Shown one piece after another: positions 1-64,000 of a stretch of DNA of 64,000 nt. This DNA comes from Belliella baltica DSM 15883. GTDB taxonomy: Bacteria > Bacteroidota > Bacteroidia > Cytophagales > Cyclobacteriaceae. The notes beneath the pieces were generated by a model. It had not been told where the DNA came from, did not search any database, and worked only from the letters and a program-made list of their open reading frames with translations. The position numbers and the translations under genes are program-made. The stretch's first letter is position 1. The number at the start of each line of letters is the position of its first letter. Where the stretch lies: positions 1,860,001-1,924,000 of the forward strand of contig NC_018010.1 of the NCBI RefSeq assembly GCF_000265405.1, given 5' to 3'.

Positions 1-1049
1 CTGGTCACAAAGCGCTATGGCATGAGTCCTGGGGCGGATTGCCACCAAAAGAATTTCTTGGCAAGTTTGATCCTTATTTGGCCGATTTAAAAGACAGGCT
101 TTACACTGAAACTTACACTTCAGATGAAGTTGCTGGTAATTTAAGTAAAGAGTGGGCTGAGAAGCTTGGACTTTCTGAAGAAACAGTAATTTCTGTAGGG
201 ACATTTGATGCACATGCGGGAGCAGTAGGAGGAGAGATTACCGAAAACACCTTGATCAAGGTGATGGGAACATCAACTTGCGATATCATGGTCACCAATA
301 AAGAAAAGTTAGGAGATAAATTGATTCCAGGAATCTGTGGACAGGTAGATGGTTCTGTAATTCCTGGTACAATTGGCTTGGAAGCTGGTCAGTCTGGTTT
401 TGGTGATGTGTTGGCATGGTTCAAAAATCTCCTACTTAAACCATCTCTGGAATTGATTGAGGCAAGTGAAATCTTAAATCAAGAGCAAAAAGAGAAATTA
501 AAAACAGAACTTGATGATCAATTGATTGTCAAATTATCTGAAGAAGCATTAGCGATACCTGTTGAGGAATCTAAAATTGTAGCCTTGGATTGGATCAATG
601 GCAGGAGAACTCCAGATGCCAACCAAGCACTCAAAGGCGCAATCAGAAACCTGAATATGGGTTCAGATGCTGCTCGGGTGTTTAAGTCCTTGGTAGAAGC
701 GATTAGTTTTGGGTCAAAAAGCATCGTAGAGCGATTCCGTCAGGAAGGTGTTCAGATCGATGCAGTGATTGGTTTAGGAGGAGTTGCCAAAAAGTCAACT
801 TTGGTGATGCAGACACTCGCAGACGTACTGAATATGCCGATCAAAGTAGCCACTTCCGACCAAGCCCCAGCTTTGGGTGCCGCCATGTATGCTTCAGTTG
901 CTGCAGGCATTCATGCTGATACCGAATCCGCAATACAAGCCATGAGCAACGGCTTCGATAAAATCTACGAACCAATCCCAGCCAATGTTCTTGTATATGA
1001 AAAGCTTTATAGCAAGTATACGGAGTTCGGGAAACTAATTGAAGGATAA
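1..1049 (+). CDS. araB: L-ribulokinase, C-terminal part (5' end outside window)
   Basis: Ribulokinase phosphorylates L-ribulose in cytoplasmic L-arabinose catabolism. The reading frame is open from base 3 (GHKALWHESWGGLPP) and runs about 348 codons to TAA, so the N-terminal part lies before the window. Visible FGGY-kinase features are the GTSTCDIMV phosphate-binding stretch (bases about 267-290), GLGGVAKKS near 772 and the closing SDQAPALGAAMYA segment near 855. The first in-window start-like codon (TTG at 39) is internal and not a real start. It is followed, after a repeat-bounded remnant gene, by araD on the same strand, as expected for an ara operon. Family assignment is firm; the exact substrate rests on the araD neighbour. 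Confidence 0.93.
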   Translation, partial: GHKALWHESWGGLPPKEFLGKFDPYLADLKDRLYTETYTSDEVAGNLSKEWAEKLGLSEETVISVGTFDAHAGAVGGEITENTLIKVMGTSTCDIMVTNKEKLGDKLIPGICGQVDGSVIPGTIGLEAGQSGFGDVLAWFKNLLLKPSLELIEASEILNQEQKEKLKTELDDQLIVKLSEEALAIPVEESKIVALDWINGRRTPDANQALKGAIRNLNMGSDAARVFKSLVEAISFGSKSIVERFRQEGVQIDAVIGLGGVAKKSTLVMQTLADVLNMPIKVATSDQAPALGAAMYASVAAGIHADTESAIQAMSNGFDKIYEPIPANVLVYEKLYSKYTEFGKLIEG

Positions 1050-1087
1050 GTTGAGAAGGAGGAATTAGGAAGGATGAGGGAGGGATT

Positions 1088-1118
1088 AATTTTAGATTTT
1101 AGAAGGTAGATTTTAGAT
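1088..1118. repeat. Left inverted-repeat arm around four-helix-bundle remnant
   Basis: This 31-bp arm matches the reverse complement of 1573-1603 at 28 of 31 positions, counted by eye. It is built of overlapping GATTTTAGA words. It starts 38 bp after the araB stop, and its partner ends 2 bp before the araD start, so the pair brackets almost the whole spacer and the pseudogene inside it. Confidence 0.75.
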
Positions 1119-1181
1119 TGAGTTGGAGATTGTGTAGATTTATTATGCTTTCAACATTTTTCAATTCTAATTTTTACATTT

Positions 1182-1552
1182 ATGCAAAGTCTAATTAAAC
1201 AAAGAGATTTGCTCTCGATGTAATTGATCTTATTGAATCACTTCCAAATTCAGTTTCAGTAAAAGCAATTTCCTATCAACTTGTCAAATCTGCGACTTCA
1301 GTAGGCGCAAATTACAGAGCTGTCTGCAGGGCAAGGAGTGATAATGAGTTTATTTCAAAACTTCAAATTGTCTTAGAAGAGGCAGATGAAAGTGGGTATT
1401 GGTTGGAATTAATTCAAGCTAAAGGCTGGGTTGATGTTTCAAGACAACTACAAGAGGCAAATGAATTATCAGCGATCTTTGTTTCGAGTCTGAAAACCAT
1501 TAAAAACAGATCAAACTCAAAAAATAAAGAAGAAAACAATCCTCTAAAATAA
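1182..1552 (+). pseudogene. Four-helix-bundle (S23/IVP-like) protein, frameshifted
   Basis: From 1199 an open frame reads TKRFALDVIDLIESLP, then SVGANYRAVCRARS and EADESGYWLELI, ending at TAA 1550-1552. These are typical of four-helix-bundle proteins related to the S23 protein of 23S rRNA intervening sequences. The only ATG in the right place (1182, MQSLIK) is in a different frame and stops at TAA 1218-1220, and the main frame has a TAA at 1196-1198. A one- or two-base indel near 1196-1206 therefore separates start and body. It is either a decayed gene or an assembly error. Function of the family outside rRNA is unknown. It sits between inverted repeats in the araB-araD spacer. Confidence 0.72.
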
Positions 1553-1572
1553 TTGTAGATTTCAGATTTCAG

Positions 1573-1603
1573 ATCTAAAATCTACAATCTAAGATCTAAA
1601 ATT
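1573..1603. repeat. Right inverted-repeat arm around four-helix-bundle remnant
   Basis: Partner of 1088-1118, made of ATCTAAAATC-type words. It ends two bases before the araD ATG at 1606, so it occupies the position where a ribosome-binding site would lie; none is visible. Confidence 0.75.
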
Positions 1604-1605
1604 AA

Positions 1606-2304
1606 ATGTACAAAGAACTAAAACAAGCCTGCTACGAGGCGAATATGCAACTACCGAAATTGGATTTGGTGGTGTATACTTTTGGAAATGTAAGTGCCGT
1701 CGATAGAGAGAACGGCGTTTTCGCTATCAAACCAAGTGGTGTCCCTTATGAAGAATTGAAAGTGGAAGATATCGTCATCGTAGATTTTGACGCGAAAGTC
1801 GTAGAGGGGAAAATGCGCCCTTCTTCTGATACCAAAACCCATGCTTTTCTTTACAAACATTGGAAGCATATTGGTGGGATTTGCCATACGCATTCGACTT
1901 ATGCAGTTTCTTGGGCACAGGCGATTATGGATGTTCCTAATTTTGGAACTACCCACGCTGACCATCTTACTGCTGACATTCCCTGTGCACCTCCCATGGC
2001 AGATCACCTGATCGAAGGAGACTATGAATACAATACAGGACAGCAGATTCTGGACTGTTTTGCGGAGAAAAACCTAAGCCCAAAAGAAGTAGAAATGATT
2101 TTAGTAGGAAGTCATGGTCCATTCGCTTGGGGAAAAGATGCTGCAAAAGCAGTTTACAATAGTAAAGTACTTGAAGAGGTTGCTAAAATGGCTTACCTTA
2201 CACTCCAAATCAACCCAAATGCAGCTAGACTGAAAGATGCTTTGATCAAGAAGCATTATGAACGTAAGCATGGTAAAGATGCATACTATGGTCAAGGCTG
2301 TTAA
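1606..2304 (+). CDS. araD: L-ribulose-5-phosphate 4-epimerase
   Basis: Interconverts L-ribulose 5-phosphate and D-xylulose 5-phosphate, the last step of cytoplasmic arabinose catabolism, using a divalent metal. At 232 residues it has the usual AraD length. Metal-site motifs of the class II aldolase/epimerase family are visible: HTHSTYAVSWAQA near residues 95-107, THADHLTADIPCAPPM after it, and GSHGPFAWG near residue 170. The C-terminal HYERKHGKDAYYGQ is characteristic of AraD. It lies downstream of araB on the same strand and 12 bp upstream of the epimerase gene, which supports one transcription unit. araA would be expected nearby outside the window. Confidence 0.95.
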   Translation: MYKELKQACYEANMQLPKLDLVVYTFGNVSAVDRENGVFAIKPSGVPYEELKVEDIVIVDFDAKVVEGKMRPSSDTKTHAFLYKHWKHIGGICHTHSTYAVSWAQAIMDVPNFGTTHADHLTADIPCAPPMADHLIEGDYEYNTGQQILDCFAEKNLSPKEVEMILVGSHGPFAWGKDAAKAVYNSKVLEEVAKMAYLTLQINPNAARLKDALIKKHYERKHGKDAYYGQGC

Positions 2305-2316
2305 CACCTAAAGCAC

Positions 2317-3465
2317 ATGAAAAAAATGAATTTCAAATCAATCACCATTTTGTTCTCCGCCCTTTTAATCGGAATATGGAGTTGTTCTTCGCCTAAAACA
2401 GAGGAAAAAGAAGAAATGAAAAAAGAAATCAAATTTAAAGTCAAAGTACAGGAAGTTCCTGTAGGAGATCAGACAGCCAAGGTTTTTCATTTAGAAAATG
2501 GAAACGGAATGGAAGTAGAACTTTCAAGTTTTGGAGCTGTAGTTTCGAAGTTGATCGTGCCGGATAGAGATGGAAAATCTGAGAACATTGTTTTAGGATA
2601 CGAGTCAATTGATGGGTATGACACCAATGACTATTACCTAGGGGCGACTGCTGGGAGATATGCAAACAGGATCGCTAAAGGTAAATTTGAAATCGACGGA
2701 TCTAGCTATCAAGTAACCACCAATGATGGAAATAACCACCTTCATGGAGGTAATTTTGGCTTCAATCGTAAGAATTGGGACGCTGAATTTATTGAAGGCG
2801 AAGAGTCTATGAAAGTCAAAATGACTTACACGAGTCCTGATGGTGAAGAAGGTTTTCCTGGAGAGTTGGTCTCTACAGTCATCTATGAATTGACAGCTGA
2901 TAATAAACTATTGATCAGTTTTGAAGCGACAACAGATAAACCAACCATCGTAAACTTGACGCATCATGGATACTTCAACCTTAGTGCGATGAAAGAGGAT
3001 ATTCTTGGACATGAATTGAAAATCAATGCTGCAAAATACACTCCTGTGGACAATGAATTAATTCCTACAGGGGAACTTAAAGATGTATCTGGAACTCCAT
3101 TTGACTTCAACACACCAACGACAATCGGTGCTAGAATCTCAGAAATACAAGGAGGATACGATCACAATTATGTGGTAAAAGAGCAGCATGACGGTCAGCT
3201 GACAAAAATGGCTGAATTGTATCATGCGGGTTCAGGAAGAGTGATGGAGCTTTATGCGGATTCACCTGCTGTACAGTTTTATTCTGGTAATTTCTTAGAT
3301 GGCGGATTGACTACCAATGGCGTTACATATTCTCAGTATATGGGACTTTGCCTTGAGCCGCAGACATTTCCAAATGCGCCAAATGAACCCTCTTTCCCAT
3401 CTGCAAGACTTAATCCAGGCGAAAAATACAGCCACAAGATTGAGCTACACTTTGGTGTTAGATAA
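2317..3465 (+). CDS. galM: Aldose 1-epimerase (galactose mutarotase), lipoprotein
   Basis: Interconverts alpha and beta anomers of aldoses. The N-terminus has a lipoprotein signal (LLIGIWSCSS, Cys about residue 23), so it is probably anchored in the envelope and acts on sugars in the periplasm. Family motifs: YLGATAGRYANRIAKGKF, HLHGGNFGFNRKNW, VNLTHHGYFNLS with the catalytic His pair, GGYDHNYV, and the LEPQTFPNAPNEPSFPS stretch holding the catalytic Glu. The length (382 aa) fits the exported subgroup. It starts 12 bp after araD and probably prepares arabinose or another released sugar; the exact substrate is inferred from context. A second ATG lies three codons downstream of the chosen start. 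Confidence 0.9.
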   Translation: MKKMNFKSITILFSALLIGIWSCSSPKTEEKEEMKKEIKFKVKVQEVPVGDQTAKVFHLENGNGMEVELSSFGAVVSKLIVPDRDGKSENIVLGYESIDGYDTNDYYLGATAGRYANRIAKGKFEIDGSSYQVTTNDGNNHLHGGNFGFNRKNWDAEFIEGEESMKVKMTYTSPDGEEGFPGELVSTVIYELTADNKLLISFEATTDKPTIVNLTHHGYFNLSAMKEDILGHELKINAAKYTPVDNELIPTGELKDVSGTPFDFNTPTTIGARISEIQGGYDHNYVVKEQHDGQLTKMAELYHAGSGRVMELYADSPAVQFYSGNFLDGGLTTNGVTYSQYMGLCLEPQTFPNAPNEPSFPSARLNPGEKYSHKIELHFGVR

Positions 3466-3479
3466 TTGAAGATTTTAAA

Positions 3480-3535
3480 AGGTAGATTTTAGATTGGGCA
3501 TTACTCCAATTCTGAATCTACCTTCTATTTTTTTG
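3480..3535 (+). terminator. Terminator-like hairpin after galM
   Basis: AGGTAGATT (3480-3488) pairs with AATCTACCT (3515-3523), with further imperfect pairing inward, followed by a T-rich run. The stem is made of the same TAGATTTTAGA words as the neighbouring repeats, so it may be a repeat end used as a terminator. Confidence 0.55.
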
Positions 3536-3573
3536 TTAAAGCCTGACAGACTCTCCAAATCAAGCTACTCCTT

Positions 3574-3622
3574 TAAAATCTAAAATCTAAAATCTAAAAT
3601 CTAAAATCTAAAATCTAAAATC
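3574..3622. repeat. Seven tandem copies of heptamer TAAAATC
   Basis: Seven perfect 7-bp units run from 3574 to 3622, ending one base before the stop codon of the convergent GH43 gene (3624-3626). The unit is the complement of the GATTTTA words near 3472-3496, so the galM/GH43 gap also has inverted flanks, here with no gene inside. Confidence 0.9.
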
Positions 3623-3623
3623 C

Positions 3624-4631
3624 TCAAACCGGGTCAACCCCCTCGGTTGTCATTACCACTCTTTTCAAAGTACCATCCGGATTATAATAGAGGTAGTCTA
3701 TGCAAACAGACCTTCTAAAGCTTCCTCCATCTGTTGGGATACTGCCATTGTGATAGATAAAATAGTCTTTTCCTTTAAATTCTATGATTGCTTGGTGGTT
3801 GGTGTTTGAATTTCCAGCAACTTCATTTAAGATTCCTTTGTATTCCCAAGGCCCTGTGATGCTCTTGCTCATGGCATAGGCTGTTTTTTCTGGAAATTGA
3901 TACGCGTATGTTAGATAATACCAGTCACCTTTCTTGTGAACCCATGGCGCTTCTGTGAAGTTGGGAAGTGGAATTTGATTGATTTCGCCATCAAGTTCTA
4001 TCATGTTTGGTTTTAATTTGGCCCAATAAGCGATCGTATTTCCCCAAAACACATAAGCTTCTCCATCATCATCAATGAATACCGCTGGATCAATATCATC
4101 CCAACTGATTTCAGTATCTGTAGTCATGTCGTTGGTGATCAATGCTGAGCCTCGTGCATCTTTCCAAGGGCCGATCGGTGAATCTGCCACTGCAATTCCA
4201 ATTGCTTTGCCAGGGATTTCTTTGTGTGTGACAGTCACAAACCAATAGAATTTACCGTCTTTTTCAATCGTATGGGCTGCCCAAGCATCGCCAGACGCCC
4301 AATCAAATGTTTCTACTACATTCAAAGCCGCTCTCTCCTCCCAATTGACCATGTCAGTGGAGGAAAAAATAAGCCATTCATGCATTTCATAAAACTCTTT
4401 TCGTGCAGGAGCCTCATCATGACCTACATAAAGAAATACGGTGTCATTATGTACAAGTACTGCAGGGTCGGCAGTGTATTTATGTGTGATGATTGGATTG
4501 CCAACTCTTTCAATTGAGGTGCTTTCTGCGGCTTGACTTTCGCTTTCTTGAGTAGTGGGTTCAGTACATGCCGCAAGTGTAATGATCAGCCCTGCTAAAG
4601 CTAAATTGATTTTTCCTTTGAAATTCTTCAT
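3624..4631 (-). CDS. GH43-family glycoside hydrolase, lipoprotein
   Basis: Probably releases arabinose or xylose residues from plant-type polysaccharide at the cell surface or in the periplasm. It is a lipoprotein (LAAC, Cys22). The five-bladed-propeller GH43 signature is present: catalytic base Asp in TADPAVLV (Asp55), pKa-tuning Asp in DIDPAVFIDDDG (about Asp181), and acid Glu in FTEAPWVHKKG (about Glu227). Its length of 335 aa implies a catalytic domain with no added binding module. It converges on galM. With araB and araD it makes an arabinose-release and use cluster, so arabinofuranosidase or endo-arabinanase is the likeliest activity, but the subfamily cannot be fixed by eye. Confidence 0.88.
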   Translation of the reverse strand: MKNFKGKINLALAGLIITLAACTEPTTQESESQAAESTSIERVGNPIITHKYTADPAVLVHNDTVFLYVGHDEAPARKEFYEMHEWLIFSSTDMVNWEERAALNVVETFDWASGDAWAAHTIEKDGKFYWFVTVTHKEIPGKAIGIAVADSPIGPWKDARGSALITNDMTTDTEISWDDIDPAVFIDDDGEAYVFWGNTIAYWAKLKPNMIELDGEINQIPLPNFTEAPWVHKKGDWYYLTYAYQFPEKTAYAMSKSITGPWEYKGILNEVAGNSNTNHQAIIEFKGKDYFIYHNGSIPTDGGSFRRSVCIDYLYYNPDGTLKRVVMTTEGVDPV

Positions 4632-4912
4632 AGATCAATGGGATATTATTGTTAAGGTTTATTTATCAATAGCAATATAAATAAATAAGTGTAAAAAATA
4701 CAATTAAAATCTAGTGAGAAATACTGCGAGAATATTTGAGTTTATAAATAACCAGTAATCATCCTGCATAGGGTTTATAACCAAAAGTATGTTTCATGGA
4801 TATTATATTTTTCAGCTATTAAATTTAAAAATAAGCTTTTTTTTCAATAAAATAGCTTAAAGATATTTTTGTAACTATCTGTATATAAAATAAATATGAT
4901 GTTTAATTTGAA
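4632..4912. other. AT-rich intergenic region
   Basis: Between the GH43 start and the palindromes ahead of the ATPase gene. Very AT-rich with T and A runs; it should hold the GH43 promoter (minus strand), but no convincing TAnnTTTG box was identified. No ORF seen. Confidence 0.5.
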
Positions 4913-4956
4913 TTTACTCAATATATTAAGTAAATTTACTCAATAAATAAAGTAAT
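4913..4956. repeat. Two abutting copies of a 22-bp palindrome upstream of the ATPase gene
   Basis: Copy 1 (4913-4934) has the form TTTACT-N10-AGTAAA and is palindromic except for one base pair. Copy 2 (4935-4956) follows without a gap and differs slightly at the right arm. The pair ends 7 bp before the ATG at 4964. The same 22-mer recurs after the gene at 6247-6268. They could be operator sites for autoregulation or termini of a mobile unit. Confidence 0.8.
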
Positions 4957-4963
4957 TTAGGAT

Positions 4964-6160
4964 ATGGCTTATCAAAGATCTGAAAAAACTACTCTTCTTA
5001 AGAGATTGAAGGATGAACCGAGACGCTTCATACAGGTGATTTATGGGCCTCGTCAAGTTGGGAAAACTACCATGGTTAGACAAATTTCAGCAGAGCTTGA
5101 CTATCCACATTTGCTTGTAGCTGCAGATGCAGTTCCTGCTGGAGATGGAGTTTGGATAGCTCAGCAATGGGAGTTGGCAAGGATTGAGCAAGCAAAGCAA
5201 TCGGACAAGCCTTTTTTACTCGTGATTGATGAGGTGCAAAAGATAGATAATTGGAGTGAACAGGTGAAATCTGAGTGGGATAGAGATGCTTCGTTAGGAA
5301 TAGATGTCAGAGTGGTACTGCTTGGATCCTCGAGGTTGATGCTTCAACAGGGTTTGACAGAATCTTTGGCAGGTAGATTTGAGGCAACCTATCTAGGGCA
5401 TTGGTCTTATGGAGAGATGAAAGCAGCTTTCGGTTTGACTGCAGAAGAATTCGTATGGTTAGGAGGTTATCCGGGAGCGATTACTTTAAAAGACGACGAG
5501 GATAGATGGAAGAGCTATATCCGGGATTCGCTGTTAGAAACCAGTATTTCCAAAGACATCCTGATGCTTACTCGAGTAGATAAGCCAGCATTGATGAAGC
5601 GCTTATTTGAATTGGGATCAGTGTATTCGGGGCAGGTGTTGAGTTTTACAAAAATCATGGGGCAGCTTAGCGACGCTGGAAATACAACTACTTTGGCCAA
5701 TTATGTAGAGTTACTCAATGAAGCTGGACTTTTGGGAGGATTAGAAAAATTCAGCCCAAATATGGTGAGAAAGCGCTCTTCTAGCCCAAAATTCATCGTC
5801 CATAATACAGCCATCATGTCCGGAATCTCGAATGAGAGTTTCGACACATTAATGGAAAATCCAAAGACTTGGGGTAGATGGGTAGAGTCCGCAGTCGGTG
5901 CTCACCTTGTCAATCAATCTTTCAAGGATAAATACTTAACAATCCACTATTGGAGGCAGGGAAATGACGAAGTGGATTATGTGATAGAATATAAGAAGAA
6001 GGTAATTGCCCTTGAAGTGAAGTCTGCTAAAACAGGTAAATTATCAGGACTCAATGCCTTCGATAAAAAATTCAAACCCCAAAAATCTCTGCTGATAGGT
6101 TCAGGAGGGATTCCTTGGCAAGAGTTTTTGGAGATGGATGTTGTCTCCTTATTCAAATAA
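4964..6160 (+). CDS. AAA-family ATPase with DUF4143-type C-terminal domain
   Basis: Belongs to a widespread family of single-gene AAA ATPases of unknown role. N-terminal ATPase: Walker A GPRQVGKTT (residues 28-36), Walker B FLLVIDE (84-90), a sensor segment VVLLGSSRLM and the LAGRFE motif. The C-terminal DUF4143-like region contains a nuclease-fold pattern (NDEVDYVIEY ... VIALEVKSAK), in which Asp, Glu and Lys fit a PD-(D/E)XK core; activity is not established. Length (398 aa) is normal. It stands alone between copies of the same palindrome and ends in its own terminator, so it looks like an autonomous insertion. ATG 4964 follows the palindrome pair directly. Confidence 0.87.
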   Translation: MAYQRSEKTTLLKRLKDEPRRFIQVIYGPRQVGKTTMVRQISAELDYPHLLVAADAVPAGDGVWIAQQWELARIEQAKQSDKPFLLVIDEVQKIDNWSEQVKSEWDRDASLGIDVRVVLLGSSRLMLQQGLTESLAGRFEATYLGHWSYGEMKAAFGLTAEEFVWLGGYPGAITLKDDEDRWKSYIRDSLLETSISKDILMLTRVDKPALMKRLFELGSVYSGQVLSFTKIMGQLSDAGNTTTLANYVELLNEAGLLGGLEKFSPNMVRKRSSSPKFIVHNTAIMSGISNESFDTLMENPKTWGRWVESAVGAHLVNQSFKDKYLTIHYWRQGNDEVDYVIEYKKKVIALEVKSAKTGKLSGLNAFDKKFKPQKSLLIGSGGIPWQEFLEMDVVSLFK

Positions 6161-6164
6161 AAAG

Positions 6165-6188
6165 ACAGTCATCTTGACTGTGTTTTTT
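6165..6188 (+). terminator. Terminator of the ATPase gene
   Basis: ACAGTCA (6165-6171) and TGACTGT (6175-6181) form a perfect stem with a 3-nt loop, followed after one G by six T. It starts five bases after the stop codon. Confidence 0.85.
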
Positions 6189-6246
6189 GCTTAAAAATAA
6201 TTTTATAATGTATTGATTAATAAATAAATACGTTACTTTTTAATAT

Positions 6247-6279
6247 TTTACTCAATGTAATAAGTAAAACTACTCAATG
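6247..6279. repeat. Downstream copy of the 22-bp palindrome plus half copy
   Basis: 6247-6268 again reads TTTACT-N10-AGTAAA in the same orientation as 4913-4934, and is followed by a partial second copy (TACTCAAT, 6271-6278). The full-plus-next-copy arrangement mirrors the upstream side. Confidence 0.8.
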
Positions 6280-6297
6280 GAGATTGTAATTTACAGC

Positions 6298-7206
6298 TCA
6301 CTCTAAGACTAAGAGGAAAAACGAATATTCATATCCTTCTTCAAGACTATTCTTAAAGGATTCTGAAGCACTGTTTTTTACGTATTCCCCACTCACTCCA
6401 AAGACGGTTTTGCCAAAGCTCACGGTACTAATTTGAAATAACTCCATATTACTTTTGAAATCATCTTTTAAACTTGGATATGTTACTAAACTTCCCTTAT
6501 CTATATCCCATAATCCTAATTTACCGCTTCCTTTGATAGTAATTCCAATTAGGGCTTTTTGATCATCAATTGGATAAACCTCCCCTGATAAATAGGAGTG
6601 TTTTTTAGCATTGAAAAAATTCATCATATCAAAAGCATCTTGAATTTTTAAAAATTGATCATCTGGAACTGTGCTACTCCCAAAATCAACTTTTGTAAAT
6701 GGCATTAAACCTTCTTTTTCATTGTAAACAAAAATAGTATCATTGAAAGATTTTGTAAATAGGATTTGATCTTTGTATTTGGCTAAAGGTGAATAGGGCT
6801 TGTAAACGTAACCATATTCATTTCTATCGATTGGGATAGCAGTATGGATTATGCCACTTTCATCAGAAGCTACAAAGTCAAAATCAATTTCTTCATTTAT
6901 TCGGTTTACGAATGAAACATATCCATTTTGGAAAGGTAAATGATAATGGGCCTTTGTGGCCATGATTTCTGTTTTTTCGTCTTTGAGGTTTTCATCAAAC
7001 CAAATGATTTTGGAACCCCTAGAAACAACTCCAACTTTGTTATTTTTAACGACAAGATTATTGATCCCGTTAATGTTGAGCTTGTCATCATTGCCAAATC
7101 GAATGGAATTCAGGACATTACCATCATAATCAACCTGGTAAAGTGATTGTGAATAATCTTGGTCGAATAGATAAATATATTTTTCTGAAAGTATAACATC
7201 AGGCAT
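6298..7206 (-). CDS. Beta-propeller protein lacking its N-terminal signal (probable truncated lipoprotein)
   Basis: A 302-residue protein resembling Bacteroidota 6-bladed beta-propeller lipoproteins (BF3164/DUF4221-like): repeated short strands such as YIYLFDQDYSQSLYQVDYDG and KVGVVSRGSKIIWFDENL. Complete relatives in this window have 360-396 residues and start with a lipoprotein signal. This one has no signal and begins directly inside a propeller blade, so the N-terminus is probably missing. The start follows AGGAGG on the minus strand, inside the small palindrome CTCCTATAGGAG (7209-7220), 27 bp after the sbcC stop; this unusually good ribosome-binding site may be chance. Either a fragment left by deletion or a cytoplasmic variant. 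Role unknown. Confidence 0.6.
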   Translation of the reverse strand: MPDVILSEKYIYLFDQDYSQSLYQVDYDGNVLNSIRFGNDDKLNINGINNLVVKNNKVGVVSRGSKIIWFDENLKDEKTEIMATKAHYHLPFQNGYVSFVNRINEEIDFDFVASDESGIIHTAIPIDRNEYGYVYKPYSPLAKYKDQILFTKSFNDTIFVYNEKEGLMPFTKVDFGSSTVPDDQFLKIQDAFDMMNFFNAKKHSYLSGEVYPIDDQKALIGITIKGSGKLGLWDIDKGSLVTYPSLKDDFKSNMELFQISTVSFGKTVFGVSGEYVKNSASESFKNSLEEGYEYSFFLLVLE

Positions 7207-7232
7207 TCCTCCTATAGGAGTTTTTGTTTTTA

Positions 7233-10200
7233 TTAAAAAGAATACCTCACCTGACTTCCTTTCTCTGCATCCAACTCGATTTTAGCATAGACTTCTATCT
7301 CTTGTTGGAGTTCTTCGACGTGGGAGATGATACCGACAACTCTGTTTTCGTGTCGAAGAGCCTTGAGGGTTTCGAAGACCACTCGAAGAGCATTTCTATC
7401 TAAGGCACCAAAACCTTCATCCAAAAAGAAGAAACTTTGATCTGCTTCATTAAGTGATTTGACTTTCTCAGCCAACGCCAAAGCCAAGCATAATGATGCT
7501 TGAAAAGTCTGACCACCAGAAAGTGATTTGAGGAGTCGCTTTTTGCCTCCATTGAGGTAATCGACCACATAGAAAGTATTATTTTCATCGATCTCCAAGC
7601 TCATACTGTTTTTGGTGAGTTTGTTGAATCGAATATTAGCAGTATTGCAGAGTTCTTTTAGGTAGATTGAACTTACGTATTGCACAAATCCACTACCTTT
7701 GAAGAGCTTTTCAAGTTCTTTTAGGTTACTCTCTCGGTTTTCTAACTTACCGAATGTTTCAAGGACTTTTTTCTTCTCTTTGAGCTTTTCGGTGCTTTCT
7801 ATGATTTCTCTATCCAGAAGCGTAAAATCTTTCTTGATTACATCTAGTGCTTTGGATTTGGCTTCTAGCGTATTTTTCAATTCTTCAAAAGCGTCTTGAT
7901 TGAAATCTTTAATACCTTCCGTTTTTTGGATCTCTTCGATTCTGGATTTCACCAAATGAGCTCTTTGCTCAAAATTCTTAATTTCTATCTCCACTTTATC
8001 AGCATCCAAAGAATGATGAAAGAGCTGAATCAATTTTTCTTCATCTTCAAAACCATGAGTTTTTTTGAGATCCTCAAACTGATATTTGAGGGAGGTGATC
8101 TTATTTTCTGTGTCTATTAGTCCTTTTCTGTAAGTTTCTAAGTTGGCTAGATTGGTTGCTTGTTTATTTCTGATTTCTACCAAAATTTTTTGGATGCCAT
8201 TGAGCAAATCAGCTGTTTTGTCGATATCATCTTGAACTCTCTGAATAGTCTGCTGTATTTCCAAAGCATTTTTATCGAAAAATGGCTGACAAAACCCTAA
8301 ATCCTTGATGTCACTTCTTTTGGAGTTTTGCTTTGTGTGGAGGGTTAGCAAACCCTGCTCCAGAATCCGTAGCTTCTGCTCGGCAGTTTCCAAATCAGAC
8401 TTTTCTGTTTGCCATTTCTTTCTCCAATCTTTCAGTTGCCGATTTTGTTGATCAGCTTTTTGTATGGCGCTTTCTGTTTTTTGGAGAAAATGCCTAACAG
8501 CTTCTACATTATCAAAGCTTTGTGCTTTTAAATCTTCTTCCAAGTTTTTGATTTGACTTTCCAGATTTTGAAAATCCGAAAGCTTTGATTCCAATTGTTG
8601 GGTATTGCTATCGAGCTTGAATCCGAATTCAGACAGTTTTTTGGAAAGTTCAAATACATCTTCTAAGGTGATTTTAACCTTTTCGATTTCCTCTTCTTTC
8701 TGTTTTAGAGAAAGGTCTTGTGGATCGGATTGTAAGGGGTCGGGGTGCTCTGAGGCTCCACAGAGCGGACAAGGCTTGCCATCCTCCAGCAAATGTACAT
8801 GAGCACCCAAACCACTTTTCTGAATCAGATTGTCTCTTTCTGATTCAAGGGTTTTAATTCTATTTTTCAGACTTTCAATCCAAGTATTGATTGATAATTC
8901 GTCTTTGGGTAAATGATCTTGTAACTTTGTGATTTCTTCCTGAAGCTGTTTTTGGGATAGCTCTAGATTTTTAATTTCAAGTCCTAGCGTTTTCTTATTT
9001 GAATTCCAGTTCTCCCAATCTTTTACAGCACTTTTAAGATTAGCAAGTCGATTGCTGTCAGGAATCTGGTTCTTGTCCAACTCCTCTTCTAGTTTGCTGA
9101 TTTTAACTTCCAAAGTTTTCTGTTCTGAGGTTCTTGTATCAAGATTTGGACGGATTAATTTGATCTCTTTTTCAGCTTCTTCGATTTGTAGCTCAAGGTC
9201 TTTGACTTCTTTCACCTTTTCAAGATCTCTGATTTTGGATTCTCGCTCTGACTTTTGATTGGCCTTTTCCTTTAGTTTAGTTTCTTCTTCGACCTTTTTA
9301 CAGATTTCTTCGACATAGCTTTCTTTGAATCGCTCACAGTCAACGATGCTTACTTGAAACTTTTCTACTTCCTTTTTTCTATCTTCTATTTGATCCCATA
9401 TAGGTTTCAAATAAGTTTTTGCTTTTAAAAAGTCCTTGAAAACAGCTTTTTTTTCTTTGATGTCTTCCTTCTTAGCATCTAACTCTTCCCACTCTTTTTC
9501 AAAGCTTTGAAGTGTTTGATGCAATGCCTGAATTTGCTCCTGTTTTTTGTAAGTCTGTACTGCATGTTGAAAATCCTTTTCCAAAGCCCCAACTTGCTCA
9601 GCAATTTGCTTGATGTTGGTTTCTTTTTCTTTCAAGCTTTCTTCAGAATATTGCGCTAAGCTGGTAATCTGTGTTTCCAGTCTGATTTTTTCATCTTTGA
9701 CAATTCGGAGCAGTCCGGCAGTTTTGTAGCTCAAATCGAATCTTTCTAAACCAAACAACTCCTTCATCATCTCAGCTCTCGGCCCAGGTGTGAGGTCGAT
9801 AAATTCCTTGAATTTTCCCTGAGGAATGATGACAGTTTGCTTGAAATGCTCTTTTTTCATCCCCAAAATATCCTCACCTCGAAGTGTCAATGGCTGAAGT
9901 TCGGATCCTGTCTTAAGATAAAAGGTATGCTCAGCAGGTTTTACATCATCAAAATTCTTTGGATTTCGCTTTGCACCATATCTGCCGAGGTAGGTATTGC
10001 TGTTGTTTTTTCCAGCTTTGAATTCAAAGTTGATCAGCAACGCTTCACTTTGAAGATTGACCATGCTGTTTTTTTCTCCACGATCGGAAAGTCGCTCAGT
10101 GCTTCCGTAAAGCGCAAGTAAGACAGCTTCCAATATGGAGGATTTTCCACTTCCTACAGCTCCAAAAATCCCAAAAAGTCCAGCTGCTGTCAGTTGATCA

Positions 10201-10265
10201 AATTCGATGATCTGTTTTTCCTTGTAGGAATAAAGCCCTTGTATTTCCAGTCTAATTGGGATCAT
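7233..10265 (-). CDS. sbcC: Exonuclease SbcCD subunit C (SMC-like ATPase)
   Basis: The SbcCD complex opens DNA hairpins and processes blocked DNA ends. The 1010-residue protein has an N-terminal ATPase half with Walker A GAVGSGKSS (about residues 36-44), long coiled coils rich in Lys, Glu and Leu, a central zinc-hook CPLC (about residue 496, within GKPCPLCGASEHP), a second coiled coil and a C-terminal half with the ABC signature LSGGQTFQASL and Walker B FFFLDEGFGALD. The start overlaps the sbcD stop by 4 bp, giving translational coupling. Cytoplasmic. Inverted repeats like those in this window are SbcCD substrates in other bacteria, which is of interest beside the 46-bp palindrome at 13988. 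Confidence 0.96.
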   Translation of the reverse strand: MIPIRLEIQGLYSYKEKQIIEFDQLTAAGLFGIFGAVGSGKSSILEAVLLALYGSTERLSDRGEKNSMVNLQSEALLINFEFKAGKNNSNTYLGRYGAKRNPKNFDDVKPAEHTFYLKTGSELQPLTLRGEDILGMKKEHFKQTVIIPQGKFKEFIDLTPGPRAEMMKELFGLERFDLSYKTAGLLRIVKDEKIRLETQITSLAQYSEESLKEKETNIKQIAEQVGALEKDFQHAVQTYKKQEQIQALHQTLQSFEKEWEELDAKKEDIKEKKAVFKDFLKAKTYLKPIWDQIEDRKKEVEKFQVSIVDCERFKESYVEEICKKVEEETKLKEKANQKSERESKIRDLEKVKEVKDLELQIEEAEKEIKLIRPNLDTRTSEQKTLEVKISKLEEELDKNQIPDSNRLANLKSAVKDWENWNSNKKTLGLEIKNLELSQKQLQEEITKLQDHLPKDELSINTWIESLKNRIKTLESERDNLIQKSGLGAHVHLLEDGKPCPLCGASEHPDPLQSDPQDLSLKQKEEEIEKVKITLEDVFELSKKLSEFGFKLDSNTQQLESKLSDFQNLESQIKNLEEDLKAQSFDNVEAVRHFLQKTESAIQKADQQNRQLKDWRKKWQTEKSDLETAEQKLRILEQGLLTLHTKQNSKRSDIKDLGFCQPFFDKNALEIQQTIQRVQDDIDKTADLLNGIQKILVEIRNKQATNLANLETYRKGLIDTENKITSLKYQFEDLKKTHGFEDEEKLIQLFHHSLDADKVEIEIKNFEQRAHLVKSRIEEIQKTEGIKDFNQDAFEELKNTLEAKSKALDVIKKDFTLLDREIIESTEKLKEKKKVLETFGKLENRESNLKELEKLFKGSGFVQYVSSIYLKELCNTANIRFNKLTKNSMSLEIDENNTFYVVDYLNGGKKRLLKSLSGGQTFQASLCLALALAEKVKSLNEADQSFFFLDEGFGALDRNALRVVFETLKALRHENRVVGIISHVEELQQEIEVYAKIELDAEKGSQVRYSF

Positions 10266-11491
10266 AAATCTTCGTTTTGGCTGATTACTTCATTAAAAAT
10301 ATCGATCAACTCCGCATTGGGATCTTGACCTTTTTCGCTTTTGTAATACATCTTGAAAAGTGTCACCATATCTTTTCCTAAATCTTCTACTTTGAGGCTT
10401 AAGCTTTCCTGACCTTTGATATGCAGAATCTCTGGGATCAAGTTGACAATTCCATCGTGAGCTTTCATGATGGCTTTTCTCGTCGCTGCGTCAATGGCAT
10501 GCTCGGTGGCGAAGGTGATTTCTACAAAGCAATAAGGATTTGCTTCAAGCCATGCCAGCGTATCGGCTAAATGCTCAAAACGTTTTCTGTATAGTGGTCT
10601 TCCCGCTGTCAGTGGGACGGCTTCGTAGTTGATCTCCTTATTAGGTTCGGCTTTTAGGATCACAACCCTTTTTTCCTGATCAGCTTCGCTAAAAGAGTAG
10701 GCTAGGGGAGAACTTGAATATACTACTGGAAAAGGAGATTTGCTCACCGCATGATAGCGGTGTAAGTGTCCCAAGGCAGCATATTGAATTTGTGTAGGAA
10801 TATTGGACGTATAAAGTGCCTGTGCTCCGCCAACATGTAGGATGGGCCGTTCACTTTCAGGTTCTGGCTCTGGTTTTTCACCTTCTTTGACAAAGAAAAA
10901 ATGCCCTGCAAATAGGTTGATGCCGCCCTTGTCACAATACTGGTCAGCAAGATTTCGCCATTTTGCTTCTAGAATATTCCTCAATTCGGCTTCTCTGTCT
11001 TCTTCGCCTAAATAAGTTTTGAGTAAGACTTCATTGGCATAAGGAGCTAAAATGATGCGGATTGGTTCTGCATGTTTTGGGAGTTTGATTTCTATAAATC
11101 CTGATTCAGAATTGAGAATTTCTATACCATTGTCTAGTTTTCCTATTGGCATGACCGAGTCGTATCTGCTGTAGAAGAAAATGCCCATTTCCCTAGCTAA
11201 AGGATCCGGAGCTTCGACAAACTGCGTGCTATCGTGATTTCCTGAGATGGCGATGATCGGTCTTTCTCCATTCTTGGATAATCTCCGCAAGGTTTTGTAG
11301 AGAAGCTCGACAGCTTCGTGGCTAGGGTTGAAACTATCAAAAATATCACCTGCTAGCAAAATCAGATCAACTTCTTGATCATCTGAGATTTGAATGATTT
11401 CTTCTAGGACGAGTTTTTGTTCTTCCATTCTGGAAAAATCCTGCAATCTTTTGCCCAAATGCCAGTCTGCGGTGTGAAGGATTTTGATCAT
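10262..11491 (-). CDS. sbcD: Exonuclease SbcCD subunit D
   Basis: Mn-dependent nuclease subunit of SbcCD. Calcineurin-like phosphoesterase motifs run in order: HTADWHLGKR (residues 6-15), LLAGDIFDSFNP, AISGNHDS near residue 105, and later LFAGHFFFV and ALGHLHRYHAV. At 409 residues it is full length with the C-terminal capping region. It is the first gene of a two-gene operon with sbcC (4-bp overlap) and diverges from the RlpA-like gene. Confidence 0.96.
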   Translation of the reverse strand: MIKILHTADWHLGKRLQDFSRMEEQKLVLEEIIQISDDQEVDLILLAGDIFDSFNPSHEAVELLYKTLRRLSKNGERPIIAISGNHDSTQFVEAPDPLAREMGIFFYSRYDSVMPIGKLDNGIEILNSESGFIEIKLPKHAEPIRIILAPYANEVLLKTYLGEEDREAELRNILEAKWRNLADQYCDKGGINLFAGHFFFVKEGEKPEPEPESERPILHVGGAQALYTSNIPTQIQYAALGHLHRYHAVSKSPFPVVYSSSPLAYSFSEADQEKRVVILKAEPNKEINYEAVPLTAGRPLYRKRFEHLADTLAWLEANPYCFVEITFATEHAIDAATRKAIMKAHDGIVNLIPEILHIKGQESLSLKVEDLGKDMVTLFKMYYKSEKGQDPNAELIDIFNEVISQNEDL

Positions 11492-11636
11492 AGCTGAAAA
11501 GTCTTGTGTAGATTTAAATGAAAATAGTTTAACTTTATTCGATAAGGAATTTAAAGTTATCAGCTTGGGACATCCTTTCCAAGTGAGACTTTAATAAATG
11601 ACAGCAATTGGCATATAAATTGTCAAAGGTTCGCAG

Positions 11637-12203
11637 ATGAAAAAAATCAGCTTAATCACAGGTTTATTTTTATTCTTTGGCTTGACAGGCGTTCAAGCTC
11701 AGGATGAGATCATTCTCATGGAGAATGTCCATGTAGCGGATTCTACTTTTTTGATTGAAGAAGGAATAGCAAGTTATTATGGAATAAGATTTCATTTGCG
11801 GGAAACGGCAAATGGTGAAATATACAATATGGAAAAGTTGACAGCAGCCCACAAGCACCTTCCTTTTGGCACCATGCTTCGTGTGGTCAATCTAAGAAAT
11901 CACCGTGAAGTCTGGGTTCGGGTAAATGATCGCTTACCTAAAACATCCAAGCGTGTCATAGATTTGTCTAAAGGTGCTGCAAGGGAATTAGAAATGATTC
12001 AGGATGGGATAGTTCCTGTAAGGTTAGAAGTTCCCGATCAAGAAACCATCGTTTCGCTGATTGATTATTATCAAGAAAATAAACCAGCAGGGATGCGCTT
12101 AAGATTATATCCCGAGCCCATAGAATTTTTTAGACCAGAAATCGAAATGTTTGATTTGATGCTAACTCTCCCAGGGGAGTTGATTTTTTCGAGACTGAAG
12201 TAA
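11637..12203 (+). CDS. RlpA-like double-psi beta-barrel protein, exported
   Basis: The N-terminal signal peptide (KKISLITGLFLFFGLTGVQAQ) predicts export. The body holds a double-psi beta-barrel of the RlpA type: GIASYYGIRFHLRETANGE, LTAAHKHLPFGTMLRVVNL and VWVRVNDRLP, followed by RVIDLSKGAARELEMIQDGIVPVRLEV. In other bacteria RlpA proteins bind or cleave denuded peptidoglycan at septa; the usual SPOR domain is absent here, so septal targeting cannot be assumed. Length is 188 aa. It is a single gene divergent from sbcD. Confidence 0.85.
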   Translation: MKKISLITGLFLFFGLTGVQAQDEIILMENVHVADSTFLIEEGIASYYGIRFHLRETANGEIYNMEKLTAAHKHLPFGTMLRVVNLRNHREVWVRVNDRLPKTSKRVIDLSKGAARELEMIQDGIVPVRLEVPDQETIVSLIDYYQENKPAGMRLRLYPEPIEFFRPEIEMFDLMLTLPGELIFSRLK

Positions 12204-12566
12204 GTATTTTTTCTAATCCTGGTTTTTCAAGATTAAGACTTTACAATTCAAAGCTATTTTTATTAATCCTAATTAAAGGAATTAATTCTTAGATGATATT
12301 TTTTTTAAATAAATTAAAAATATTATTTAGGTGAACAAAATGGTTTTTAGTAACAATAAACCGTTTGAATTAGTAAATAAATGTATTATTTGTATGTTTT
12401 AACAACATAAAAAAATGATATTATTATAAAAAAAAATTAGGGAAAACTTGTTTTTTAATTTCGGGGGGGGTACTTTGAGCATCGAAAAGTCTTCAATACC
12501 GGTTAGGAATACTTTTTAGGAGTACTGCGCTGCCTAAAAGTGTGTGGAAAAATTTACTTTATTATT
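12204..12566. promoter_or_regulatory. AT-rich leader with G8 tract and hairpin ahead of the peptide gene
   Basis: This 363-bp gap is very AT-rich up to about 12460. It then has a run of eight G (12463-12470) and an inverted repeat CTTTTTAGG (12512-12520) with CCTAAAAG (12533-12540) 26 bp before the peptide start at 12567. The G run is the only long G homopolymer noticed upstream of a gene here, and could allow slippage; the hairpin may lie in the 5' leader. No canonical promoter box was found. Confidence 0.45.
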
Positions 12567-12758
12567 ATGAAAAATTCAATTCTAAAATCAGGTCTAATCA
12601 TGTTTGCCATGGTTGGTATGTTCTTCATTAATGTGCAGGATGCAAAGGCTGTTCCTTGTACTTTAGAAAGTATAAATGAAGGAGGGGCTACTGCAATTTA
12701 CGATTGTGGTGAACATGGTAAAGTTACTGTCGCTAGAGGTACTACTGTGCGAGCCTAA
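12567..12758 (+). CDS. Small secreted Cys-containing peptide precursor
   Basis: A 63-residue ORF: basic start (MKNSILKSG), hydrophobic core (LIMFAMVGMFFINV), and a possible signal peptidase site after DAKA, leaving a mature peptide of about 35 residues beginning VPC with two Cys (31 and 47) and no other domain. It resembles in layout the NVEALA-type short precursors that accompany 6-bladed propeller lipoproteins in Bacteroidota, but the NVEALA motif itself is absent. An in-frame upstream start at 12540 would give a poor signal, so ATG 12567 is preferred. A strong terminator separates it from the propeller gene. The same layout recurs at 52002. Function unknown. Confidence 0.7.
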   Translation: MKNSILKSGLIMFAMVGMFFINVQDAKAVPCTLESINEGGATAIYDCGEHGKVTVARGTTVRA

Positions 12759-12770
12759 TTAAGTTTAGAG

Positions 12771-12803
12771 GCTATTTCTGATTTAAGAAATAGCCTTTTT
12801 TTA
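12771..12803 (+). terminator. Intrinsic terminator between peptide and propeller genes
   Basis: GGCTATTTC (12771-12779) pairs perfectly with GAAATAGCC (12788-12796), loop 8 nt, followed by seven T. It lies 13 bp after the peptide stop and 17 bp before the lipoprotein ATG, so the downstream gene would be expressed only by readthrough or from a promoter inside the hairpin. Confidence 0.9.
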
Positions 12804-12819
12804 AAAGAAAATTTTAATT

Positions 12820-13902
12820 ATGAAATCAAACTATTTATTCAATTTAGTAATATATATTATATTATTTTCATGTAATAGTAAGGAAACTAATTTTTCTTTA
12901 GAATCAGGTGATTTAATAATTATCGACTCTGTTCAAATCGATGATAGTAGATTTAGTTTTGGCGAAATCTATAATCCTAGAGTATTCAATGATAGTATTT
13001 TAGGGTTTGGAGACGGTTCTTTTCGAAGTATTAATTTATTTCATTCTAAATCAGGAGCCTTTCTTTCAAATTTTGAAACTGATAGCATAGAATCATTCCC
13101 TCTACCTGAAAAGGATATGACATTTTTCTATATCAAAGGAGAGTTAATTTATATTTTGAATGATTTAATTAGATCAATTTTTGTATTTGATTTGGATAAA
13201 AATTTTAAAGAAAAAATAGAATTAAATTTTAAAAACTTATCTCAAAAGCCAACTTTTATGGGGCTTTTTGAAATTCAGGAAAATTCGATTTTTCTTAGCT
13301 CAGTTTATGATGGTGCTTTGAGTGACAGGTTTAAAAATTCAAAAATAGTTACAGAGTTTGGCTTAGATGGTCAATTTTTAAATGATTTTGGCTCTTTTCC
13401 TAAGCCGTATACAACTGGAAATTTGGTTTTGAGTTCAAACGAAAACAAAATCATCAAAGACGGAAAAATCTATATCCTTAATGTGGCTGGAGTTCCGATT
13501 TTGAAAGAGTATTTGCTTAATGGTGATCTGAATGGTGTATATAAATTGGAATCTGAACATCATGATCCTGAAATTGGATATTACACCAATGATCCATTTT
13601 CCGCTCCGCTAACTGATCAGTTCAATGGATTGGCTTCCGATCAAAATTCTTCTGAAAAAATTTTTTATGCGACCTACAGTTCATTTGATACCCGTGATAG
13701 GGAATATGGTTTGGGTACTTATAAATGGATGTTGATGAAAATTGATCTTGAGAATATGACAATCAAAGAAAAGGAATTGGCAGGATCATGGCACTTAAAT
13801 GAATTAAGAAAATTGATTCCTCAAGTGAAAGGAGATACAGTTAGTTTTTTAATCAGAGAGAAAGATGAGAATTTGTATTTGAAGCGTTTGATTTTTGATT
13901 AA
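12820..13902 (+). CDS. 6-bladed beta-propeller lipoprotein (BF3164/DUF4221-like)
   Basis: 360 residues. Lipoprotein signal (IYIILFSCNS, Cys about residue 18), so probably membrane-anchored. The rest is beta-rich with repeated aromatic and Asp/Asn-containing strands such as FSFGEIYNPRVFNDSILGFGDGSF and YILNDLIRSIFVFDLDKNF, as in Bacteroidota propeller lipoproteins of unknown role. It also has the late segment YYTNDPFSAPLTDQFNGLASDQ. It follows the secreted-peptide gene and its terminator. The coding sequence is more AT-rich than that of flanking housekeeping genes. Binding of the neighbouring peptide is an inference only. Confidence 0.72.
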   Translation: MKSNYLFNLVIYIILFSCNSKETNFSLESGDLIIIDSVQIDDSRFSFGEIYNPRVFNDSILGFGDGSFRSINLFHSKSGAFLSNFETDSIESFPLPEKDMTFFYIKGELIYILNDLIRSIFVFDLDKNFKEKIELNFKNLSQKPTFMGLFEIQENSIFLSSVYDGALSDRFKNSKIVTEFGLDGQFLNDFGSFPKPYTTGNLVLSSNENKIIKDGKIYILNVAGVPILKEYLLNGDLNGVYKLESEHHDPEIGYYTNDPFSAPLTDQFNGLASDQNSSEKIFYATYSSFDTRDREYGLGTYKWMLMKIDLENMTIKEKELAGSWHLNELRKLIPQVKGDTVSFLIREKDENLYLKRLIFD

Positions 13903-13987
13903 TTGAATTTCAACCAAGATAATTTATATAGAATTAATTGAAATGGGGATAGTTTATTAAACTGTGTCTAGGTTTTAATTTTTGCAG

Positions 13988-14033
13988 TAACCCATTGCTT
14001 TAGTTGATCTAGATCAACTAAAGCAATGGGTTA
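13988..14033. repeat. Perfect 46-bp palindrome without spacer
   Basis: The arms are 13988-14010 and 14011-14033, centred on TCTAGA, with every base paired. It lies inside the IS remnant between its left end and the transposase stop. On the plus strand it is followed by a T-rich run (14034-14050), so it could act as a terminator that blocks readthrough into or out of the element. Confidence 0.9.
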
Positions 14034-14037
14034 TCAA

Positions 14038-14891
14038 TTTAATTTTTTTTGGTATCATTTCTGGGTACAGTTCCATTATTGCCCGCTGTATGGAGGTCCA
14101 GCCATAGGCCTTTCATTTCCATGACTTTTCGTTCCTAGTAATCGATAAGTAAAGCTGTTTCAACAGTGCAGTTTCTGATGTCCATGCAGCTTTGCTTTTT
14201 ATCAGTTTTCGCATGATTCTATGGAGTGCCTCAACCGGATTTGTCGTATAGATCATCTTTCTCATCGATAAAGGAAAATCCAGAAAAGCCATCAATTCGG
14301 CCCAGTTTTCCCTCCATTGTTTGACAATATACTGGTATTTCTTTCCCCAGATGGCTTCAAAAGCTGATAGCGCTGTCTTAGCAGCCTCTTCGGTGGTAGA
14401 AGTATAGACTTGGCGCAAGTCCTTGATTACGGCTTTCTTATCCGTTTTATCAACATATTTTAACGAATTCCGCATTTGGTGGACGTTACACTTTTGGATA
14501 ACTGAAGCAGGAAAAACTTCCTGAATCTGTTCTGAAAATCCCTGCAGATCATCCGTACAAACTACCAGAATATCGCTTACTCCTCTTGATTTCAGGTCTT
14601 CCATCACCATACCCCATTTTTTAGCTCCTTCCCCACCAGAGAATTGATATAAAGCCCTAATACGTCCCTGTTTCCTTCCCAATCCACTGAATATACCGTA
14701 TAGAAGGCGCTGTTGGTGTATTTGCCGTCTTGGCGTACTTTGAAGTGTATGGGGCATCCAGGTATACGAATGGGTAAAAGCTCTGAAGGCTTCTTTCCCT
14801 GTAATCCTTTCATACTGTAAAGACGTTCTTTCAAACGTTCACTCATCTTAGGATCATTTAAGATGTCATCAATTATCTTTTTCTTACTCAT
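14038..14891 (-). pseudogene. IS256-family transposase, broken (internal deletion, frameshift, in-frame stop)
   Basis: Start ATG 14891 (MSKKKIIDDILND). After about 35 residues the frame jumps to GCPIHFKVRQDGKYTNSAFY, the core of the family, so roughly 100 residues between are missing. A frameshift near 14630-14645 then moves the frame to GGEGAKKWGMVMEDLKSRGV, CTDDLQGF, KCNVHQMRNSLKYV and MIYTTNPVEALHRIMRK, all IS256 hallmarks. A TGA at 14113-14115 ends this frame, but the same frame continues with KAYGWTSIQRAIMELYPEMIP, like a transposase tail. Three independent lesions make it inactive. Confidence 0.88.
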
Positions 14892-14940
14892 ATTATTTAA
14901 AGTTAGCAGACACACTTAAATGAACAGTCTCATTTAGGGA

Positions 14941-15417
14941 AGTACATCATGTACAAAGTACCATGTACAAAGCAATCCAACCTCATTCCCTAATCCCCTA
15001 ATAACACAATCCCAAAATCCGCCAATCATCAAAATAAAAAATCCGCCTAATCTGCGCGAGCCCGCCAATTTTCGAATCTTCAATCTTCCAATCCCATAAT
15101 ATTTATCTCTTAACCTTTAACATTCACTTCAATAACTCAATCACCTAGTGTCTTTCCACGCTTAATATTTAACAATTAACGCTTAACACAATCCCTAAAT
15201 CCCCCAATCATCAACATAAAAAAATCCGCGTAATCTGTGTAATCTGTGAGAGCCCCCAACTTTCCAACCCCAATCCCCATTCCCCCAATCAACCAATAAC
15301 CAATAACTATTCCCACCCCACTTTCATCACATTTTTTCATTTTTTAACACTATGATACTTTGATCGTATTTAATAAATTAGTTTATTGTTGGCTTGTTAG
15401 ATCATTTCTGTTATTGT
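14941..15417. repeat. Simple-word repeat mosaic between the IS remnant and the RND operon
   Basis: About 480 bp with no gene. It is a patchwork of reused short phrases: CATGTACAAAG twice near 14948-14972, AAATCCGC(C/G)TAATCTG twice (near 15040 and 15224), repeated (C)CAATC and CCAAC words, and TAATCTGTG. The strand is C/A-rich and G-poor. The RND operon promoter should lie at its right end, but no clear box was found. Confidence 0.6.
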
Positions 15418-16491
15418 ATGAAGCATTTTAGATTGTTTTTTATTGCGGCTGTACTGTTGACCACAACATTATCCTGTAAAGAGGAAAAAGTAGAAAGCCA
15501 AGAAATTCCCACAGAATCCTTTAGAGGAGAAGTAGCAGCCACCCCAGTGAGGGTCGCCCAAGCTGAACAGCGAACTTTCGATTACCTGATCAATGCGACA
15601 GGTAAAATAGATGCGCTAGATCAAGTCAAAATTGTAACGCAACGGGGAGGTATCCTTAGTGAGCTGAATGTGAAAGAAGGAGATTATGTAGAAAAAGGTA
15701 AAATTTTGGCCAAACTAGACGATTCTGAAGCACAGTTTAGACTTGAGAAAGCTAAAATTGCTTTGAAAAATGCACAAGCGACTTTTGATTCAGAAATTTT
15801 GAGTTTTAACTCAATTATGAGTTCGGCAGATACTTTAAGGAAAACAAGTTTGGTGGATCAACTCAAAGCAAAAAGTGGACTTTTTTCCGCTGAAATAGAT
15901 TTGAGAGAAGCGGAATTAGAAATTCAAAAATCTACAATCAAAGCACCTATCTCAGGAAGGGTAGCAGATCTGCTGATCAAAAAAGGAAGTCTAGTTTCCA
16001 ATGGAGAAGATTTCATGGAAATTATCAACACATCTTCGCTAGAATTAAAAGTAAAAGTGTTGGAATCTGATATCAACCTGATTTCAATTGGACAGAAAGC
16101 AGAAGTTTATCCTGTAAGTGGATCAAGTGTAGAGGTGACAGGAACTGTCAGAAGTATCAATCCGAAAGTAGATGAAAATGGCTTGGTTCAAGTGAGTTTA
16201 TTGGTAAATGGATCCAAAGGATTATTGCCGGGAATGAATGCAAGAGCAATTATCAGAGCACCTCAAAGTAATAGCATTGTAGTTCCAAAACAAGCTTTGG
16301 TCTATCGATCTAGTAGAGCGGTGGTGTTTACCATTGAAAATAACGAATCTAAGTGGAACTATGTAGAGGTAGGCAAAGACAACGGTAAAGAAGTAGAAAT
16401 ACTTTCCGGAATAGAGCCTAACAGCACGGTGATCACTACCAATAACTTACAGCTTGCCCATCAAGCACCAATTCAAATCGTAAAAGATTAA
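15418..16491 (+). CDS. RND efflux periplasmic adaptor (HlyD/MFP family), lipoprotein
   Basis: Membrane-fusion subunit linking inner-membrane RND pumps to an outer-membrane channel. The start at ATG 15418 gives a lipoprotein signal (LLTTTLSCKEE, Cys about residue 19); an upstream in-frame TTG is less likely. Domains in order: beta-barrel and lipoyl half (GGILSELNVKEGDYVEKGKILAKLDD), alpha-hairpin (residues about 110-175), second lipoyl half (STIKAPISGRVADLLIKKGSLV), beta-barrel and a membrane-proximal domain (VPKQALVYRSSRAVVFTIENN). It is 5 bp before the first permease and clearly in one operon with both permeases. Confidence 0.93.
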   Translation: MKHFRLFFIAAVLLTTTLSCKEEKVESQEIPTESFRGEVAATPVRVAQAEQRTFDYLINATGKIDALDQVKIVTQRGGILSELNVKEGDYVEKGKILAKLDDSEAQFRLEKAKIALKNAQATFDSEILSFNSIMSSADTLRKTSLVDQLKAKSGLFSAEIDLREAELEIQKSTIKAPISGRVADLLIKKGSLVSNGEDFMEIINTSSLELKVKVLESDINLISIGQKAEVYPVSGSSVEVTGTVRSINPKVDENGLVQVSLLVNGSKGLLPGMNARAIIRAPQSNSIVVPKQALVYRSSRAVVFTIENNESKWNYVEVGKDNGKEVEILSGIEPNSTVITTNNLQLAHQAPIQIVKD

Positions 16492-16496
16492 TCGCT

Positions 16497-19400
16497 ATGG
16501 TTAGATTTTTATTAGCGAGACCTATTGCAGTTTTAATGACATTTTTGGCACTGATGGTTTTCAGTGTGATTGTCTTTAGAACATTGCCCATTTCTCTGCT
16601 TCCACCGATTGATGTTCCACAAATCGTCATCAAAGTCAATTATCCAAATGCTTCTCCCGAGGCTATTGAACAAAATGTGCTGAGAGGGATTCGGGATGAA
16701 TTGATGACACTCAATGGGCTGGAAGACATGGAAAGTAAGTCAGGAAGTGAAGTGGGTACGATCCGCTTGACTTTCGATTATGGAACCAAAATGGAATTGG
16801 CTTACATCGATGTCAATGAAAAAATAGATAGAATTACCAATTCTCTTCCCTCGGACCTTGATCGCCCTCAGGTCATTCGAATCAACACAAATGATATTCC
16901 TGTAGCCCGCGTGCAAGTCGTCCCAAAAGAAGGGATAGATTACACAGAGGTGAGTTTACTTGCAGAAAATGTCCTCAAAAAGCGATTGGAACAACTGCAA
17001 GGGGTTTCCTTGGTAGATATCAATGGAAAAAAAGAACGCAGTATAACTGTTACTCCAGATAAACCTGCTTTGAGGGCTTTGGGAATGACGGAGGAAAATG
17101 TCATCCGAGCTATTCGATTTGGGAATGAAGAACTGCCAGGAATTAGTGTGGAGGATGGTCAGTTTCGTTACTACCTTAGACTGGCGACGAGAGTGGATAC
17201 GCCGGATGATATCATGCGACTTCCTGTTACGAATCAGGATGGACTCACCGTAGATTTGGGAAGAGTTGCAGAAGTGAAATATGAAAACAAAGATGTGCTG
17301 GGTTACCATTATTTTGGTACTAAAGAAGGTCTGGTTATCACTGTTCACAAGCAGGCTTCGGCCAAGATGAATGAAATGATGCCATTGATTTACGAATCTT
17401 TGGAATACTTCAAAAATGATTACCCGCAGGTAGATTTCGAACTGACACAAGATCAATCGACGCTCCTTAATGCTGGAATCAGCAATTTGCAGACCTCTCT
17501 TTTATTCGGCGGTTTGTTTGCTTTTGGAGTATTGTTCCTTTTCATGGGCAATTATAGAACGCCGGTTATTATCGGGATAAGTTTACCATCTTCACTAATC
17601 ATCAGTTTTCTGGTATTTTACTTCTTTGACATCTCTATCAATGTGATTTCTTTAAGTGGTTTGGCTTTAGGACTTGGGATGTTGATTGATAACTCCATCA
17701 TTGTTTTGGACAATATCACGAGAAAAAGGAAAGAAGGCTTAGCGATTTTTGAGGCTTGTGTAGAAGGGGTAAATGAAGTGATGTCTGCTTTGATCAGTTC
17801 CGTATTGACTACTTTGGCTGTATTTATTCCTTTGATTTTCCTGAGTGGAATTTCTGGAGCTTTGTTTTACGATCAGGCAGTTTCGGTAGCAGCGATATTG
17901 TTCGTTTCCTTATTGGTGGCATTTATTCTTTTGCCGATGTTGTATCATTTCTTTTTTCGAAACAAATCTGCGGAAGAGTTGGCAAAAGAAGACAGCAAGT
18001 TTTTTGGAATAGTCTTAAGATCATATAAGAGACTTTATCAGATCATCTTCAAGAAGAGAGGGTTGAGTTTTGTGATTTTTTTGGTTTTTATTCCTATAGC
18101 ACTTTTGGTGAGTCAGTTGTTGAAAACGGAAGGACTTCCGCCTATTGAGAAATTTGATGCTTTGGTAGAGATCGACTGGAACGAACCAATAGGTGTGGAG
18201 CAAAATCGAGATAGATTGATTACTGTACTGCAGTCTTTGGATGGAGATTATCTCAAGGCTGAATCTGATGTAGGTGTAAGACAGTTTTTGCTCTTTGATG
18301 GTGAAAATTCCATTCAGCAGGCGAGTGTTTACTTTTTATTCGAAACACAAGAGAAGAAAAAAGTAGAAATGGAGAGCCTCAGGAAAATTTTAGAGGAAAA
18401 CTATCCTGAGGCGAATATCAACATCATGGATGCGCCAAATGCATTTGATCAGCTTTTCTCTTCAAATCTTCCATATTATGAAGTGAGATGGAAGGATTTG
18501 GCAACAAAGAGACCTGTGGAGGAAGCCAAAATGGACTCTTGGCTTTCTACTTTTCCAGTTCAAGATTTTGAAAGAGGACCGGGACTTCAAAAAGAAGCCT
18601 CAGTTATCTTCCGTCTCGATGGAGCTAAAATGGCACTTTATGGGATTTCTTCCTCAGCTGTTCAAGAACAGATTCAAAAGCTTTTTGGCACCTTTCAAAT
18701 TACTGAAATCAAAAGATTTGGAGAAATAACTCCAATTAGGATGAAAGGAGAACGCTCAGATTTTGAGCAAATTCTCCGGACGAGTAATATCATTGGGAAA
18801 GAAGGTAATGAATATGCTCTTAGCAATTTCATATATTTTGATTATGAAAATCATTATAAATATGTCACCGCTGATAAGGGAGGAATTTACCAATCAGTTT
18901 TGCTAAATGAAGAAAACCCTACACAGTTTGACAGAGATATCAGTCTTTGGGGATCTGACAAGAATTTGGGTGTCAGCTTTTTTGGACAATACTTTAAAGA
19001 CAAAGAAACGATCAGTCAATTGGTGAGTATTTTGATGATTGCCGTTTTGCTGCTGTATTTCATTCTTTCAGCTCAATTTGAGAGTTTTGTACAGCCTTTG
19101 ATCGTGATTTTCACACTTCCTCTGGGAATAGGAGGAGCATTTATCGTGCTTCTTTTGACAGGAACATCCCTAAATGTCATGTCTGCCATAGGATTGGTGG
19201 TGATGTTGGGAATCATGGTGAATGATGCGATCTTGAAGATTGATACAGTCAACCGATTGAGAATACGATATTCAGAAAATACAAACCTGGATCCCAAAGC
19301 AATCTTGGACCGTGCGCTTTACGAAGCAGGAGAGATCAGGTTGAAGCCGATTTTGATGACTTCTATTACGACTATTTTGGCATTGCTTCCTGTTGTATTC

Positions 19401-19547
19401 AGTTCTGGACTTGGGGCAGATTTACAGAGACCTTTGGTTTTTTCTGTGATTGGTGGTTTGACGATTGGTACATTTACAGCTTTGTATTTTGTGCCTTTAG
19501 CATATTGGTTTATTGGTGGAAAAGTGAGTGTCAAGGAAAAGGAATAA
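16497..19547 (+). CDS. RND efflux transporter permease 1
   Basis: Inner-membrane proton-driven pump of the HAE type, 1016 residues with the usual 12-helix duplicated plan: N-terminal helix (RPIAVLMTFLALMVFSVIVF), large periplasmic loop, helices from about residue 335, second loop and C-terminal helices. TM4 contains GLALGLGMLIDNSIIVLDN, with one Asp of the proton-relay pair and Asn in the second place. The internal GISLPSSLIISFLVFYFF and GLVVMLGIMVNDAILKIDTVNRLR segments are typical. It starts 5 bp after the adaptor gene. Substrate cannot be told from sequence. Confidence 0.94.
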   Translation: MVRFLLARPIAVLMTFLALMVFSVIVFRTLPISLLPPIDVPQIVIKVNYPNASPEAIEQNVLRGIRDELMTLNGLEDMESKSGSEVGTIRLTFDYGTKMELAYIDVNEKIDRITNSLPSDLDRPQVIRINTNDIPVARVQVVPKEGIDYTEVSLLAENVLKKRLEQLQGVSLVDINGKKERSITVTPDKPALRALGMTEENVIRAIRFGNEELPGISVEDGQFRYYLRLATRVDTPDDIMRLPVTNQDGLTVDLGRVAEVKYENKDVLGYHYFGTKEGLVITVHKQASAKMNEMMPLIYESLEYFKNDYPQVDFELTQDQSTLLNAGISNLQTSLLFGGLFAFGVLFLFMGNYRTPVIIGISLPSSLIISFLVFYFFDISINVISLSGLALGLGMLIDNSIIVLDNITRKRKEGLAIFEACVEGVNEVMSALISSVLTTLAVFIPLIFLSGISGALFYDQAVSVAAILFVSLLVAFILLPMLYHFFFRNKSAEELAKEDSKFFGIVLRSYKRLYQIIFKKRGLSFVIFLVFIPIALLVSQLLKTEGLPPIEKFDALVEIDWNEPIGVEQNRDRLITVLQSLDGDYLKAESDVGVRQFLLFDGENSIQQASVYFLFETQEKKKVEMESLRKILEENYPEANINIMDAPNAFDQLFSSNLPYYEVRWKDLATKRPVEEAKMDSWLSTFPVQDFERGPGLQKEASVIFRLDGAKMALYGISSSAVQEQIQKLFGTFQITEIKRFGEITPIRMKGERSDFEQILRTSNIIGKEGNEYALSNFIYFDYENHYKYVTADKGGIYQSVLLNEENPTQFDRDISLWGSDKNLGVSFFGQYFKDKETISQLVSILMIAVLLLYFILSAQFESFVQPLIVIFTLPLGIGGAFIVLLLTGTSLNVMSAIGLVVMLGIMVNDAILKIDTVNRLRIRYSENTNLDPKAILDRALYEAGEIRLKPILMTSITTILALLPVVFSSGLGADLQRPLVFSVIGGLTIGTFTALYFVPLAYWFIGGKVSVKEKE

Positions 19548-19553
19548 GCAAGT

Positions 19554-22500
19554 ATGACTCCATTTAGAATTATCATATCGTTTATTGTTTTGGCTATTAT
19601 AGGTTTTGCCTTGGTGCCAAGATTATCGGTAGATCTCAATCCTCGGGAACAAGAGCCTGTGCTCACAGTGAGTTATTCTGTCCAAAGATCTTCACCAGAA
19701 CTAGTAGAAAAATTAGCAACATCTCCCTTGGAAGGGGCTTTATCTCAGCTTGCAGAACTCAAAAAAGTAAACTCTATCTCCAATTACAATGTAGGATCGA
19801 TTACGCTTCGGTTTGACAAGGAGACGGATATGGAGTTTAAGAAATTTGAAGTTGCTTCGATTATTCGTCAGGTTTACCCTTCGCTAGATCAAAACGTAAG
19901 TTATCCGCTAGTTACACAAAGTTCAGCAAGGAGAACAGATCTAAAAACCCCAATTCTAACTTACAGTGTCAATGGTCCATTTGCTTCTTTTGAGATCAAA
20001 AAAATTGCGGAAGATGTTATTAAAACAGCTTTAAATAGATTTGAGGAAATTGAAGAAGTCACAATTCGAGGAGCCAATGATTTGCAGCTTTATGTGACCT
20101 ATGATATCAAAAAACTACAGGCGCTAAGTCTCTCTAGATCAGATATAGGTGCAGCGATTTCCTCAGCTTTTGGAAGAAATTTTCCGGGTTCTCTAGTAAA
20201 TAGTAGAGGAGAAACGCTTTTTATTCAAGTAGATCGATCTTTGTCTTCTTTGGATCAAATTGAAAACCTTTTGATTACTACCAAAGAGGGCGCTGAAATA
20301 TACTTGAAGGATGTGGCTCAATTAACTTTAGAGGAAGCAGAAGCCAACAACTATTATCGAATCAATGGAAATAACTCTGTAACACTTGCTGTAATCAACC
20401 GGGATGGTGTTAATAAGGTACTTTTGGCAAAAAACATCAAACAAGCCATCGAAGATTCTAAGGTATTATTGCCGGCTGGTTTTGAAGTAAGGTTAGAGAA
20501 TGACGACACAGAATTTTTAGAAAAGGAATTAAATAAAATTTACAAAAGATCAGGATTATCCATTCTGATTTTGATTGTTTTTATTTTTATTATCAACAGG
20601 AACCTCAAATATCTTAGCATCCTATTTTTGGGAATTGTGATCAATTTGAGTGTGACGGGGATTATTCTGTATTTCCTTAAAGTGGATATTCATCTTTACT
20701 CACTTGCCGGATTGACTATTTCCTTTGGTTTGATTGTGGATAATGCCATTATCATGATTGATCATTTACATAAGCAGAGAAACCGAAAGGTGTTTTTAGC
20801 GCTTTTAGCAGCGTCACTAACGACAATCGCGGCTTTGATGATTGTGTTTTTCTTGCCTGAAGAAGATCGAAAAAACCTCACCGAATTTTCCATAGTCGTG
20901 GCTACGATGCTTGGAGTTTCATTAGTTGTTGCATTGCTATTTACACCAGCTATGTATGCTGTATTATTTGGAAATAAGGGTCAAAAAGGCAGGGAACTTT
21001 CTGTAGCTCAATTGAGAAAACGCGTTAAAGCTTTTCGTATTTATAGCAAAAGCATTGCTTTTACAGCTAAATATAGAAAGTCTTTCGTAACACTGCTTAT
21101 TTTACTTTTCGGACTTCCTGTCTTTTTCCTCCCTGCCAAATGGGAAGGGCAAGAATGGTACAATAAGACAATCGGGTCCACGGTTTATCAAGAAGAGATT
21201 AGACCTTATGTGGACAAGGCACTGGGTGGATCTTTGAGGATGTTTGTAAGGGGGGTTTATGAAAAATCTGGTTATAGAGAAGCTGAAAAGACAAGGTTAT
21301 ATGTAACTGCAAGATTGCCTTTTGGAAACACCTTGGATCAGATGGATTTCATCATGCGCGAATTTGAAGGATTCCTGCAAGGTGTAGAAGGGATAGATCA
21401 GTTTGTCACCTCAGTTCAATCAGGTCAATATGCGAATATTACAATCACTTTTAAGGAGGCTTACGAAAAGTCAGCTTTGCCCTATCAGCTTAAAGGACGG
21501 CTTTCTGTGAAATCTACTGATTGGTCTGGTGCAAGATGGAATATTTATGGAGTAGGGCAAGGATTCTACACTGGTGGTGGAGGTGAGGGAATTCCTTCCT
21601 TCAATGTAACGATGAAGGGCTACAATTTTGATGAACTGGAAAGGCAATCTGAAATATTAGCTGAAAAGCTTTTGAAGCATAAAAGGATTCAAGAAGTCAA
21701 TACCAACGAGCGGCTTAACTACAACGAATCCAAAACAGAAGAATATGTGCTACGACTAGATCAAGCAAGTCTTGCTTTGGGAGGTGTGAATCAATATCAG
21801 CTGATCAATTCACTTAATGATGTTTCTAAGCCCTCGGGACCATCTGCTTATGTTGCTTTGGACGAGAAGAATTATGGAGTGATCGTAAGAGAAAAAGATG
21901 CAAATAGTTTTTCCAAATTTGATTTAGAAGAGAGCAGTCTTATTACTGGTGAGGATAATATTTTCAAAGTCAGTAATTTTGGAACATTAAATAAGGAATT
22001 TACCACCAATGCACTAAACAAAGAAGATAGACAGTATATCAGATCTGTTGCATTTGAATATATGGGATCTAGAAAGTTTGGAGAAGAGTATTTGGATGAG
22101 GTATTGGAAGAAATGAAAACATCAATGCCTATTGGATATTCTGCTAGCAAACAATCATGGGCTTGGGGTTATGGCAAAGCAAAAAGACAATATGGTTTGA
22201 TGGGGATTTTGATTATTGGTGTGTTCTTTATCACAGCAGTGCTTTTTGAAAATTTAAGACAGCCATTTTATATCATTGCTATTATACCTCTTTCCTTTAT
22301 TGGCTTGTTTTTAATTTTCTCTCTCTTTGACTTTTACTATGACCAAGGAGGATGGGCAGCCTTTGTGATGCTTGGTGGATTGGCGGTGAATGCAGCTATT
22401 TTCATCGTAAATGACCTCAACAATAGAGCATCGGTCAGTGTGGGCAATTACAATAGAAATGTGATCAAAGCGGCGGCTGGCAAGGCTATTCCGATCATGT

Positions 22501-22670
22501 TGACTATTTTATCCACTTGCTTTGGTTTAATTCCATTTGTGATCGAAGGACAAAATGAAGTATTTTGGTTCTCTCTAGCAATAGGAACTATCGGCGGATT
22601 GGTTTTCAGTGTCGTTGGTGTATTCTTAGGATTGCCTGTGTTTTTGTGGAGGAAAGTAAAGAAGGCATAA
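19554..22670 (+). CDS. RND efflux transporter permease 2
   Basis: A second full-length RND permease (1038 residues), 6 bp after the first. The N-terminal helix is TPFRIIISFIVLAIIGFALV. TM4 reads SLAGLTISFGLIVDNAIIMIDHLHKQ. The second half has GGWAAFVMLGGLAVNAAIFIVNDLNN, where the usual acidic residues are replaced. It is diverged from permease 1 in the periplasmic domains (for example a Gly-rich GVGQGFYTGGGGEGIPS loop). One adaptor with two unlike permeases suggests a mixed trimer, as in MdtBC, but this is inference. No outer-membrane factor gene is adjacent. Confidence 0.93.
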   Translation: MTPFRIIISFIVLAIIGFALVPRLSVDLNPREQEPVLTVSYSVQRSSPELVEKLATSPLEGALSQLAELKKVNSISNYNVGSITLRFDKETDMEFKKFEVASIIRQVYPSLDQNVSYPLVTQSSARRTDLKTPILTYSVNGPFASFEIKKIAEDVIKTALNRFEEIEEVTIRGANDLQLYVTYDIKKLQALSLSRSDIGAAISSAFGRNFPGSLVNSRGETLFIQVDRSLSSLDQIENLLITTKEGAEIYLKDVAQLTLEEAEANNYYRINGNNSVTLAVINRDGVNKVLLAKNIKQAIEDSKVLLPAGFEVRLENDDTEFLEKELNKIYKRSGLSILILIVFIFIINRNLKYLSILFLGIVINLSVTGIILYFLKVDIHLYSLAGLTISFGLIVDNAIIMIDHLHKQRNRKVFLALLAASLTTIAALMIVFFLPEEDRKNLTEFSIVVATMLGVSLVVALLFTPAMYAVLFGNKGQKGRELSVAQLRKRVKAFRIYSKSIAFTAKYRKSFVTLLILLFGLPVFFLPAKWEGQEWYNKTIGSTVYQEEIRPYVDKALGGSLRMFVRGVYEKSGYREAEKTRLYVTARLPFGNTLDQMDFIMREFEGFLQGVEGIDQFVTSVQSGQYANITITFKEAYEKSALPYQLKGRLSVKSTDWSGARWNIYGVGQGFYTGGGGEGIPSFNVTMKGYNFDELERQSEILAEKLLKHKRIQEVNTNERLNYNESKTEEYVLRLDQASLALGGVNQYQLINSLNDVSKPSGPSAYVALDEKNYGVIVREKDANSFSKFDLEESSLITGEDNIFKVSNFGTLNKEFTTNALNKEDRQYIRSVAFEYMGSRKFGEEYLDEVLEEMKTSMPIGYSASKQSWAWGYGKAKRQYGLMGILIIGVFFITAVLFENLRQPFYIIAIIPLSFIGLFLIFSLFDFYYDQGGWAAFVMLGGLAVNAAIFIVNDLNNRASVSVGNYNRNVIKAAAGKAIPIMLTILSTCFGLIPFVIEGQNEVFWFSLAIGTIGGLVFSVVGVFLGLPVFLWRKVKKA

Positions 22671-22681
22671 ATAATTAAATG

Positions 22682-22710
22682 AAAGATTCGGGTGACTCCG
22701 AATCTTTTTT
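22682..22710 (+). terminator. Terminator of the RND operon
   Basis: AAAGATTCGG (22682-22691) and CCGAATCTTT (22698-22707) form a perfect 10-bp stem with a 6-nt loop and a T run, 11 bases after the permease stop. Confidence 0.92.
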
Positions 22711-22775
22711 GTTTATCAAGTCATATAATTAGGTAAAAGTGACACTAATTAAAGTATCATTAACATTTTAATATT

Positions 22776-23966
22776 ATGAGATCAATTCACAAGCAACTTT
22801 TACATTTATCACTCCTAGGTTCGGTTTTGTTTAGTTGTAGCCAAATTGAGGAAAATATCGAAGCCAATCCGTCCAAAATCATTGAATTGGAACTGTTAGA
22901 CTCTTTAGTCATTGATGAATTATCGATTCTTCGTCTTCAAGACATTAATTTGGAAGCTGGAAAGGCACTATTTGTTTCTAATAATAAAAACCTTTTCCTG
23001 ACAGATTTAAATGGTGAAAAACTTCAAGAGTATGAACTTAATAATGATGGTCCTGATGGGTTAGGTAGGAATGGTGCTTTTGGGTATAAATTTCTGGACA
23101 AAGATAGGTTTGTAGCACAGGGATTAATGACTTCTTATTTTATCTATAACCTAGAAGGTAAACAGCTCCAAAAAGTCCCCTACAATTCAAAAGAAATCTA
23201 TAGAATTACAATCTACAATACTAGAACGACTTTTCACCCGTATATACAAGATGGTCAAATGATGATGATAGGTGAAGAGCTAAACTTCTTTTCCGCTGAA
23301 GAGAGTGATCCCAAAACTCTTGGAATAAGCTACTATGATAAAATAAGCAACATTTACAGGTATAATTTAGAAACAGAAGAAAATGAAATATTAGAATCCT
23401 ATCCTGCTAGCTGGGAGCCAAGAGCAAATCAGCGATTCGTGGGAAACAACATATCTTTTGTAGCGCTTCATGACACTAAAAAGTCTTATGTATTACTTCC
23501 CCTAACTGGGTCTCAGCTTTTTATTTATGAAATTGGAGAAGAAATAAAACTTAGCAAAGAAATTCAACTACAACATCCCGAAAGGCCTGATTTTGCTCCT
23601 GCTATTTCCCCAGATAACTCAAGTAAATACAATGATTATCCGTCTTTCAATAATGTGCTTTATGCCGGTGAATATTGTCTGGTTCAATTTCAGTCAAAAA
23701 TACCAGAGTCAAAAATGAATGAATTAAGGGCTATTTCAGAGCAATATTGGAATAGTGATGAATATAAAGAGGCTTCAAAGCAATACGTTAAACCTTACTT
23801 TATCCTTGTAAAGAATGGAGAACAAATAGGGGTAATTAATGAAATGCCAGTTAAAGGTTCTGTTGAGTTTTTGGATAAAAATGGGGTGATTTATATCAAT
23901 GACAATGCTAATCCTGAAGAGGAACGCGATTACAATGTCTTCTATAAAGTAAAGATTGTGGATTGA
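22776..23966 (+). CDS. DUF4221-like beta-propeller lipoprotein
   Basis: 396 residues. Lipoprotein signal (SLLGSVLFSCSQ, Cys about residue 21). The body matches the DUF4221 type: LFLTDLNGEKLQEYELNNDGPDGLGR, RFVAQGLMTSYFIYNLEGKQLQKVPYN, a central YYDKISNIYRYNLETEENE, and QRFVGNNISFVALHDTKKSYVLLPLTGSQLFIYEI. These form outer-membrane or periplasmic propellers of unknown ligand. It stands alone between two terminators; unlike the genes at 12820 and 52330 it has no small-peptide gene in front. Confidence 0.82.
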   Translation: MRSIHKQLLHLSLLGSVLFSCSQIEENIEANPSKIIELELLDSLVIDELSILRLQDINLEAGKALFVSNNKNLFLTDLNGEKLQEYELNNDGPDGLGRNGAFGYKFLDKDRFVAQGLMTSYFIYNLEGKQLQKVPYNSKEIYRITIYNTRTTFHPYIQDGQMMMIGEELNFFSAEESDPKTLGISYYDKISNIYRYNLETEENEILESYPASWEPRANQRFVGNNISFVALHDTKKSYVLLPLTGSQLFIYEIGEEIKLSKEIQLQHPERPDFAPAISPDNSSKYNDYPSFNNVLYAGEYCLVQFQSKIPESKMNELRAISEQYWNSDEYKEASKQYVKPYFILVKNGEQIGVINEMPVKGSVEFLDKNGVIYINDNANPEEERDYNVFYKVKIVD

Positions 23967-24000
23967 AGAATCAAGCTATTTGATCAAGCTTAAAGCACAA

Positions 24001-24036
24001 AAAAACAGCCGGGAAATTTCTTTCTCGGCTGTTTTT
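24001..24036. terminator. Bidirectional terminator between convergent genes
   Basis: AAAAACAGCCGGGAAA (24001-24016) pairs with TTTCTCGGCTGTTTTT (24021-24036) over 16 positions with one G-T pair and a 4-nt loop. A run on one side and T run on the other serve both the 22776 (+) and 24099 (-) genes. Confidence 0.93.
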
Positions 24037-24098
24037 GGTATTGCAATAGTTGGTTTAGTATTATTTTTCACAATTTTCAAACTCTATGCCAAAATAGG

Positions 24099-24797
24099 CT
24101 AATCGATGTAAAAACTCACTCCAATAGATGGTTGTATCATATTCAATGTTGACCTTCGGATATTGTACTCAAAAACTCCATTGACTTCCCCATCCGGATC
24201 CGGAAGAAAAGTGGTGTCTCCACTTTTGAGGTAATCCAATCTACTTGTATTTTGGTACATCAATCTTATTTCAATATTTCCATTGAAGTCTTTGCCTAAT
24301 GGGATAAGCAAGCCACCACCAAGCTGATTCATTCTCGCCCAATCTGCCATATCTCGACCCTCTTCGATGGGTTCTGTGGTAGCAGTTTCTCTTATCTTAA
24401 AGCGAGAATAAGCATAGATTGCGCCCAATTGTGCTTCTACAAATGGAAAAACTTTTCCATAAACCTGAGGGAAAAACCGGAAAACCCCAGCCATGCTCAG
24501 CATATTGTTATTTCTTCTCAATCTCAATTCGTCATTGAATCCTACATAGAGGTCATTGCGTTTTTCGAGCTCTGTACCATAGAGGCCATAGCCAAGACTG
24601 AAGCCTACTTCAATTGGTTTGTTTGGGATTTGATAATTGGTAAAAAAGGCCAATTCTGGCACCACCAATCTTCCTGACTCCTGATAGAAATCCTGTGTAG
24701 CAATACCACTTTTGAGTTGCAAACCCCAAAGTAGGTCTTGCGCAAAAGAACTGTTTGAAAAATAAAGTGTGAAGAAAATAATAATGAGTTTTTTCAT
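24099..24797 (-). CDS. Outer-membrane beta-barrel protein
   Basis: With start ATG 24797 the protein has 232 residues and a clean signal peptide (MKKLIIIFFTLYFSNSSFAQ). The rest alternates hydrophobic and polar residues in strands (FEVGFSLGYGLYG-like IEVGFSLGYGLYGTEL, PFVEAQLGAIYAYSRF, NIEIRLMYQNTSRLDY) and ends in an aromatic-containing strand (IQPSIGVSFYID), typical of small outer-membrane barrels. An in-frame start 24 bp upstream would prefix MSYSSCCA and is less likely. Role unknown. Confidence 0.75.
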   Translation of the reverse strand: MKKLIIIFFTLYFSNSSFAQDLLWGLQLKSGIATQDFYQESGRLVVPELAFFTNYQIPNKPIEVGFSLGYGLYGTELEKRNDLYVGFNDELRLRRNNNMLSMAGVFRFFPQVYGKVFPFVEAQLGAIYAYSRFKIRETATTEPIEEGRDMADWARMNQLGGGLLIPLGKDFNGNIEIRLMYQNTSRLDYLKSGDTTFLPDPDGEVNGVFEYNIRRSTLNMIQPSIGVSFYID

Positions 24798-24876
24798 AGC
24801 ACAACAAGAGGAGTATGACATAAAAATACGTAATGCATCAAAAACAGTTTATGAATTTGTAAAAGGAAATGAATTT

Positions 24877-25485
24877 TTACTCCAACCCCTCAAAAACTTG
24901 CTCTAAGTCCAAAACAAAACCTTCAATGGCAGTAGAGGCTACTTGATGGCCAATGGTGTAGAGTTTGGAAGGAATGTATTTCCCTGCAACTAGGGTGTAG
25001 ATAAAAAGGGTTTTTTCCGAAGGATGAATAATCCAATACTCTTTGACACCACTTTCTTCATAGACTTCATACTTATTGATCAACTCTTTTTGGTTGTTGC
25101 TTGGGGAGAGAATTTCGATAATCAGATCCGGTGCTCCCACACAGCCCATTTCATCAAGTTTGTCCATGTCACAGACAACGCAAATATCAGGTTGCACGAC
25201 GGTGTCTATATCTTCATTTTTCTTAGACTTAATTGGAAGTCGAACATCGAATGGAGCCGAGAATACTTTACATTTTTTTCTTTCAAGAAAGTTAAAAAGC
25301 TTATTAAATACTATTCCCGATACCTCTTGATGAATCCTTCTTAGAGCTGCGGCTTGTCTGAAGATTTTGCCTTTGATCAACTCTACCATTTCCTCCAAAT
25401 CCCATGAAAGATAATCTGCATAGGAATAAGTGCCATAAAGGGCTTCAGGTTCGTTTAAGAAGTTTTTTTGGTCTCTAATCTTCAT
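24877..25485 (-). CDS. Uma2-family (DUF820) endonuclease-like protein
   Basis: 202 residues with the Uma2 pattern: YADYLSWDLEEMVELIKGKI, a central VQPDICVVCDMDKLD, then GAPDLIIEILSPSNNQKELINKYEVYEESGVKEYWIIHP. The Asp in PDLIIEILS and the Glu after it fit the PD-(D/E)XK fold. Such genes are abundant in Bacteroidota and cyanobacteria; biological role is unknown. It is a single gene between unrelated neighbours. Confidence 0.87.
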   Translation of the reverse strand: MKIRDQKNFLNEPEALYGTYSYADYLSWDLEEMVELIKGKIFRQAAALRRIHQEVSGIVFNKLFNFLERKKCKVFSAPFDVRLPIKSKKNEDIDTVVQPDICVVCDMDKLDEMGCVGAPDLIIEILSPSNNQKELINKYEVYEESGVKEYWIIHPSEKTLFIYTLVAGKYIPSKLYTIGHQVASTAIEGFVLDLEQVFEGLE

Positions 25486-25578
25486 AAAGCTAATTTATTA
25501 AAAAAGAGGCAAATAAGTAGAGTTCTGTTTGTGATTTATCTTCTATTTCTTCAAAAAGGGCTTGTTTTTTTTCACTCG

Positions 25579-26811
25579 TCAGCCTTCTAATTTTTTTAAT
25601 CTTTCTATTAAAGGAGGGTGTGAGTAATTCACAAAAACATACCAAGGATGCGGGTTGATATTACTCAGCGAATTGATTGATAGCGTTTTTAAGGCTTCCG
25701 CTAAAGGTTCACCCGCGAAGGTTTCCTTAGCATATGCATCAGCTTCAAATTCATGTTTTCTGCTAATCATGTTCATAAATATCCCTAAGACCATTGAAAT
25801 CGGGGAGAAAAGCATGGTGAATCCAATGATGTTCAGATGGAAAGCCATTTCACTTCCTCCAAGTGCCATACTCATATTTTGACTATGGATAAATTGGGAG
25901 AGGATAAACAACAGAATCCCCACTTGAATCACTCCGCTGAGCATTCCGATAAGAATATGTTTCTTTTTGTAATGACCTACTTCATGGGCCAAAACTGCCA
26001 CAATTTCGTCAGGTGTATGTTGCTCAATGAGCGTATCATAAAGGACCACTTTTTTTCGTTTTCCAAATCCAGAAAAGAATGCATTGGCTTTTGATGACCT
26101 TTTACTCCCATCAATCACGAAAAGATTTTCTAAAGGGAAGTTTACTTTTGCTGTATAAGCTATAAGCTTTTCCTTAAGCTCACCACTTTGCAGCGGGGTG
26201 AGCTTGTTGAAAATTGGAAGAATCCATGCGGTATAGAATAGATTCACAAATACCATGAAAATAGACGCCAAGATCCAAAATTGCCACCAAAAACCTTTCC
26301 CAATCTGATGGATAAGCCATAGCAGTAAAGCTAACAACCCACCACCGACCACAATGGAAAGTACGTAGCCTTTCAACTTATCTGTAAAAAATGTCGCCCT
26401 ATTTGACTTGTTGAAGCCAAAATGCTCTTCAATTCTAAAAGTATGGTAATAATCAAAAGGAATAGAAATCAAGTCAGAACCGATAAAAATCACTGCAAAG
26501 TAAATCAATGATAAGAAGATCGGATTCTCAACAAACCCGCTTAACCAGCTATCTATCCATCCAAAAACTCCAAAATAGATCATCAAGATAGTAAGTACAA
26601 AGCTGAAAGTTCCTGAAATCAAGCCAAAACGAAAATTAGCCTTTTGATATAATTTTGCACGCTTTAATTTTTTTTCATCTAAATATTGTTCCAATGTCTT
26701 TGGAACTGCAGGTAGGCTTCTTCTACTGTTTAAGAAACTAAGGAGTTTTTCAAATAAAAAACCAAAGGCAACTACCCCTATCAAAAGGTGTTTGATCGAT
26801 TCAGCATCCAT
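25579..26811 (-). CDS. M48-family (Ste24/CAAX protease-like) membrane metalloprotease
   Basis: 410 residues with several membrane helices (for example FVLTILMIYFGVFGWI, IYFAVIFIGSDLISI, VLSIVVGGGLLALLLWLI). The zinc motif HEVGH is in VAVLAHEVGHYKKKH (about residue 275), and the third ligand Glu is in RKHEFEADAYAKE near residue 355. NAFFSGFGKRKKVVLYDTLI and the final VNYSHPPLIERLKKL are Ste24 hallmarks. It acts at the inner membrane, probably in membrane-protein quality control. It ends 93 bp from the Uma2 gene start. Confidence 0.93.
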   Translation of the reverse strand: MDAESIKHLLIGVVAFGFLFEKLLSFLNSRRSLPAVPKTLEQYLDEKKLKRAKLYQKANFRFGLISGTFSFVLTILMIYFGVFGWIDSWLSGFVENPIFLSLIYFAVIFIGSDLISIPFDYYHTFRIEEHFGFNKSNRATFFTDKLKGYVLSIVVGGGLLALLLWLIHQIGKGFWWQFWILASIFMVFVNLFYTAWILPIFNKLTPLQSGELKEKLIAYTAKVNFPLENLFVIDGSKRSSKANAFFSGFGKRKKVVLYDTLIEQHTPDEIVAVLAHEVGHYKKKHILIGMLSGVIQVGILLFILSQFIHSQNMSMALGGSEMAFHLNIIGFTMLFSPISMVLGIFMNMISRKHEFEADAYAKETFAGEPLAEALKTLSINSLSNINPHPWYVFVNYSHPPLIERLKKLEG

Positions 26812-26823
26812 GGATAAAATTTT

Positions 26824-27873
26824 TTAAAATTTAGGACAAGGCAACACAGTATCTCTCCTCCTTGGCTTACCTTGGTTTCGGCTTGGAAAAACATAAGAGA
26901 GACTGACTTCGTGAGCGCCACCAGATTGAATTCCCAAATTTGAAACAGTATAATCAAAACTATAACCCATATTCAAACCAGAAAGGAGATTGAACCCAAC
27001 CATCATGACAATGGCATCTCGATTGCTTTGTTGTTCTACAGGCTTGTATGGAAGACCTCTGTACCAAAGTCCAAAAATGATGGGTTCCATAAATAAATAA
27101 GCGCCAACATCTAATTGTTCGAAAGGTCCCTGTTTTTTGAAATTGACAGTAGGGACAAAATAACGTTCTTTAAACATGTGGGTGAAATCATTCCTATAAC
27201 CGCCAGAGCCCAGTGAGATTTTGTATCCTGTGTGAATTGAAAATTTCATTGGCAAGTTGCTTACACCATTTTCAATAAAAGATTGATTAGGTTGATTGAC
27301 ATGTTGAGCAGATGCGCCAAACCAGAAATTTTCAGTGAAAAAGAGACCCCCTAAGGAAAGCGAAAGAAGATTAACAGGCTCTCCATAACCAGGGATTTCA
27401 TTCCCTCCTAAAGTTGGTCCAAATGGATCTGTTGGATCGATCTGATTGGCAAATAGTAAGTTTTCGTAGAAACCTATGTCTCGTCTTATGTAGGAAGCTT
27501 GAAATCCTGGGCGGAAAAATGAACGTTCACCCAATCTTAATTCATAAGAATAAAGTGCCGAAAGTGTAGTAGATCTCAATTGTGCAGCGCCCTCTACATC
27601 ATTCATTACCAAAAAACCCACTCCACTATTGTAATCTTCCAAATAAGTATCAACATAAGCCGAAAATGTAGTAAACTGTGCACTCAGTCCGGGCCATTGA
27701 TTTCTGTAATTGGCTCCTATCCGTGTAGCTTGTTCAGCACCTGTAAATGCAGGATTCAAATATAATGGAGCAGCATAATATTGACTATATTGCGGGTCTT
27801 GAGCCAAAGCAGAATTGGCAGCAAAAATACTGAGGAATGTAAAAAAAAGACGATATAGATAAGACCTAATCAA
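26824..27873 (-). CDS. PorP/SprF-family T9SS outer-membrane protein
   Basis: 349 residues with signal peptide (FFTFLSIFAANSALAQ) and the family start DPQYSQYYAAPLYLNPAFTGAEQATRIGANYRNQWPGL, followed by GVGFLVMNDVEGAAQLRSTTLSALYSYEL, LSLSLGGLFFTENFWFGASAQHVNQPN and LNMGYSFDYTVSNLG. In flavobacteria SprF proteins are needed to secrete, or to hold at the surface, type B T9SS substrates encoded next to them. Here it is divergent from a giant gene with such a domain, 83 bp apart, so the two probably work together and share a regulatory gap. Confidence 0.94.
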   Translation of the reverse strand: MIRSYLYRLFFTFLSIFAANSALAQDPQYSQYYAAPLYLNPAFTGAEQATRIGANYRNQWPGLSAQFTTFSAYVDTYLEDYNSGVGFLVMNDVEGAAQLRSTTLSALYSYELRLGERSFFRPGFQASYIRRDIGFYENLLFANQIDPTDPFGPTLGGNEIPGYGEPVNLLSLSLGGLFFTENFWFGASAQHVNQPNQSFIENGVSNLPMKFSIHTGYKISLGSGGYRNDFTHMFKERYFVPTVNFKKQGPFEQLDVGAYLFMEPIIFGLWYRGLPYKPVEQQSNRDAIVMMVGFNLLSGLNMGYSFDYTVSNLGIQSGGAHEVSLSYVFPSRNQGKPRRRDTVLPCPKF

Positions 27874-27956
27874 GGAATTGTTCGTTTATTTAAATTATGT
27901 AATGTAGTTGCTAAACGATTGTAAGAGATCGTTGTTTTATTAGCAAGACGTAAAAT

Positions 27957-30900
27957 ATGAAAAGCCGCTTTAAATCTATCAAGTTTCTTTTAATTTTTGC
28001 AGGAATATGTGTATTATCCTGCATTATGCCCCTAAATAAAAGTTTTTCACAGGGATTTAATAACAACGAATGGATCTTTGGGTATTGTGAATTAGATACT
28101 CTCAAAAGAATAGTTTCATTTGGTAAAGGAGAAGAACCGGTTATAAGAGAAGTTTCAGGAGCTTTTAATCAAAATAATTCTGCTGTTGCAGTTGATCCAA
28201 TAAACGGAAATGTGGTTTTTTATTCAGACGGAGAATTAGTTTATAATTATAATAATTCCCCTATGCAAGGGGCGCTTTCAATCAATGGTAATTCATCAGG
28301 TAGACAGGAAATTGGAATTGGTATTCTAGAATTTGATCCAAATGGGGATAAGCTTTATTACATTTTTTATCTAACTACTGGTGGTCAATTACAATATGCA
28401 GTGGTGGATATGAATTCCCCAGGAGCTGCGGTTGGTAATGAACCGCCACAAGGTAGAGTAGAAGTGTTTAACCGAAGTATTGGTCCTGCTACTGGTTCTA
28501 TCGCAGTGGTAAAGTCAGCACAATCACCTTCTTACTTGATCAGCTTCAATGGAGGCAACTTAATCTCCAGAAGAATTGAAGCCACACAAGGTGAATTTAC
28601 GGAGACTGATGATGTTGGTATACCTTTTACACCAAAGGCGATAATTTTTAATGAAGCAACAGGGCAATTGATTCTTATTCCTGAAAATCCTAATGAGGAC
28701 ATCGTATTGGTAGATTTTGATACCGCAGAAGGAAGATTTGGTACAGTCAATACCATTTCGCAATCTGGGGGAGTTGATTCAATAGAAGGAGCAGCCTTCA
28801 GTCCTGATGCTGATTATATCTACTTTTCTAGAGGCAATGAATTGTTCCGAGTTCCTGCGGATGATTTAGATGCAGACCCTGAATTGATTCCTTTGGAAAA
28901 TAATGTATTCCGAATCTATGATATCAAAGTCGGCCCTGATGGAAGATTGTATTATATCTATGAAGAAGTAGCAGGTGGCCCTCAATTGATAGGAAGGGTA
29001 GATAATCCTGACGAGGAAGATCTGGAGGAACTAGAGAAAGATGAAGATCCATTTGATGGGGTGGATTTTTGTGGTAGGATTTTCCCGCAATTTGCTCCTA
29101 ATGCTGATGTAGAGGCTACGGTAGATTTTACTTGGGAACCTGAAGAGCCATGTAGCAATAATCCCGTACAATTGACTAGTGTCATCACGCCTGAGAATTA
29201 CAGACCGGTAAGCTTTGAATGGACTTTTGAGCCTGAATTGACTGACGAAGATGGAGAGCCACTTGATATTGATTACAATCAAGAGCATTTGCTTTTGCCT
29301 GCGGAGGCGACATCTGGAGAAAGCGTCACAGCAACACTTACGGTTACTTTTGCTGATGGTACGACCTCTACATCTGACCCGAGAACTATCAACTTATCCG
29401 AAAACAATTTGGAGGCAAACTTCTCACCTCAAGATACCACAGTTTGTGAATCTTGCTTTGACTTAATGCCCCTCTTAGAAGTTCAACAAGGTGAAGGAGG
29501 ACAAGGTGGACAAGGGCCAGGTGGCCCGGGTGGTCCTGGTGTTGGTGGTCCAGGTGGTGGTAATGGGGTTTATGAATATTTTTGGTCAAACAAACGAGAT
29601 GAAGGCTGGGGACCGGAAGCCCCTAATCAGATATGTGAGCCTGGATTGTATTGGGTTTTGGTAAAAGAGCCTGGTTCATCTTGCTATGCTTATGCAAGTA
29701 TTCGCGTGAGAATGTGGGATTTGGATGATCAGAGTAATAATATTTGGTATTTTGGTGATGGCGCTGGGATTGATTTCAATGAAGATCCAGCTGGTATCTT
29801 GCCTACTCCAAGACCAGTAGATCCAAGGCATCCACAGAACATCCCCGCAGGTACAACAACAATCTCAGATGAAACTGGTCAGGTTTTGTTTTACACAGAT
29901 GGGTCTACAGTTTGGGATTTGTATGGAGATGTCATGGCAGATGGTGAAGATATCGGGGGAAGTAACCAAGCTTCTGAGGGTGTAATTGCAGTAGCTATTC
30001 CGCAAGAAGAAACCATTTTCTATCTATTCACTACATCTACAGCTGCTGACGGCAACAGTCAAGTGAAGTTTTCCCTAGTTGATATCAAGGCTGAAAATCC
30101 TACAGGTGTAGGGAATGTAGTTAGCAAAGATAATTTCTTATTCAGTCCAGCTACACAACAATCAGCGGCCATCGCAGCAGGGGATACTACTTGGGTGCTT
30201 TTTCATGAGTTGGGAAATAATACCTTTAGGGCATATCCAGTAGGCTCTTTGGGGATAGGGCCACCTGTTTTTTCTTCTGTTGGTTCTACCCATGGTTATG
30301 ATACAGGAGTTGGTAGTATGAAGTTTAGCCCAGATGGAACCAAAGTCGCAGTGACTATTCAAGATGGTGCTTGTAGTAGGGTGGAACTTTTCGATTTTGA
30401 TCAAAGTACAGGGCGTCTGACAGAGTACGCATCAGTTGATTTGGATTGCAATGATGATGATGTTTATGGAGTAGAGTTTTCAAATGATAGTGACAGGATT
30501 TTTGTCACATACACTGGTGATGGAGGGAAAGTTGAAGAGTTTATCATTCAAAGTCCGAGTTCACAAGATGAGGATGATGATTTGAGTTGTGGAGCATGTT
30601 TCGAAAGAGCTACGACAAGCGCCCAAAGAGCACAGTGTATCTTAGACTCAAGAACAGATTTACGTATCAATGGACCAATAGGTGCCATCCAAATGGGGCC
30701 AATGGGAGATATTTATGTAGCAAGACCTGGACAGAATTTCTTAGGTACGATTCAACCTGGAGGACTTTGTGAGCTTAGTACAGGTACTACCGAAGGTTTT
30801 CAACTTTTGCCTGGTACAACTTCGAATTTAGGTCTCCCTTCTTTTGTGCAGCAGTCAGGCAGTAGTATTCCCGAGCCTGCTATCAGTGGTCCAGATCGAT

Positions 30901-33521
30901 TATGTCTTGATCCTGAAAATGGCGCAGAAGGTTTGTTTGAGGGTGCAGGTGAACCAGATATTGATAGTTACTTCTGGACGATTGTTCATGAGGATGGTGA
31001 AGTAATAGAGTCAGATCTTGGTGGGCCTGGGGAAGAGAATCAAACTTTGACTTATATCTTTCAGAGAGAAGGTCTGTACACAGTGACTTTAAGGGTTGAC
31101 AGGTGTGGCGATCCTGAACACTATAATAAAAATAATAGCATTGAGGTGCTTGTGGTTGCACCGCCTGAGATCACCCTTGAGAATGATGTCACTCTTTGTA
31201 GTGGAACTCCTGTCACGCTAACTGCCATAGATGGTTATGATCCTGCTGATGGGTTGTATGATTTCGAATGGAGAAATGCAGCTGGAATTCAGTTTGGGGA
31301 TGAAAATTCCAATGAAATTACTGTAAAAGAGGAAAGTATTTATACAGTGACGGTATCATATAGAAATACCAATCAGGACGAAGAATTTTTTGATGCTTGT
31401 CCAGCAACAAGGTCTGTTTTTGTAGGGCCTGCGTTTGAATTTGATTTGACTCAGACTGCAGAAGAAGTTTGTTATGACGAGACCTTGGTTGTTTTTGCTC
31501 CAGACACCCCTGTGTCGGGAGAATGGTTCTATCAACGAGTAGGCGATCCGAATAGGGTGCAGTTTCCTGTTGGGTTAGCCTTTGAGCTTGAAATCACCCC
31601 ATCAATAGATCTGCCTGGTCCAGGTTTGTATCAGATTATTTTTGTGACTGAAGACCCGATAGTAGAAGGGTGTCTGGTGGAGAAAGTCTTGGAGCTAGAA
31701 GTTTTTCCTCTTCCTAATTTTGAAATAGTAATTTTAACCAATGCCGAAGATTGCAATAGTCCTGAGGGTAGCTTTGAAATAGAAGCATTGATAGCCATGT
31801 CGGTATTGGAAATTATGGAAACTGGGGATGTGTTCCAAAATGTGTCTGCTGGTGATTTCTTTACTTTGACAGATTTGGAACCAGGTAATTATACAGTGAG
31901 AGGTCAGACTGATTTTGGCTGTGAATTTACCAGAACCGCCACGATTCAAAATGTGAATCCACCTCAAGGGTTTGAGAACATAACCTTGGACAGTACCGAC
32001 GAAAGTTGCGGAGTCAACGAGATCATCCCAGGAAGCATAACTATTGAACTTAGCGCTGCTGTTCAGGGTACTTATACCATTACGCGTCAAGGAGATGGGC
32101 AAGAGTTTACCGGGGCACTAGATGGACAGACTACTGTCATTGAGATTGGCCATGGTGACTATGCGGTGCAAGTGGAAGATGCCAATGGATGTGCCATACC
32201 TGTAGGTGATGTGACTGTAGCACGGAGATTTTTGGCGGATTTCAATGTACCGTCTAATATAGTGGCCTGCGAAAGCTTTGAGCTAGAAATATCGACACAG
32301 CAAAATTTGGTATTTACAGTTACTGATCCCAATGGGGATTTAATCAATGCTGACGCAGACGGCATTTATTTACTCAATATTTCTGGTGTATACACCGTAT
32401 TTGGAGAAGATCCTGACGGTGTTGCTTGTCCGAGAGAGAGGACTATTAATCTTACTATCAATGACCCGATCCAATATGAACTCTCAGCCCCTCAAGTAGA
32501 CTGTGTGGACGGCGTGTCTTATGAGGCGATTATTTTAGATGGAACAGATCCAGCTTCTGTATTTTTCTTTTGGAGAAATGAATCCAGCCAGGTAGTTGGG
32601 CGATCACAGCGGTTTTTCCCATCTGCACCTGGGCAGTATACACTAGATGTTCAGCCAAGGGTAGGCTCTAACTGTCCGACTCCTCCGATACCATTTGAGG
32701 TGGAGGAATTTGCTGCAGCTGTGGATTTTGAATTGGAAGTTCAACCATTCTGTGTGGGTGAACCGAGTACATTTGTGAATTTGCTGATTGATGCTGATGA
32801 CATGGATGCTGTGGGTCAGATCAGGTGGTTTTTTGTTCAAGGGGGAAATAGAACACCACTTCCTGCCAATGATGACGCTACCATGGTTTCAGTGGATCAG
32901 GCTAATCAAGGGACTTATCAAGTTGAAGTTTACAATAATTTCGGATGCTTGGTAGGAAGGGATCAGATTCAGGTAATTCAGTCCACCTTGGTGGCACCAG
33001 TCTTACAGGCTACTTACATCATCTGTGCTTTGGAAAATATCGTATTTCAACTTGATCCCGGTCAATACGATAATTATGAATGGTATCTGGAAGGCGAAGA
33101 CGAGCCTATATCCACAGACCCAATCTTTACTCCTCAGCAGGAAGGTAATTACAGATTAGTGGTATTCGATGAGTTGGGTTGTGTGGAGGAGATCACTTTT
33201 GAGGTGGTGGAGGATTGTGAGCTAAGAGTGAGGTTCCCCAATGCCATGAGTCCAAGTGATGCCTCCAAGCAATTCTTGATTTATACCAATGACTTTATTG
33301 ATGAGCTATCGGTATATATTTACAATCGCTGGGGTGAATTGATTTTCTATTGTGAGCAGAGTAATCTCCCTGGGGATGCAGTAGGTGGGTATTGCCCTTG
33401 GGATGGTACAGTAAATGGCCAAAAGGTGCCAATTGGAACATATCCGGTCGTCGTGAGGTTTAGAAGTAATAATCAAAATATAACCAAAACCCTCAGAGAG
33501 GCCATCGTAGTAATAGAATAA
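27957..33521 (+). CDS. Giant T9SS substrate with PKD-like repeats and type B C-terminal domain
   Basis: 1854 residues. After a signal peptide (IKFLLIFAGICVLSC, then SFSQ) there are two WD40-like/TolB-type regions (about residues 35-370 and 590-960; IKFSPDG-type words such as MKFSPDGTKVAVTIQDG). A Gly/Pro-rich collagen-like linker lies at about 511-538, a PKD-like domain at about 975-1065, then Ig-like repeats with paired Cys. The last ~95 residues (FPNAMSPSDASKQFLIY ... YIYNRWGELIFY ... WDGTVNGQKVPIGTYPVVV) are a gliding-motility-associated type B domain. It is probably secreted through the T9SS to the cell surface. It pairs with the divergent SprF gene. Likely adhesin-like; ligand unknown. 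Confidence 0.92.
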   Translation: MKSRFKSIKFLLIFAGICVLSCIMPLNKSFSQGFNNNEWIFGYCELDTLKRIVSFGKGEEPVIREVSGAFNQNNSAVAVDPINGNVVFYSDGELVYNYNNSPMQGALSINGNSSGRQEIGIGILEFDPNGDKLYYIFYLTTGGQLQYAVVDMNSPGAAVGNEPPQGRVEVFNRSIGPATGSIAVVKSAQSPSYLISFNGGNLISRRIEATQGEFTETDDVGIPFTPKAIIFNEATGQLILIPENPNEDIVLVDFDTAEGRFGTVNTISQSGGVDSIEGAAFSPDADYIYFSRGNELFRVPADDLDADPELIPLENNVFRIYDIKVGPDGRLYYIYEEVAGGPQLIGRVDNPDEEDLEELEKDEDPFDGVDFCGRIFPQFAPNADVEATVDFTWEPEEPCSNNPVQLTSVITPENYRPVSFEWTFEPELTDEDGEPLDIDYNQEHLLLPAEATSGESVTATLTVTFADGTTSTSDPRTINLSENNLEANFSPQDTTVCESCFDLMPLLEVQQGEGGQGGQGPGGPGGPGVGGPGGGNGVYEYFWSNKRDEGWGPEAPNQICEPGLYWVLVKEPGSSCYAYASIRVRMWDLDDQSNNIWYFGDGAGIDFNEDPAGILPTPRPVDPRHPQNIPAGTTTISDETGQVLFYTDGSTVWDLYGDVMADGEDIGGSNQASEGVIAVAIPQEETIFYLFTTSTAADGNSQVKFSLVDIKAENPTGVGNVVSKDNFLFSPATQQSAAIAAGDTTWVLFHELGNNTFRAYPVGSLGIGPPVFSSVGSTHGYDTGVGSMKFSPDGTKVAVTIQDGACSRVELFDFDQSTGRLTEYASVDLDCNDDDVYGVEFSNDSDRIFVTYTGDGGKVEEFIIQSPSSQDEDDDLSCGACFERATTSAQRAQCILDSRTDLRINGPIGAIQMGPMGDIYVARPGQNFLGTIQPGGLCELSTGTTEGFQLLPGTTSNLGLPSFVQQSGSSIPEPAISGPDRLCLDPENGAEGLFEGAGEPDIDSYFWTIVHEDGEVIESDLGGPGEENQTLTYIFQREGLYTVTLRVDRCGDPEHYNKNNSIEVLVVAPPEITLENDVTLCSGTPVTLTAIDGYDPADGLYDFEWRNAAGIQFGDENSNEITVKEESIYTVTVSYRNTNQDEEFFDACPATRSVFVGPAFEFDLTQTAEEVCYDETLVVFAPDTPVSGEWFYQRVGDPNRVQFPVGLAFELEITPSIDLPGPGLYQIIFVTEDPIVEGCLVEKVLELEVFPLPNFEIVILTNAEDCNSPEGSFEIEALIAMSVLEIMETGDVFQNVSAGDFFTLTDLEPGNYTVRGQTDFGCEFTRTATIQNVNPPQGFENITLDSTDESCGVNEIIPGSITIELSAAVQGTYTITRQGDGQEFTGALDGQTTVIEIGHGDYAVQVEDANGCAIPVGDVTVARRFLADFNVPSNIVACESFELEISTQQNLVFTVTDPNGDLINADADGIYLLNISGVYTVFGEDPDGVACPRERTINLTINDPIQYELSAPQVDCVDGVSYEAIILDGTDPASVFFFWRNESSQVVGRSQRFFPSAPGQYTLDVQPRVGSNCPTPPIPFEVEEFAAAVDFELEVQPFCVGEPSTFVNLLIDADDMDAVGQIRWFFVQGGNRTPLPANDDATMVSVDQANQGTYQVEVYNNFGCLVGRDQIQVIQSTLVAPVLQATYIICALENIVFQLDPGQYDNYEWYLEGEDEPISTDPIFTPQQEGNYRLVVFDELGCVEEITFEVVEDCELRVRFPNAMSPSDASKQFLIYTNDFIDELSVYIYNRWGELIFYCEQSNLPGDAVGGYCPWDGTVNGQKVPIGTYPVVVRFRSNNQNITKTLREAIVVIE

Positions 33522-33531
33522 TCAAATAAAT

Positions 33532-34275
33532 ATGATAACGTTAATTTCACCTGCAAAAACACTTGATTTGACGAGTACTGATGTGGATATTTTTACCACA
33601 CCTGATTTCCAAAAGGAGACTTTTGAGTTGGTTTCCATCATGAAAAAAAAGAGTTCTGATGATATCCGCAAACTCATGGGAGTAAGTGAAAATATTGCTT
33701 CCTTGAATGAAAAAAGGTATAAGGAATTTAAGAAAACTTTTGATCCAAATAATGCAAAACAAGCTATGCTAGCCTTTAAAGGCGATGTTTACACTAAAAT
33801 GGATGTAGATAATTATTCCAAAGAAGACTTTGAGTTTGCACAAGATCACCTGAGGATTTTATCTGGACTTTATGGTCTTTTGAAGCCATTGGATTTGATT
33901 CAGCCTTATCGCTTGGAAATGGGGATTAAATTAGAAAATAAAAAAGGAAAAAATCTCTATGAATTTTGGAGTTCGAGAATAGCCAAAGCAATCAATGAAG
34001 TTGCCAAGGGTGAGCCAATAGTAAACCTTGCTTCTCAAGAATATTTCAAAGCAGTAGATCAAAGCGCCTTGAAATCAAAGGTGGTTTCTCCGGTTTTTCA
34101 AGAATATAAAAATGGTAAATATCAAATCATCGGGATCTTTGCAAAACAAGCTAGAGGCCTAATGACTGATTTTATCATCAAAAATAGAATCAACAATCCT
34201 GAGCAACTCAAGACTTTTAATGAAGAAGGTTATGAGCTTTTTGGAGATGGATCGGAATTGAGATTTGTAAGGTAA
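33532..34275 (+). CDS. yaaA: Peroxide stress protein YaaA family
   Basis: 247 residues, full length. YaaA lowers free intracellular iron under peroxide stress in E. coli. Family motifs: MITLISPAKTLD at the start, LMGVSENIASLNEKRYKEF, AFKGDVYTKMDVDNYSKEDFEFAQDHLRILSGLYGLLKPLDLIQPYRLEMG and NLASQEYFKAVD. It is 10 bp after the T9SS substrate gene and probably only partly cotranscribed with it. Cytoplasmic. Confidence 0.95.
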   Translation: MITLISPAKTLDLTSTDVDIFTTPDFQKETFELVSIMKKKSSDDIRKLMGVSENIASLNEKRYKEFKKTFDPNNAKQAMLAFKGDVYTKMDVDNYSKEDFEFAQDHLRILSGLYGLLKPLDLIQPYRLEMGIKLENKKGKNLYEFWSSRIAKAINEVAKGEPIVNLASQEYFKAVDQSALKSKVVSPVFQEYKNGKYQIIGIFAKQARGLMTDFIIKNRINNPEQLKTFNEEGYELFGDGSELRFVR

Positions 34276-34306
34276 AAAAATGGGATCGAATTTCGATCCC
34301 ATTTTT
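34276..34306. terminator. Bidirectional terminator after yaaA
   Basis: Arms 34276-34290 and 34292-34306 are perfect 15-bp complements around a single T, with A and T runs at the ends. It serves yaaA and the convergent gene ending at 34309. Confidence 0.93.
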
Positions 34307-34308
34307 GT

Positions 34309-37083
34309 TTACTTAATTTCAAATTCTTTAGTACTATTCTGTCCATTTTTACTAAGCTCTATGCTGAACTTACCTCGGGAAGGATTGCCTGATTCAGGTT
34401 TCAAATCCCAGCTAACTTGATTGAATCCTTTTGAGAAATTATCAGTCCAAGTTTTTAAGGTTTCTCCTTTACTATTTTTGATGGTAATCTGAACCTCTCC
34501 TGTATTAGGTATATAAAACATGGCATCCATGCTAGGTGTACCTCGCCTTTGGAATAGCTGAGCATCTGTCACGCTAAGCAAGCTGATTTCGGCACTTTTA
34601 TTTTTGACCATTTCATATAATGGATTCAGGTCCATGATGTAAACACTCCTGCCATGTGAACCAATGACAAGGTCATTTTCATTTTTCTGAATAATCATGT
34701 CATATATCGAGACATTTGGAATATTTCCCTGAACTAGATCATAACTTTTACCACCATCCAAAGTGACGTATAATCCATGATCCGAACCAATGTAAAGTAT
34801 CTCAGGATGATGATGATCTTCACGAATTACATTCATAGCCTCGGTAGGAAGATTGCCTGAAATTGGGGTCCATGTAGTCCCGTAATTAGTGCTTTTGTAC
34901 ACATGTGGAGTGAATTCATCATTTCTATACCCAGTCAAAGTCACATACACAAGACCTTCTACATGCTGAGAAGGAGTGATACTACTAATCCATCGATCTT
35001 GAGGCAAGCCTTTTTTGATGTCTATCCAAGAATTCCCATGATCACGGGTATACCAGATGTTACCATCATCAGAGCCAGCATACAGAGTACCAAATTCTAA
35101 AGGTGATTCTTCTACAACTGTAAGTGTAGCGAATGGCACATTGCCCTCCTTAGGTCCTTTGGTCAAATCTGGAGAGATAGTTTCCCAAGTATCACCTTTG
35201 TCTAAACTTCTATAGACATATTGAGAACCCATATAGAAAATATCCTGATTGTGTTTACTCAAAGTAGCTGGAGTTCTCCAATTCCATCTGTTTGGCTTAT
35301 TACCAATATCATGGCCTGGCGTGACATATTTTCTTTCATTGGTTGAAGTATTGATTCTGTAATAGTTACCAAACTGTGATCCAGTGTAAACGATGTCATT
35401 TGATCTTGTGTCAACGGCCACAACCATTCCATCTCCTCCAAATAATGAATTCCACTGATCAGCAGGTCTGCTCGTTGATTTGCCATACCAAACTCCATTA
35501 TCTTGCATTCCGCCATAGACATTGTAAGGCGTTGCTTCATCAACCATTATGGAGTAGAATTGAGAAATGGTCAATTGATCGTTGTGGTGCGTCCATCTTT
35601 CTCCGTTACCATAAGAAACGTATAAGCCACCATCAGTTCCTAAGAGAATATGTTTTGAGTCATTTGGATTGATCCACATGGATTGATGATCAGAATGGAC
35701 ATTTCCCACTGAATCGGTATTAGCAAATGTTTTCCCACCATCTCTAGAGACCATCAAAGGAACGCCAAGAATAAATAATTCATCCGGGTCTTGAGTACTT
35801 GTCCGCACTTCTCCAAAATAATAACCGTAGCTGTTATAAACCCTGTCTAGTCCTGTTTCGTTGACTTTTTTCCAAGATTTTCCAGCATCTTCAGATCTAT
35901 AAACTTCAGCTCCGATTACTGATGAATTGATAATCGCTGAGTTAGCATCTACGCCGCCACTACTGTAAGTAGCGATATCTGTTGGAGTGATTTTCTTATT
36001 TTCGATTAATTTCTTAACAGACTTGGCGTCGTATTTTGAAGCAAACCTATTTCTTCTCAAAAATTGATTCAGTGCATCATCTTCTAAAGTCAAAACATCA
36101 TTAGAAGTCATTTTTTCAAATTTTTCAAAGGTCAGCGCATCATTATTTGTATTTGTGCTTGATCTTCTTTCTCTCTCTTCTGTTTTTTGATAATCATGAA
36201 GAGCATACACAATGTTAGGACTACTTAAACTAAAGTCATAGCCAATTCTTCCTACAAATTCATCTTGTGGGAATCCAACCATTGACTTGCTCCAAGTATC
36301 CCCTCCATCTTCAGATCTCCAGATTGCAGAACCTTTTCCATTTCCAACAAAATCATGCGCTTGTCTCATTCTCTCCCAAGTTGCAGCTAAGATTACATTC
36401 GGATTTCCTGGCTGAACTTTGATATCAATCACACCTGTGTTGTCATCTACGAAAAGTGTTCTTTTCCACGTTTTTCCTCCGTCAGTAGTTTTGTAGAGTC
36501 CTCTTTCTTGATTTTTACTATAAAGAGAGCCCATGATACCTACCCAAACTATATTTGGATTGCTTGGGTGGATTTGAATCTGACCGATATGCTGTGAATG
36601 TGGAAATCCTACAAATTCCCAGGTTTTTCCTGCATCAATTGATTTATAGACTCCATTTCCTGCATAAGTTGATCTACTTGAGTTGTTTTCTCCAGTACCT
36701 ACCCAAATGATATTGTCATCAGATGGAGCTAGAGCCATATCTCCCATTCCTAATGCACCTTGATGATCAAAGATTGGGGAGAAGGATTGTCCATTATCAC
36801 TCGTCTTCCAAACACCGCCAGAAGCAGCTGCGATATAATAGGTCTTGAAATCTGAGCTTACCTCTATATCGGTAATTCGGCCAGACATATTTGTTGGTCC
36901 AATATTCCGTAAAGGGTAGTTCTTGAAAGGTGTGCTGGCAAACATCTCTTGATGTTTCTGAAAAGCTGTTTGCATCTCTTTAGAGCTGCTTGGCTTGATT
37001 TGCTGTGCATTTGTACTGATGATGCCAGCTTCGAAAAGGAAGACTGCAGTCAGTATGCTGAGTTGACGTAAATTTTTATGCAT
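34309..37083 (-). CDS. Sortilin/VPS10-like BNR-repeat exported protein
   Basis: 924 residues with a signal peptide (QLSILTAVFLFEAGIISTNAQ). Many BNR/Asp-box repeats (SxDGGxTW-like) are visible: TSDNGQSF, SIDAGKTWEFV, TTDGGKTWKRT, SEDGGDTWSKS, SEDAGKSWKKV, SRDGGKTF, SLDKGDTWETI and STNYGTTWTPI. This is the sortilin-type ten-bladed propeller found in many Bacteroidota surface proteins. The C-terminus (VQITIKNSKGETLKTW ... SRGKFSIELSKNG) is a small beta domain; no T9SS C-terminal signal was recognised. Substrate unknown; glycosidase activity should not be assumed. Confidence 0.87.
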   Translation of the reverse strand: MHKNLRQLSILTAVFLFEAGIISTNAQQIKPSSSKEMQTAFQKHQEMFASTPFKNYPLRNIGPTNMSGRITDIEVSSDFKTYYIAAASGGVWKTSDNGQSFSPIFDHQGALGMGDMALAPSDDNIIWVGTGENNSSRSTYAGNGVYKSIDAGKTWEFVGFPHSQHIGQIQIHPSNPNIVWVGIMGSLYSKNQERGLYKTTDGGKTWKRTLFVDDNTGVIDIKVQPGNPNVILAATWERMRQAHDFVGNGKGSAIWRSEDGGDTWSKSMVGFPQDEFVGRIGYDFSLSSPNIVYALHDYQKTEERERRSSTNTNNDALTFEKFEKMTSNDVLTLEDDALNQFLRRNRFASKYDAKSVKKLIENKKITPTDIATYSSGGVDANSAIINSSVIGAEVYRSEDAGKSWKKVNETGLDRVYNSYGYYFGEVRTSTQDPDELFILGVPLMVSRDGGKTFANTDSVGNVHSDHQSMWINPNDSKHILLGTDGGLYVSYGNGERWTHHNDQLTISQFYSIMVDEATPYNVYGGMQDNGVWYGKSTSRPADQWNSLFGGDGMVVAVDTRSNDIVYTGSQFGNYYRINTSTNERKYVTPGHDIGNKPNRWNWRTPATLSKHNQDIFYMGSQYVYRSLDKGDTWETISPDLTKGPKEGNVPFATLTVVEESPLEFGTLYAGSDDGNIWYTRDHGNSWIDIKKGLPQDRWISSITPSQHVEGLVYVTLTGYRNDEFTPHVYKSTNYGTTWTPISGNLPTEAMNVIREDHHHPEILYIGSDHGLYVTLDGGKSYDLVQGNIPNVSIYDMIIQKNENDLVIGSHGRSVYIMDLNPLYEMVKNKSAEISLLSVTDAQLFQRRGTPSMDAMFYIPNTGEVQITIKNSKGETLKTWTDNFSKGFNQVSWDLKPESGNPSRGKFSIELSKNGQNSTKEFEIK

Positions 37084-37218
37084 AGTTTGTTATAGATTTC
37101 TCACCACAATATATAAAAAGGCTACAGGAACTAGAGTAACAAAACCATAAAACCATTCAATAAGTGATAATTGGAGAAAATTTCATTTGAGATTATTCTT
37201 TATATGAAATGTTTCAGT

Positions 37219-37258
37219 AAAAATCAATTTTTCAATGCAATTGATTTTTCTATATTTG
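37219..37258 (+). promoter_or_regulatory. Probable -7 box with adjacent inverted repeat, upstream of the DivIC-like gene
   Basis: TATATTTG at 37251-37258 fits the Bacteroidota -7 consensus TAnnTTTG, 21 bp before ATG 37280. Directly upstream, AAAAATCAATT (37219-37229) and AATTGATTTTT (37239-37249) are a perfect 11-bp inverted repeat with a 9-bp gap, covering the -33 area. This could be an operator. No exact TTTG -33 box is seen. Confidence 0.5.
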
Positions 37259-37279
37259 TTTTAAATCGACCGCTTGATC

Positions 37280-37567
37280 ATGAAAAAATACCTCAAGTAC
37301 ACTAAAAATTTTTATTTTGTCTTTACGGCGTTATTTGTTTTGTGGATGATTTTCATCGATTCGAATGATATCGTTTCTCAGTTTAAACTAAGCTCCAAGG
37401 TTCGAGAACTTGAAAATCAAAAAGAGTACCTTCTTGAAAGAAAAGAAAAAATCAAGCAAGATCGAGAGGAATTGATGAGTAATTATGAACTTCTTGAGAA
37501 GTTTGCTCGTGAAAGGTACTTGATGAAAAAGAAAACAGAAGACCTGTATGTTATCATTCCCGAATAA
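37280..37567 (+). CDS. Septum formation initiator (DivIC/FtsB-like)
   Basis: A 95-residue bitopic protein: short basic N-terminus (MKKYLKYTKN), one membrane helix (FYFVFTALFVLWMIFID), then a periplasmic coiled coil (SSKVRELENQKEYLLERKEKIKQDREELMSNYELLEKFARE) ending RYLMKKKTEDLYVI, the typical FtsB/DivIC closing segment. It belongs to the divisome. ATG 37280 is chosen over an in-frame TTG six bases upstream. The next gene overlaps its last 20 bp in another frame. Confidence 0.9.
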   Translation: MKKYLKYTKNFYFVFTALFVLWMIFIDSNDIVSQFKLSSKVRELENQKEYLLERKEKIKQDREELMSNYELLEKFARERYLMKKKTEDLYVIIPE

Positions 37568-38117
37568 AAAATATTTCAATTTTGTAGTCCTTACAATACT
37601 ATTTTTTTCACTAGCTACTGCCGCTCAAGCTCAGCGAGAAATCGACCCTGAAAGTAATCCGCCCTTGAAGGACAGGTTGTATTACGGAGGTAATTTCGCC
37701 ATGCAGTTTGGTACAATCACATTTATTGACGTGTCGCCACTTGTAGGAGCTATGATTACGGAACGATTATCTGGTGGTCTTGGCGCCACTTACCAATATT
37801 TTGATGATAGGAGATTTGTAGGTGCAGGCACAGGAAACCGGAGCTTGTATGGAGGGAGAACATTTGTGAGATATAACATCTTACCCAATATTTTTGCGCA
37901 TACAGAATATGAAATGCTAAATTTCGACCTGTTCAATCGAAGAACAAATGAATACAATCGAGAGTGGGTTCCTTCGCTATTTTTAGGTGCAGGATATTTC
38001 GCTCCTTTCGGTAGTAGAGGTGGGGCGAATTTTACATTTCTCTATAATTTGATCCATGACAATTTTAGATCACCTTACAATGAACCTTATGTCATTCGAG
38101 TAGGTTTTGTTCTTTGA
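37548..38117 (+). CDS. Outer-membrane beta-barrel protein, overlapping the DivIC-like gene
   Basis: 189 residues with a signal peptide (FVVLTILFFSLATAAQAQ) followed by barrel-like strands (LYYGGNFAMQFGTITFIDVSPLVGAMI, SGGLGATYQYFDD, VPSLFLGAGYFAPFG) and a terminal strand PYVIRVGFVL. Its ATG 37548 lies within the DivIC-like gene (20-bp overlap), which implies cotranscription and translational coupling. Role unknown. Confidence 0.8.
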   Translation: MLSFPNKKYFNFVVLTILFFSLATAAQAQREIDPESNPPLKDRLYYGGNFAMQFGTITFIDVSPLVGAMITERLSGGLGATYQYFDDRRFVGAGTGNRSLYGGRTFVRYNILPNIFAHTEYEMLNFDLFNRRTNEYNREWVPSLFLGAGYFAPFGSRGGANFTFLYNLIHDNFRSPYNEPYVIRVGFVL

Positions 38118-38136
38118 TTTGAAATCATTCAAGAAC

Positions 38137-38973
38137 ATGGAAAATTTAGTCGAAAAAATATTTAAATCTCATCAAGATTGCCCTGAATGCCCTTCACCAA
38201 AATTGATTCAAACTTTTTTTGAAAGCCTTTTGGGCTTGCTTTTTCCTGAGTATGCATTGAATATCATCAAAGATAAAAAGGATATTCAAGAGAACCTTGA
38301 GGTATTGAAAGCACAGTTTTCCGATATTTTAGTTAGAAACAAACATTTATATCAAGGTGATGGAAGGGAGTTAAGTAAAAAGTTTTTTGAAAGTTTATCA
38401 GAAGTTTTTGATGCGATTCATCAAGATGTAGATGCGATGTTCGCTGGTGATCCGGCTTCGAAATCTAGAGCAGAGATTTTGAGGTGTTACCCTGGGTTTT
38501 TTGCCATAGCAGCCTACAGAATTTCCCATCAAATGACACTTTTGGGAATTAGAATGATCCCAAGAATAATCACTGAATTTGCGCATAGCAAAACGGGGAT
38601 TGATATACATCCGGGAGCTAAAATAGGCCATCATTTTTGCATTGATCACGGGACAGGATTGGTGATTGGAGAGACCACTGTGATTGGAAATCATGTGAAA
38701 TTGTACCAAGGAGTGACCTTGGGAGCTTTGAGTGTACACAAAGAAGATGCAGATACTAAAAGACATCCGACTCTTGAAGACAATGTAGTTATCTATGCCG
38801 GCGCCACAATTCTCGGAGGAAATACAGTAATTGGTGAAGGTTCAGTGATAGGAGGAAATGTATGGTTGACCAAGTCGGTACCTGCGTTTAGCAAGATTTA
38901 TTATCAAGCCAAGATGTATGACGCTAATTCCGAAACCACAGATGTATATGTCTTCAAAAATGATACGGAGTAA
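38137..38973 (+). CDS. cysE: Serine O-acetyltransferase
   Basis: Makes O-acetylserine from serine and acetyl-CoA for cysteine synthesis. Start ATG 38137 gives 278 residues; the upstream in-frame TTG is unlikely. The N-terminal helical part (about 1-150) precedes a left-handed hexapeptide beta-helix: GIDIHPGAKIGHHFCIDHGTGLVIGETTVIGNHVKLYQGVTLGALS, with the Asp-His catalytic pair in IDHGTG, then RHPTLEDNVVIYAGATILGG. It is longer than E. coli CysE C-terminally to the helix by little. It is followed 46 bp later by cysteine synthase, the next enzyme of the pathway. Confidence 0.95.
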   Translation: MENLVEKIFKSHQDCPECPSPKLIQTFFESLLGLLFPEYALNIIKDKKDIQENLEVLKAQFSDILVRNKHLYQGDGRELSKKFFESLSEVFDAIHQDVDAMFAGDPASKSRAEILRCYPGFFAIAAYRISHQMTLLGIRMIPRIITEFAHSKTGIDIHPGAKIGHHFCIDHGTGLVIGETTVIGNHVKLYQGVTLGALSVHKEDADTKRHPTLEDNVVIYAGATILGGNTVIGEGSVIGGNVWLTKSVPAFSKIYYQAKMYDANSETTDVYVFKNDTE

Positions 38974-39019
38974 AATCTGAATTTTTTAGTGCTAGTTGTA
39001 AATAATAATCAAGCTAAAT

Positions 39020-39898
39020 ATGAAATTACTTGAATTGATTGGGAATACGCCTTTGGTGGAATTGAAGTCAATTCCGATAAATCCCAATGTGAAGATTTTT
39101 TGTAAACTAGAGGGGCAAAACCCTGCGGGCAGCGTCAAGGACAGAGCTGCTTACAACATGATCAAATCTGCTCTAGAACGTGGGGATATCAAAAGAGGTG
39201 ATAAGTTGGTCGAGGCTACAAGTGGGAATACTGGAATAGCTTTAGCGATGGTCGCGAATCTACTTGGAGTAAGTATGACCTTGATTATGCCAGATAATTC
39301 CACTAAAGAGCGAGTTTTGTCTATGGAAGCCTATGGAGCAAAAGTGATTTTGACACCTGCTGCAAAGACAATCGAGTATTCCAGAACTTTGGCAGAAAAA
39401 ATGGCAAATGAAGAGGGTTATTTTATGCTGAATCAATTTGCTAACGAGGATAATTATCTGTCCCATTACAAAAGTACAGGTCCGGAAATCTGGAAAGATA
39501 CGGATGGAAATGTCACCCATTTTGTGTCTGCTATGGGAACTACGGGAACCATTATGGGGGTGTCAAAATATCTCAAGGAAAAGAATAAAGCCATTCAAAT
39601 TGTAGGAACCCAACCGACTGATGGGTCGAGCATTCCTGGGATCAGAAGGTGGTCACCTGAGTTTTTGCCAAAGATATTTGATCCAAAAAGAGTGGATAGA
39701 ACCATCGATGTCAGCGAAGAAGAGGCAAGTATCATGACAAGAAGACTTGCAAAAGAAGAAGGGATTTTGGCAGGGATGAGCAGTGGAGGGGCGCTATTTG
39801 CTGCCATGAAAATAGCCTCAGAAATCGATAAAGGAGTGATCGTATGCATCACTTGTGACAGAGGTGATAGATATCTGAGTTCGGACTTGTTCGGCTAA
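39020..39898 (+). CDS. cysM: Cysteine synthase (CysM-type)
   Basis: PLP enzyme turning O-acetylserine and sulfide (or thiosulfate) into cysteine. 292 residues. The PLP lysine is Lys40 in GQNPAGSVKDRAAY; the substrate loop is EATSGNTGIALAM, and the phosphate-binding loop is SAMGTTGTIMG. PTDGSSIPGIRRWSPEFLPKIF favours the CysM subgroup. It is downstream of serine acetyltransferase, so the two form a cysteine operon. Confidence 0.94.
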   Translation: MKLLELIGNTPLVELKSIPINPNVKIFCKLEGQNPAGSVKDRAAYNMIKSALERGDIKRGDKLVEATSGNTGIALAMVANLLGVSMTLIMPDNSTKERVLSMEAYGAKVILTPAAKTIEYSRTLAEKMANEEGYFMLNQFANEDNYLSHYKSTGPEIWKDTDGNVTHFVSAMGTTGTIMGVSKYLKEKNKAIQIVGTQPTDGSSIPGIRRWSPEFLPKIFDPKRVDRTIDVSEEEASIMTRRLAKEEGILAGMSSGGALFAAMKIASEIDKGVIVCITCDRGDRYLSSDLFG

Positions 39899-40202
39899 AA
39901 AAAAAATATCCCGAGATATGAAATATCCCGGGATCACCCTAAAAAACAATTAATTTGATTATCCTCATTAATGTAATTTTATAAAGCAGATCAATAGTAG
40001 CGGATAAGTGTCCATTGCTAACAGAAGTCAGTCAACTGATGATTAATAGAAACTGAGTTACTTTATTTAAGTGGCCAGAGGTCTGACCACTTTTTTACAT
40101 GTGATTTTATATTCGGTTTCCTATACGAAGTGGCCAAGCAGTTTCATGATTTCATTTGATTTTGATTCACTGATAACTGATTGACTAATAACTAATAACT
40201 TT
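39899..40202. other. Intergenic region between cysM and the DUF4397 gene
   Basis: About 300 bp. It holds a weak stem directly after cysM (ATCCCG 39909-39914 with CGGGAT near 39929-39934), a good terminator at 40069-40096, and a partial repeat of the GTGGCCA word near 40130. No ORF is supported. Confidence 0.5.
40069..40096 (+). terminator. Intrinsic terminator in the cysM downstream region
   Basis: AAGTGG-C-CAGA (40069-40079) pairs with TCTG-A-CCACTT (40082-40092), one mismatch, then T run. It lies about 170 bp past the cysM stop. Confidence 0.75.
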
Positions 40203-40928
40203 TTAAAAATTGATAAAGTTGGTAATCAACTGCAAATTCAGCCTTTTTTCCACTTCAGTCCCTTCTTCCTGTAGTCCTCGAAGTACCAATGTATAGACTC
40301 TATTTCCCCTCAATTCCACATTGTTTGCAGTGACTAAAGTTTCGCCTGATCCTTTTGACACAACTCTGATATTGTAAGTTCCTGAATCAAGGTCTTCAAA
40401 ATTAGAGTGAGTTTTGAAATCAGAATTGTCCACAAATGGAGAATCTCCTTCTTCCACTTGAACTTCTATTAATCCGGCATCAGGAGAAAGATGGACAAAT
40501 CTCAACTGTGCACTTTCCTGATTTGGTGTAGCCCATTCATCAGTCAAAAGGATAGCGTCTAAATCATCTTCCATACCAGTGAAAAACATGGAATAAACCA
40601 CATCTTCTTCAATGGTAAAAGTTTTTTCTAAAAGTGATGTAACTGAGTTGTAAGGTGAAAATTTGAAAGTACGTTCACCCAAATAAAACCTGCTGTAAGG
40701 GAGTGTTTCCGTGTAGCGAAAGGGATTTGTAGTGACACGATTGCTGTTGGCGAAAACATCTAAATTCGGGGCATCGGGCGAACCATGATAAATAGAAATA
40801 AATGCGGCCGGAGGAATTGGGGTTCCTTCATTGTCATCCAAACATCCTGTTAGGCCAAAACCTAAGGAGAGGAGAAGTAGCATGGCTACTGTTCTCATGT
40901 TGTGCTTCATCTTCATTGTAGTAATCAT
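40203..40928 (-). CDS. DUF4397-domain lipoprotein
   Basis: 241 residues. Lipoprotein signal (LLLLSLGFGLTGCLDD). The body has the DUF4397 pattern: AFISIYHGSPDAPNLDVFANS, LPYSRFYLGERTFKF, VYSMFFTGMEDDLDAILLTDEW, QLRFVHLSPDAGLIEVQV and SGTYNIRVVSKGSGETL. These are two-domain beta-rich exported proteins of unknown role. Start choice is uncertain: ATG 40928, 40916 or 40910 all keep the signal. Confidence 0.86.
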   Translation of the reverse strand: MITTMKMKHNMRTVAMLLLLSLGFGLTGCLDDNEGTPIPPAAFISIYHGSPDAPNLDVFANSNRVTTNPFRYTETLPYSRFYLGERTFKFSPYNSVTSLLEKTFTIEEDVVYSMFFTGMEDDLDAILLTDEWATPNQESAQLRFVHLSPDAGLIEVQVEEGDSPFVDNSDFKTHSNFEDLDSGTYNIRVVSKGSGETLVTANNVELRGNRVYTLVLRGLQEEGTEVEKRLNLQLITNFINF

Positions 40929-41015
40929 AATAGTTGGTTTAGAAATTTCTTTAGCGACATTTCTCTATTATGACGGGCCGAAGTATAAAAATGCTACAAT
41001 GGTGATTAAAAAAAA

Positions 41016-42383
41016 TTAGATGTCGTCGGGTTCAGGATGAATCCAAGGCTTCCTGTATGGCCTTCTAAGTAATGCAGAAGCCTCACTATCAGAAGGGATT
41101 GTCATGGTTTTTGGGTCGTAACTTAAGGGTCTTCCAAGCTCCATAGAAATATTTACCAAAATGCAGCAAGCTGTAGAAATATGGCCCTCCATTACATTTG
41201 CAACTGGATCAACATTTGATTTTATAGCGTCAACAAGATTCTTGAAATGCTTTCTTGTAGCTGGTACAGCATGGAGTTCAATGTCTTTTTCATCCAAGTC
41301 TTCTGGAAATGCTTCTTTTTCGTACACCGCATCCCAATGTATTTTTTCTTGGTCTTTATCCAAGGGGACGAAATCAGCTTGAAAAGGACTTCCTGCCAAG
41401 TAACCATTTTCTCCAAAAATCTTAAATGCCCATGGGTATTCCGGGTCTTCGGGATTGCCCCAAGTACGATGCTGCCAAACTATATTTAATTCTTCATATT
41501 CAAATATCGCAGTCTGCGTATCCGCAATATTTGATTTACCTTCTTTTTGGACGAAAATCCCACCGGTTGCGGATATTTTTAGCGGCCAACCTAAGTCAAG
41601 CATCCACCTCACACAATCCAGCATGTGTACGCACATATCACCTGTGATTCCATTGCCATATTCCATGAAGGATCTCCACTTTCTCTTGTGTGGTAATCCA
41701 TCGAAAGGGCGTAAGGGTGCAGGTCCAGTCCATAAATCATAATCAAAAAAACTTGGGATTTCCTGTAAAGGAGGATTTTCATTGTAGCGCATGTGGTAGT
41801 AGCTACAAATTTCAATTTGAGAGATTTTTCCCAAAACACCAGTATCAATGATCCTTTGCTTTGCATCGATCAAGTGGGGAGTACTTCGTCTCTGAAGTCC
41901 AACTTGGACAATTTTATTATACTTTTTTGCGGCAGCGACCACGGCTTCGCCTTCGATAACATCTACAGAAATGGGTTTTTGCAGGTAAATATGCGACCCC
42001 GACTTCATGGCTGCTATCGCCTGCAAAGCATGCCAATGATCTGGCGTACCAATGACGGTAATGTCTAATTGATGGGATTTGAGAAGATCACGATAGTCCT
42101 TGTAGAGGCTTGGAGTGTGTCCGGAAAATCTATTTTTTAAAAGTGTATTTGCTTCAGCTAGATGATTTTGATCCACATCGCAAAGTGCGACCACTTCCAC
42201 ATTGGCAATCTGAATCAAGCGCCAAAGATCCATTTTCCCATACCAACCGCAACCAATCAGTGCCACTTTCAGGGTTTGCGTATTTTGAATATGTCCAAAA
42301 CTAGGCAACCCTAACCCCATCAAAGCCAATGCTGTTGCGGATTTCTTGATAAAAGATCTTCTTCCTTGTTGTTGGTTTTCCAT
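41016..42383 (-). CDS. Gfo/Idh/MocA-family oxidoreductase with Tat signal
   Basis: Start ATG 42383 gives 455 residues and a twin-arginine signal (GRRSFIKKSATALALMGLGLPSFG), so it is exported folded with its cofactor. NAD(P)-binding Rossmann motif VALIGCGWYGKMDL, then VVALCDVDQNHL, TVIGTPDHWHALQAIAAMKSGSHIYLQKPIS (the EKP-like motif reads QKP) and GKISQIEICSYYHMRY. The C-terminal domain includes GNGITGDMCVHMLDCVRWML and the WQHRTWGNPEDPEYPWAFKIFGENG segment. Such secreted dehydrogenases are common in Bacteroidota sugar metabolism; the substrate is unknown. A longer ORF start at 42521 would bury the Tat signal and is rejected. Confidence 0.92.
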   Translation of the reverse strand: MENQQQGRRSFIKKSATALALMGLGLPSFGHIQNTQTLKVALIGCGWYGKMDLWRLIQIANVEVVALCDVDQNHLAEANTLLKNRFSGHTPSLYKDYRDLLKSHQLDITVIGTPDHWHALQAIAAMKSGSHIYLQKPISVDVIEGEAVVAAAKKYNKIVQVGLQRRSTPHLIDAKQRIIDTGVLGKISQIEICSYYHMRYNENPPLQEIPSFFDYDLWTGPAPLRPFDGLPHKRKWRSFMEYGNGITGDMCVHMLDCVRWMLDLGWPLKISATGGIFVQKEGKSNIADTQTAIFEYEELNIVWQHRTWGNPEDPEYPWAFKIFGENGYLAGSPFQADFVPLDKDQEKIHWDAVYEKEAFPEDLDEKDIELHAVPATRKHFKNLVDAIKSNVDPVANVMEGHISTACCILVNISMELGRPLSYDPKTMTIPSDSEASALLRRPYRKPWIHPEPDDI

Positions 42384-42578
42384 TGATTTAAAAATAATAT
42401 GGTTTGAGAACTTCAATATACAAAAGAATTGAGTTTGTCTGAAAATACATTTAAACAGGTATAATCTTTCAATTACCCCTCGTAGGTGAAGTTTGGTTAA
42501 AGAGCTAGGTGTAGATTGCATCTACACCTTCTTATTTTTGGAATTTGCAATTCCAGTTTTCAAGAATTACTTTTAGTT

Positions 42579-42707
42579 ATGGGAGAGTCTTATCAAATTA
42601 GAGATCAGGAAATGTCGTACTTTTTTACTTTCCAAGTGGTGGGTTGGGTAGATATTTTTGCGAGATTAAATCTGACCTTTGAAAATCAAATAATAACCAA
42701 ATTATAA
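42579..42707 (+). pseudogene. RAYT-type (IS200-like) transposase, N-terminal fragment
   Basis: MGESYQIRDQEMSYFFTFQVVGWVDIFARL matches the conserved start of Bacteroidota REP-associated tyrosine transposases (xYxFxxPxxxYFVSFxTVxWIDVFTR-like). It runs off into unrelated sequence and stops at 42707. The C-terminal piece of the same kind of protein begins 29 bp later, so the middle with the catalytic Tyr is gone. Confidence 0.7.
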
Positions 42708-42735
42708 TCATTCCATTGAGATTTATCGCACTGAA

Positions 42736-42873
42736 ATGATCGAAAGTAGAATGAATTATATTCATGAGAATCCAGTGAGATTTGGAATTGTTGAGAAAAC
42801 TGATGACTATTTGTATTCCAGTGCAAGAAACTACTCAGGAATTAAAGGTATAATTGAAGTAGATTACTGGTGA
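42736..42873 (+). pseudogene. RAYT-type transposase, C-terminal fragment
   Basis: A 45-residue ORF reading RMNYIHENPVRFGIV, EKTDDYLYSSARNYSG and a tail ending IIEVDYW, the classic end of these transposases (NYIHxNPVRAGIVxxPxDYxYSSA). Together with the fragment at 42579 it shows an internal deletion. Confidence 0.8.
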
Positions 42874-43247
42874 TGATAGTGTTGTGTTTACCAATTTTAA
42901 AATTGATATTGATAAAAGGGTAGGACAAGGCGTTAATAAATGATCTCTTAAGATCATTTTAGTCTTGGGCCAAGTGTAGGGCGGACAAACAACACCCAGC
43001 TTCAGCCGAAGGCCTAAACTACACTAAGAGGGGGCTCTTGGTCGGGATTCCAGAATGTATGGGGAACATATAATTATTTCGACCCCAAGACGGCCATTGC
43101 CTCAGTTTTACAACCGATAATAAATAGTTGATGGGAGAAGTTTTGAAATTCATAAATTATATAACCCTCAAATGGATTTTGTTTTGGGGATTCCAGATAT
43201 TTGAAAGTGTGGAAAAGTCAAATTGGAATTGAGATAAGGTTAACAGT
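42874..43247. other. Spacer with hairpin and possible decayed coding stretch
   Basis: A stem AAATGATCT (42938-42946) with AGATCATTT (42951-42959) is followed by inverted words GTGTAG (42975) and CTACAC (43019). A short open stretch near 43030-43127 reads GGSWSGFQNVWGTYNYFDPKT and looks protein-like, but has no start and was not assigned to a family. Otherwise nothing recognisable. Confidence 0.35.
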
Positions 43248-43505
43248 ATGGAAGGTGTGGTTTACACTTTGGGAATGCTTTTAATACTCCCCATTTTAGA
43301 AATCATTATTCTAAGTGGTCCTTTTTACTTAGCACTCAAGAAAAAGGGATGGGTGATGGTTGTTATTATTATTTTGGTTTTTGTTTTGGAGTTCGCAATC
43401 GGATGGTTTGCAACTAACCAAAGGTTTGCTTTGTGGATGGTAGTAAAACTTGCCCTCAGTATAGGGCTGTTTTTTCTTTTCTACAGGAAACAAATGAAGT
43501 TTTGA
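43248..43505 (+). CDS. Small membrane protein
   Basis: 85 residues with three hydrophobic segments (YTLGMLLILPILEIIILSGPFYLAL, VMVVIIILVFVLEFAIGW, MVVKLALSIGLFFLFY) and a basic tail (RKQMKF). It has its own terminator 26 bp later. No family was recognised. The good hydrophobic pattern and terminator support a real gene in a region otherwise full of remnants. Confidence 0.6.
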   Translation: MEGVVYTLGMLLILPILEIIILSGPFYLALKKKGWVMVVIIILVFVLEFAIGWFATNQRFALWMVVKLALSIGLFFLFYRKQMKF

Positions 43506-43531
43506 AATCGAGAATAAACCAAACGAAACAA

Positions 43532-43558
43532 AAAAAGCCCGGCACGGCTGGGCTTTTT
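43532..43558 (+). terminator. Terminator after the small membrane protein gene
   Basis: AAAAAGCCCGGC (43532-43543) pairs with GCTGGGCTTTTT (43547-43558) over 12 bp with one G-T pair and a 3-nt loop. Confidence 0.92.
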
Positions 43559-43568
43559 GCATTTACAG

Positions 43569-43589
43569 TTTAGCGACATTTTTCTATTA
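43569..43589. repeat. 21-bp motif also found at 40950-40970
   Basis: TTTAGCGACATTT followed by one variable base and CTATTA-type sequence; the two copies differ at one of 21 positions. One copy lies just upstream of the DUF4397 gene, the other over the stop of the XRE-like remnant. Too short to be an IS end by itself. Confidence 0.6.
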
Positions 43590-43733
43590 GAAATTTTTAA
43601 ATTTTTTGTAGGTGAGCATCTTGTCAATCAGCTTGAAGGTGGTCTGTCTGTCCTCGTCCTCCAATTGCTGTATAAATCTGAGTTGTTCGATAGCTGTCTT
43701 GTCCTTGATGACGACTTCGGAAGGGGAATTGGT
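43587..43733 (-). pseudogene. Helix-turn-helix (XRE-type) regulator, C-terminal fragment
   Basis: The minus strand reads PSEVVIKDKTAIEQLRFIQQ, LEDEDRQTTFKLIDKMLTYK and KFKNF before TAA. This resembles the end of Bacteroidota XRE-family regulators, where a DNA-binding domain is followed by a helical hairpin of this type. The frame is closed upstream by a stop at 43734-43736, so the DNA-binding part is missing. Assignment is from recalled family pattern and moderately sure. Confidence 0.55.
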
Positions 43734-44387
43734 TTACATAAAGGTAAAGCCTCAAATACTTTTCGGAATAAGTTGTCAACTTCGCTCAAACTGTCTGAGG
43801 CGGGCTGGCATGTTGGGGAACCGGGCGGGCGTTTGTTACTTTTTGTATCAAGACAAAAAGTAAGAGGAAATAATCTATTTATCTAAATAATTATTCTCTC
43901 ACCACCAAGTTCAACCCTTTTAAGGTTAGCAAATACAAGAACAGACAATTATTCATAATGCCCCAGTTTCACTGGTGGCCATTTAAGGTTAAAGCACTTC
44001 AGGCTTGCCTCCCGTAGGGATGGCTTGCCCCACAGAATTGCGGGGGCTTCCTTATTCCTATACCACATTAATTCGAGTTTTTGGAAAAAAAACCGAGTAC
44101 TTGTCTCCCACATAGGGAAATTCACCTCACTTTTTAAGGAATTTCCTCAATTTCTCTATATTATAATAATACAATTCAATATAAAATAATCATATTTATT
44201 TCCAAAAACACCCCAATTTCTACCGTCTTCCTCCCGTCCATGTTCCGACCGTGTCCCGTATGCCTCCCGACCATTCGCCGACTTTTGGCGAAAAACCAAG
44301 AAAACATATAATTATTCCAAGATTGCGCTTTTTCAAGACAAAAAAATTCGAATCAGTGCAATTTGTGTTTGGGAATAGAAATTTTAA
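43734..44387. other. Gene-poor region with several repeat structures
   Basis: Contains a perfect 11-bp inverted repeat (TTACTTTTTGT 43836-43846 with ACAAAAAGTAA 43853-43863), a GC-rich patch just before it, a GC-rich hairpin near 44026-44047 (GCCCC with GGGGGC), and an 11-bp-period CCG array (44223-44288). No supported gene; short ORFs here are antisense to the remnant or arise from the repeats. Confidence 0.6.
44223..44288. repeat. Six CCG-led units with strict 11-bp period
   Basis: CCG occurs at 44223, 44234, 44245, 44256, 44267 and 44278, exactly 11 bp apart, with degenerate sequence (about CCGnCCnTGTC) between. The GC content is far above the surroundings. The period is not a multiple of three, so it is not coding; it equals about one turn of B-DNA. 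Confidence 0.85.
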
Positions 44388-45461
44388 TTATAATTCTACC
44401 CCAAACTTAAGCCCCAAAGCTCTCAAATCATTTTCAACAGGTTTGATCAGAGGAATCCCGTTTGACATTCTTTCTGTTTCCAGTTCCCGCTCAGGATCTC
44501 CTGGGATCAAGACTTTATCATGTCCCTCGATAGGCTTAGCTGCTCTGAATCTGGAGATCCAATTGTCCATATGAGTTTTGAAATCATCGGCAGGTCTAAA
44601 TGCATCCACGCGCATCGCTCCGAAAAAATGCCCTAAACCTTTTCCAACTGGATTGGGATCAGGTTCTAAAAAAGCCACGAATGGAGGTGCCCAAGGGCCA
44701 TAATTTGCTCCTGAGAGAACAGCTGAAAAGATATCTACGATCGATCCCAAAATATATCCTTTGTGCGAACCATGTTCTCTGTCACCACCAAGTGGCAATA
44801 GTGCACCTCCTTTTTTCACACCATTAGCATCTGTGGTTTGTATGCCATCAGCATCCTGAACCCAGCCTAAAGGAGCCTCCATTTCTTTGCGCTGCAAAAT
44901 CTCCAACTTGCCATTGGCAGCAGTGGTGGTGGCCATATCTGCTACAAATGGAGGTTGGTTTTTCGCTGGAATGGCAACAGAAATCGGATTGGTACCAAGC
45001 ATTCTTTCTTTGGAAAATGTCGGACTTACCAGTGGGCTGGCATTCGTCAGTGAAATTCCAATCATATCATGTTCCAAGGCCATCATGGCATGATAACCTG
45101 CGATTCCATAATGGTTGGAATTTTTGACAGATACCCAACCGGTACCTGCAGTTTTTGCTTTTTCAATTGCTACCTGCATCGCAAAAGGCGCAACCACAAG
45201 ACCAAGTCCCCCATCTCCATCTACTACAGCGGTACTGGGAGTTTCATAACTGACGTGAACATTCGGTTTAGCATTAATCCTTCCTTTTTCCCAAAGTCTC
45301 ACATAACCCGAAAGTCTGGCCACTCCATGTGAATCTACCCCTCTCAAATCAGCGGAAAGCAAAACCTTGGCTCCTAATTCCGCATCTTGATCAGGGCATC
45401 CGATCTTGAGAAGCATATTTTTGGTGAATGAAAAAAGTTCTTGGTAACTGAATGTATTCAT
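44388..45461 (-). CDS. Ldh-family (malate/L-lactate-type) NAD(P)-dependent dehydrogenase
   Basis: 357 residues of the malate/L-sulfolactate dehydrogenase family, unrelated to classical LDH. Motifs: ADLRGVDSHGVARLSGYVRLW (with the catalytic His), VDGDGGLGLVVAPFAMQVAI, VSVKNSNHYGIAGYHAMMALEHDMIGISLTNA, LGTNPISVAIPAK and GGDREHGSHKGYILGSIVDIFSAVLSGANYGPW. It acts in the cytoplasm on a 2-hydroxy acid; the actual substrate is unknown. It is 32 bp after the Ppx/GppA gene on the same strand. Confidence 0.92.
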   Translation of the reverse strand: MNTFSYQELFSFTKNMLLKIGCPDQDAELGAKVLLSADLRGVDSHGVARLSGYVRLWEKGRINAKPNVHVSYETPSTAVVDGDGGLGLVVAPFAMQVAIEKAKTAGTGWVSVKNSNHYGIAGYHAMMALEHDMIGISLTNASPLVSPTFSKERMLGTNPISVAIPAKNQPPFVADMATTTAANGKLEILQRKEMEAPLGWVQDADGIQTTDANGVKKGGALLPLGGDREHGSHKGYILGSIVDIFSAVLSGANYGPWAPPFVAFLEPDPNPVGKGLGHFFGAMRVDAFRPADDFKTHMDNWISRFRAAKPIEGHDKVLIPGDPERELETERMSNGIPLIKPVENDLRALGLKFGVEL

Positions 45462-45493
45462 AGTAAATGAAAACTAATTGATGGTAATTTGAT

Positions 45494-46459
45494 CTAATTT
45501 ATTGATGCATCTGCTAAGGAATTATTTCCAATCAATTGGGAAATAACGCCTTCTTTCAAAGCAAAGCTTGAGCAGATAAGCATGTCTGTGTTGATATATT
45601 TGAGAATGTAGGAAATCAAACATGAAGCCACGACAATCATGTCTACACGCATGGGAATCATTCCCGGTATTTTGAGCCTTTCGGCTTTGTTCAAGGTGAG
45701 CAATTGCTCAGCAATCACTTCGAATCCAGCTCTAGGAAGTAGGAAAGTTTGTTCAGATTTTCCTTTTTTCAAATCATGGGAAGCATAATACATGTCACTC
45801 AGTGTGTCAAATGTACCCGAAGCACCCACAAGTTTGCTTGGTGAATAAGTGTTCAGTGCAGTGATTAGGTCAGGGAGTTTTTCTTCTAAAAATTGCGTGA
45901 GATTATCTTTTTCCACTTCAAGAATCGGGTCATGGTAATGAAAAAGATCCAACAAGCGCTGACCACCGATTTCGAAACTTTGTTTCCAAAGTGCTTCATG
46001 ATTATTTCCGATAATAAATTCAACCGATCCTCCTCCAATGTCCATCATCAGATGATTTTCATCATTCAAAGAACCACTGAATCTTATTCCCTCATAAATC
46101 AGCTGAGCTTCTTGAAATCCATCGATGACATTTACATTGATGTTGAATTTCTCTTTGATTTCTTGGACAAAATCACTCCCATTATCCGCATTTCTCACTG
46201 CACTCGTAGCAAAAGCAAAGATTTCTACAATTCCCTCTCCATCGATATAATTTCTAAAATGCTGTAGTGTATGAAAAGCCCTTTTCTTTGCATCCTCAGT
46301 GATGGTGTTTTTACTAATTCCACCTTGACCGATCTTTACAGCTGCTTTTTCCTTATAGATGGTAGTAAAATTAGCTGCGTTCAATTCCACCAATAACAAA
46401 TGAAATGTATTGGTGCCCATGTCAATAATCGCTGCTTTTCTAGGGGTCATACCGGCCAA
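45494..46459 (-). CDS. Ppx/GppA-family exopolyphosphatase
   Basis: Hydrolyses polyphosphate or pppGpp. 321 residues, the short two-domain form. N-terminal ATPase-fold motifs: AAIIDMGTNTFHLLLVEL, IFAFATSAVRNADNG, GFQEAQLIYEGIRFSG, HLMMDIGGGSVEFIIG and KLVGASGTFDTLSDM, then RLKIPGMIPMRVDMIVVASCLISYIL. Missing the HD domain of long Ppx proteins, as is common in Bacteroidota. Start could be ATG 46459 or 46450. Confidence 0.92.
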   Translation of the reverse strand: MAGMTPRKAAIIDMGTNTFHLLLVELNAANFTTIYKEKAAVKIGQGGISKNTITEDAKKRAFHTLQHFRNYIDGEGIVEIFAFATSAVRNADNGSDFVQEIKEKFNINVNVIDGFQEAQLIYEGIRFSGSLNDENHLMMDIGGGSVEFIIGNNHEALWKQSFEIGGQRLLDLFHYHDPILEVEKDNLTQFLEEKLPDLITALNTYSPSKLVGASGTFDTLSDMYYASHDLKKGKSEQTFLLPRAGFEVIAEQLLTLNKAERLKIPGMIPMRVDMIVVASCLISYILKYINTDMLICSSFALKEGVISQLIGNNSLADASIN

Positions 46460-46598
46460 AATTAATTTGTGCGAATATAGAAGTTTTATTTAAAAGCGAA
46501 GGACTTGCTCAGGTTTTATAAAGACTTATTATTCAAGGAAGCCGAAAAAATAACAGGATGTTAACTTTGATTTTATTTCACCTAATTTCAGAAATGTT

Positions 46599-46628
46599 TT
46601 TGCACTAATGCTGTGCTCCGTATATTTG
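46599..46628 (+). promoter_or_regulatory. Bacteroidota-type promoter of the carboxylase gene
   Basis: TTTG (46599-46602), 18-bp gap, TATATTTG (46621-46628), against the consensus TTTG-N19-TAnnTTTG. It is 27 bp before ATG 46656. Confidence 0.75.
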
Positions 46629-46655
46629 AAACAACCAAATTAACTTTAAACTAAC

Positions 46656-48239
46656 ATGAATAGCCAAACCAAAGGTATTTATACACATCCCACGAATAAG
46701 GATAAAATAGATTTACTCAAGAAGAAAAACGAAGAAGCACTTTTAGGTGGAGGAGAAGCTAGAATTGCTGCACAACATAAAAAAGGTAAACTCACCGCAC
46801 GAGAAAGAATTCATTTATTGATGGATGAAGGTTCTTTCCAAGAGATCGATAAGTTTGTCATGCATAGAGCCAAGGATTTTGGTTTGGACAAGGAGCATTA
46901 TTTAGGAGATGGCGTGGTCACAGGTTATGGTGAAATCAATGGCCGCTTGACTTATGTATATTCTCAGGATTTTACTGTTTTTGGAGGATCACTTTCTGAA
47001 ACCCATGCGGAGAAAATTTGCAAAGTGATGGATATGGCCATGAAAAATGGCGCTCCTATTATCGGATTGAATGATTCTGGTGGTGCGAGAATTCAAGAAG
47101 GTGTTGTATCACTTGGCGGATATGCTGATATTTTTTACAGAAATACTTTAGCCTCCGGTGTAGTTCCTCAATTATCAGCCATTATGGGTCCATCTGCGGG
47201 AGGAGCAGTTTATTCACCGGCCATCACAGATTTTATTTTGATGGTTGAGAACACTTCATACATGTTTGTCACAGGACCAAATGTGGTCAAAACAGTGACT
47301 CAAGAAACCGTTACAGCTGAAGAGCTAGGCGGTGCAAGTACACACAGTACAAAAAGTGGTGTTACCCATTTATCATGTGCCAACGAACTTGAATGTATCA
47401 ATCACCTCAAACAACTCTTGAGCTATATTCCTCAAAACTGTGAAGATGAAGCCCCTGTCTATGCGTATGATTTGAAAGAGGATGAATCAAGGTCTGTCTT
47501 GAATGACATCATTCCTGATAATGCAAACCATCCTTATGATATCAGAGAAGTTGTTGAAGGGATAGTTGATGAAAGTTCATTTTTAGAAGTTCATAAAAAT
47601 TTTGCTGATAATATCGTGGTTGGTTTTGCAAGATTAGCTGGCCGAAGTATCGGAATAGTCGGTAATCAGCCTCAGTCTATGGCGGGTGTTTTGGATAATG
47701 ATGCTTCCGTCAAAGCTGCAAGATTTGTTAGATTCTGTGATTCTTTCAATGTTCCTTTATTGGTTTTGGTGGACGTGCCAGGATTTTTGCCAGGAACAGA
47801 TCAGGAGTGGAATGGAATTATTACCAACGGAGCGAAGTTACTCTATGCATTCTCCGAAGCGACAGTTCCTAGAATTACAGTGATTACGCGAAAAGCTTAT
47901 GGCGGCGCTTATGATGTAATGAACTCCAAGCATATCGGTGCTGATTTGAATTTCGCTTGGCCAACAGCTGAGATTGCCGTGATGGGAGCAAAAGGAGCAG
48001 CAGAGATTATTTTCAAAAGAGAAATTGCCGATGCAGAAAATCCTGAAGAAAAGCTTCAAGAAAAGATTGACGATTACACAGCCAAATTCGCAAACCCATA
48101 CAGAGCAGCACACAGAGGCTTTATAGATGAAGTCATCATCCCATCAGAAACCAGAGACAAACTCATTCGTGGATTCAAAATGCTAGAAAACAAGGTTGAC
48201 AAACTCCCAAGAAAAAAGCATGGGAATATGCCTTTGTAG
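46656..48239 (+). CDS. Acyl-CoA carboxylase, carboxyltransferase (beta) subunit
   Basis: 527 residues of the propionyl/methylmalonyl-CoA carboxylase beta family. Two crotonase-fold halves: first with [64 protein letters not shown] and [17 protein letters not shown]; second with [65 protein letters not shown] and [36 protein letters not shown]. Propionyl-CoA carboxylase is the likeliest activity. No biotin-carrier or biotin-carboxylase gene is adjacent, so partners must be encoded elsewhere. Confidence 0.94.
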
Positions 48240-48242
48240 TCG

Positions 48243-48259
48243 ATTGGTTATTGATTGAT
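48243..48259. repeat. Left inverted-repeat arm around the second four-helix-bundle gene
   Basis: ATTGGTTATTGATTGAT here is the reverse complement of 49127-49144 with one base inserted. It starts 4 bp after the carboxylase stop. G/T-rich simple words continue to about 48350. Confidence 0.7.
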
Positions 48260-48493
48260 TGGTTAAATAGTTACTTGGATATTAGTTGAATTAGTTATCG
48301 GTCAAAGGTGTTGATTAGCTGAAAGAACTTGAGTTGTTGAAAAAAAGTTATTTGTATTAAGATATTTCATAAAAGCTGTTGCAATGCAAGGTCAAGATAT
48401 TTGATTTTCTTTCAATTAGATTCAATTCCAAAAAATCAATAATCTGTTTGATAACTTAGCTGTCTAATTGCAAAACCATTAAATTTTAAGAGA

Positions 48494-48880
48494 ATGGGAT
48501 TTCAGACTTTTGAGGATTTAGAGGTATGGAAAAAGAGTAGAGATCTACGAATGTTTGTTAAAAAGCTAGTACAAAAATTCCCAAATGAGGAAAAATATGT
48601 TCTAGAAAAGCAAGTAATTAGATCCTCCAGGTCAATTACCAATAATATAGCAGAAGGTTATGGAAGGTTCTTTTTTCAGGAAAACATACAGTTTTGTAGA
48701 ATTGCTCGCGGTTCTCTTGAGGAAACCTTAGACCATATGATCATTGCAAATGATGAAGGTTATATATCTAATGAGGATTTGTTAGGGTTTAGAAACCTTC
48801 ATGGGGAATGTCTAAGATTGTTGAATGGATACATTAGCTATTTAATAAAAGTAAAGTCTGGTACTGCACCACCAAAATGA
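48494..48880 (+). CDS. Four-helix-bundle protein (S23/IVP-like)
   Basis: 128 residues, intact: FEDLEVWKKSRDLRMFVKKLV, VLEKQVIRSSRSITNNIAEGYGRF, ENIQFCRIARGSLEETLDHMIIANDEGYIS and FRNLHGECLRLLNGYISYLI. This is the S23-type four-helix bundle first known from 23S rRNA intervening sequences and related to the Avd protein of diversity-generating retroelements. Role outside rRNA is unknown. It lies between same-strand genes, inside a spacer whose two ends are inverted repeats, as does the broken gene at 1182. A reverse transcriptase was not found. Confidence 0.88.
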   Translation: MGFQTFEDLEVWKKSRDLRMFVKKLVQKFPNEEKYVLEKQVIRSSRSITNNIAEGYGRFFFQENIQFCRIARGSLEETLDHMIIANDEGYISNEDLLGFRNLHGECLRLLNGYISYLIKVKSGTAPPK

Positions 48881-48989
48881 TTACGGAAGAGCTTTAAAAG
48901 GTTTGAAATGTAATTAAGATATTGTTCTTAATTTAAAAATGGAATTCTTTTCATTTAAAAAGTTTCTATCTCTTAGTTTCTTGTAACGA

Positions 48990-49149
48990 TGTAAGAGCAA
49001 CCAAATAGATCAATATCTTACTTAACCATTCCCAAGTTACCAAATTCACCATTTCAACCAATAACTTAATTACCCAATTAACTTATTACCAATTTAATTA
49101 ATCAACTGAATACACAAATTCAACTTATCAATCAAATAACCAATACAGG
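48990..49149. repeat. C/A-rich simple-word region with right inverted-repeat arm (49127-49144)
   Basis: Words such as CCAATTAAC, TTACCAA, AACCAATAAC and CAATTAACTTA recur with almost no G. 49127-49144 is the partner of 48243-48259. The region ends at the ATG of the aminopeptidase gene (49150). Its complement-like G/T-rich counterpart follows the carboxylase gene at 48243-48350. Confidence 0.7.
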
Positions 49150-50217
49150 ATGTCAAAATCAGAAATATTCATTTACAAATACCTCAATACAGCAAGTCCA
49201 ACAGGCTTTGAAGCGTCGGGTCAGCAGGTTTGGCTAGATTATATCAAGCCTTTTGTGGACACCCATTTTACAGACAATTATGGAACGGCTGTAGGGGTGA
49301 TTAATCCTGATGCGGAATTTAAAGTAGTAATTGAAGCCCATGCAGATGAAATCAGCTGGTTTGTCAATTACATTACACCAGAAGGCTACATTTATGTCAG
49401 AAGAAATGGTGGTTCCGATCACATGATTGCACCTTCTATGCGTGTCAACATTCACACAGATGAAAAAGTCATTCCAGGAGTATTTGGTTGGCCGGCGATT
49501 CATGTGAGGAAAGATGGGAAAGAAGATGCGCCAACATTGGACAATATCTTTATCGATGTCGGAGCAAGGACCAAAGAGGAAGTTGAAAAAATGGGAATTC
49601 ATGTGGGCTGTGTGATCACATTTCAGGATGAGTTGACAGAATTGAACGATAAATTCTACAGTGGAAGAGCTTTAGATAATAGAGTGGGAGGATTTATGAT
49701 TGCTGAAGTAGCAAGGTTACTTCATGAATCAAAAGTCAAATTACCTTTCGGATTATATATCGTGAATGCTGTTCAGGAAGAAATCGGACTGCGAGGAGCA
49801 GGGATGATTGCTGCGAGAATCAAACCTCAAGTAGCGATAATCACCGATGTGTGTCATGATACTACGGCGCCTATGTACAACAAAATCACTTCCGGAGATT
49901 TGGTGGCAGGCAAGGGACCTGTATTAACTTATGGAGCATCTGTTCACAAGAAATTATTGGATTTAATTATTGATTCTGCTAAAAAAAGAGAAATAAATTT
50001 CCAGCGTTCCGCAGCTTCAAGAGCTACCGGGACAGACACCGATGCATTTGCTTATTCCAATGAAGGAGTGCCATCAGCCTTGATTTCACTGCCATTGAAA
50101 TATATGCACACAACGGTGGAGACTGCCAGCAAAGAAGACATCCAACAAGTCATCCAATTGATCAAAGGTTTCCTCGAAGACTTTGATCCAAAGTTTGATT
50201 TTAGATATGTGGTTTAG
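49150..50217 (+). CDS. M42-family metallo-aminopeptidase
   Basis: 355 residues. A cytoplasmic two-metal peptidase that forms large tetrahedral particles in characterised members. Motifs: SPTGFEASGQQVWLDYI, VVIEAHADEISWFV (metal His-Ala-Asp), YSGRALDNRVGGFMI (bridging Asp), NAVQEEIGLRGAGMIA (catalytic Glu pair), ITDVCHDTTAP, ASRATGTDTDAFAYS and PLKYMHTTVETAS. Complete and well conserved; peptide specificity is not predictable. Confidence 0.94.
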   Translation: MSKSEIFIYKYLNTASPTGFEASGQQVWLDYIKPFVDTHFTDNYGTAVGVINPDAEFKVVIEAHADEISWFVNYITPEGYIYVRRNGGSDHMIAPSMRVNIHTDEKVIPGVFGWPAIHVRKDGKEDAPTLDNIFIDVGARTKEEVEKMGIHVGCVITFQDELTELNDKFYSGRALDNRVGGFMIAEVARLLHESKVKLPFGLYIVNAVQEEIGLRGAGMIAARIKPQVAIITDVCHDTTAPMYNKITSGDLVAGKGPVLTYGASVHKKLLDLIIDSAKKREINFQRSAASRATGTDTDAFAYSNEGVPSALISLPLKYMHTTVETASKEDIQQVIQLIKGFLEDFDPKFDFRYVV

Positions 50218-50461
50218 TGGATTTAGTTATAGGTTAATTAGGATAAATAGTTAATTAAGTGGGAAAGTAGGCAGACAAGTTCTTTTAGTAATTCAATCTT
50301 CCAATTATACAATCCCACCCCAAGGTCTGTGTCTTCACAGACCTTCTACCCTAAGTCTGCATAGAATGCTGATTTTGTCAAATGGCTTGTGGAGACACAA
50401 GCCATGTTTAACCTTAAAACCTTCCAACCTTGTAACCTTCAAATCTTCCAATCCAATTAAA
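50218..50461. repeat. Spacer with G/T-rich left, C/A-rich right and two perfect hairpins
   Basis: Left part (50218-50275) has TTAATTAGG/TAGTTAATTAAG words; right part (50406-50461) has CCTTCCAACC/AATCTTCCAATCC words. Between are two perfect 10-bp stems: AAGGTCTGTG 50322-50331 with CACAGACCTT 50336-50345 (loop TCTT), and ATGGCTTGTG 50382-50391 with CACAAGCCAT 50396-50405 (loop GAGA). No gene. Confidence 0.75.
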
Positions 50462-51219
50462 ATGCCCATCTACACCGACCAACTCAAAAGAAAAGTAACA
50501 ATCGCCGAAAGCCCGAAGAGAATTATTTCATTGGTTCCTTCACAGACTGAGCTTTTGGTAGATCTTGGTTTAGGGGATAGGATAGTAGGGGTGACCAAGT
50601 TTTGTGTTCACCCTGAAGGATTCAAAGAGAAAAAGCAAATCATTGGGGGAACAAAGAATTTTCATTTCGATAAAATTGATCAGCTCGAGCCTGATTTGAT
50701 CATTGGCAACAAGGAAGAGAACTATCAGGAGGGAATAGAGAAGCTTGCGGAAAAGTATCCTGTATGGATGAGTGATATCTTCGATCTAAGCGATGCAATG
50801 GAGATCTTGGGATTGGAGAAATCACAGGAAGGTCTGAAGCAGCACAGCAATTGGTTGATATGATTCAAAAGGATATGGATTATGTTCCCAAGAAAAAGGA
50901 GACATCAGTATACCTGATTTGGAAAGATCCGATCATGGTAGCAGGTAAGAATACTTTTATAGACGATATGCTTGATCGGGCAGGTTACGAGAATTTGGTA
51001 AGGGAAAGTCGATATCCAGAGCTTTCGTTGAAAGAACTCACCGAAATGAATCCGGATTTTTTGCTTCTAAGTTCAGAACCATACCCATTCAAACAAAAAC
51101 ATCTGGATGAATTTTCGGCAATACTGCCAGATTCTACCATCCAGTTGGTTGACGGAGAGATTTTTAGCTGGTATGGGAGTAGGTTGAAATGTTTCAAAAA
51201 TTATATATCTAAAATATAA
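50462..51219 (+). pseudogene. BtuF-like substrate-binding (helical backbone metal receptor) protein, frameshifted
   Basis: The first frame from ATG 50462 reads KRIISLVPSQTELLVDLGLGDRIVGVTKFC, IIGGTKNFHFDKIDQLEPDLIIGNKEEN and VWMSDIFDLSDAMEIL. Near 50803-50815 the family sequence moves to another frame: GEITGRSEAAQQLVDMIQKDM, then VYLIWKDPIMVAGKNTFIDDMLDRAGYEN to TAA 51219. A single-base indel joins the halves into about 250 residues. No signal peptide, as in many short Bacteroidota members. It probably bound a corrinoid or metal complex; transporter genes are not adjacent. Could be a true pseudogene or a sequencing error. Confidence 0.88.
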
Positions 51220-51229
51220 GGTAACCTGA

Positions 51230-51931
51230 TTATTGTTCTATCATTTTCAAGAGGTCTTTAGCAGTGGGTCTTTCGCTCGGTTTTTTGCTTAGACAGAGTT
51301 CTATGAAATGATTGTAAGGCTCCATGACCGAAACCAAAGGTGTACCGATGATGCATTTGGATTTGATGTTCTCTTTGATTTTTGAAACAGGAATGTTTCT
51401 TCTGTCTCCAAAAGGGTATTTTTTTGTAAACAAAATATAAAGTAGTACTCCAAAAGACCAAATATCCATTTTGGAAGTGACCATTCCTGATTCATAGACT
51501 TCGGGAGCTATGATCTCCGGAGTATAAAACCCCCCTTTGATTTTTAATACGGTATTTTCTCTTTTTAGAGTCAGCAAGTCACCTAGTTTAAATGTGATTT
51601 TTTTACCAACCTTATGCATCAGGATATTGGAGAGCTTTAAGTCAGAGTGCACCAGTTTTTTGCTATGTAAGTAAGAGAGCCCTGTCAATGTATCCATAAT
51701 TAGGACATTGACCATTTCCAATGATACAGGATACTTGTCAATGAACTCATTTAGCGATGTAAGATTGCAGAAAGGAGTAATTGAAAAAGCTTCAATTTCA
51801 CTAGTGTTGAGTTGGAGTTTTTCTATGGGATTGATATTGGGGTGGTCTAAGTCTAAGATAATGTCAATGATAGATTTCTCGATTGCTTTTAATTGATCTT
51901 CAGAAATCAATTTTTTGATATTTTTTTTCAT
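51230..51931 (-). CDS. Protein-kinase-like protein lacking the N-lobe
   Basis: 233 residues. The C-lobe of a Ser/Thr kinase is clear: a helix-C-like start (IILDLDHPNINPIEKL), catalytic loop HSDLKLSNIL (His95, Asp97, Asn102), GDLL in place of DFG (Asp118), IAPEVYE (APE, 142-144), DIWSFGVLLY (156-165) and a closing SERPTAKDLLKMI. The glycine loop and the beta-3 lysine are absent, and no extension upstream supplies them. It might be a pseudokinase, an unusual active kinase or a truncated gene. It is divergent from the secreted-peptide gene at 52002, 70 bp away, and convergent with the BtuF-like remnant. Confidence 0.82.
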   Translation of the reverse strand: MKKNIKKLISEDQLKAIEKSIIDIILDLDHPNINPIEKLQLNTSEIEAFSITPFCNLTSLNEFIDKYPVSLEMVNVLIMDTLTGLSYLHSKKLVHSDLKLSNILMHKVGKKITFKLGDLLTLKRENTVLKIKGGFYTPEIIAPEVYESGMVTSKMDIWSFGVLLYILFTKKYPFGDRRNIPVSKIKENIKSKCIIGTPLVSVMEPYNHFIELCLSKKPSERPTAKDLLKMIEQ

Positions 51932-52001
51932 TTTTTTAATGAGTTTACTTGCTTTTTAAAATTGTTTTTTTTTTGAAAAACAACTTTTAAATTATAAACA
52001 T

Positions 52002-52229
52002 ATGAAAAACTCAAAATTCAGATTTCCAAATGCAATCATGGCAGTAGCGGGAGCTACAGCGATGGTATTTTCGACGGGTTTCATTTCTTCAGAACCAATA
52101 GAGGTTACAGAAGAGACTTTTGTGGAGTTGGAGTTAGAAGCCACTTTAGGTAACCAGTACAGAGATAATACATGTGGTGAGCCTATCGGTACTTGTATGC
52201 CAACCTATTGCTGTGTTACGACAGATTAA
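52002..52229 (+). CDS. Small secreted Cys-rich peptide precursor
   Basis: 75 residues. N-terminal signal-like region (MKNSKFRFPNAIMAVAGATAMVFSTGFISS), an acidic middle (EPIEVTEETFVELELEATLG) and a short tail with four Cys (58, 65, 70, 71: NTCGEPIGTCMPTYCC). The acidic segment ending EATLG recalls the leader end of NVEALA-type precursors, but only loosely. Its start (MKNS), size and placement before a terminator and a beta-propeller lipoprotein match the gene at 12567. It may be a secreted, disulfide-bonded or modified peptide; nothing known proves this. Confidence 0.72.
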   Translation: MKNSKFRFPNAIMAVAGATAMVFSTGFISSEPIEVTEETFVELELEATLGNQYRDNTCGEPIGTCMPTYCCVTTD

Positions 52230-52240
52230 TCAGTTTATTG

Positions 52241-52294
52241 GCCACGATGTTTTTCTAACTAAAAAATGTTTTTATTCATCGTGGCTATCTTTTT
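52241..52294 (+). terminator. Intrinsic terminator between peptide and propeller genes
   Basis: GCCACGATG (52241-52249) pairs perfectly with CATCGTGGC (52277-52285), the loop has further A/T pairing, and nine or more T follow. It lies 12 bp past the peptide stop, as in the first module (12771). Confidence 0.9.
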
Positions 52295-52329
52295 TTTTAA
52301 GTTAAATTTTTACAATCTGTTTTGATTTT

Positions 52330-53493
52330 ATGAAAAGAATTTTGGTGTTATTTTGTCTGATCTCCTTTAGCTGTGGTGGAAAAATAGGGAATGGTAACTC
52401 AAGAGTATTTAAAGAAATTCATGAATATGTCTTGAACTTGGATAGATATACTTCTCCTGTTGAGGAATATATACAATATGTTCCTAATTGGAAAGGTAAG
52501 GAAGTATTTGCAATTCATGTACGAGGTATGTTTGAAATTAAGCTGTACGACTTTACAACCAACGAATTGCTGGAAACATTAAAGTATTCTCACGAAGGTC
52601 CAAAAGCTTATCCAAACACTTATGATTTTCATATTCATGACGAAAATAATATTTTCATGAATAGAAGGTATCATTACAGAGCCCACCTAGTCAATCAGCA
52701 CTTTGATTTGATCAAGACATTTGAATTTTTGGATCCAGGGACTAAAGTAGATCCTGTTTCAGGGATTCCTTTGTCAGGTAAAACCTTTTTACCTATGTTT
52801 AATCATAATAAAATATTTAAAAAATTTCCTGATAAATTTATCTTAACAGCTTCACCAGATATAAGTTCTTATGACCCAAAAAAGTTTTATGCGGACTGTT
52901 TGCTGATAAATGTAGAACTAGAGACAGGAGAAATTAGCAGAGTGAAAGGTTATCCTGAAAAGATGCATGGTAAGGCTTGGGGCGTGTTGCACTCTTATAT
53001 TTATACGGATTACTCAGAAAGAAAAGAGCAGTACTTTTTAAGTTATGCTGCTGACGAAGAATTGTATGTTGAAAATGATAAGTTTGAGAGAATAGCCTCC
53101 TTTTCAGCCAAACCAGAAAAGTTCAAGGAGATAAAGGCAATACCTGTAAATGCTGTTTTCAATGATCCTGTGTATATGACACATTACAATGAGCAATTTG
53201 TTTTTGGATCTGTTTTGTACGATGAGCATCGGGATTTGATTTATAGAATAGCCTTAGAGCCGAATCCAAATTATGGAGATACCTATACAAAAGATCCATT
53301 GCATGAGCCAAGAAATATGATTGTTATGGCATTTGATAGCAATTATGAAAAAATAGCTGAAATGCGTTTGGAGCAATCAGAAGATGGTGTTTATCTTGAC
53401 AGATGTTTTGTTAACGAGAAGGGGTTGAACATCACCTATGTGGATTTGAATAATGAGGATAAGTTATACTTCAAGACTTTTTTGGTAGAATGA
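52330..53493 (+). CDS. Beta-propeller lipoprotein (DUF4221-like)
   Basis: 387 residues with a lipoprotein signal (LVLFCLISFSCGG, Cys about residue 15). Propeller-like strands include YVPNWKGKEVFAIHVRGMFEIKLYDFTTNELL, NTYDFHIHDENNIFMNRRYHYRAHLVNQ, YFLSYAADEELYVENDKFERIASFSAKPEKF and FVFGSVLYDEHRDLIYRIALEPNP, which resemble DUF4221 proteins. It follows the Cys-rich peptide gene and terminator and overlaps the next lipoprotein gene by 4 bp. Its first ~55 codons are duplicated at 53934. Role unknown; a peptide partner is only inferred. Confidence 0.78.
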   Translation: MKRILVLFCLISFSCGGKIGNGNSRVFKEIHEYVLNLDRYTSPVEEYIQYVPNWKGKEVFAIHVRGMFEIKLYDFTTNELLETLKYSHEGPKAYPNTYDFHIHDENNIFMNRRYHYRAHLVNQHFDLIKTFEFLDPGTKVDPVSGIPLSGKTFLPMFNHNKIFKKFPDKFILTASPDISSYDPKKFYADCLLINVELETGEISRVKGYPEKMHGKAWGVLHSYIYTDYSERKEQYFLSYAADEELYVENDKFERIASFSAKPEKFKEIKAIPVNAVFNDPVYMTHYNEQFVFGSVLYDEHRDLIYRIALEPNPNYGDTYTKDPLHEPRNMIVMAFDSNYEKIAEMRLEQSEDGVYLDRCFVNEKGLNITYVDLNNEDKLYFKTFLVE

Positions 53494-53885
53494 GGTGTTG
53501 TGTTTTGTCTACTTTAGTTTTTATGTTTCTTCTGGGATGCAGTTCTCGGAAAAGCAAAAAGGATCCGATCTTAGATTATATAGAATCCATTACATCTTCT
53601 GAATTGCAGGAAGGATTAAGTTATGTCTTGGTGTCGGATTATTCCTGTTCGGCATGCAAGGAGGAGGTCTATCTTGACATTGAAAGAGGTAGTTTAGAAA
53701 CACATTACATAGTGATGGATCCGAGGAATAAAGCTATCCTGAAAGAGCGTTTTAAGGTCGCTATTTCCCATGATATTTTTCACATTGACTCTTTAGGGCT
53801 GAACAAAAAAATAGGGATTATTCTTGATAAACCAATTAGTGTGATTTTTGAGAAAGATGAATGGTTAAAGAAACAAGATTTATAG
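53490..53885 (+). CDS. Small lipoprotein with CxxC motif
   Basis: 131 residues. Lipoprotein signal (LVFMFLLGCSS). The middle reads LSYVLVSDYSCSACKEEVYLDIERG, with a strand followed by CSAC at a helix start, as in thioredoxin-like folds, then HYIVMDPRNKAILKERF and a second strand IGIILDKPISVIF. It overlaps the propeller gene stop by 4 bp (ATGA), so the two are translationally coupled. A redox or disulfide role toward the Cys-rich peptide is attractive but unproven. Confidence 0.68.
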   Translation: MRCCVLSTLVFMFLLGCSSRKSKKDPILDYIESITSSELQEGLSYVLVSDYSCSACKEEVYLDIERGSLETHYIVMDPRNKAILKERFKVAISHDIFHIDSLGLNKKIGIILDKPISVIFEKDEWLKKQDL

Positions 53886-53933
53886 TAAAAAATCTTTAAA
53901 TTGTATTTTTGAAAAAAAACTTAGTTTTGTAGT

Positions 53934-54110
53934 ATGAGGAAAGTTATTTTTTTTATTTGCCTGCTTTCTTTTAGCTGTGGTGGAAAAGTAGATGGAGAAG
54001 GAATAAAAGTTTTTAAAGAGGTTCACCAATACATGTTGGATTTAGATAGGTATACTTCTCCTGTTGAGGAATATATACAATATGTTCCTAATTGGAATTT
54101 TGCTTTTTGA
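53934..54110 (+). pseudogene. Truncated duplicate of the 52330 propeller lipoprotein
   Basis: A 58-codon ORF with lipoprotein signal (FFICLLSFSCGGKVDG) parallel to the start of the 52330 protein. The DNA is identical over 47 bp (54051-54097 and 52447-52493). Immediately after that block the sequence diverges and hits TGA at 54108. A partner gene was lost by deletion or recombination. Confidence 0.85.
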
Positions 54111-54179
54111 TATTGAATTAAAATAAACTATCTTAATCGGTCAGAGGTTTTTCTTTCAACTTTTGAAAGCTTATTGAAC

Positions 54180-54794
54180 ATGAGATACTTTACTTATTTA
54201 CTTATTCTCCTTTTGTTTGCTTGTGGAAAACCTGTTCAACAGATAGTGCAACAGATCCATGTTAATTCCTGGCTTCCACCTCTTGATAGAGGGGAGATTA
54301 TTTTGGTCAATTTACCAGCAGGTTTTTCCCAAAAGGATTATAGGACATTTCTGGAAACCCTTCCTCAGGAATTGAAAAGCTATGGCTTTAGAGAGGTTTG
54401 GGATACTGATTATCACGAAATCGAATTGAAATCAGTAGGGATAAGAGATTTTACAACTGAAAGAAACAGAGAAAAGTTGTATGCAGAATTAGGGGTGCGG
54501 TATTTACTTGATTTGGAAATTGTAAATAAGAAATATGCTCGATTAAGTAAGCTAGGGGCAACAATGCTATACAATGAATCCAATCAAAACAGCTCTGTGG
54601 TTGGAAGCTCATTATGGACTTACCCTGATTATTGGATTCATACTAACTACATACTTTATGATCTTGCTGAAAAAGATGTTTTGGTCGAACTAGATGTTAG
54701 GACTACTCATTTGGACAATAATACAGTTTACCCCAAATCAATTAAGAAAGATATACAAACTCTCTTTATGTATATTTATTCAGAAGGATTGTAA
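54180..54794 (+). CDS. Lipoprotein of unknown function
   Basis: 204 residues from ATG 54180 with a lipoprotein signal (YLLILLLFACGKP, Cys about residue 15). Later segments include RGEIILVNLPAGFSQKDYRTFLETLPQELKSYGF, REKLYAELGVRYLLDLEIV and DYWIHTNYILYDLAEKDVLVELDVRTTHLD, giving an alternating strand/helix fold like outer-membrane-associated assembly or TolB-N-type domains, though no family was recognised. An in-frame TTG lies six bases upstream. It stands alone after the remnant propeller gene. Confidence 0.65.
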   Translation: MRYFTYLLILLLFACGKPVQQIVQQIHVNSWLPPLDRGEIILVNLPAGFSQKDYRTFLETLPQELKSYGFREVWDTDYHEIELKSVGIRDFTTERNREKLYAELGVRYLLDLEIVNKKYARLSKLGATMLYNESNQNSSVVGSSLWTYPDYWIHTNYILYDLAEKDVLVELDVRTTHLDNNTVYPKSIKKDIQTLFMYIYSEGL

Positions 54795-55036
54795 AGATTT
54801 GACGTGACCGATTTCGAACAACACACCCAAAAGAGATGTCCATATTCGGTCAAAAATTAAAAAAGTAAGAATTGTTCGATTTAAATATTGGTAATGTTAT
54901 CACCAGGCATTAACTTTCAAGTCCTTTTAAAACAGATTTTAGGCTAATTAAAATTTATTCTTTCCACTCAAACAATTTATCGAGTATGGTTATTGTATCT
55001 AAAGCAATCACAAATTAATTATTAATTATATATTAT
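54795..55036. other. Intergenic region upstream of the M16 operon
   Basis: AT-rich and about 240 bp. Contains loosely inverted words GACCGATTTCGAACAA (54805) and TTCGGTC (54847), and TTGTTCGATTT (54872). It should hold the promoter of the M16 genes, but no clear box was seen. Confidence 0.4.
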
Positions 55037-56365
55037 ATGAGAAAATCCGCTTTGTTATCACTTTTCGGTGTGTGCTTCGTGTTTTCGGTTTTTGGTCAAA
55101 ACAAAATCGAATTCAAAGAATTCACATTGGATAATGGGTTGCATGTTATCCTTCATCAGGATAATACAACACCTATTGTAGCTACATCAGTATTATATCA
55201 TGTAGGTTCCAAAAATGAAAACCCAGAAAGAACTGGTTTCGCACATTTCTTTGAGCATTTGATGTTTGAAGGTTCAGAAAATATCCCAAGGGGTAAGTTT
55301 TTCGAAATTGTAGAGTCTGCTGGAGGTACTCTAAACGCAGGTACTAGCCAAGATTATACAATCTATTACGAAATCCTTCCATCTAATCAATTAGAGCTCT
55401 CACTTTATCTCGAGTCTGAAAGAATGCTTCAAGCTAAAGTAGATCAGGTTGGTGTCGATACCCAAAGAGAGGTTATCAAGCAAGAGATGAAAGAGGTAAT
55501 GGAAGAGAGGCCATATGGCTCTTTTCAAAAAGAAATTCCAGTTAGATTATATCCAAACCATCCGTACAAATCCCCAATCATTGGTTCTGCTGAACATTTG
55601 GAAGCGTCCAAACTGGAGGAATTCATGGAGTTTTATGCGACTTATTACAAGCCAAACAATGCCACACTTTCTATAGCTGGTGACATTGATTATGCAGAAA
55701 CTGAGAGATTAGTAAGAGCATATTTCGAAGAAATCCCAAAAGGAACAATCGAACCTTACAGACCTAATATTGAGATTCAGAAGTTAAGCAACGAAATAGA
55801 AGATGTAGTGTATGACAACATCCAGTTGCCAGCGATTTTCCAAGGCTACCTAATGCCTAAAAAAGATCATCCTGATACATATGCTTTGGACTTACTTAGT
55901 ACTTACTTGTTGTCAGGAAAGAGTTCTCTGATGTACAAAGAATTGGTAGACAAAAGCCAAAAAGCGATTCAAGCAGTTGCTTTCCCAAATGATTTGGAAG
56001 ACGGGGGTATGTTTCTTGTACTTGCTATCGCAAATATGGGAGTAGATGTGGATGATTTGAATGTCGCTATCGACGAAGTGTTGGATCAAGTCAAAACCAA
56101 CGGTATCGATAAAAATGACTTGCAAAAATTGATAAATATCAAAGAAAATCAAATTATCAATGGGTTTGGATCTGTAGCAAACATTTCACAGTCATTAGCT
56201 CAAGGTCACGTGTTTTATGGCAATGCCGATTATGTCAATACCCAACTGGATTTATTCAGAAAAGTAACAGCGGAGGATGTCAAAAGAGTTGCTCAAAAGT
56301 ATCTTGATAAAGACAGCAGAGTAGTGTTGAAATATCTTCCTAAACCAACAGATGCAACTGAATAA
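55037..56365 (+). CDS. M16-family zinc protease, active type
   Basis: 442 residues with signal peptide (ALLSLFGVCFVFSVFGQ). Zinc-binding HxxEH is HFFEH (His70, Glu73, His74), and the distal Glu lies about 75 residues on in EVIKQEMKEVMEERPYG. The rest shows PNHPYKSPIIGSAEHLEA and YYKPNNATLSIAGDID. Periplasmic peptidase that probably pairs with the next gene as in two-subunit M16 proteases. Its stop is 24 bp before that gene. Confidence 0.94.
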   Translation: MRKSALLSLFGVCFVFSVFGQNKIEFKEFTLDNGLHVILHQDNTTPIVATSVLYHVGSKNENPERTGFAHFFEHLMFEGSENIPRGKFFEIVESAGGTLNAGTSQDYTIYYEILPSNQLELSLYLESERMLQAKVDQVGVDTQREVIKQEMKEVMEERPYGSFQKEIPVRLYPNHPYKSPIIGSAEHLEASKLEEFMEFYATYYKPNNATLSIAGDIDYAETERLVRAYFEEIPKGTIEPYRPNIEIQKLSNEIEDVVYDNIQLPAIFQGYLMPKKDHPDTYALDLLSTYLLSGKSSLMYKELVDKSQKAIQAVAFPNDLEDGGMFLVLAIANMGVDVDDLNVAIDEVLDQVKTNGIDKNDLQKLINIKENQIINGFGSVANISQSLAQGHVFYGNADYVNTQLDLFRKVTAEDVKRVAQKYLDKDSRVVLKYLPKPTDATE

Positions 56366-56389
56366 GTTCAAAACTTAATTGTGATAAAC

Positions 56390-58432
56390 ATGAAAAAATT
56401 ATTTATATATTTTATTTTCTCCATTTTTTCTACTGTTGCAATAGCTCAGATAGATAGATCGAAACTTCCCGAACCAGGTCCGGCACCAGAAATTCGATTT
56501 GGAGACGCAGAATCATTTACTTTGAAAAATGGGCTTAAGGTTTTTGTTATTCAAAACAACAAACTTCCAAGAGTGACTTATTCATTGATCTTGGACAGAG
56601 ATCCAATTCTTGAAGGTGATAAAGCCGGAATGTTGGGTTTTGTAGGAGAGATGATGACTGCAGGTACTAAAAACAGATCAAAAGATAAGTTCAATGAGGA
56701 AATCGATTTCCTCGGAGCTAGGATTTCTGCTTCTTCCACTTCTTTGACAGCCTCAACCTTGACCAAACATCAGGAGAAAGTTTTGGAATTGATGGCAGAT
56801 GTGCTTTACAATCCATTATTCCCTGAGGATGAGCTTTCAAAATTGAAAACTCAATCTAAATCAGGATTGGCTTTAGCTAAAAATGATCCTAGTTCGATCT
56901 CTAGTATTTTGTCAGGAAAATTGGTTTACGGATCTGATCATCCTTATGGTGAGACTGAGACAGAAGCTACCATTGAAAATATTACTGTAGAAGATATTAA
57001 AAGCTACTACAATACTTTCTTCAAACCAAACATTGCCTATTTGGCAATTGTGGGAGATGTAAGTTTATCAGAAGCTAAAAAAATGGTAGAGAAGCACTTT
57101 TCCTCATGGAAAAAAGCAGATGTGCCATCTTTCAAATATAAAACGCCTGAAGTACCATCTGAAAATGTAGTCGCTTTGGTAGATAGGTCAGCTTCACAGC
57201 AATCTGTCATCAATATCACTTATCCTGTACAAAACCATTTGCCAAGTGAAGATTTTTTGGCAAGTAGGGTTATAGGACAAGTACTCGGTGGTGGAGGTTC
57301 TGGAAGATTATTTATGAACCTCCGTGAAGACAAAGGTTTCACTTATGGATCGTATGCAGGAATCGGCTCAGATAGACTTGTTGCAAGTTTTTCTGCGGAT
57401 GCAAGTGTGAGGGGTTCAGCTACTGATTCAGCGGTATATGAGATCATTTACGAAATCAGAAACATGAGAGATAATGGTATCACTCAAGCTGAATTGGATG
57501 CTGCAAAATCAAACATAAGTGGATCTTTTGGAAGGTCTTTAGAGAGTCCAAGTACTGTAGCAAATTTTGCAATCAATACTGAACGTTATGGATTGCCAAA
57601 AGATTTTTATGCGACATACCTACAGCGCTTGAATGCCCTTACGGTAGAGGATGTCAATGCCGCTGCCAAAAAATTCTTGCAGCCAGATAATATGTACATT
57701 ACCGTAGTAGGAAATGGAGCACAAGTGAAGGAAGGCTTGATGGCATTTGGTGAAGTGAAAATGTTTACCAATATGGGAGAGCCTGAGCGATTGGTTGCCA
57801 TGGATGCTGATGTAACGGCAAGCGGCGTGATTGATAGCTACATTGAAGCTATTGGAGGAAGTGAAAAGGTAAAATCAATTAAGACTTCGATTATTGAATC
57901 ATCTGCGGAAGTTCAGGGGATGAAATTGGATTTTGATTATTACTATGATGAGCAAAAACAAGCATTTTCCAACAAAGTAAGTATGGGTGGCAATGTAATG
58001 TCAAATACACTTTTGAAAGATGGTAAAGGTATAGTTCAAGCAAATGGAGCAAACCAAACACTCACTGACGAACAGTTCGAAGCAGCAAAGATGACAATGT
58101 TTATATTCCCTGAGTTACATTTTGAATCTTTGGGTTATACTTTGGAAGTGGATGGAATCAAGGATGTGGAAGGAGAAAATGCCTACAAAGTTGTTGTTTC
58201 CAATCCTATGGGCTCTACGACCATCAATTATTATAGTGTAGAGTCTGGCCTCAAAATCAAATCTGAGAGTGAAGAGACTGGAGAAGTGTTTTACACTGAT
58301 TACAAATCTATAGACGGAGTGATGTATCCGATGAAAATGATCATCAAATCCCCTATGATTCCTTTCCCATTGGATGCGATTGTCAATGAAGTGTCATTCA
58401 ATACTGCCATTGAAGAGTCTGTATTTAATTGA
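56390..58432 (+). CDS. M16-family protein with extra C-terminal domain
   Basis: 680 residues with signal peptide (FIYFIFSIFSTVAIAQ). Residues about 30-455 form the M16 fold of the second-subunit kind: the HxxEH site is replaced (MLGFVGEMMTAGTKNRS), and GGGGSGRLFMNLREDKGFTYGSYAG is the substrate loop. The final ~200 residues (VIDSYIEAIGGSEKVKSIKTSII onward) match the next gene and look like a LolA/LolB-type beta fold. So it is a fusion of a non-catalytic M16 subunit with an extra domain. The start ATG 56390 is chosen over the GTG nine bases upstream. Confidence 0.92.
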   Translation: MKKLFIYFIFSIFSTVAIAQIDRSKLPEPGPAPEIRFGDAESFTLKNGLKVFVIQNNKLPRVTYSLILDRDPILEGDKAGMLGFVGEMMTAGTKNRSKDKFNEEIDFLGARISASSTSLTASTLTKHQEKVLELMADVLYNPLFPEDELSKLKTQSKSGLALAKNDPSSISSILSGKLVYGSDHPYGETETEATIENITVEDIKSYYNTFFKPNIAYLAIVGDVSLSEAKKMVEKHFSSWKKADVPSFKYKTPEVPSENVVALVDRSASQQSVINITYPVQNHLPSEDFLASRVIGQVLGGGGSGRLFMNLREDKGFTYGSYAGIGSDRLVASFSADASVRGSATDSAVYEIIYEIRNMRDNGITQAELDAAKSNISGSFGRSLESPSTVANFAINTERYGLPKDFYATYLQRLNALTVEDVNAAAKKFLQPDNMYITVVGNGAQVKEGLMAFGEVKMFTNMGEPERLVAMDADVTASGVIDSYIEAIGGSEKVKSIKTSIIESSAEVQGMKLDFDYYYDEQKQAFSNKVSMGGNVMSNTLLKDGKGIVQANGANQTLTDEQFEAAKMTMFIFPELHFESLGYTLEVDGIKDVEGENAYKVVVSNPMGSTTINYYSVESGLKIKSESEETGEVFYTDYKSIDGVMYPMKMIIKSPMIPFPLDAIVNEVSFNTAIEESVFN

Positions 58433-58441
58433 TATCAATTT

Positions 58442-58469
58442 GCTAGACTGGTTTCCCAGTCTAGCTTTT
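58442..58469 (+). terminator. Terminator or attenuator after the second M16 gene
   Basis: GCTAGACTGG (58442-58451) and CCAGTCTAGC (58456-58465), 4-nt loop, only four T follow, so readthrough into the next gene is likely. Confidence 0.75.
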
Positions 58470-58500
58470 ATACTTTACACAATATTTAAACTTAAGATTT

Positions 58501-59235
58501 ATGAAAATCACATCACTTTTAGTTCCTGTTTTGGCCTTTGGAATTTCCCAAAGTGCTGTTTCAAATTCTATTCCTCTTACAAATTATCCGAGTACTGAGG
58601 TTTCGAGTCTGGAGAATGATCCGCAAACAGTCATTGCAAATTACATAAAAGCCGTAGGTGGGCAAGCAAACATCGATAAGATACGAAATGCTTATATGGA
58701 AGCTGAAGCAGATTTTCAGGGAACAAAAATCGAAATGTTGACGATCTCTGATGCAGAAAATAGCAGAATGAAGCAGCAGACTTCGGCTATGGGAAATGTT
58801 CAGCAAAAAACTGTTTTGGTAGATGGGAAATGTACCATGACTGTAATGGGGCAAGAGCAACCTGTTCCGGAAGAAATGATGGGAATGATCACACTTCAAA
58901 CATTCATTTTTCCAGAGACAAAATATGAAGAACTAGGTGTGGAACTAGAACTTAGAGGAACTGAGGAAGTAAATGGTGAAGAAGCTCACGCAATAGTCTT
59001 AAACCTTCCAAACGGAATGAAGACAATGGAGTACTTTAGTGTCAAATCAGGATTGAAATTGAAAACAAGTTCTGATGTCGCTGGAGATATTACATATACT
59101 GATTATCAAGATATCGAAGGGGTGCTGATTCCAAGAACTGTCACTATTCAAAGTCCAATGCTACCATTCGCACTTGAAAGTAAGTTCGTGACCATCGAAT
59201 TCAATCGAGAATTGACCGACGAAGACTTTAAATAA
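58501..59235 (+). CDS. Exported protein homologous to the C-terminal domain of the second M16 protein
   Basis: 244 residues with signal peptide (KITSLLVPVLAFGISQSAVS). The body VIANYIKAVGGQANIDKIR ... FIFPETKYEELGVELEL ... MEYFSVKSGLKLK ... ITYTDYQDIEGVLIPRTVTIQSPMLPF aligns by eye along the whole C-terminal domain of the 56390 protein. This is a tandem domain duplication, one copy fused, one free. It may bind lipid or peptide as LolA-type folds do (inference). It probably belongs to the M16 transcription unit. Confidence 0.85.
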   Translation: MKITSLLVPVLAFGISQSAVSNSIPLTNYPSTEVSSLENDPQTVIANYIKAVGGQANIDKIRNAYMEAEADFQGTKIEMLTISDAENSRMKQQTSAMGNVQQKTVLVDGKCTMTVMGQEQPVPEEMMGMITLQTFIFPETKYEELGVELELRGTEEVNGEEAHAIVLNLPNGMKTMEYFSVKSGLKLKTSSDVAGDITYTDYQDIEGVLIPRTVTIQSPMLPFALESKFVTIEFNRELTDEDFK

Positions 59236-59408
59236 AAAGTGTTATGATTTTCCGCAATGACACTAGTAGGTAAATATTTTACATATTTTTATGCGAAATA
59301 ATCGATACTGCCTAAAGTCATCAATCTACAGCTGATTGAATCGTAATCCATACAATATTATAAATGGCTACAGGAAAGAAAGCGGATTATCATGAAAAAC
59401 ATATTATT
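59236..59408. other. Intergenic region between the domain-homologue gene and terminator
   Basis: About 170 bp with no ORF worth naming; the short ATG frame at 59363 runs through the terminator and into the M61 stop region. Confidence 0.5.
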
Positions 59409-59440
59409 AAAGAGGAGGTTTTCAGAAATCTCCTCTTTTT
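59409..59440. terminator. Bidirectional terminator between convergent genes
   Basis: AAAGAGGAGGTTT (59409-59421) and AAATCTCCTCTTT (59426-59438) pair over 13 positions with one G-T pair and a 4-nt loop, with T run. It serves 58501 (+) and 59443 (-). Confidence 0.9.
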
Positions 59441-59442
59441 TT

Positions 59443-61122
59443 TCAGCGACCTTTCCCAGCCCATAATTCGGTCAGCTTATTGGTTTCTTTTATTTTTGAA
59501 ATGAGTTTGGGATATACTTTGAGTTTTTCGGGTTCAAGCTGTACATCAACTTTTCTTCCATATCTTTCTACTACAAAAAGAAGCCCCTTTTCTGGATTTT
59601 CAAGTGACATGGTCATGTCGCTCATCCCAATCTGAAGTATCCTATCTTCAAGCATTAGTTTCTGGTATGCATCGCTTATTGGATGTATTAGCTTTACTTT
59701 GCCTTCGACCATTTTTATCCCAAAATCATGGAGTAAAGGATCGTTTTTATCAAAGGTATCTGTTATTTCAACTCCAAATTCCATCAAAAGTGCTTTGAGC
59801 AGTGGGAGCAAATCTTCAGTGCCGAAAACAAACTGATTGAAGAAGTTTTTGAATTTCATTTCATTGTCAAGTTTGTTGCCGACCAGTCTTTCAAAATCTG
59901 CTAATTCATATCCAATCCCTCTTTTCCCAAACCCCAGCCACATTTCTCTCATAACATGTGACAAGGAAGAGCTGTTTTTGATCAACATTAAATCCAAACA
60001 AAGTGAAATCAATGCCCCACGGTTATAAATACTTACTTTCTTATCTGGAATTCCAATTTTGTATCCATCCAACCACAAATCCAAACTAGATGCTACAATA
60101 CTTTGATTTTGCCAACCAAAACTGTTAAACTCTTTTTGAAGGAGTTTGTCGAGAATTTCACCACAATATTCCTCCAAGCTAAAGTAACCAGACTGCATCA
60201 AGACCAAGTCTCCCATGTATGTAGTTACTCCCTCAAGCACTAGACCCGAATCCAGATAGACTTCTTTTGCCAAGTTGTAAGGTGTTATGCCTTTTGGACG
60301 GATCCTACAAACATTCCAAAAGTGATACAATTCATGTGAACTTACTCCTATTAATTCTCTCAACTGTATCGGGTTTGCCAAGGATTCTGCCGGTCCAAAA
60401 GTAATCACAGTAGAAAACTGATGCTCTACTCCGTGATAATGTTTGTACGGAAGCAACTGAAAAATGAAATGATAATCCTCGGCTGGGAACTCTCCAAAAG
60501 CTTCTATTTGGCATTTGGTAAATGAAGAAAAAGTCTCGATTAATTGTTCGACTTCAAAATGAATTTCACCATTGAACCAAAGATGGAATTTAGTATTAGA
60601 GGCTTGGTATTCATAATGCTGAGGGTTTTGACTAGCCAATAACGGGCTATCTATCAAATGCTGATAAGATTCTGCTAACCACAGGTTTTTAGATTTGGAA
60701 GGAAGTGCTGTAGCGGTCAAAAAATCTTGAGGGGTATCGATAGATATTTCTACAGACGTTTTTTCTCTACCAGAAATTTCGAAAATAAAGTTTCCAAAAT
60801 TAAGGTAGAGTTGACTTTCATCAGACCAACTCCCTCCTGCATCCATTTGATTAGTATAAAATTCATAATGAATTTCATAAACTCCTTCTTCGGATGATTC
60901 GAATTGCCATAGGTCCTTAGTCTTCTTGGTCCATGAAATTTTATTCCCTTTAAAGAAAACTTCAAAACCACGTATTTTTTGGGCATAATTGGCCAATTCA
61001 TATCTCCCTGGTCTCCACGCTGCAAGCTGGAGATTTATTTTTTCATTGAAGAAGCAATGAAGTTTCAAGTTGATTTGAATGAATTGAGAAGTATTTGAGT
61101 TTCTTGAAATAAAATATTGCAT
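59443..61122 (-). CDS. M61-family metallopeptidase (glycyl aminopeptidase type)
   Basis: 559 residues. N-terminal beta domain (WRPGRYELANYAQKIRGFEV), zinc motif HELYH in GVSSHELYHFWNVCRIRPKGI (about residues 261-265), distal Glu in VLEGVTTYMGDLVLMQSGYF, and a C-terminal PDZ-like region (IGMSDMTMSLENPEKGLLFVVERYGR). No clear signal peptide. Possible -7 box on the minus strand is TACTTTTG (61154-61147). It diverges from the rpmH operon and converges on the gene at 58501. Confidence 0.92.
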   Translation of the reverse strand: MQYFISRNSNTSQFIQINLKLHCFFNEKINLQLAAWRPGRYELANYAQKIRGFEVFFKGNKISWTKKTKDLWQFESSEEGVYEIHYEFYTNQMDAGGSWSDESQLYLNFGNFIFEISGREKTSVEISIDTPQDFLTATALPSKSKNLWLAESYQHLIDSPLLASQNPQHYEYQASNTKFHLWFNGEIHFEVEQLIETFSSFTKCQIEAFGEFPAEDYHFIFQLLPYKHYHGVEHQFSTVITFGPAESLANPIQLRELIGVSSHELYHFWNVCRIRPKGITPYNLAKEVYLDSGLVLEGVTTYMGDLVLMQSGYFSLEEYCGEILDKLLQKEFNSFGWQNQSIVASSLDLWLDGYKIGIPDKKVSIYNRGALISLCLDLMLIKNSSSLSHVMREMWLGFGKRGIGYELADFERLVGNKLDNEMKFKNFFNQFVFGTEDLLPLLKALLMEFGVEITDTFDKNDPLLHDFGIKMVEGKVKLIHPISDAYQKLMLEDRILQIGMSDMTMSLENPEKGLLFVVERYGRKVDVQLEPEKLKVYPKLISKIKETNKLTELWAGKGR

Positions 61123-61163
61123 GTATCTTTGTATTCAGTATTCAAACAAAAGTAATCTACTGA

Positions 61164-61194
61164 TTTGTAAATAAAAAAAACCTATCTATCTTTG
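61164..61194 (+). promoter_or_regulatory. Consensus Bacteroidota promoter of the rpmH operon
   Basis: TTTG (61164-61167), 19-bp gap and TATCTTTG (61187-61194) fit TTTG-N19-TAnnTTTG perfectly. It is 69 bp upstream of rpmH, leaving a leader of about 60 nt. Confidence 0.85.
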
Positions 61195-61262
61195 CAGTCC
61201 TTTTTAGGGTGAAGCTAGAAAGGGGTCACAGGAAAGCACAAAAAATATTAAATCATAGCGTC

Positions 61263-61421
61263 ATGAAAAGAACATTTCAGCCTTCTCGTAGAAAAAGAAG
61301 AAATAAACACGGTTTTAGAGAAAGAATGTCTACTGCAAACGGTAGAAGAGTGATAAGATCAAGAAGAGCAAAAGGTAGACATAAGCTTACTGTTTCTTCT
61401 GAAAAAACACTTAAGAAATAA
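61263..61421 (+). CDS. rpmH: 50S ribosomal protein L34
   Basis: 52 residues: [20 protein letters not shown], then [22 protein letters not shown] and a short tail. Start ATG 61263 is fixed by the universal MKRTFQPS. A small basic protein of the large subunit. Followed 45 bp later by rnpA, the standard bacterial order. Confidence 0.98.
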
Positions 61422-61466
61422 TTCTCAGCATGAATTTCGTATGTTGAGTACGTAAATGATAATGCG

Positions 61467-61850
61467 ATGAATCACACACTTTCTAAGAATGAACGATTAC
61501 ATTCTAAAAAGTCAATAAAGGAACTTTTTGATAAAGGTTCCTCTTTTTTTTTATATCCTTTTAAGGTGCTTTCACTGAATCGCTCTCAAGATTCAATTGA
61601 AACTAATCAAGTACTTTTTTCTGTTTCCAAAAAAAAAATAAGGAAGGCTGTTGATAGGAACAAAATTAAAAGAAGGATCAAAGAAGCTTATAGGCTTAAC
61701 AAACATCTGCTATCAAATACCAATTCAAAAAAAAATCTTGCCTTAATTTACGTCTCTTCTGACATTTCATCGTTCAAGAAGATTGAACCATCTATTCAAA
61801 AAATTCTTGTTAGATTGGATCAGCTTTCTAATGAAACTAAAAAAATATGA
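61467..61850 (+). CDS. rnpA: Ribonuclease P protein component
   Basis: 127 residues. Starts NHTLSKNERLHSKKSIKELF and contains the RNA-binding signature AVDRNKIKRRIKEAYRLNK. It assists the P RNA in tRNA 5' maturation. It overlaps the S41 protease gene by 4 bp. Confidence 0.95.
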   Translation: MNHTLSKNERLHSKKSIKELFDKGSSFFLYPFKVLSLNRSQDSIETNQVLFSVSKKKIRKAVDRNKIKRRIKEAYRLNKHLLSNTNSKKNLALIYVSSDISSFKKIEPSIQKILVRLDQLSNETKKI

Positions 61851-63517
61851 TCAACAAATTCAAAAATAAATCAATTCTTGGTTTGGTAACTTTCCTCCTA
61901 ATAAGTGGATTGATGTTATCTTTTACCTTGAAGAATGACAAGCTTTTTACAATTGCCAAAAACCTAGATATTTTTGCCTCTCTAGTACGAGAATTAGACT
62001 CTTATTATGTCGATGAAATTGACGCGGAAGAATTGGTTACCATTGGGATCAATGCTATGCTCGAGGAACTTGATCCTTACACAGAGTATATTCCTGAAGA
62101 AAACGCAGATGATTTTAGACTACTAACTACTGGAGAGTATGGCGGTGTTGGTGCATTGATCGGAAATCGAGCAGGGAAAAATATGGTCTTGATGCCTTAT
62201 AAAGGATTTCCTGCACAGTCTGCTGGTTTGAGAATAGGAGATGAATTTTTGAAAGTTGATAGTGTGAACGTTCAAGAAAAAGAAACCGCGGACATTTCAG
62301 CATTGCTTAAAGGCCCAGAAAACACAACCGTTTCAGTTCAAGTAAAAAGAGGTGAAGATACTTTATCAGTTGAATTAGTTAGGAAAAAGATAGTCATAAG
62401 TAATGTTCCGTATTATGGAAAGGTTGATAATCAAACGGGTTATATCAAATTATCAGATTTCACAACCAACGCAGCTGCTGATGTAAGAAAGGCTCTGATA
62501 GATTTGAAGTCTCAGGGAATTACAAGATTGATTCTCGATGTTCGTGATAATCCTGGAGGGATTTTAAAAGAGGCAGTGGAAATCGTGAATCTATTTATTC
62601 CAAAGGGGAAAGAAGTTGTAAGAACTATCGGAAAGTTAGAAAGTGTGAATTCAGTATATAAAACCACAAAATCACCTGTGGATAAAGATATTCCTTTGGT
62701 AGTTTTGATCAATGAAAGAAGTGCTTCCGCCTCTGAAATTGTTGCAGGAGCATTGCAAGATTATGATAGAGCGATTTTGATCGGGAAAAAGACCTTTGGC
62801 AAAGGACTTGTTCAGACATCAATTCCATTGTCTTACAATTCTCAGGTTAAAGTAACTACTGCTAAATACTACATTCCTAGCGGAAGGTGTATTCAAGCTA
62901 TTGACTACAGTAAAAAAGACATCTCAGGTAATGGAAGTTCAATTCCTGATTCTTTGAGAAATGAATTTAAAACCAAAAATGGTAGAATTGTATTAGATGG
63001 TGCAGGCATTGAGCCAGACACAAAAACTGAAAGTAAAACTTATGCGCCTATTACATATAGTCTAGTAGCAAGAAATCATATATTTGATTTTGGTAACAAA
63101 TTTTTTATAGAAAATAAAGAAATAGCTGGCCCTAGGGAATTTAAAGTTTCAGATCAAGTTTACGAAGAGTTTGTCGATTGGCTAGAAGGGAAAGAGTACG
63201 ACTACACTACATTTGTGGAAAAATCTATAGAGGATTTGGAAAAGTATGCCGAGAAAGAGAAATATTACGAGGATATCAAAAACCAAATTGAAGATTTAAA
63301 GAAAAAAGTAACACATAGTAAAGAACAAGACTTGATCACATTTAAAGACGAAATCAAAGAAGCTTTGGAAGATGAATTGATCTCGAGGTATTATTATCAA
63401 GAAGGAGTGATAGAAGCATCCTTAAAGAATGACCCAGATATTGAACAATCTTTAGAGATTCTTACCAACCCATCTGAAATAAAAAATATACTAACTGTAT
63501 CTACAAAGAAAAAGTAA
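61847..63517 (+). CDS. S41-family C-terminal processing peptidase
   Basis: 556 residues. N-terminal membrane helix or signal (ILGLVTFLLISGLMLSF), DELDPYTEYIPEENADDFRL, PDZ domain (FPAQSAGLRIGDEFLKVDSV), then catalytic domain: DVRDNPGGILKEAVEIVNLF, Ser in NERSASASEIVAGAL, Lys in GKKTFGKGLVQTSIPL. A long Lys/Glu-rich C-terminal tail follows (VEKSIEDLEKYAEKEKYYEDIKNQIEDLKKK). Periplasmic protease; 4-bp overlap with rnpA gives translational coupling. Confidence 0.95.
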   Translation: MINKFKNKSILGLVTFLLISGLMLSFTLKNDKLFTIAKNLDIFASLVRELDSYYVDEIDAEELVTIGINAMLEELDPYTEYIPEENADDFRLLTTGEYGGVGALIGNRAGKNMVLMPYKGFPAQSAGLRIGDEFLKVDSVNVQEKETADISALLKGPENTTVSVQVKRGEDTLSVELVRKKIVISNVPYYGKVDNQTGYIKLSDFTTNAAADVRKALIDLKSQGITRLILDVRDNPGGILKEAVEIVNLFIPKGKEVVRTIGKLESVNSVYKTTKSPVDKDIPLVVLINERSASASEIVAGALQDYDRAILIGKKTFGKGLVQTSIPLSYNSQVKVTTAKYYIPSGRCIQAIDYSKKDISGNGSSIPDSLRNEFKTKNGRIVLDGAGIEPDTKTESKTYAPITYSLVARNHIFDFGNKFFIENKEIAGPREFKVSDQVYEEFVDWLEGKEYDYTTFVEKSIEDLEKYAEKEKYYEDIKNQIEDLKKKVTHSKEQDLITFKDEIKEALEDELISRYYYQEGVIEASLKNDPDIEQSLEILTNPSEIKNILTVSTKKK

Positions 63518-63526
63518 GCTGGAAAT

Positions 63527-64000
63527 ATGGCATTAATCTTATCCATAGAAACAGCGACAAAAGTCTGTTCTGTGGCTGTTCATCAAGAAGGAACACTTTT
63601 AGGAATAAATGAAATTCATTTAGATAATGTGCATTCCCAAAAGATTATGGGATTGATTTCAACTTTGTTGGAACAATTAGGTGTTGAGAGTGAGAAATTA
63701 GATGCCATAGCTGTATCTTCTGGACCTGGATCTTACACTGGCCTTAGAATTGGTGTTTCAGTTGCAAAAGGGTTAGCTTATGCGCTAGACATCCCTTTGA
63801 TAGGTGTTCCGACACTAGAGGCATTAGCAAGTCAAGTGATTCCATTTTGTGAAAAAAGTGATCACATTATTCCAATGATTGACGCCAGGCGGATGGAGGT
63901 TTATGCTATTGTTTCAGATTACAATGGATCAGTGCTAGAAAAAGCTGCTCCTGTAGTTTTAGAAAGTAATCCCTACATAAGTTATTTGGAGAAGAGTTTA
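63527..64000 (+). CDS. tsaB: tRNA threonylcarbamoyladenosine biosynthesis protein TsaB (3' end outside window)
   Basis: From ATG 63527 the frame is open to the window end (158 codons). It reads ALILSIETATKVCSVAVHQE, HSQKIMGLISTLLEQLG, AIAVSSGPGSYTGLRIGVSVAKGLAYALDIPLIGVPTLEALA and PMIDARRMEVYAIV, all typical of TsaB, a partner of TsaD in making t6A in tRNAs. It is 9 bp after the S41 gene, in the same operon. Confidence 0.95.
   Translation, partial: MALILSIETATKVCSVAVHQEGTLLGINEIHLDNVHSQKIMGLISTLLEQLGVESEKLDAIAVSSGPGSYTGLRIGVSVAKGLAYALDIPLIGVPTLEALASQVIPFCEKSDHIIPMIDARRMEVYAIVSDYNGSVLEKAAPVVLESNPYISYLEKSL

Follow-up and report, generated by a model that had tools for sequence, protein, structure and literature searches.

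What kind of gene system sets a short cysteine-bearing secreted peptide, a hairpin, a large propeller lipoprotein and a small CxxC lipoprotein in a row, and why does this order recur? The question is raised by positions 52002-53885 of the window, by which we mean the whole 64-kb stretch of NC_018010.1 from Belliella baltica DSM 15883 (Cyclobacteriaceae) that was analysed; this genome is called the own genome below. An earlier note had described here a peptide, a 9-bp hairpin, a propeller and an overlapping CSAC lipoprotein, and direct reading of the sequence finds each of them in place. That note does not cover the promoter-position repeats, how large the family is, or the exchange of the propeller N-terminus with the remnant at 53934-54110. 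The features are as follows.

12463-12470 (+): G8 tract before the peptide of the first module
12567-12758 (+): secreted peptide of the first module, 63 aa, two Cys after the signal
12820-13902 (+): lipoprotein of the first module, 360 aa, no Pfam match
51949-51974 (+): promoter-position element, TTGC at 51949-51952, then a T10 tract at 51965-51974
52002-52229 (+): secreted peptide precursor, 75 aa; signal/leader in codons 1-48, then a four-Cys core
52151-53050 (+): block divergent from B. calami (74-87% identity), covering peptide core, hairpin and propeller N-half
52241-52298 (+): terminator-like hairpin with a 9-bp stem, and T-run, between peptide and propeller
52330-53493 (+): propeller lipoprotein, 387 aa, DUF4221 (PF13970), by Pfam and 3s9j match
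53490-53885 (+): CxxC lipoprotein, 131 aa, predicted thioredoxin-like fold; lipobox Cys 17, C53-S-A-C56
53934-54110 (+): second-propeller remnant, 58 codons; part of its N-terminal stretch swapped with the intact gene, own genome against B. calami

We consider it probable, though well short of assured, that these are randomly switched contingency modules of Cyclobacteriaceae, in which the CxxC lipoprotein would put the disulfides into a secreted peptide and the peptide's own propeller would bind it.

The module and its family

The 52002 peptide starts with MKNS and carries cysteines at residues 58, 65, 70 and 71 (direct reading). The hairpin stem, with arms GCCACGATG (52241-52249) and CATCGTGGC (52277-52285), starts 12 bp past the peptide stop and is followed by T9 at 52290-52298, and the 53490 gene overlaps the propeller gene (52330-53493) by 4 bp. 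The 52330 protein belongs to DUF4221, with 62.6 bits against a Pfam gathering cut-off of 23.4, and its propeller fold is predicted from the sequence match to a solved relative, 3s9j (profile E 1.8e-48). Immediately 5' of the module, and divergent from it, lies a protein-kinase-like gene (PF00069, 233 aa, 51230-51931). At 50366-51219 a periplasmic binding protein (PF01497) is apparently split between two overlapping ORFs in different frames, which may be a broken gene or a sequence error.

The small ORF at 52002 looks like constrained coding sequence when compared with one close relative, B. calami: codons 1-48 have dS 0.064 and dN 0.009, codons 49-75 dS 0.756 and dN 0.211. The earlier note had named a lack of synonymous-site bias in relatives as the sign that the ORF is not coding, and such bias is present, since dN lies below dS. 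Three more peptides, 50-56% identical to this one, occur on short metagenome contigs.

The module recurs, as had been claimed, and does so at no fewer than 23 peptide loci of the own genome. Nineteen precede a gene with a propeller-family match (16 loci plus L034, L169 and L170), and one of the 16 (L036) has its peptide before an interrupted propeller. The other four are the first module (12567), L166, L181 and L183, whose second genes have not been matched to a propeller family, the 12820 gene alone among them having been scanned with Pfam. That first module does hold a peptide followed by a lipoprotein gene, as the earlier note had it, but the name propeller is unproven for the 12820 product because neither Pfam nor a local propeller profile matches it. 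The shared MKNS start of the two peptides, also pointed out there, is real but uninformative, since most of the family's peptides begin MKK, MKN or MRK. In all, the own genome has 27 DUF4221, 11 DUF5128 and 4 TolB_like matches.

Scoring across the genus, as the earlier note had proposed, was carried out with the local profile on eight Belliella genomes, one per species, and gave at least 141 distinct full-length DUF4221-type propellers; among the matches listed, 30 have a peptide and 111 do not. A narrower-alignment search for related loci gave five loci. From the Belliella DUF4221-type loci, the own-genome DUF5128 loci and the window's first module we curated 36 peptide genes, judged on signal, length and position and required to have two or more Cys past residue 24; repeats were not used as a criterion, although they were already known at curation. 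Antisense and other-frame ORFs were dropped by hand, along with two possibly real ORFs of 46 aa (L094) and 59 aa (L086).

DUF4221 genes also occur in arrays. One, at L062:1905-11099, has eight tandem lipoprotein genes with neither peptide nor strict repeats, and shorter arrays are found in other Belliella genomes (L055, L073, L098). At L049:5014-8187 in B. filtrata the propellers are tandem as well; the first copy is followed by an apparent CxxC lipoprotein start, broken just before the next promoter, which suggests unequal exchange.

Cysteine counts bear on what happens to the peptides. Among 57 distinct peptides, 2, 3, 4, 6 and 8 Cys after residue 24 were counted in 7, 3, 37, 8 and 2 peptides, respectively; the number is even in 54 of the 57, and in two of the odd-count peptides (L069 and L128) an extra Cys sits at residue 24 itself. 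These even counts fit peptides that are secreted and disulfide-bonded. Terminator-like hairpins follow 42 of the 57 peptide genes, where shuffling would give 5.2, a soft control as it uses mononucleotide base shuffles. At our locus the stem (52241-52285) is identical in B. calami and the loop changed.

Known families offer little purchase on the peptides. The 52002 peptide has no Pfam or NCBIfam family, and the 57 peptides gave nothing significant against curated families. No RiPP or bacteriocin family gave a significant match, the best in NCBIfam being chryseobasin (E 0.017, one member) and lactococcin 972 (E 0.11, one member). NVEALA (PF14055) was rejected: it is absent from the 16 families that the 57 peptides hit with E no higher than 1, and it has no match in the own genome and one, below cut-off, in 60 genomes. 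DUF6520 (PF20130) is weakly matched by 2 of the 57 peptides, without the 52002 peptide, and falls below significance.

Behind 17 of the 30 peptide-bearing propellers and 2 of the 111 peptide-less ones comes a CxxC lipoprotein of 100-200 aa (eight Belliella genomes, among the matches listed; Fisher 5e-12, without kinship correction). One of the two exceptions (L061) sits in an operon that carries peptides. By the criteria used, 13 of the 30 peptide-bearing propellers are without the partner, and in B. calami the thioredoxin-like gene is absent from the corresponding place. The 53490 protein has a predicted thioredoxin-like fold in which CxxC opens the helix after the domain's first strand. On the loop opposite CxxC, where thioredoxins have a cis-Pro, a proline stands in the expected column in 8 of 14 rows (by eye), the 53490 protein among them. 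This lipoprotein is a candidate thioredoxin-like oxidoreductase. The disulfide chemistry that the earlier note had proposed is a good inference because Cys counts are even in nearly all peptides, and the keeping of the CxxC partner with Cys peptides and its predicted fold point the same way.

Repeats in promoter position

Peptide genes of this family often have simple sequence repeats (SSRs) just upstream. Strict SSRs were defined, within 160 bp upstream, as G/C runs of at least 6, 2-mers repeated five times, 3-mers four times, and 4- to 8-mers three times or more. Among the matches listed they precede 22 of the 36 peptide genes, none of the 111 propellers without a peptide and 6 of 189 other genes of the same stretches (Fisher 5e-17 and 5e-16 against the two control groups, without kinship correction). 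Counted by peptide cluster the figure is 16 of 27, and adding the L094 and L086 ORFs, neither of which has a strict repeat, makes it 22 of 38. When poly-A/T runs of at least 9 are included, the totals become 27/36, 3/111 and 10/189. The units are (TTCT)n, (ATA)n, (TAT)n, (TA)n, G runs, a 7-mer and an 8-mer. A tract far above background, as a contingency locus should have, is thus a property of the locus family and not, strictly, of the 52002 locus, whose T10 tract stands alone and which is one of the 14 of 36 peptide genes without a strict SSR.

Repeat number varies among near-identical copies. In the own genome L019 and L020, about 15 kb apart, are identical in peptide, intergene and propeller and have 4 and 7 ATA units, respectively; L007 and its relative L102 (in G003) have propellers 99.7-100% identical and 8 versus 3 units. 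At the 52002 locus itself the T tract is T10 in the own genome and T17 in B. calami, and in the B. filtrata relative it is T9 at equal distance.

The position of the repeats points to the promoter. TTG lies at most 16 nt 5' of the strict SSR in 21 of the 22 peptide genes, whereas shuffled flanks gave a mean of 5.0 and never reached 21 in 1000 rounds; the 52002 locus stands outside these 22. Such a TTG agrees with the TTTG that serves the Bacteroidota sigma factor as -33 element; the excerpt of PMC6847099 available to us gives the consensus as TTTG/TANNTTTG and describes the -33 motif as far less evident in F. johnsoniae. Where the repeat ends on its 3' side, 8 of 22 cases show a -7-like box (shuffle 5.6, p 0.14). 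This is not significant, so the model in which the repeats act as promoter spacers is unproven. Accordingly, a TTTG-N-TAnnTTTG spacing for all repeats was not adopted, the TTG part being strongly supported and the -7 box not.

The association can also be approached from the repeat. TTGC(TTCT)n occurs 34 times in 16 of 390 family genomes (5 of 84 genera), and the same pattern read backwards is absent from all 390; among 247 phylum genomes, which include 7 from the same family, the (TTCT) pattern is confined to the own genome. A peptide ORF lies downstream at 26 of 30 fetched TTGC(TTCT)n loci, and at all 26 an ORF of at least 130 aa follows 1-160 bp after the peptide, some of these ORFs running off the locus. 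Two of the loci without an intact peptide (L149, L155) are, by hand reading, interrupted peptide genes. The repeat precedes lipoproteins other than Cys peptides at L143 and L157. Not all of these loci are independent: L140, L141 and L148 are the places of L128, L007 and L057, so 3 of the 26 were already among the 36, and L131 and L137 are near-duplicates. Second-gene proteins were scanned for 25 pattern loci (L137 left out as a near-duplicate of L131) and for the 12820 gene; these 26 proteins gave 8 TolB_like, 7 DUF5128, 4 DUF4221, 3 DUF4934 and 2 Porph_ging matches, with multiple matches per protein possible.

Other units behave with differing specificity. A 14-nt (ATA) pattern has five occurrences across the own genome; four of them lie upstream of peptides and the fifth falls within an ORF. 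G tracts of at least 7 were examined at 22 distinct places there, 12 of them inside ORFs of at least 100 aa, 4 before real peptides and 6 elsewhere without a peptide, a tally that leaves out 7 further tracts (10 listed matches) without a locus. A candidate G-tract peptide (L200) was dropped for want of a proper signal.

Repeats before peptide genes could also serve surface variation: propeller and peptide would be displayed, random switching would evade phages, predators or grazers, and the peptide would be a structural or masking part of the propeller. Contingency loci usually work in this way, switching many alternative envelope proteins at random. Promoter repeats have such an example in hmwA of Haemophilus influenzae, as far as the excerpt of PMC8262952 describes it. 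The strongest clue against variation of the propeller surface alone is the absence of strict SSRs from all 111 peptide-less propellers, by which switching goes with the peptide and not with the propeller, and we hold this account to be possible but on the unlikely side.

Joint divergence of peptide and propeller

At the 52002 locus the peptide core and the propeller N-half change together. Compared with B. calami in 150-bp windows, the 300 bp ahead of the 52151-53050 block are 97-98% identical and the 450 bp behind it, up to the propeller end, 99%. The block starts inside the 52002 peptide gene near the leader/core border and ends inside the propeller, where dS is about 0.9-1.0 in codons 1-200 and 0.20 in the rest. 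Bounded in this way as a single block, peptide core and propeller N-half appear to have been exchanged, or kept apart, as one unit. Their joint change suggests mutual recognition, which would be the simplest reason for it at this one locus.

The block is not the sole mosaic patch, because windows nearby dip too. Beyond the propeller most windows lie at 89-100%, but identity falls to 78% at the remnant and to 84% at 54551-54700. On the other side it is 89-98% at 50.2-52.15 kb and 78-87% at 49.15-50.2 kb. By BLAST the identity to B. calami is 94.1% over 53925-58214, and 45-50 kb averages 80-84%. High identity at 50.2-58.2 kb against low identity at 45-50 kb suggests recent transfer between species.

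The remnant adds a second kind of exchange. By BLAST, 53964-54097 of the own remnant matches B. calami's intact propeller at 93.3%, and 52348-52493 of the own intact gene matches the B. calami remnant at 91.8%, whereas like-with-like DNA identity in this N-terminal region is 74-78%; part of the region has therefore been exchanged. Over the whole 58 residues the picture is less clear, with protein identities of 41, 43, 43 and 45, because the gene starts and the remnant end were not exchanged. The remnant is possibly a silent donor cassette.

Across the family the covariation is weaker. Our propeller and that of L049 are 43% identical and their peptides are unrelated. Where a propeller's similarity to its nearest other is 0.3-0.5, the nearest one's peptide core ranks among the top three in similarity in 7 of 10 cases, and over all modules in 10 of 29. 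Peptide-core and propeller similarity give a Mantel r of 0.16 (p 0.048) over 29 modules, and r 0.07 (p 0.24) without close pairs; the 29 are what remains of the 36 after removing second peptides of tandem pairs, one duplicate and four modules without DUF4221 coordinates. Over all modules, then, peptide and propeller sequences appear to covary weakly. The variable cargo of the earlier note is borne out as to the fast turnover of the peptides, but the shared divergence of core and propeller N-half at 52002 is more like that of a cognate pair. Free shuffling of cargo is not favoured for close propellers, most of which keep a related core, but over all modules the share is smaller and the covariation weak.

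Joint divergence would also suit bacteriocin-like antagonism, with the peptide as a narrow-spectrum toxin, the propeller as its cognate immunity protein and peptide-less propellers as orphan immunity genes. The many paralogues with fast-changing cores agree with this, as do the 111 of 141 propellers without a peptide (among the matches listed), some of them in the array of eight at L062. A large propeller, however, is an unusual immunity protein, and no bacteriocin family is matched better than E 0.017; we think antagonism unlikely.

The repeats might, finally, be neutral or mere AT-rich spacers, in modules that do ordinary envelope maintenance and include a thioredoxin. The window is indeed AT-rich (34-42% GC in 4-kb windows) and the position of the -7 box is not significant, but the association of repeat and peptide holds in both directions, several unrelated units, G tracts included, stand at similar places, and repeat numbers differ between identical copies, all of which makes neutrality improbable. 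Peptide signalling, in which the peptide would act as a pheromone that the propeller lipoprotein receives or binds in the periplasm, can draw on a small secreted peptide beside a possible binder, on block-wise divergence like that of pheromone-receptor pairs and on the adjoining kinase-like gene, but about 20 parallel phase-variable channels are unlikely for a single signalling system and an incidental view noticed no regulator of constant type beside the modules, which makes it very improbable.

Proposed mechanism and known systems

For the randomly switched, peptide-binding modules that we favour, the anatomy and the associations point to the following course of events. Promoter strength would depend on repeat length, turning the peptide gene on or off at random. 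The peptide would be exported by Sec, the thioredoxin-like lipoprotein would pair its cysteines into disulfides, and the neighbouring gene's propeller would hold the mature peptide at the cell envelope. Read-through would be lowered by the hairpin 3' of the peptide gene, so that the peptide would be made in excess over its binding protein. The system may serve surface diversity, self-recognition or antagonism.

A broader picture can be offered tentatively, as a possibility that we would not yet bet on. Cyclobacteriaceae may hold a large undescribed arsenal of switched disulfide-bonded peptides, each served by a propeller of its own, either a receptor or an immunity protein, and often by a private oxidase too; specificity would be renewed by cassette exchange of core and propeller N-half and by N-terminus swaps with silent remnants. 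Repeat-driven random switching is best known from host-adapted pathogens, and promoter inversion is the switching mode usually cited in Bacteroidota. If our reading is true, repeat-driven switching runs a secreted-peptide repertoire in free-living Bacteroidota, a function is suggested for the orphan propeller families DUF4221, TolB_like and DUF5128, and about 20 natural peptide-propeller pairs in one genome become available for studies of recognition. Searches on NVEALA, DUF4221 and Belliella phase variation found no paper in the full text of the open-licence literature. Searches on Bacteroidetes repeats, on propeller plus Cys-rich peptide and on Algoriphagus repeats gave, among the open-licence matches listed, no title or abstract opening on such modules.

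Several known families resemble parts of the modules. The NVEALA peptides (PF14055) of Bacteroides are small, signal-bearing and Cys-containing, and some peptides here share a similar acidic leader by eye, but PF14055 has no match among the 57 peptides, as in the own genome. DUF6520 (PF20130) comprises small signal-bearing proteins, and its best E among the 57 peptides is 0.034. The second gene of most modules belongs to DUF4221, TolB_like or DUF5128 (PF13970, PF15869, PF17170), but these families cover the propeller alone, and most DUF4221 copies (111 of 141, among the matches listed) have no peptide. The CxxC partner recalls thiol-disulfide oxidoreductases of the TlpA/ResA/DsbE type, but is about 130 aa long, has no Pfam family and lies inside the peptide-propeller operon.

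There is also a likeness to promoter-repeat loci of the hmwA type. In H. influenzae, the excerpt of PMC8262952 places heptamer repeats between two hmwA promoters, and, as far as that excerpt goes, both systems have short tandem repeats in the promoter region, multi-copy genes for secreted or envelope proteins, and differences in copy number. Unlike hmwA as described there, the Belliella loci combine 2-, 3-, 4-, 7- and 8-mers with G and T tracts in one genus, set them in a Bacteroidota promoter context and place them before Cys-rich peptides.
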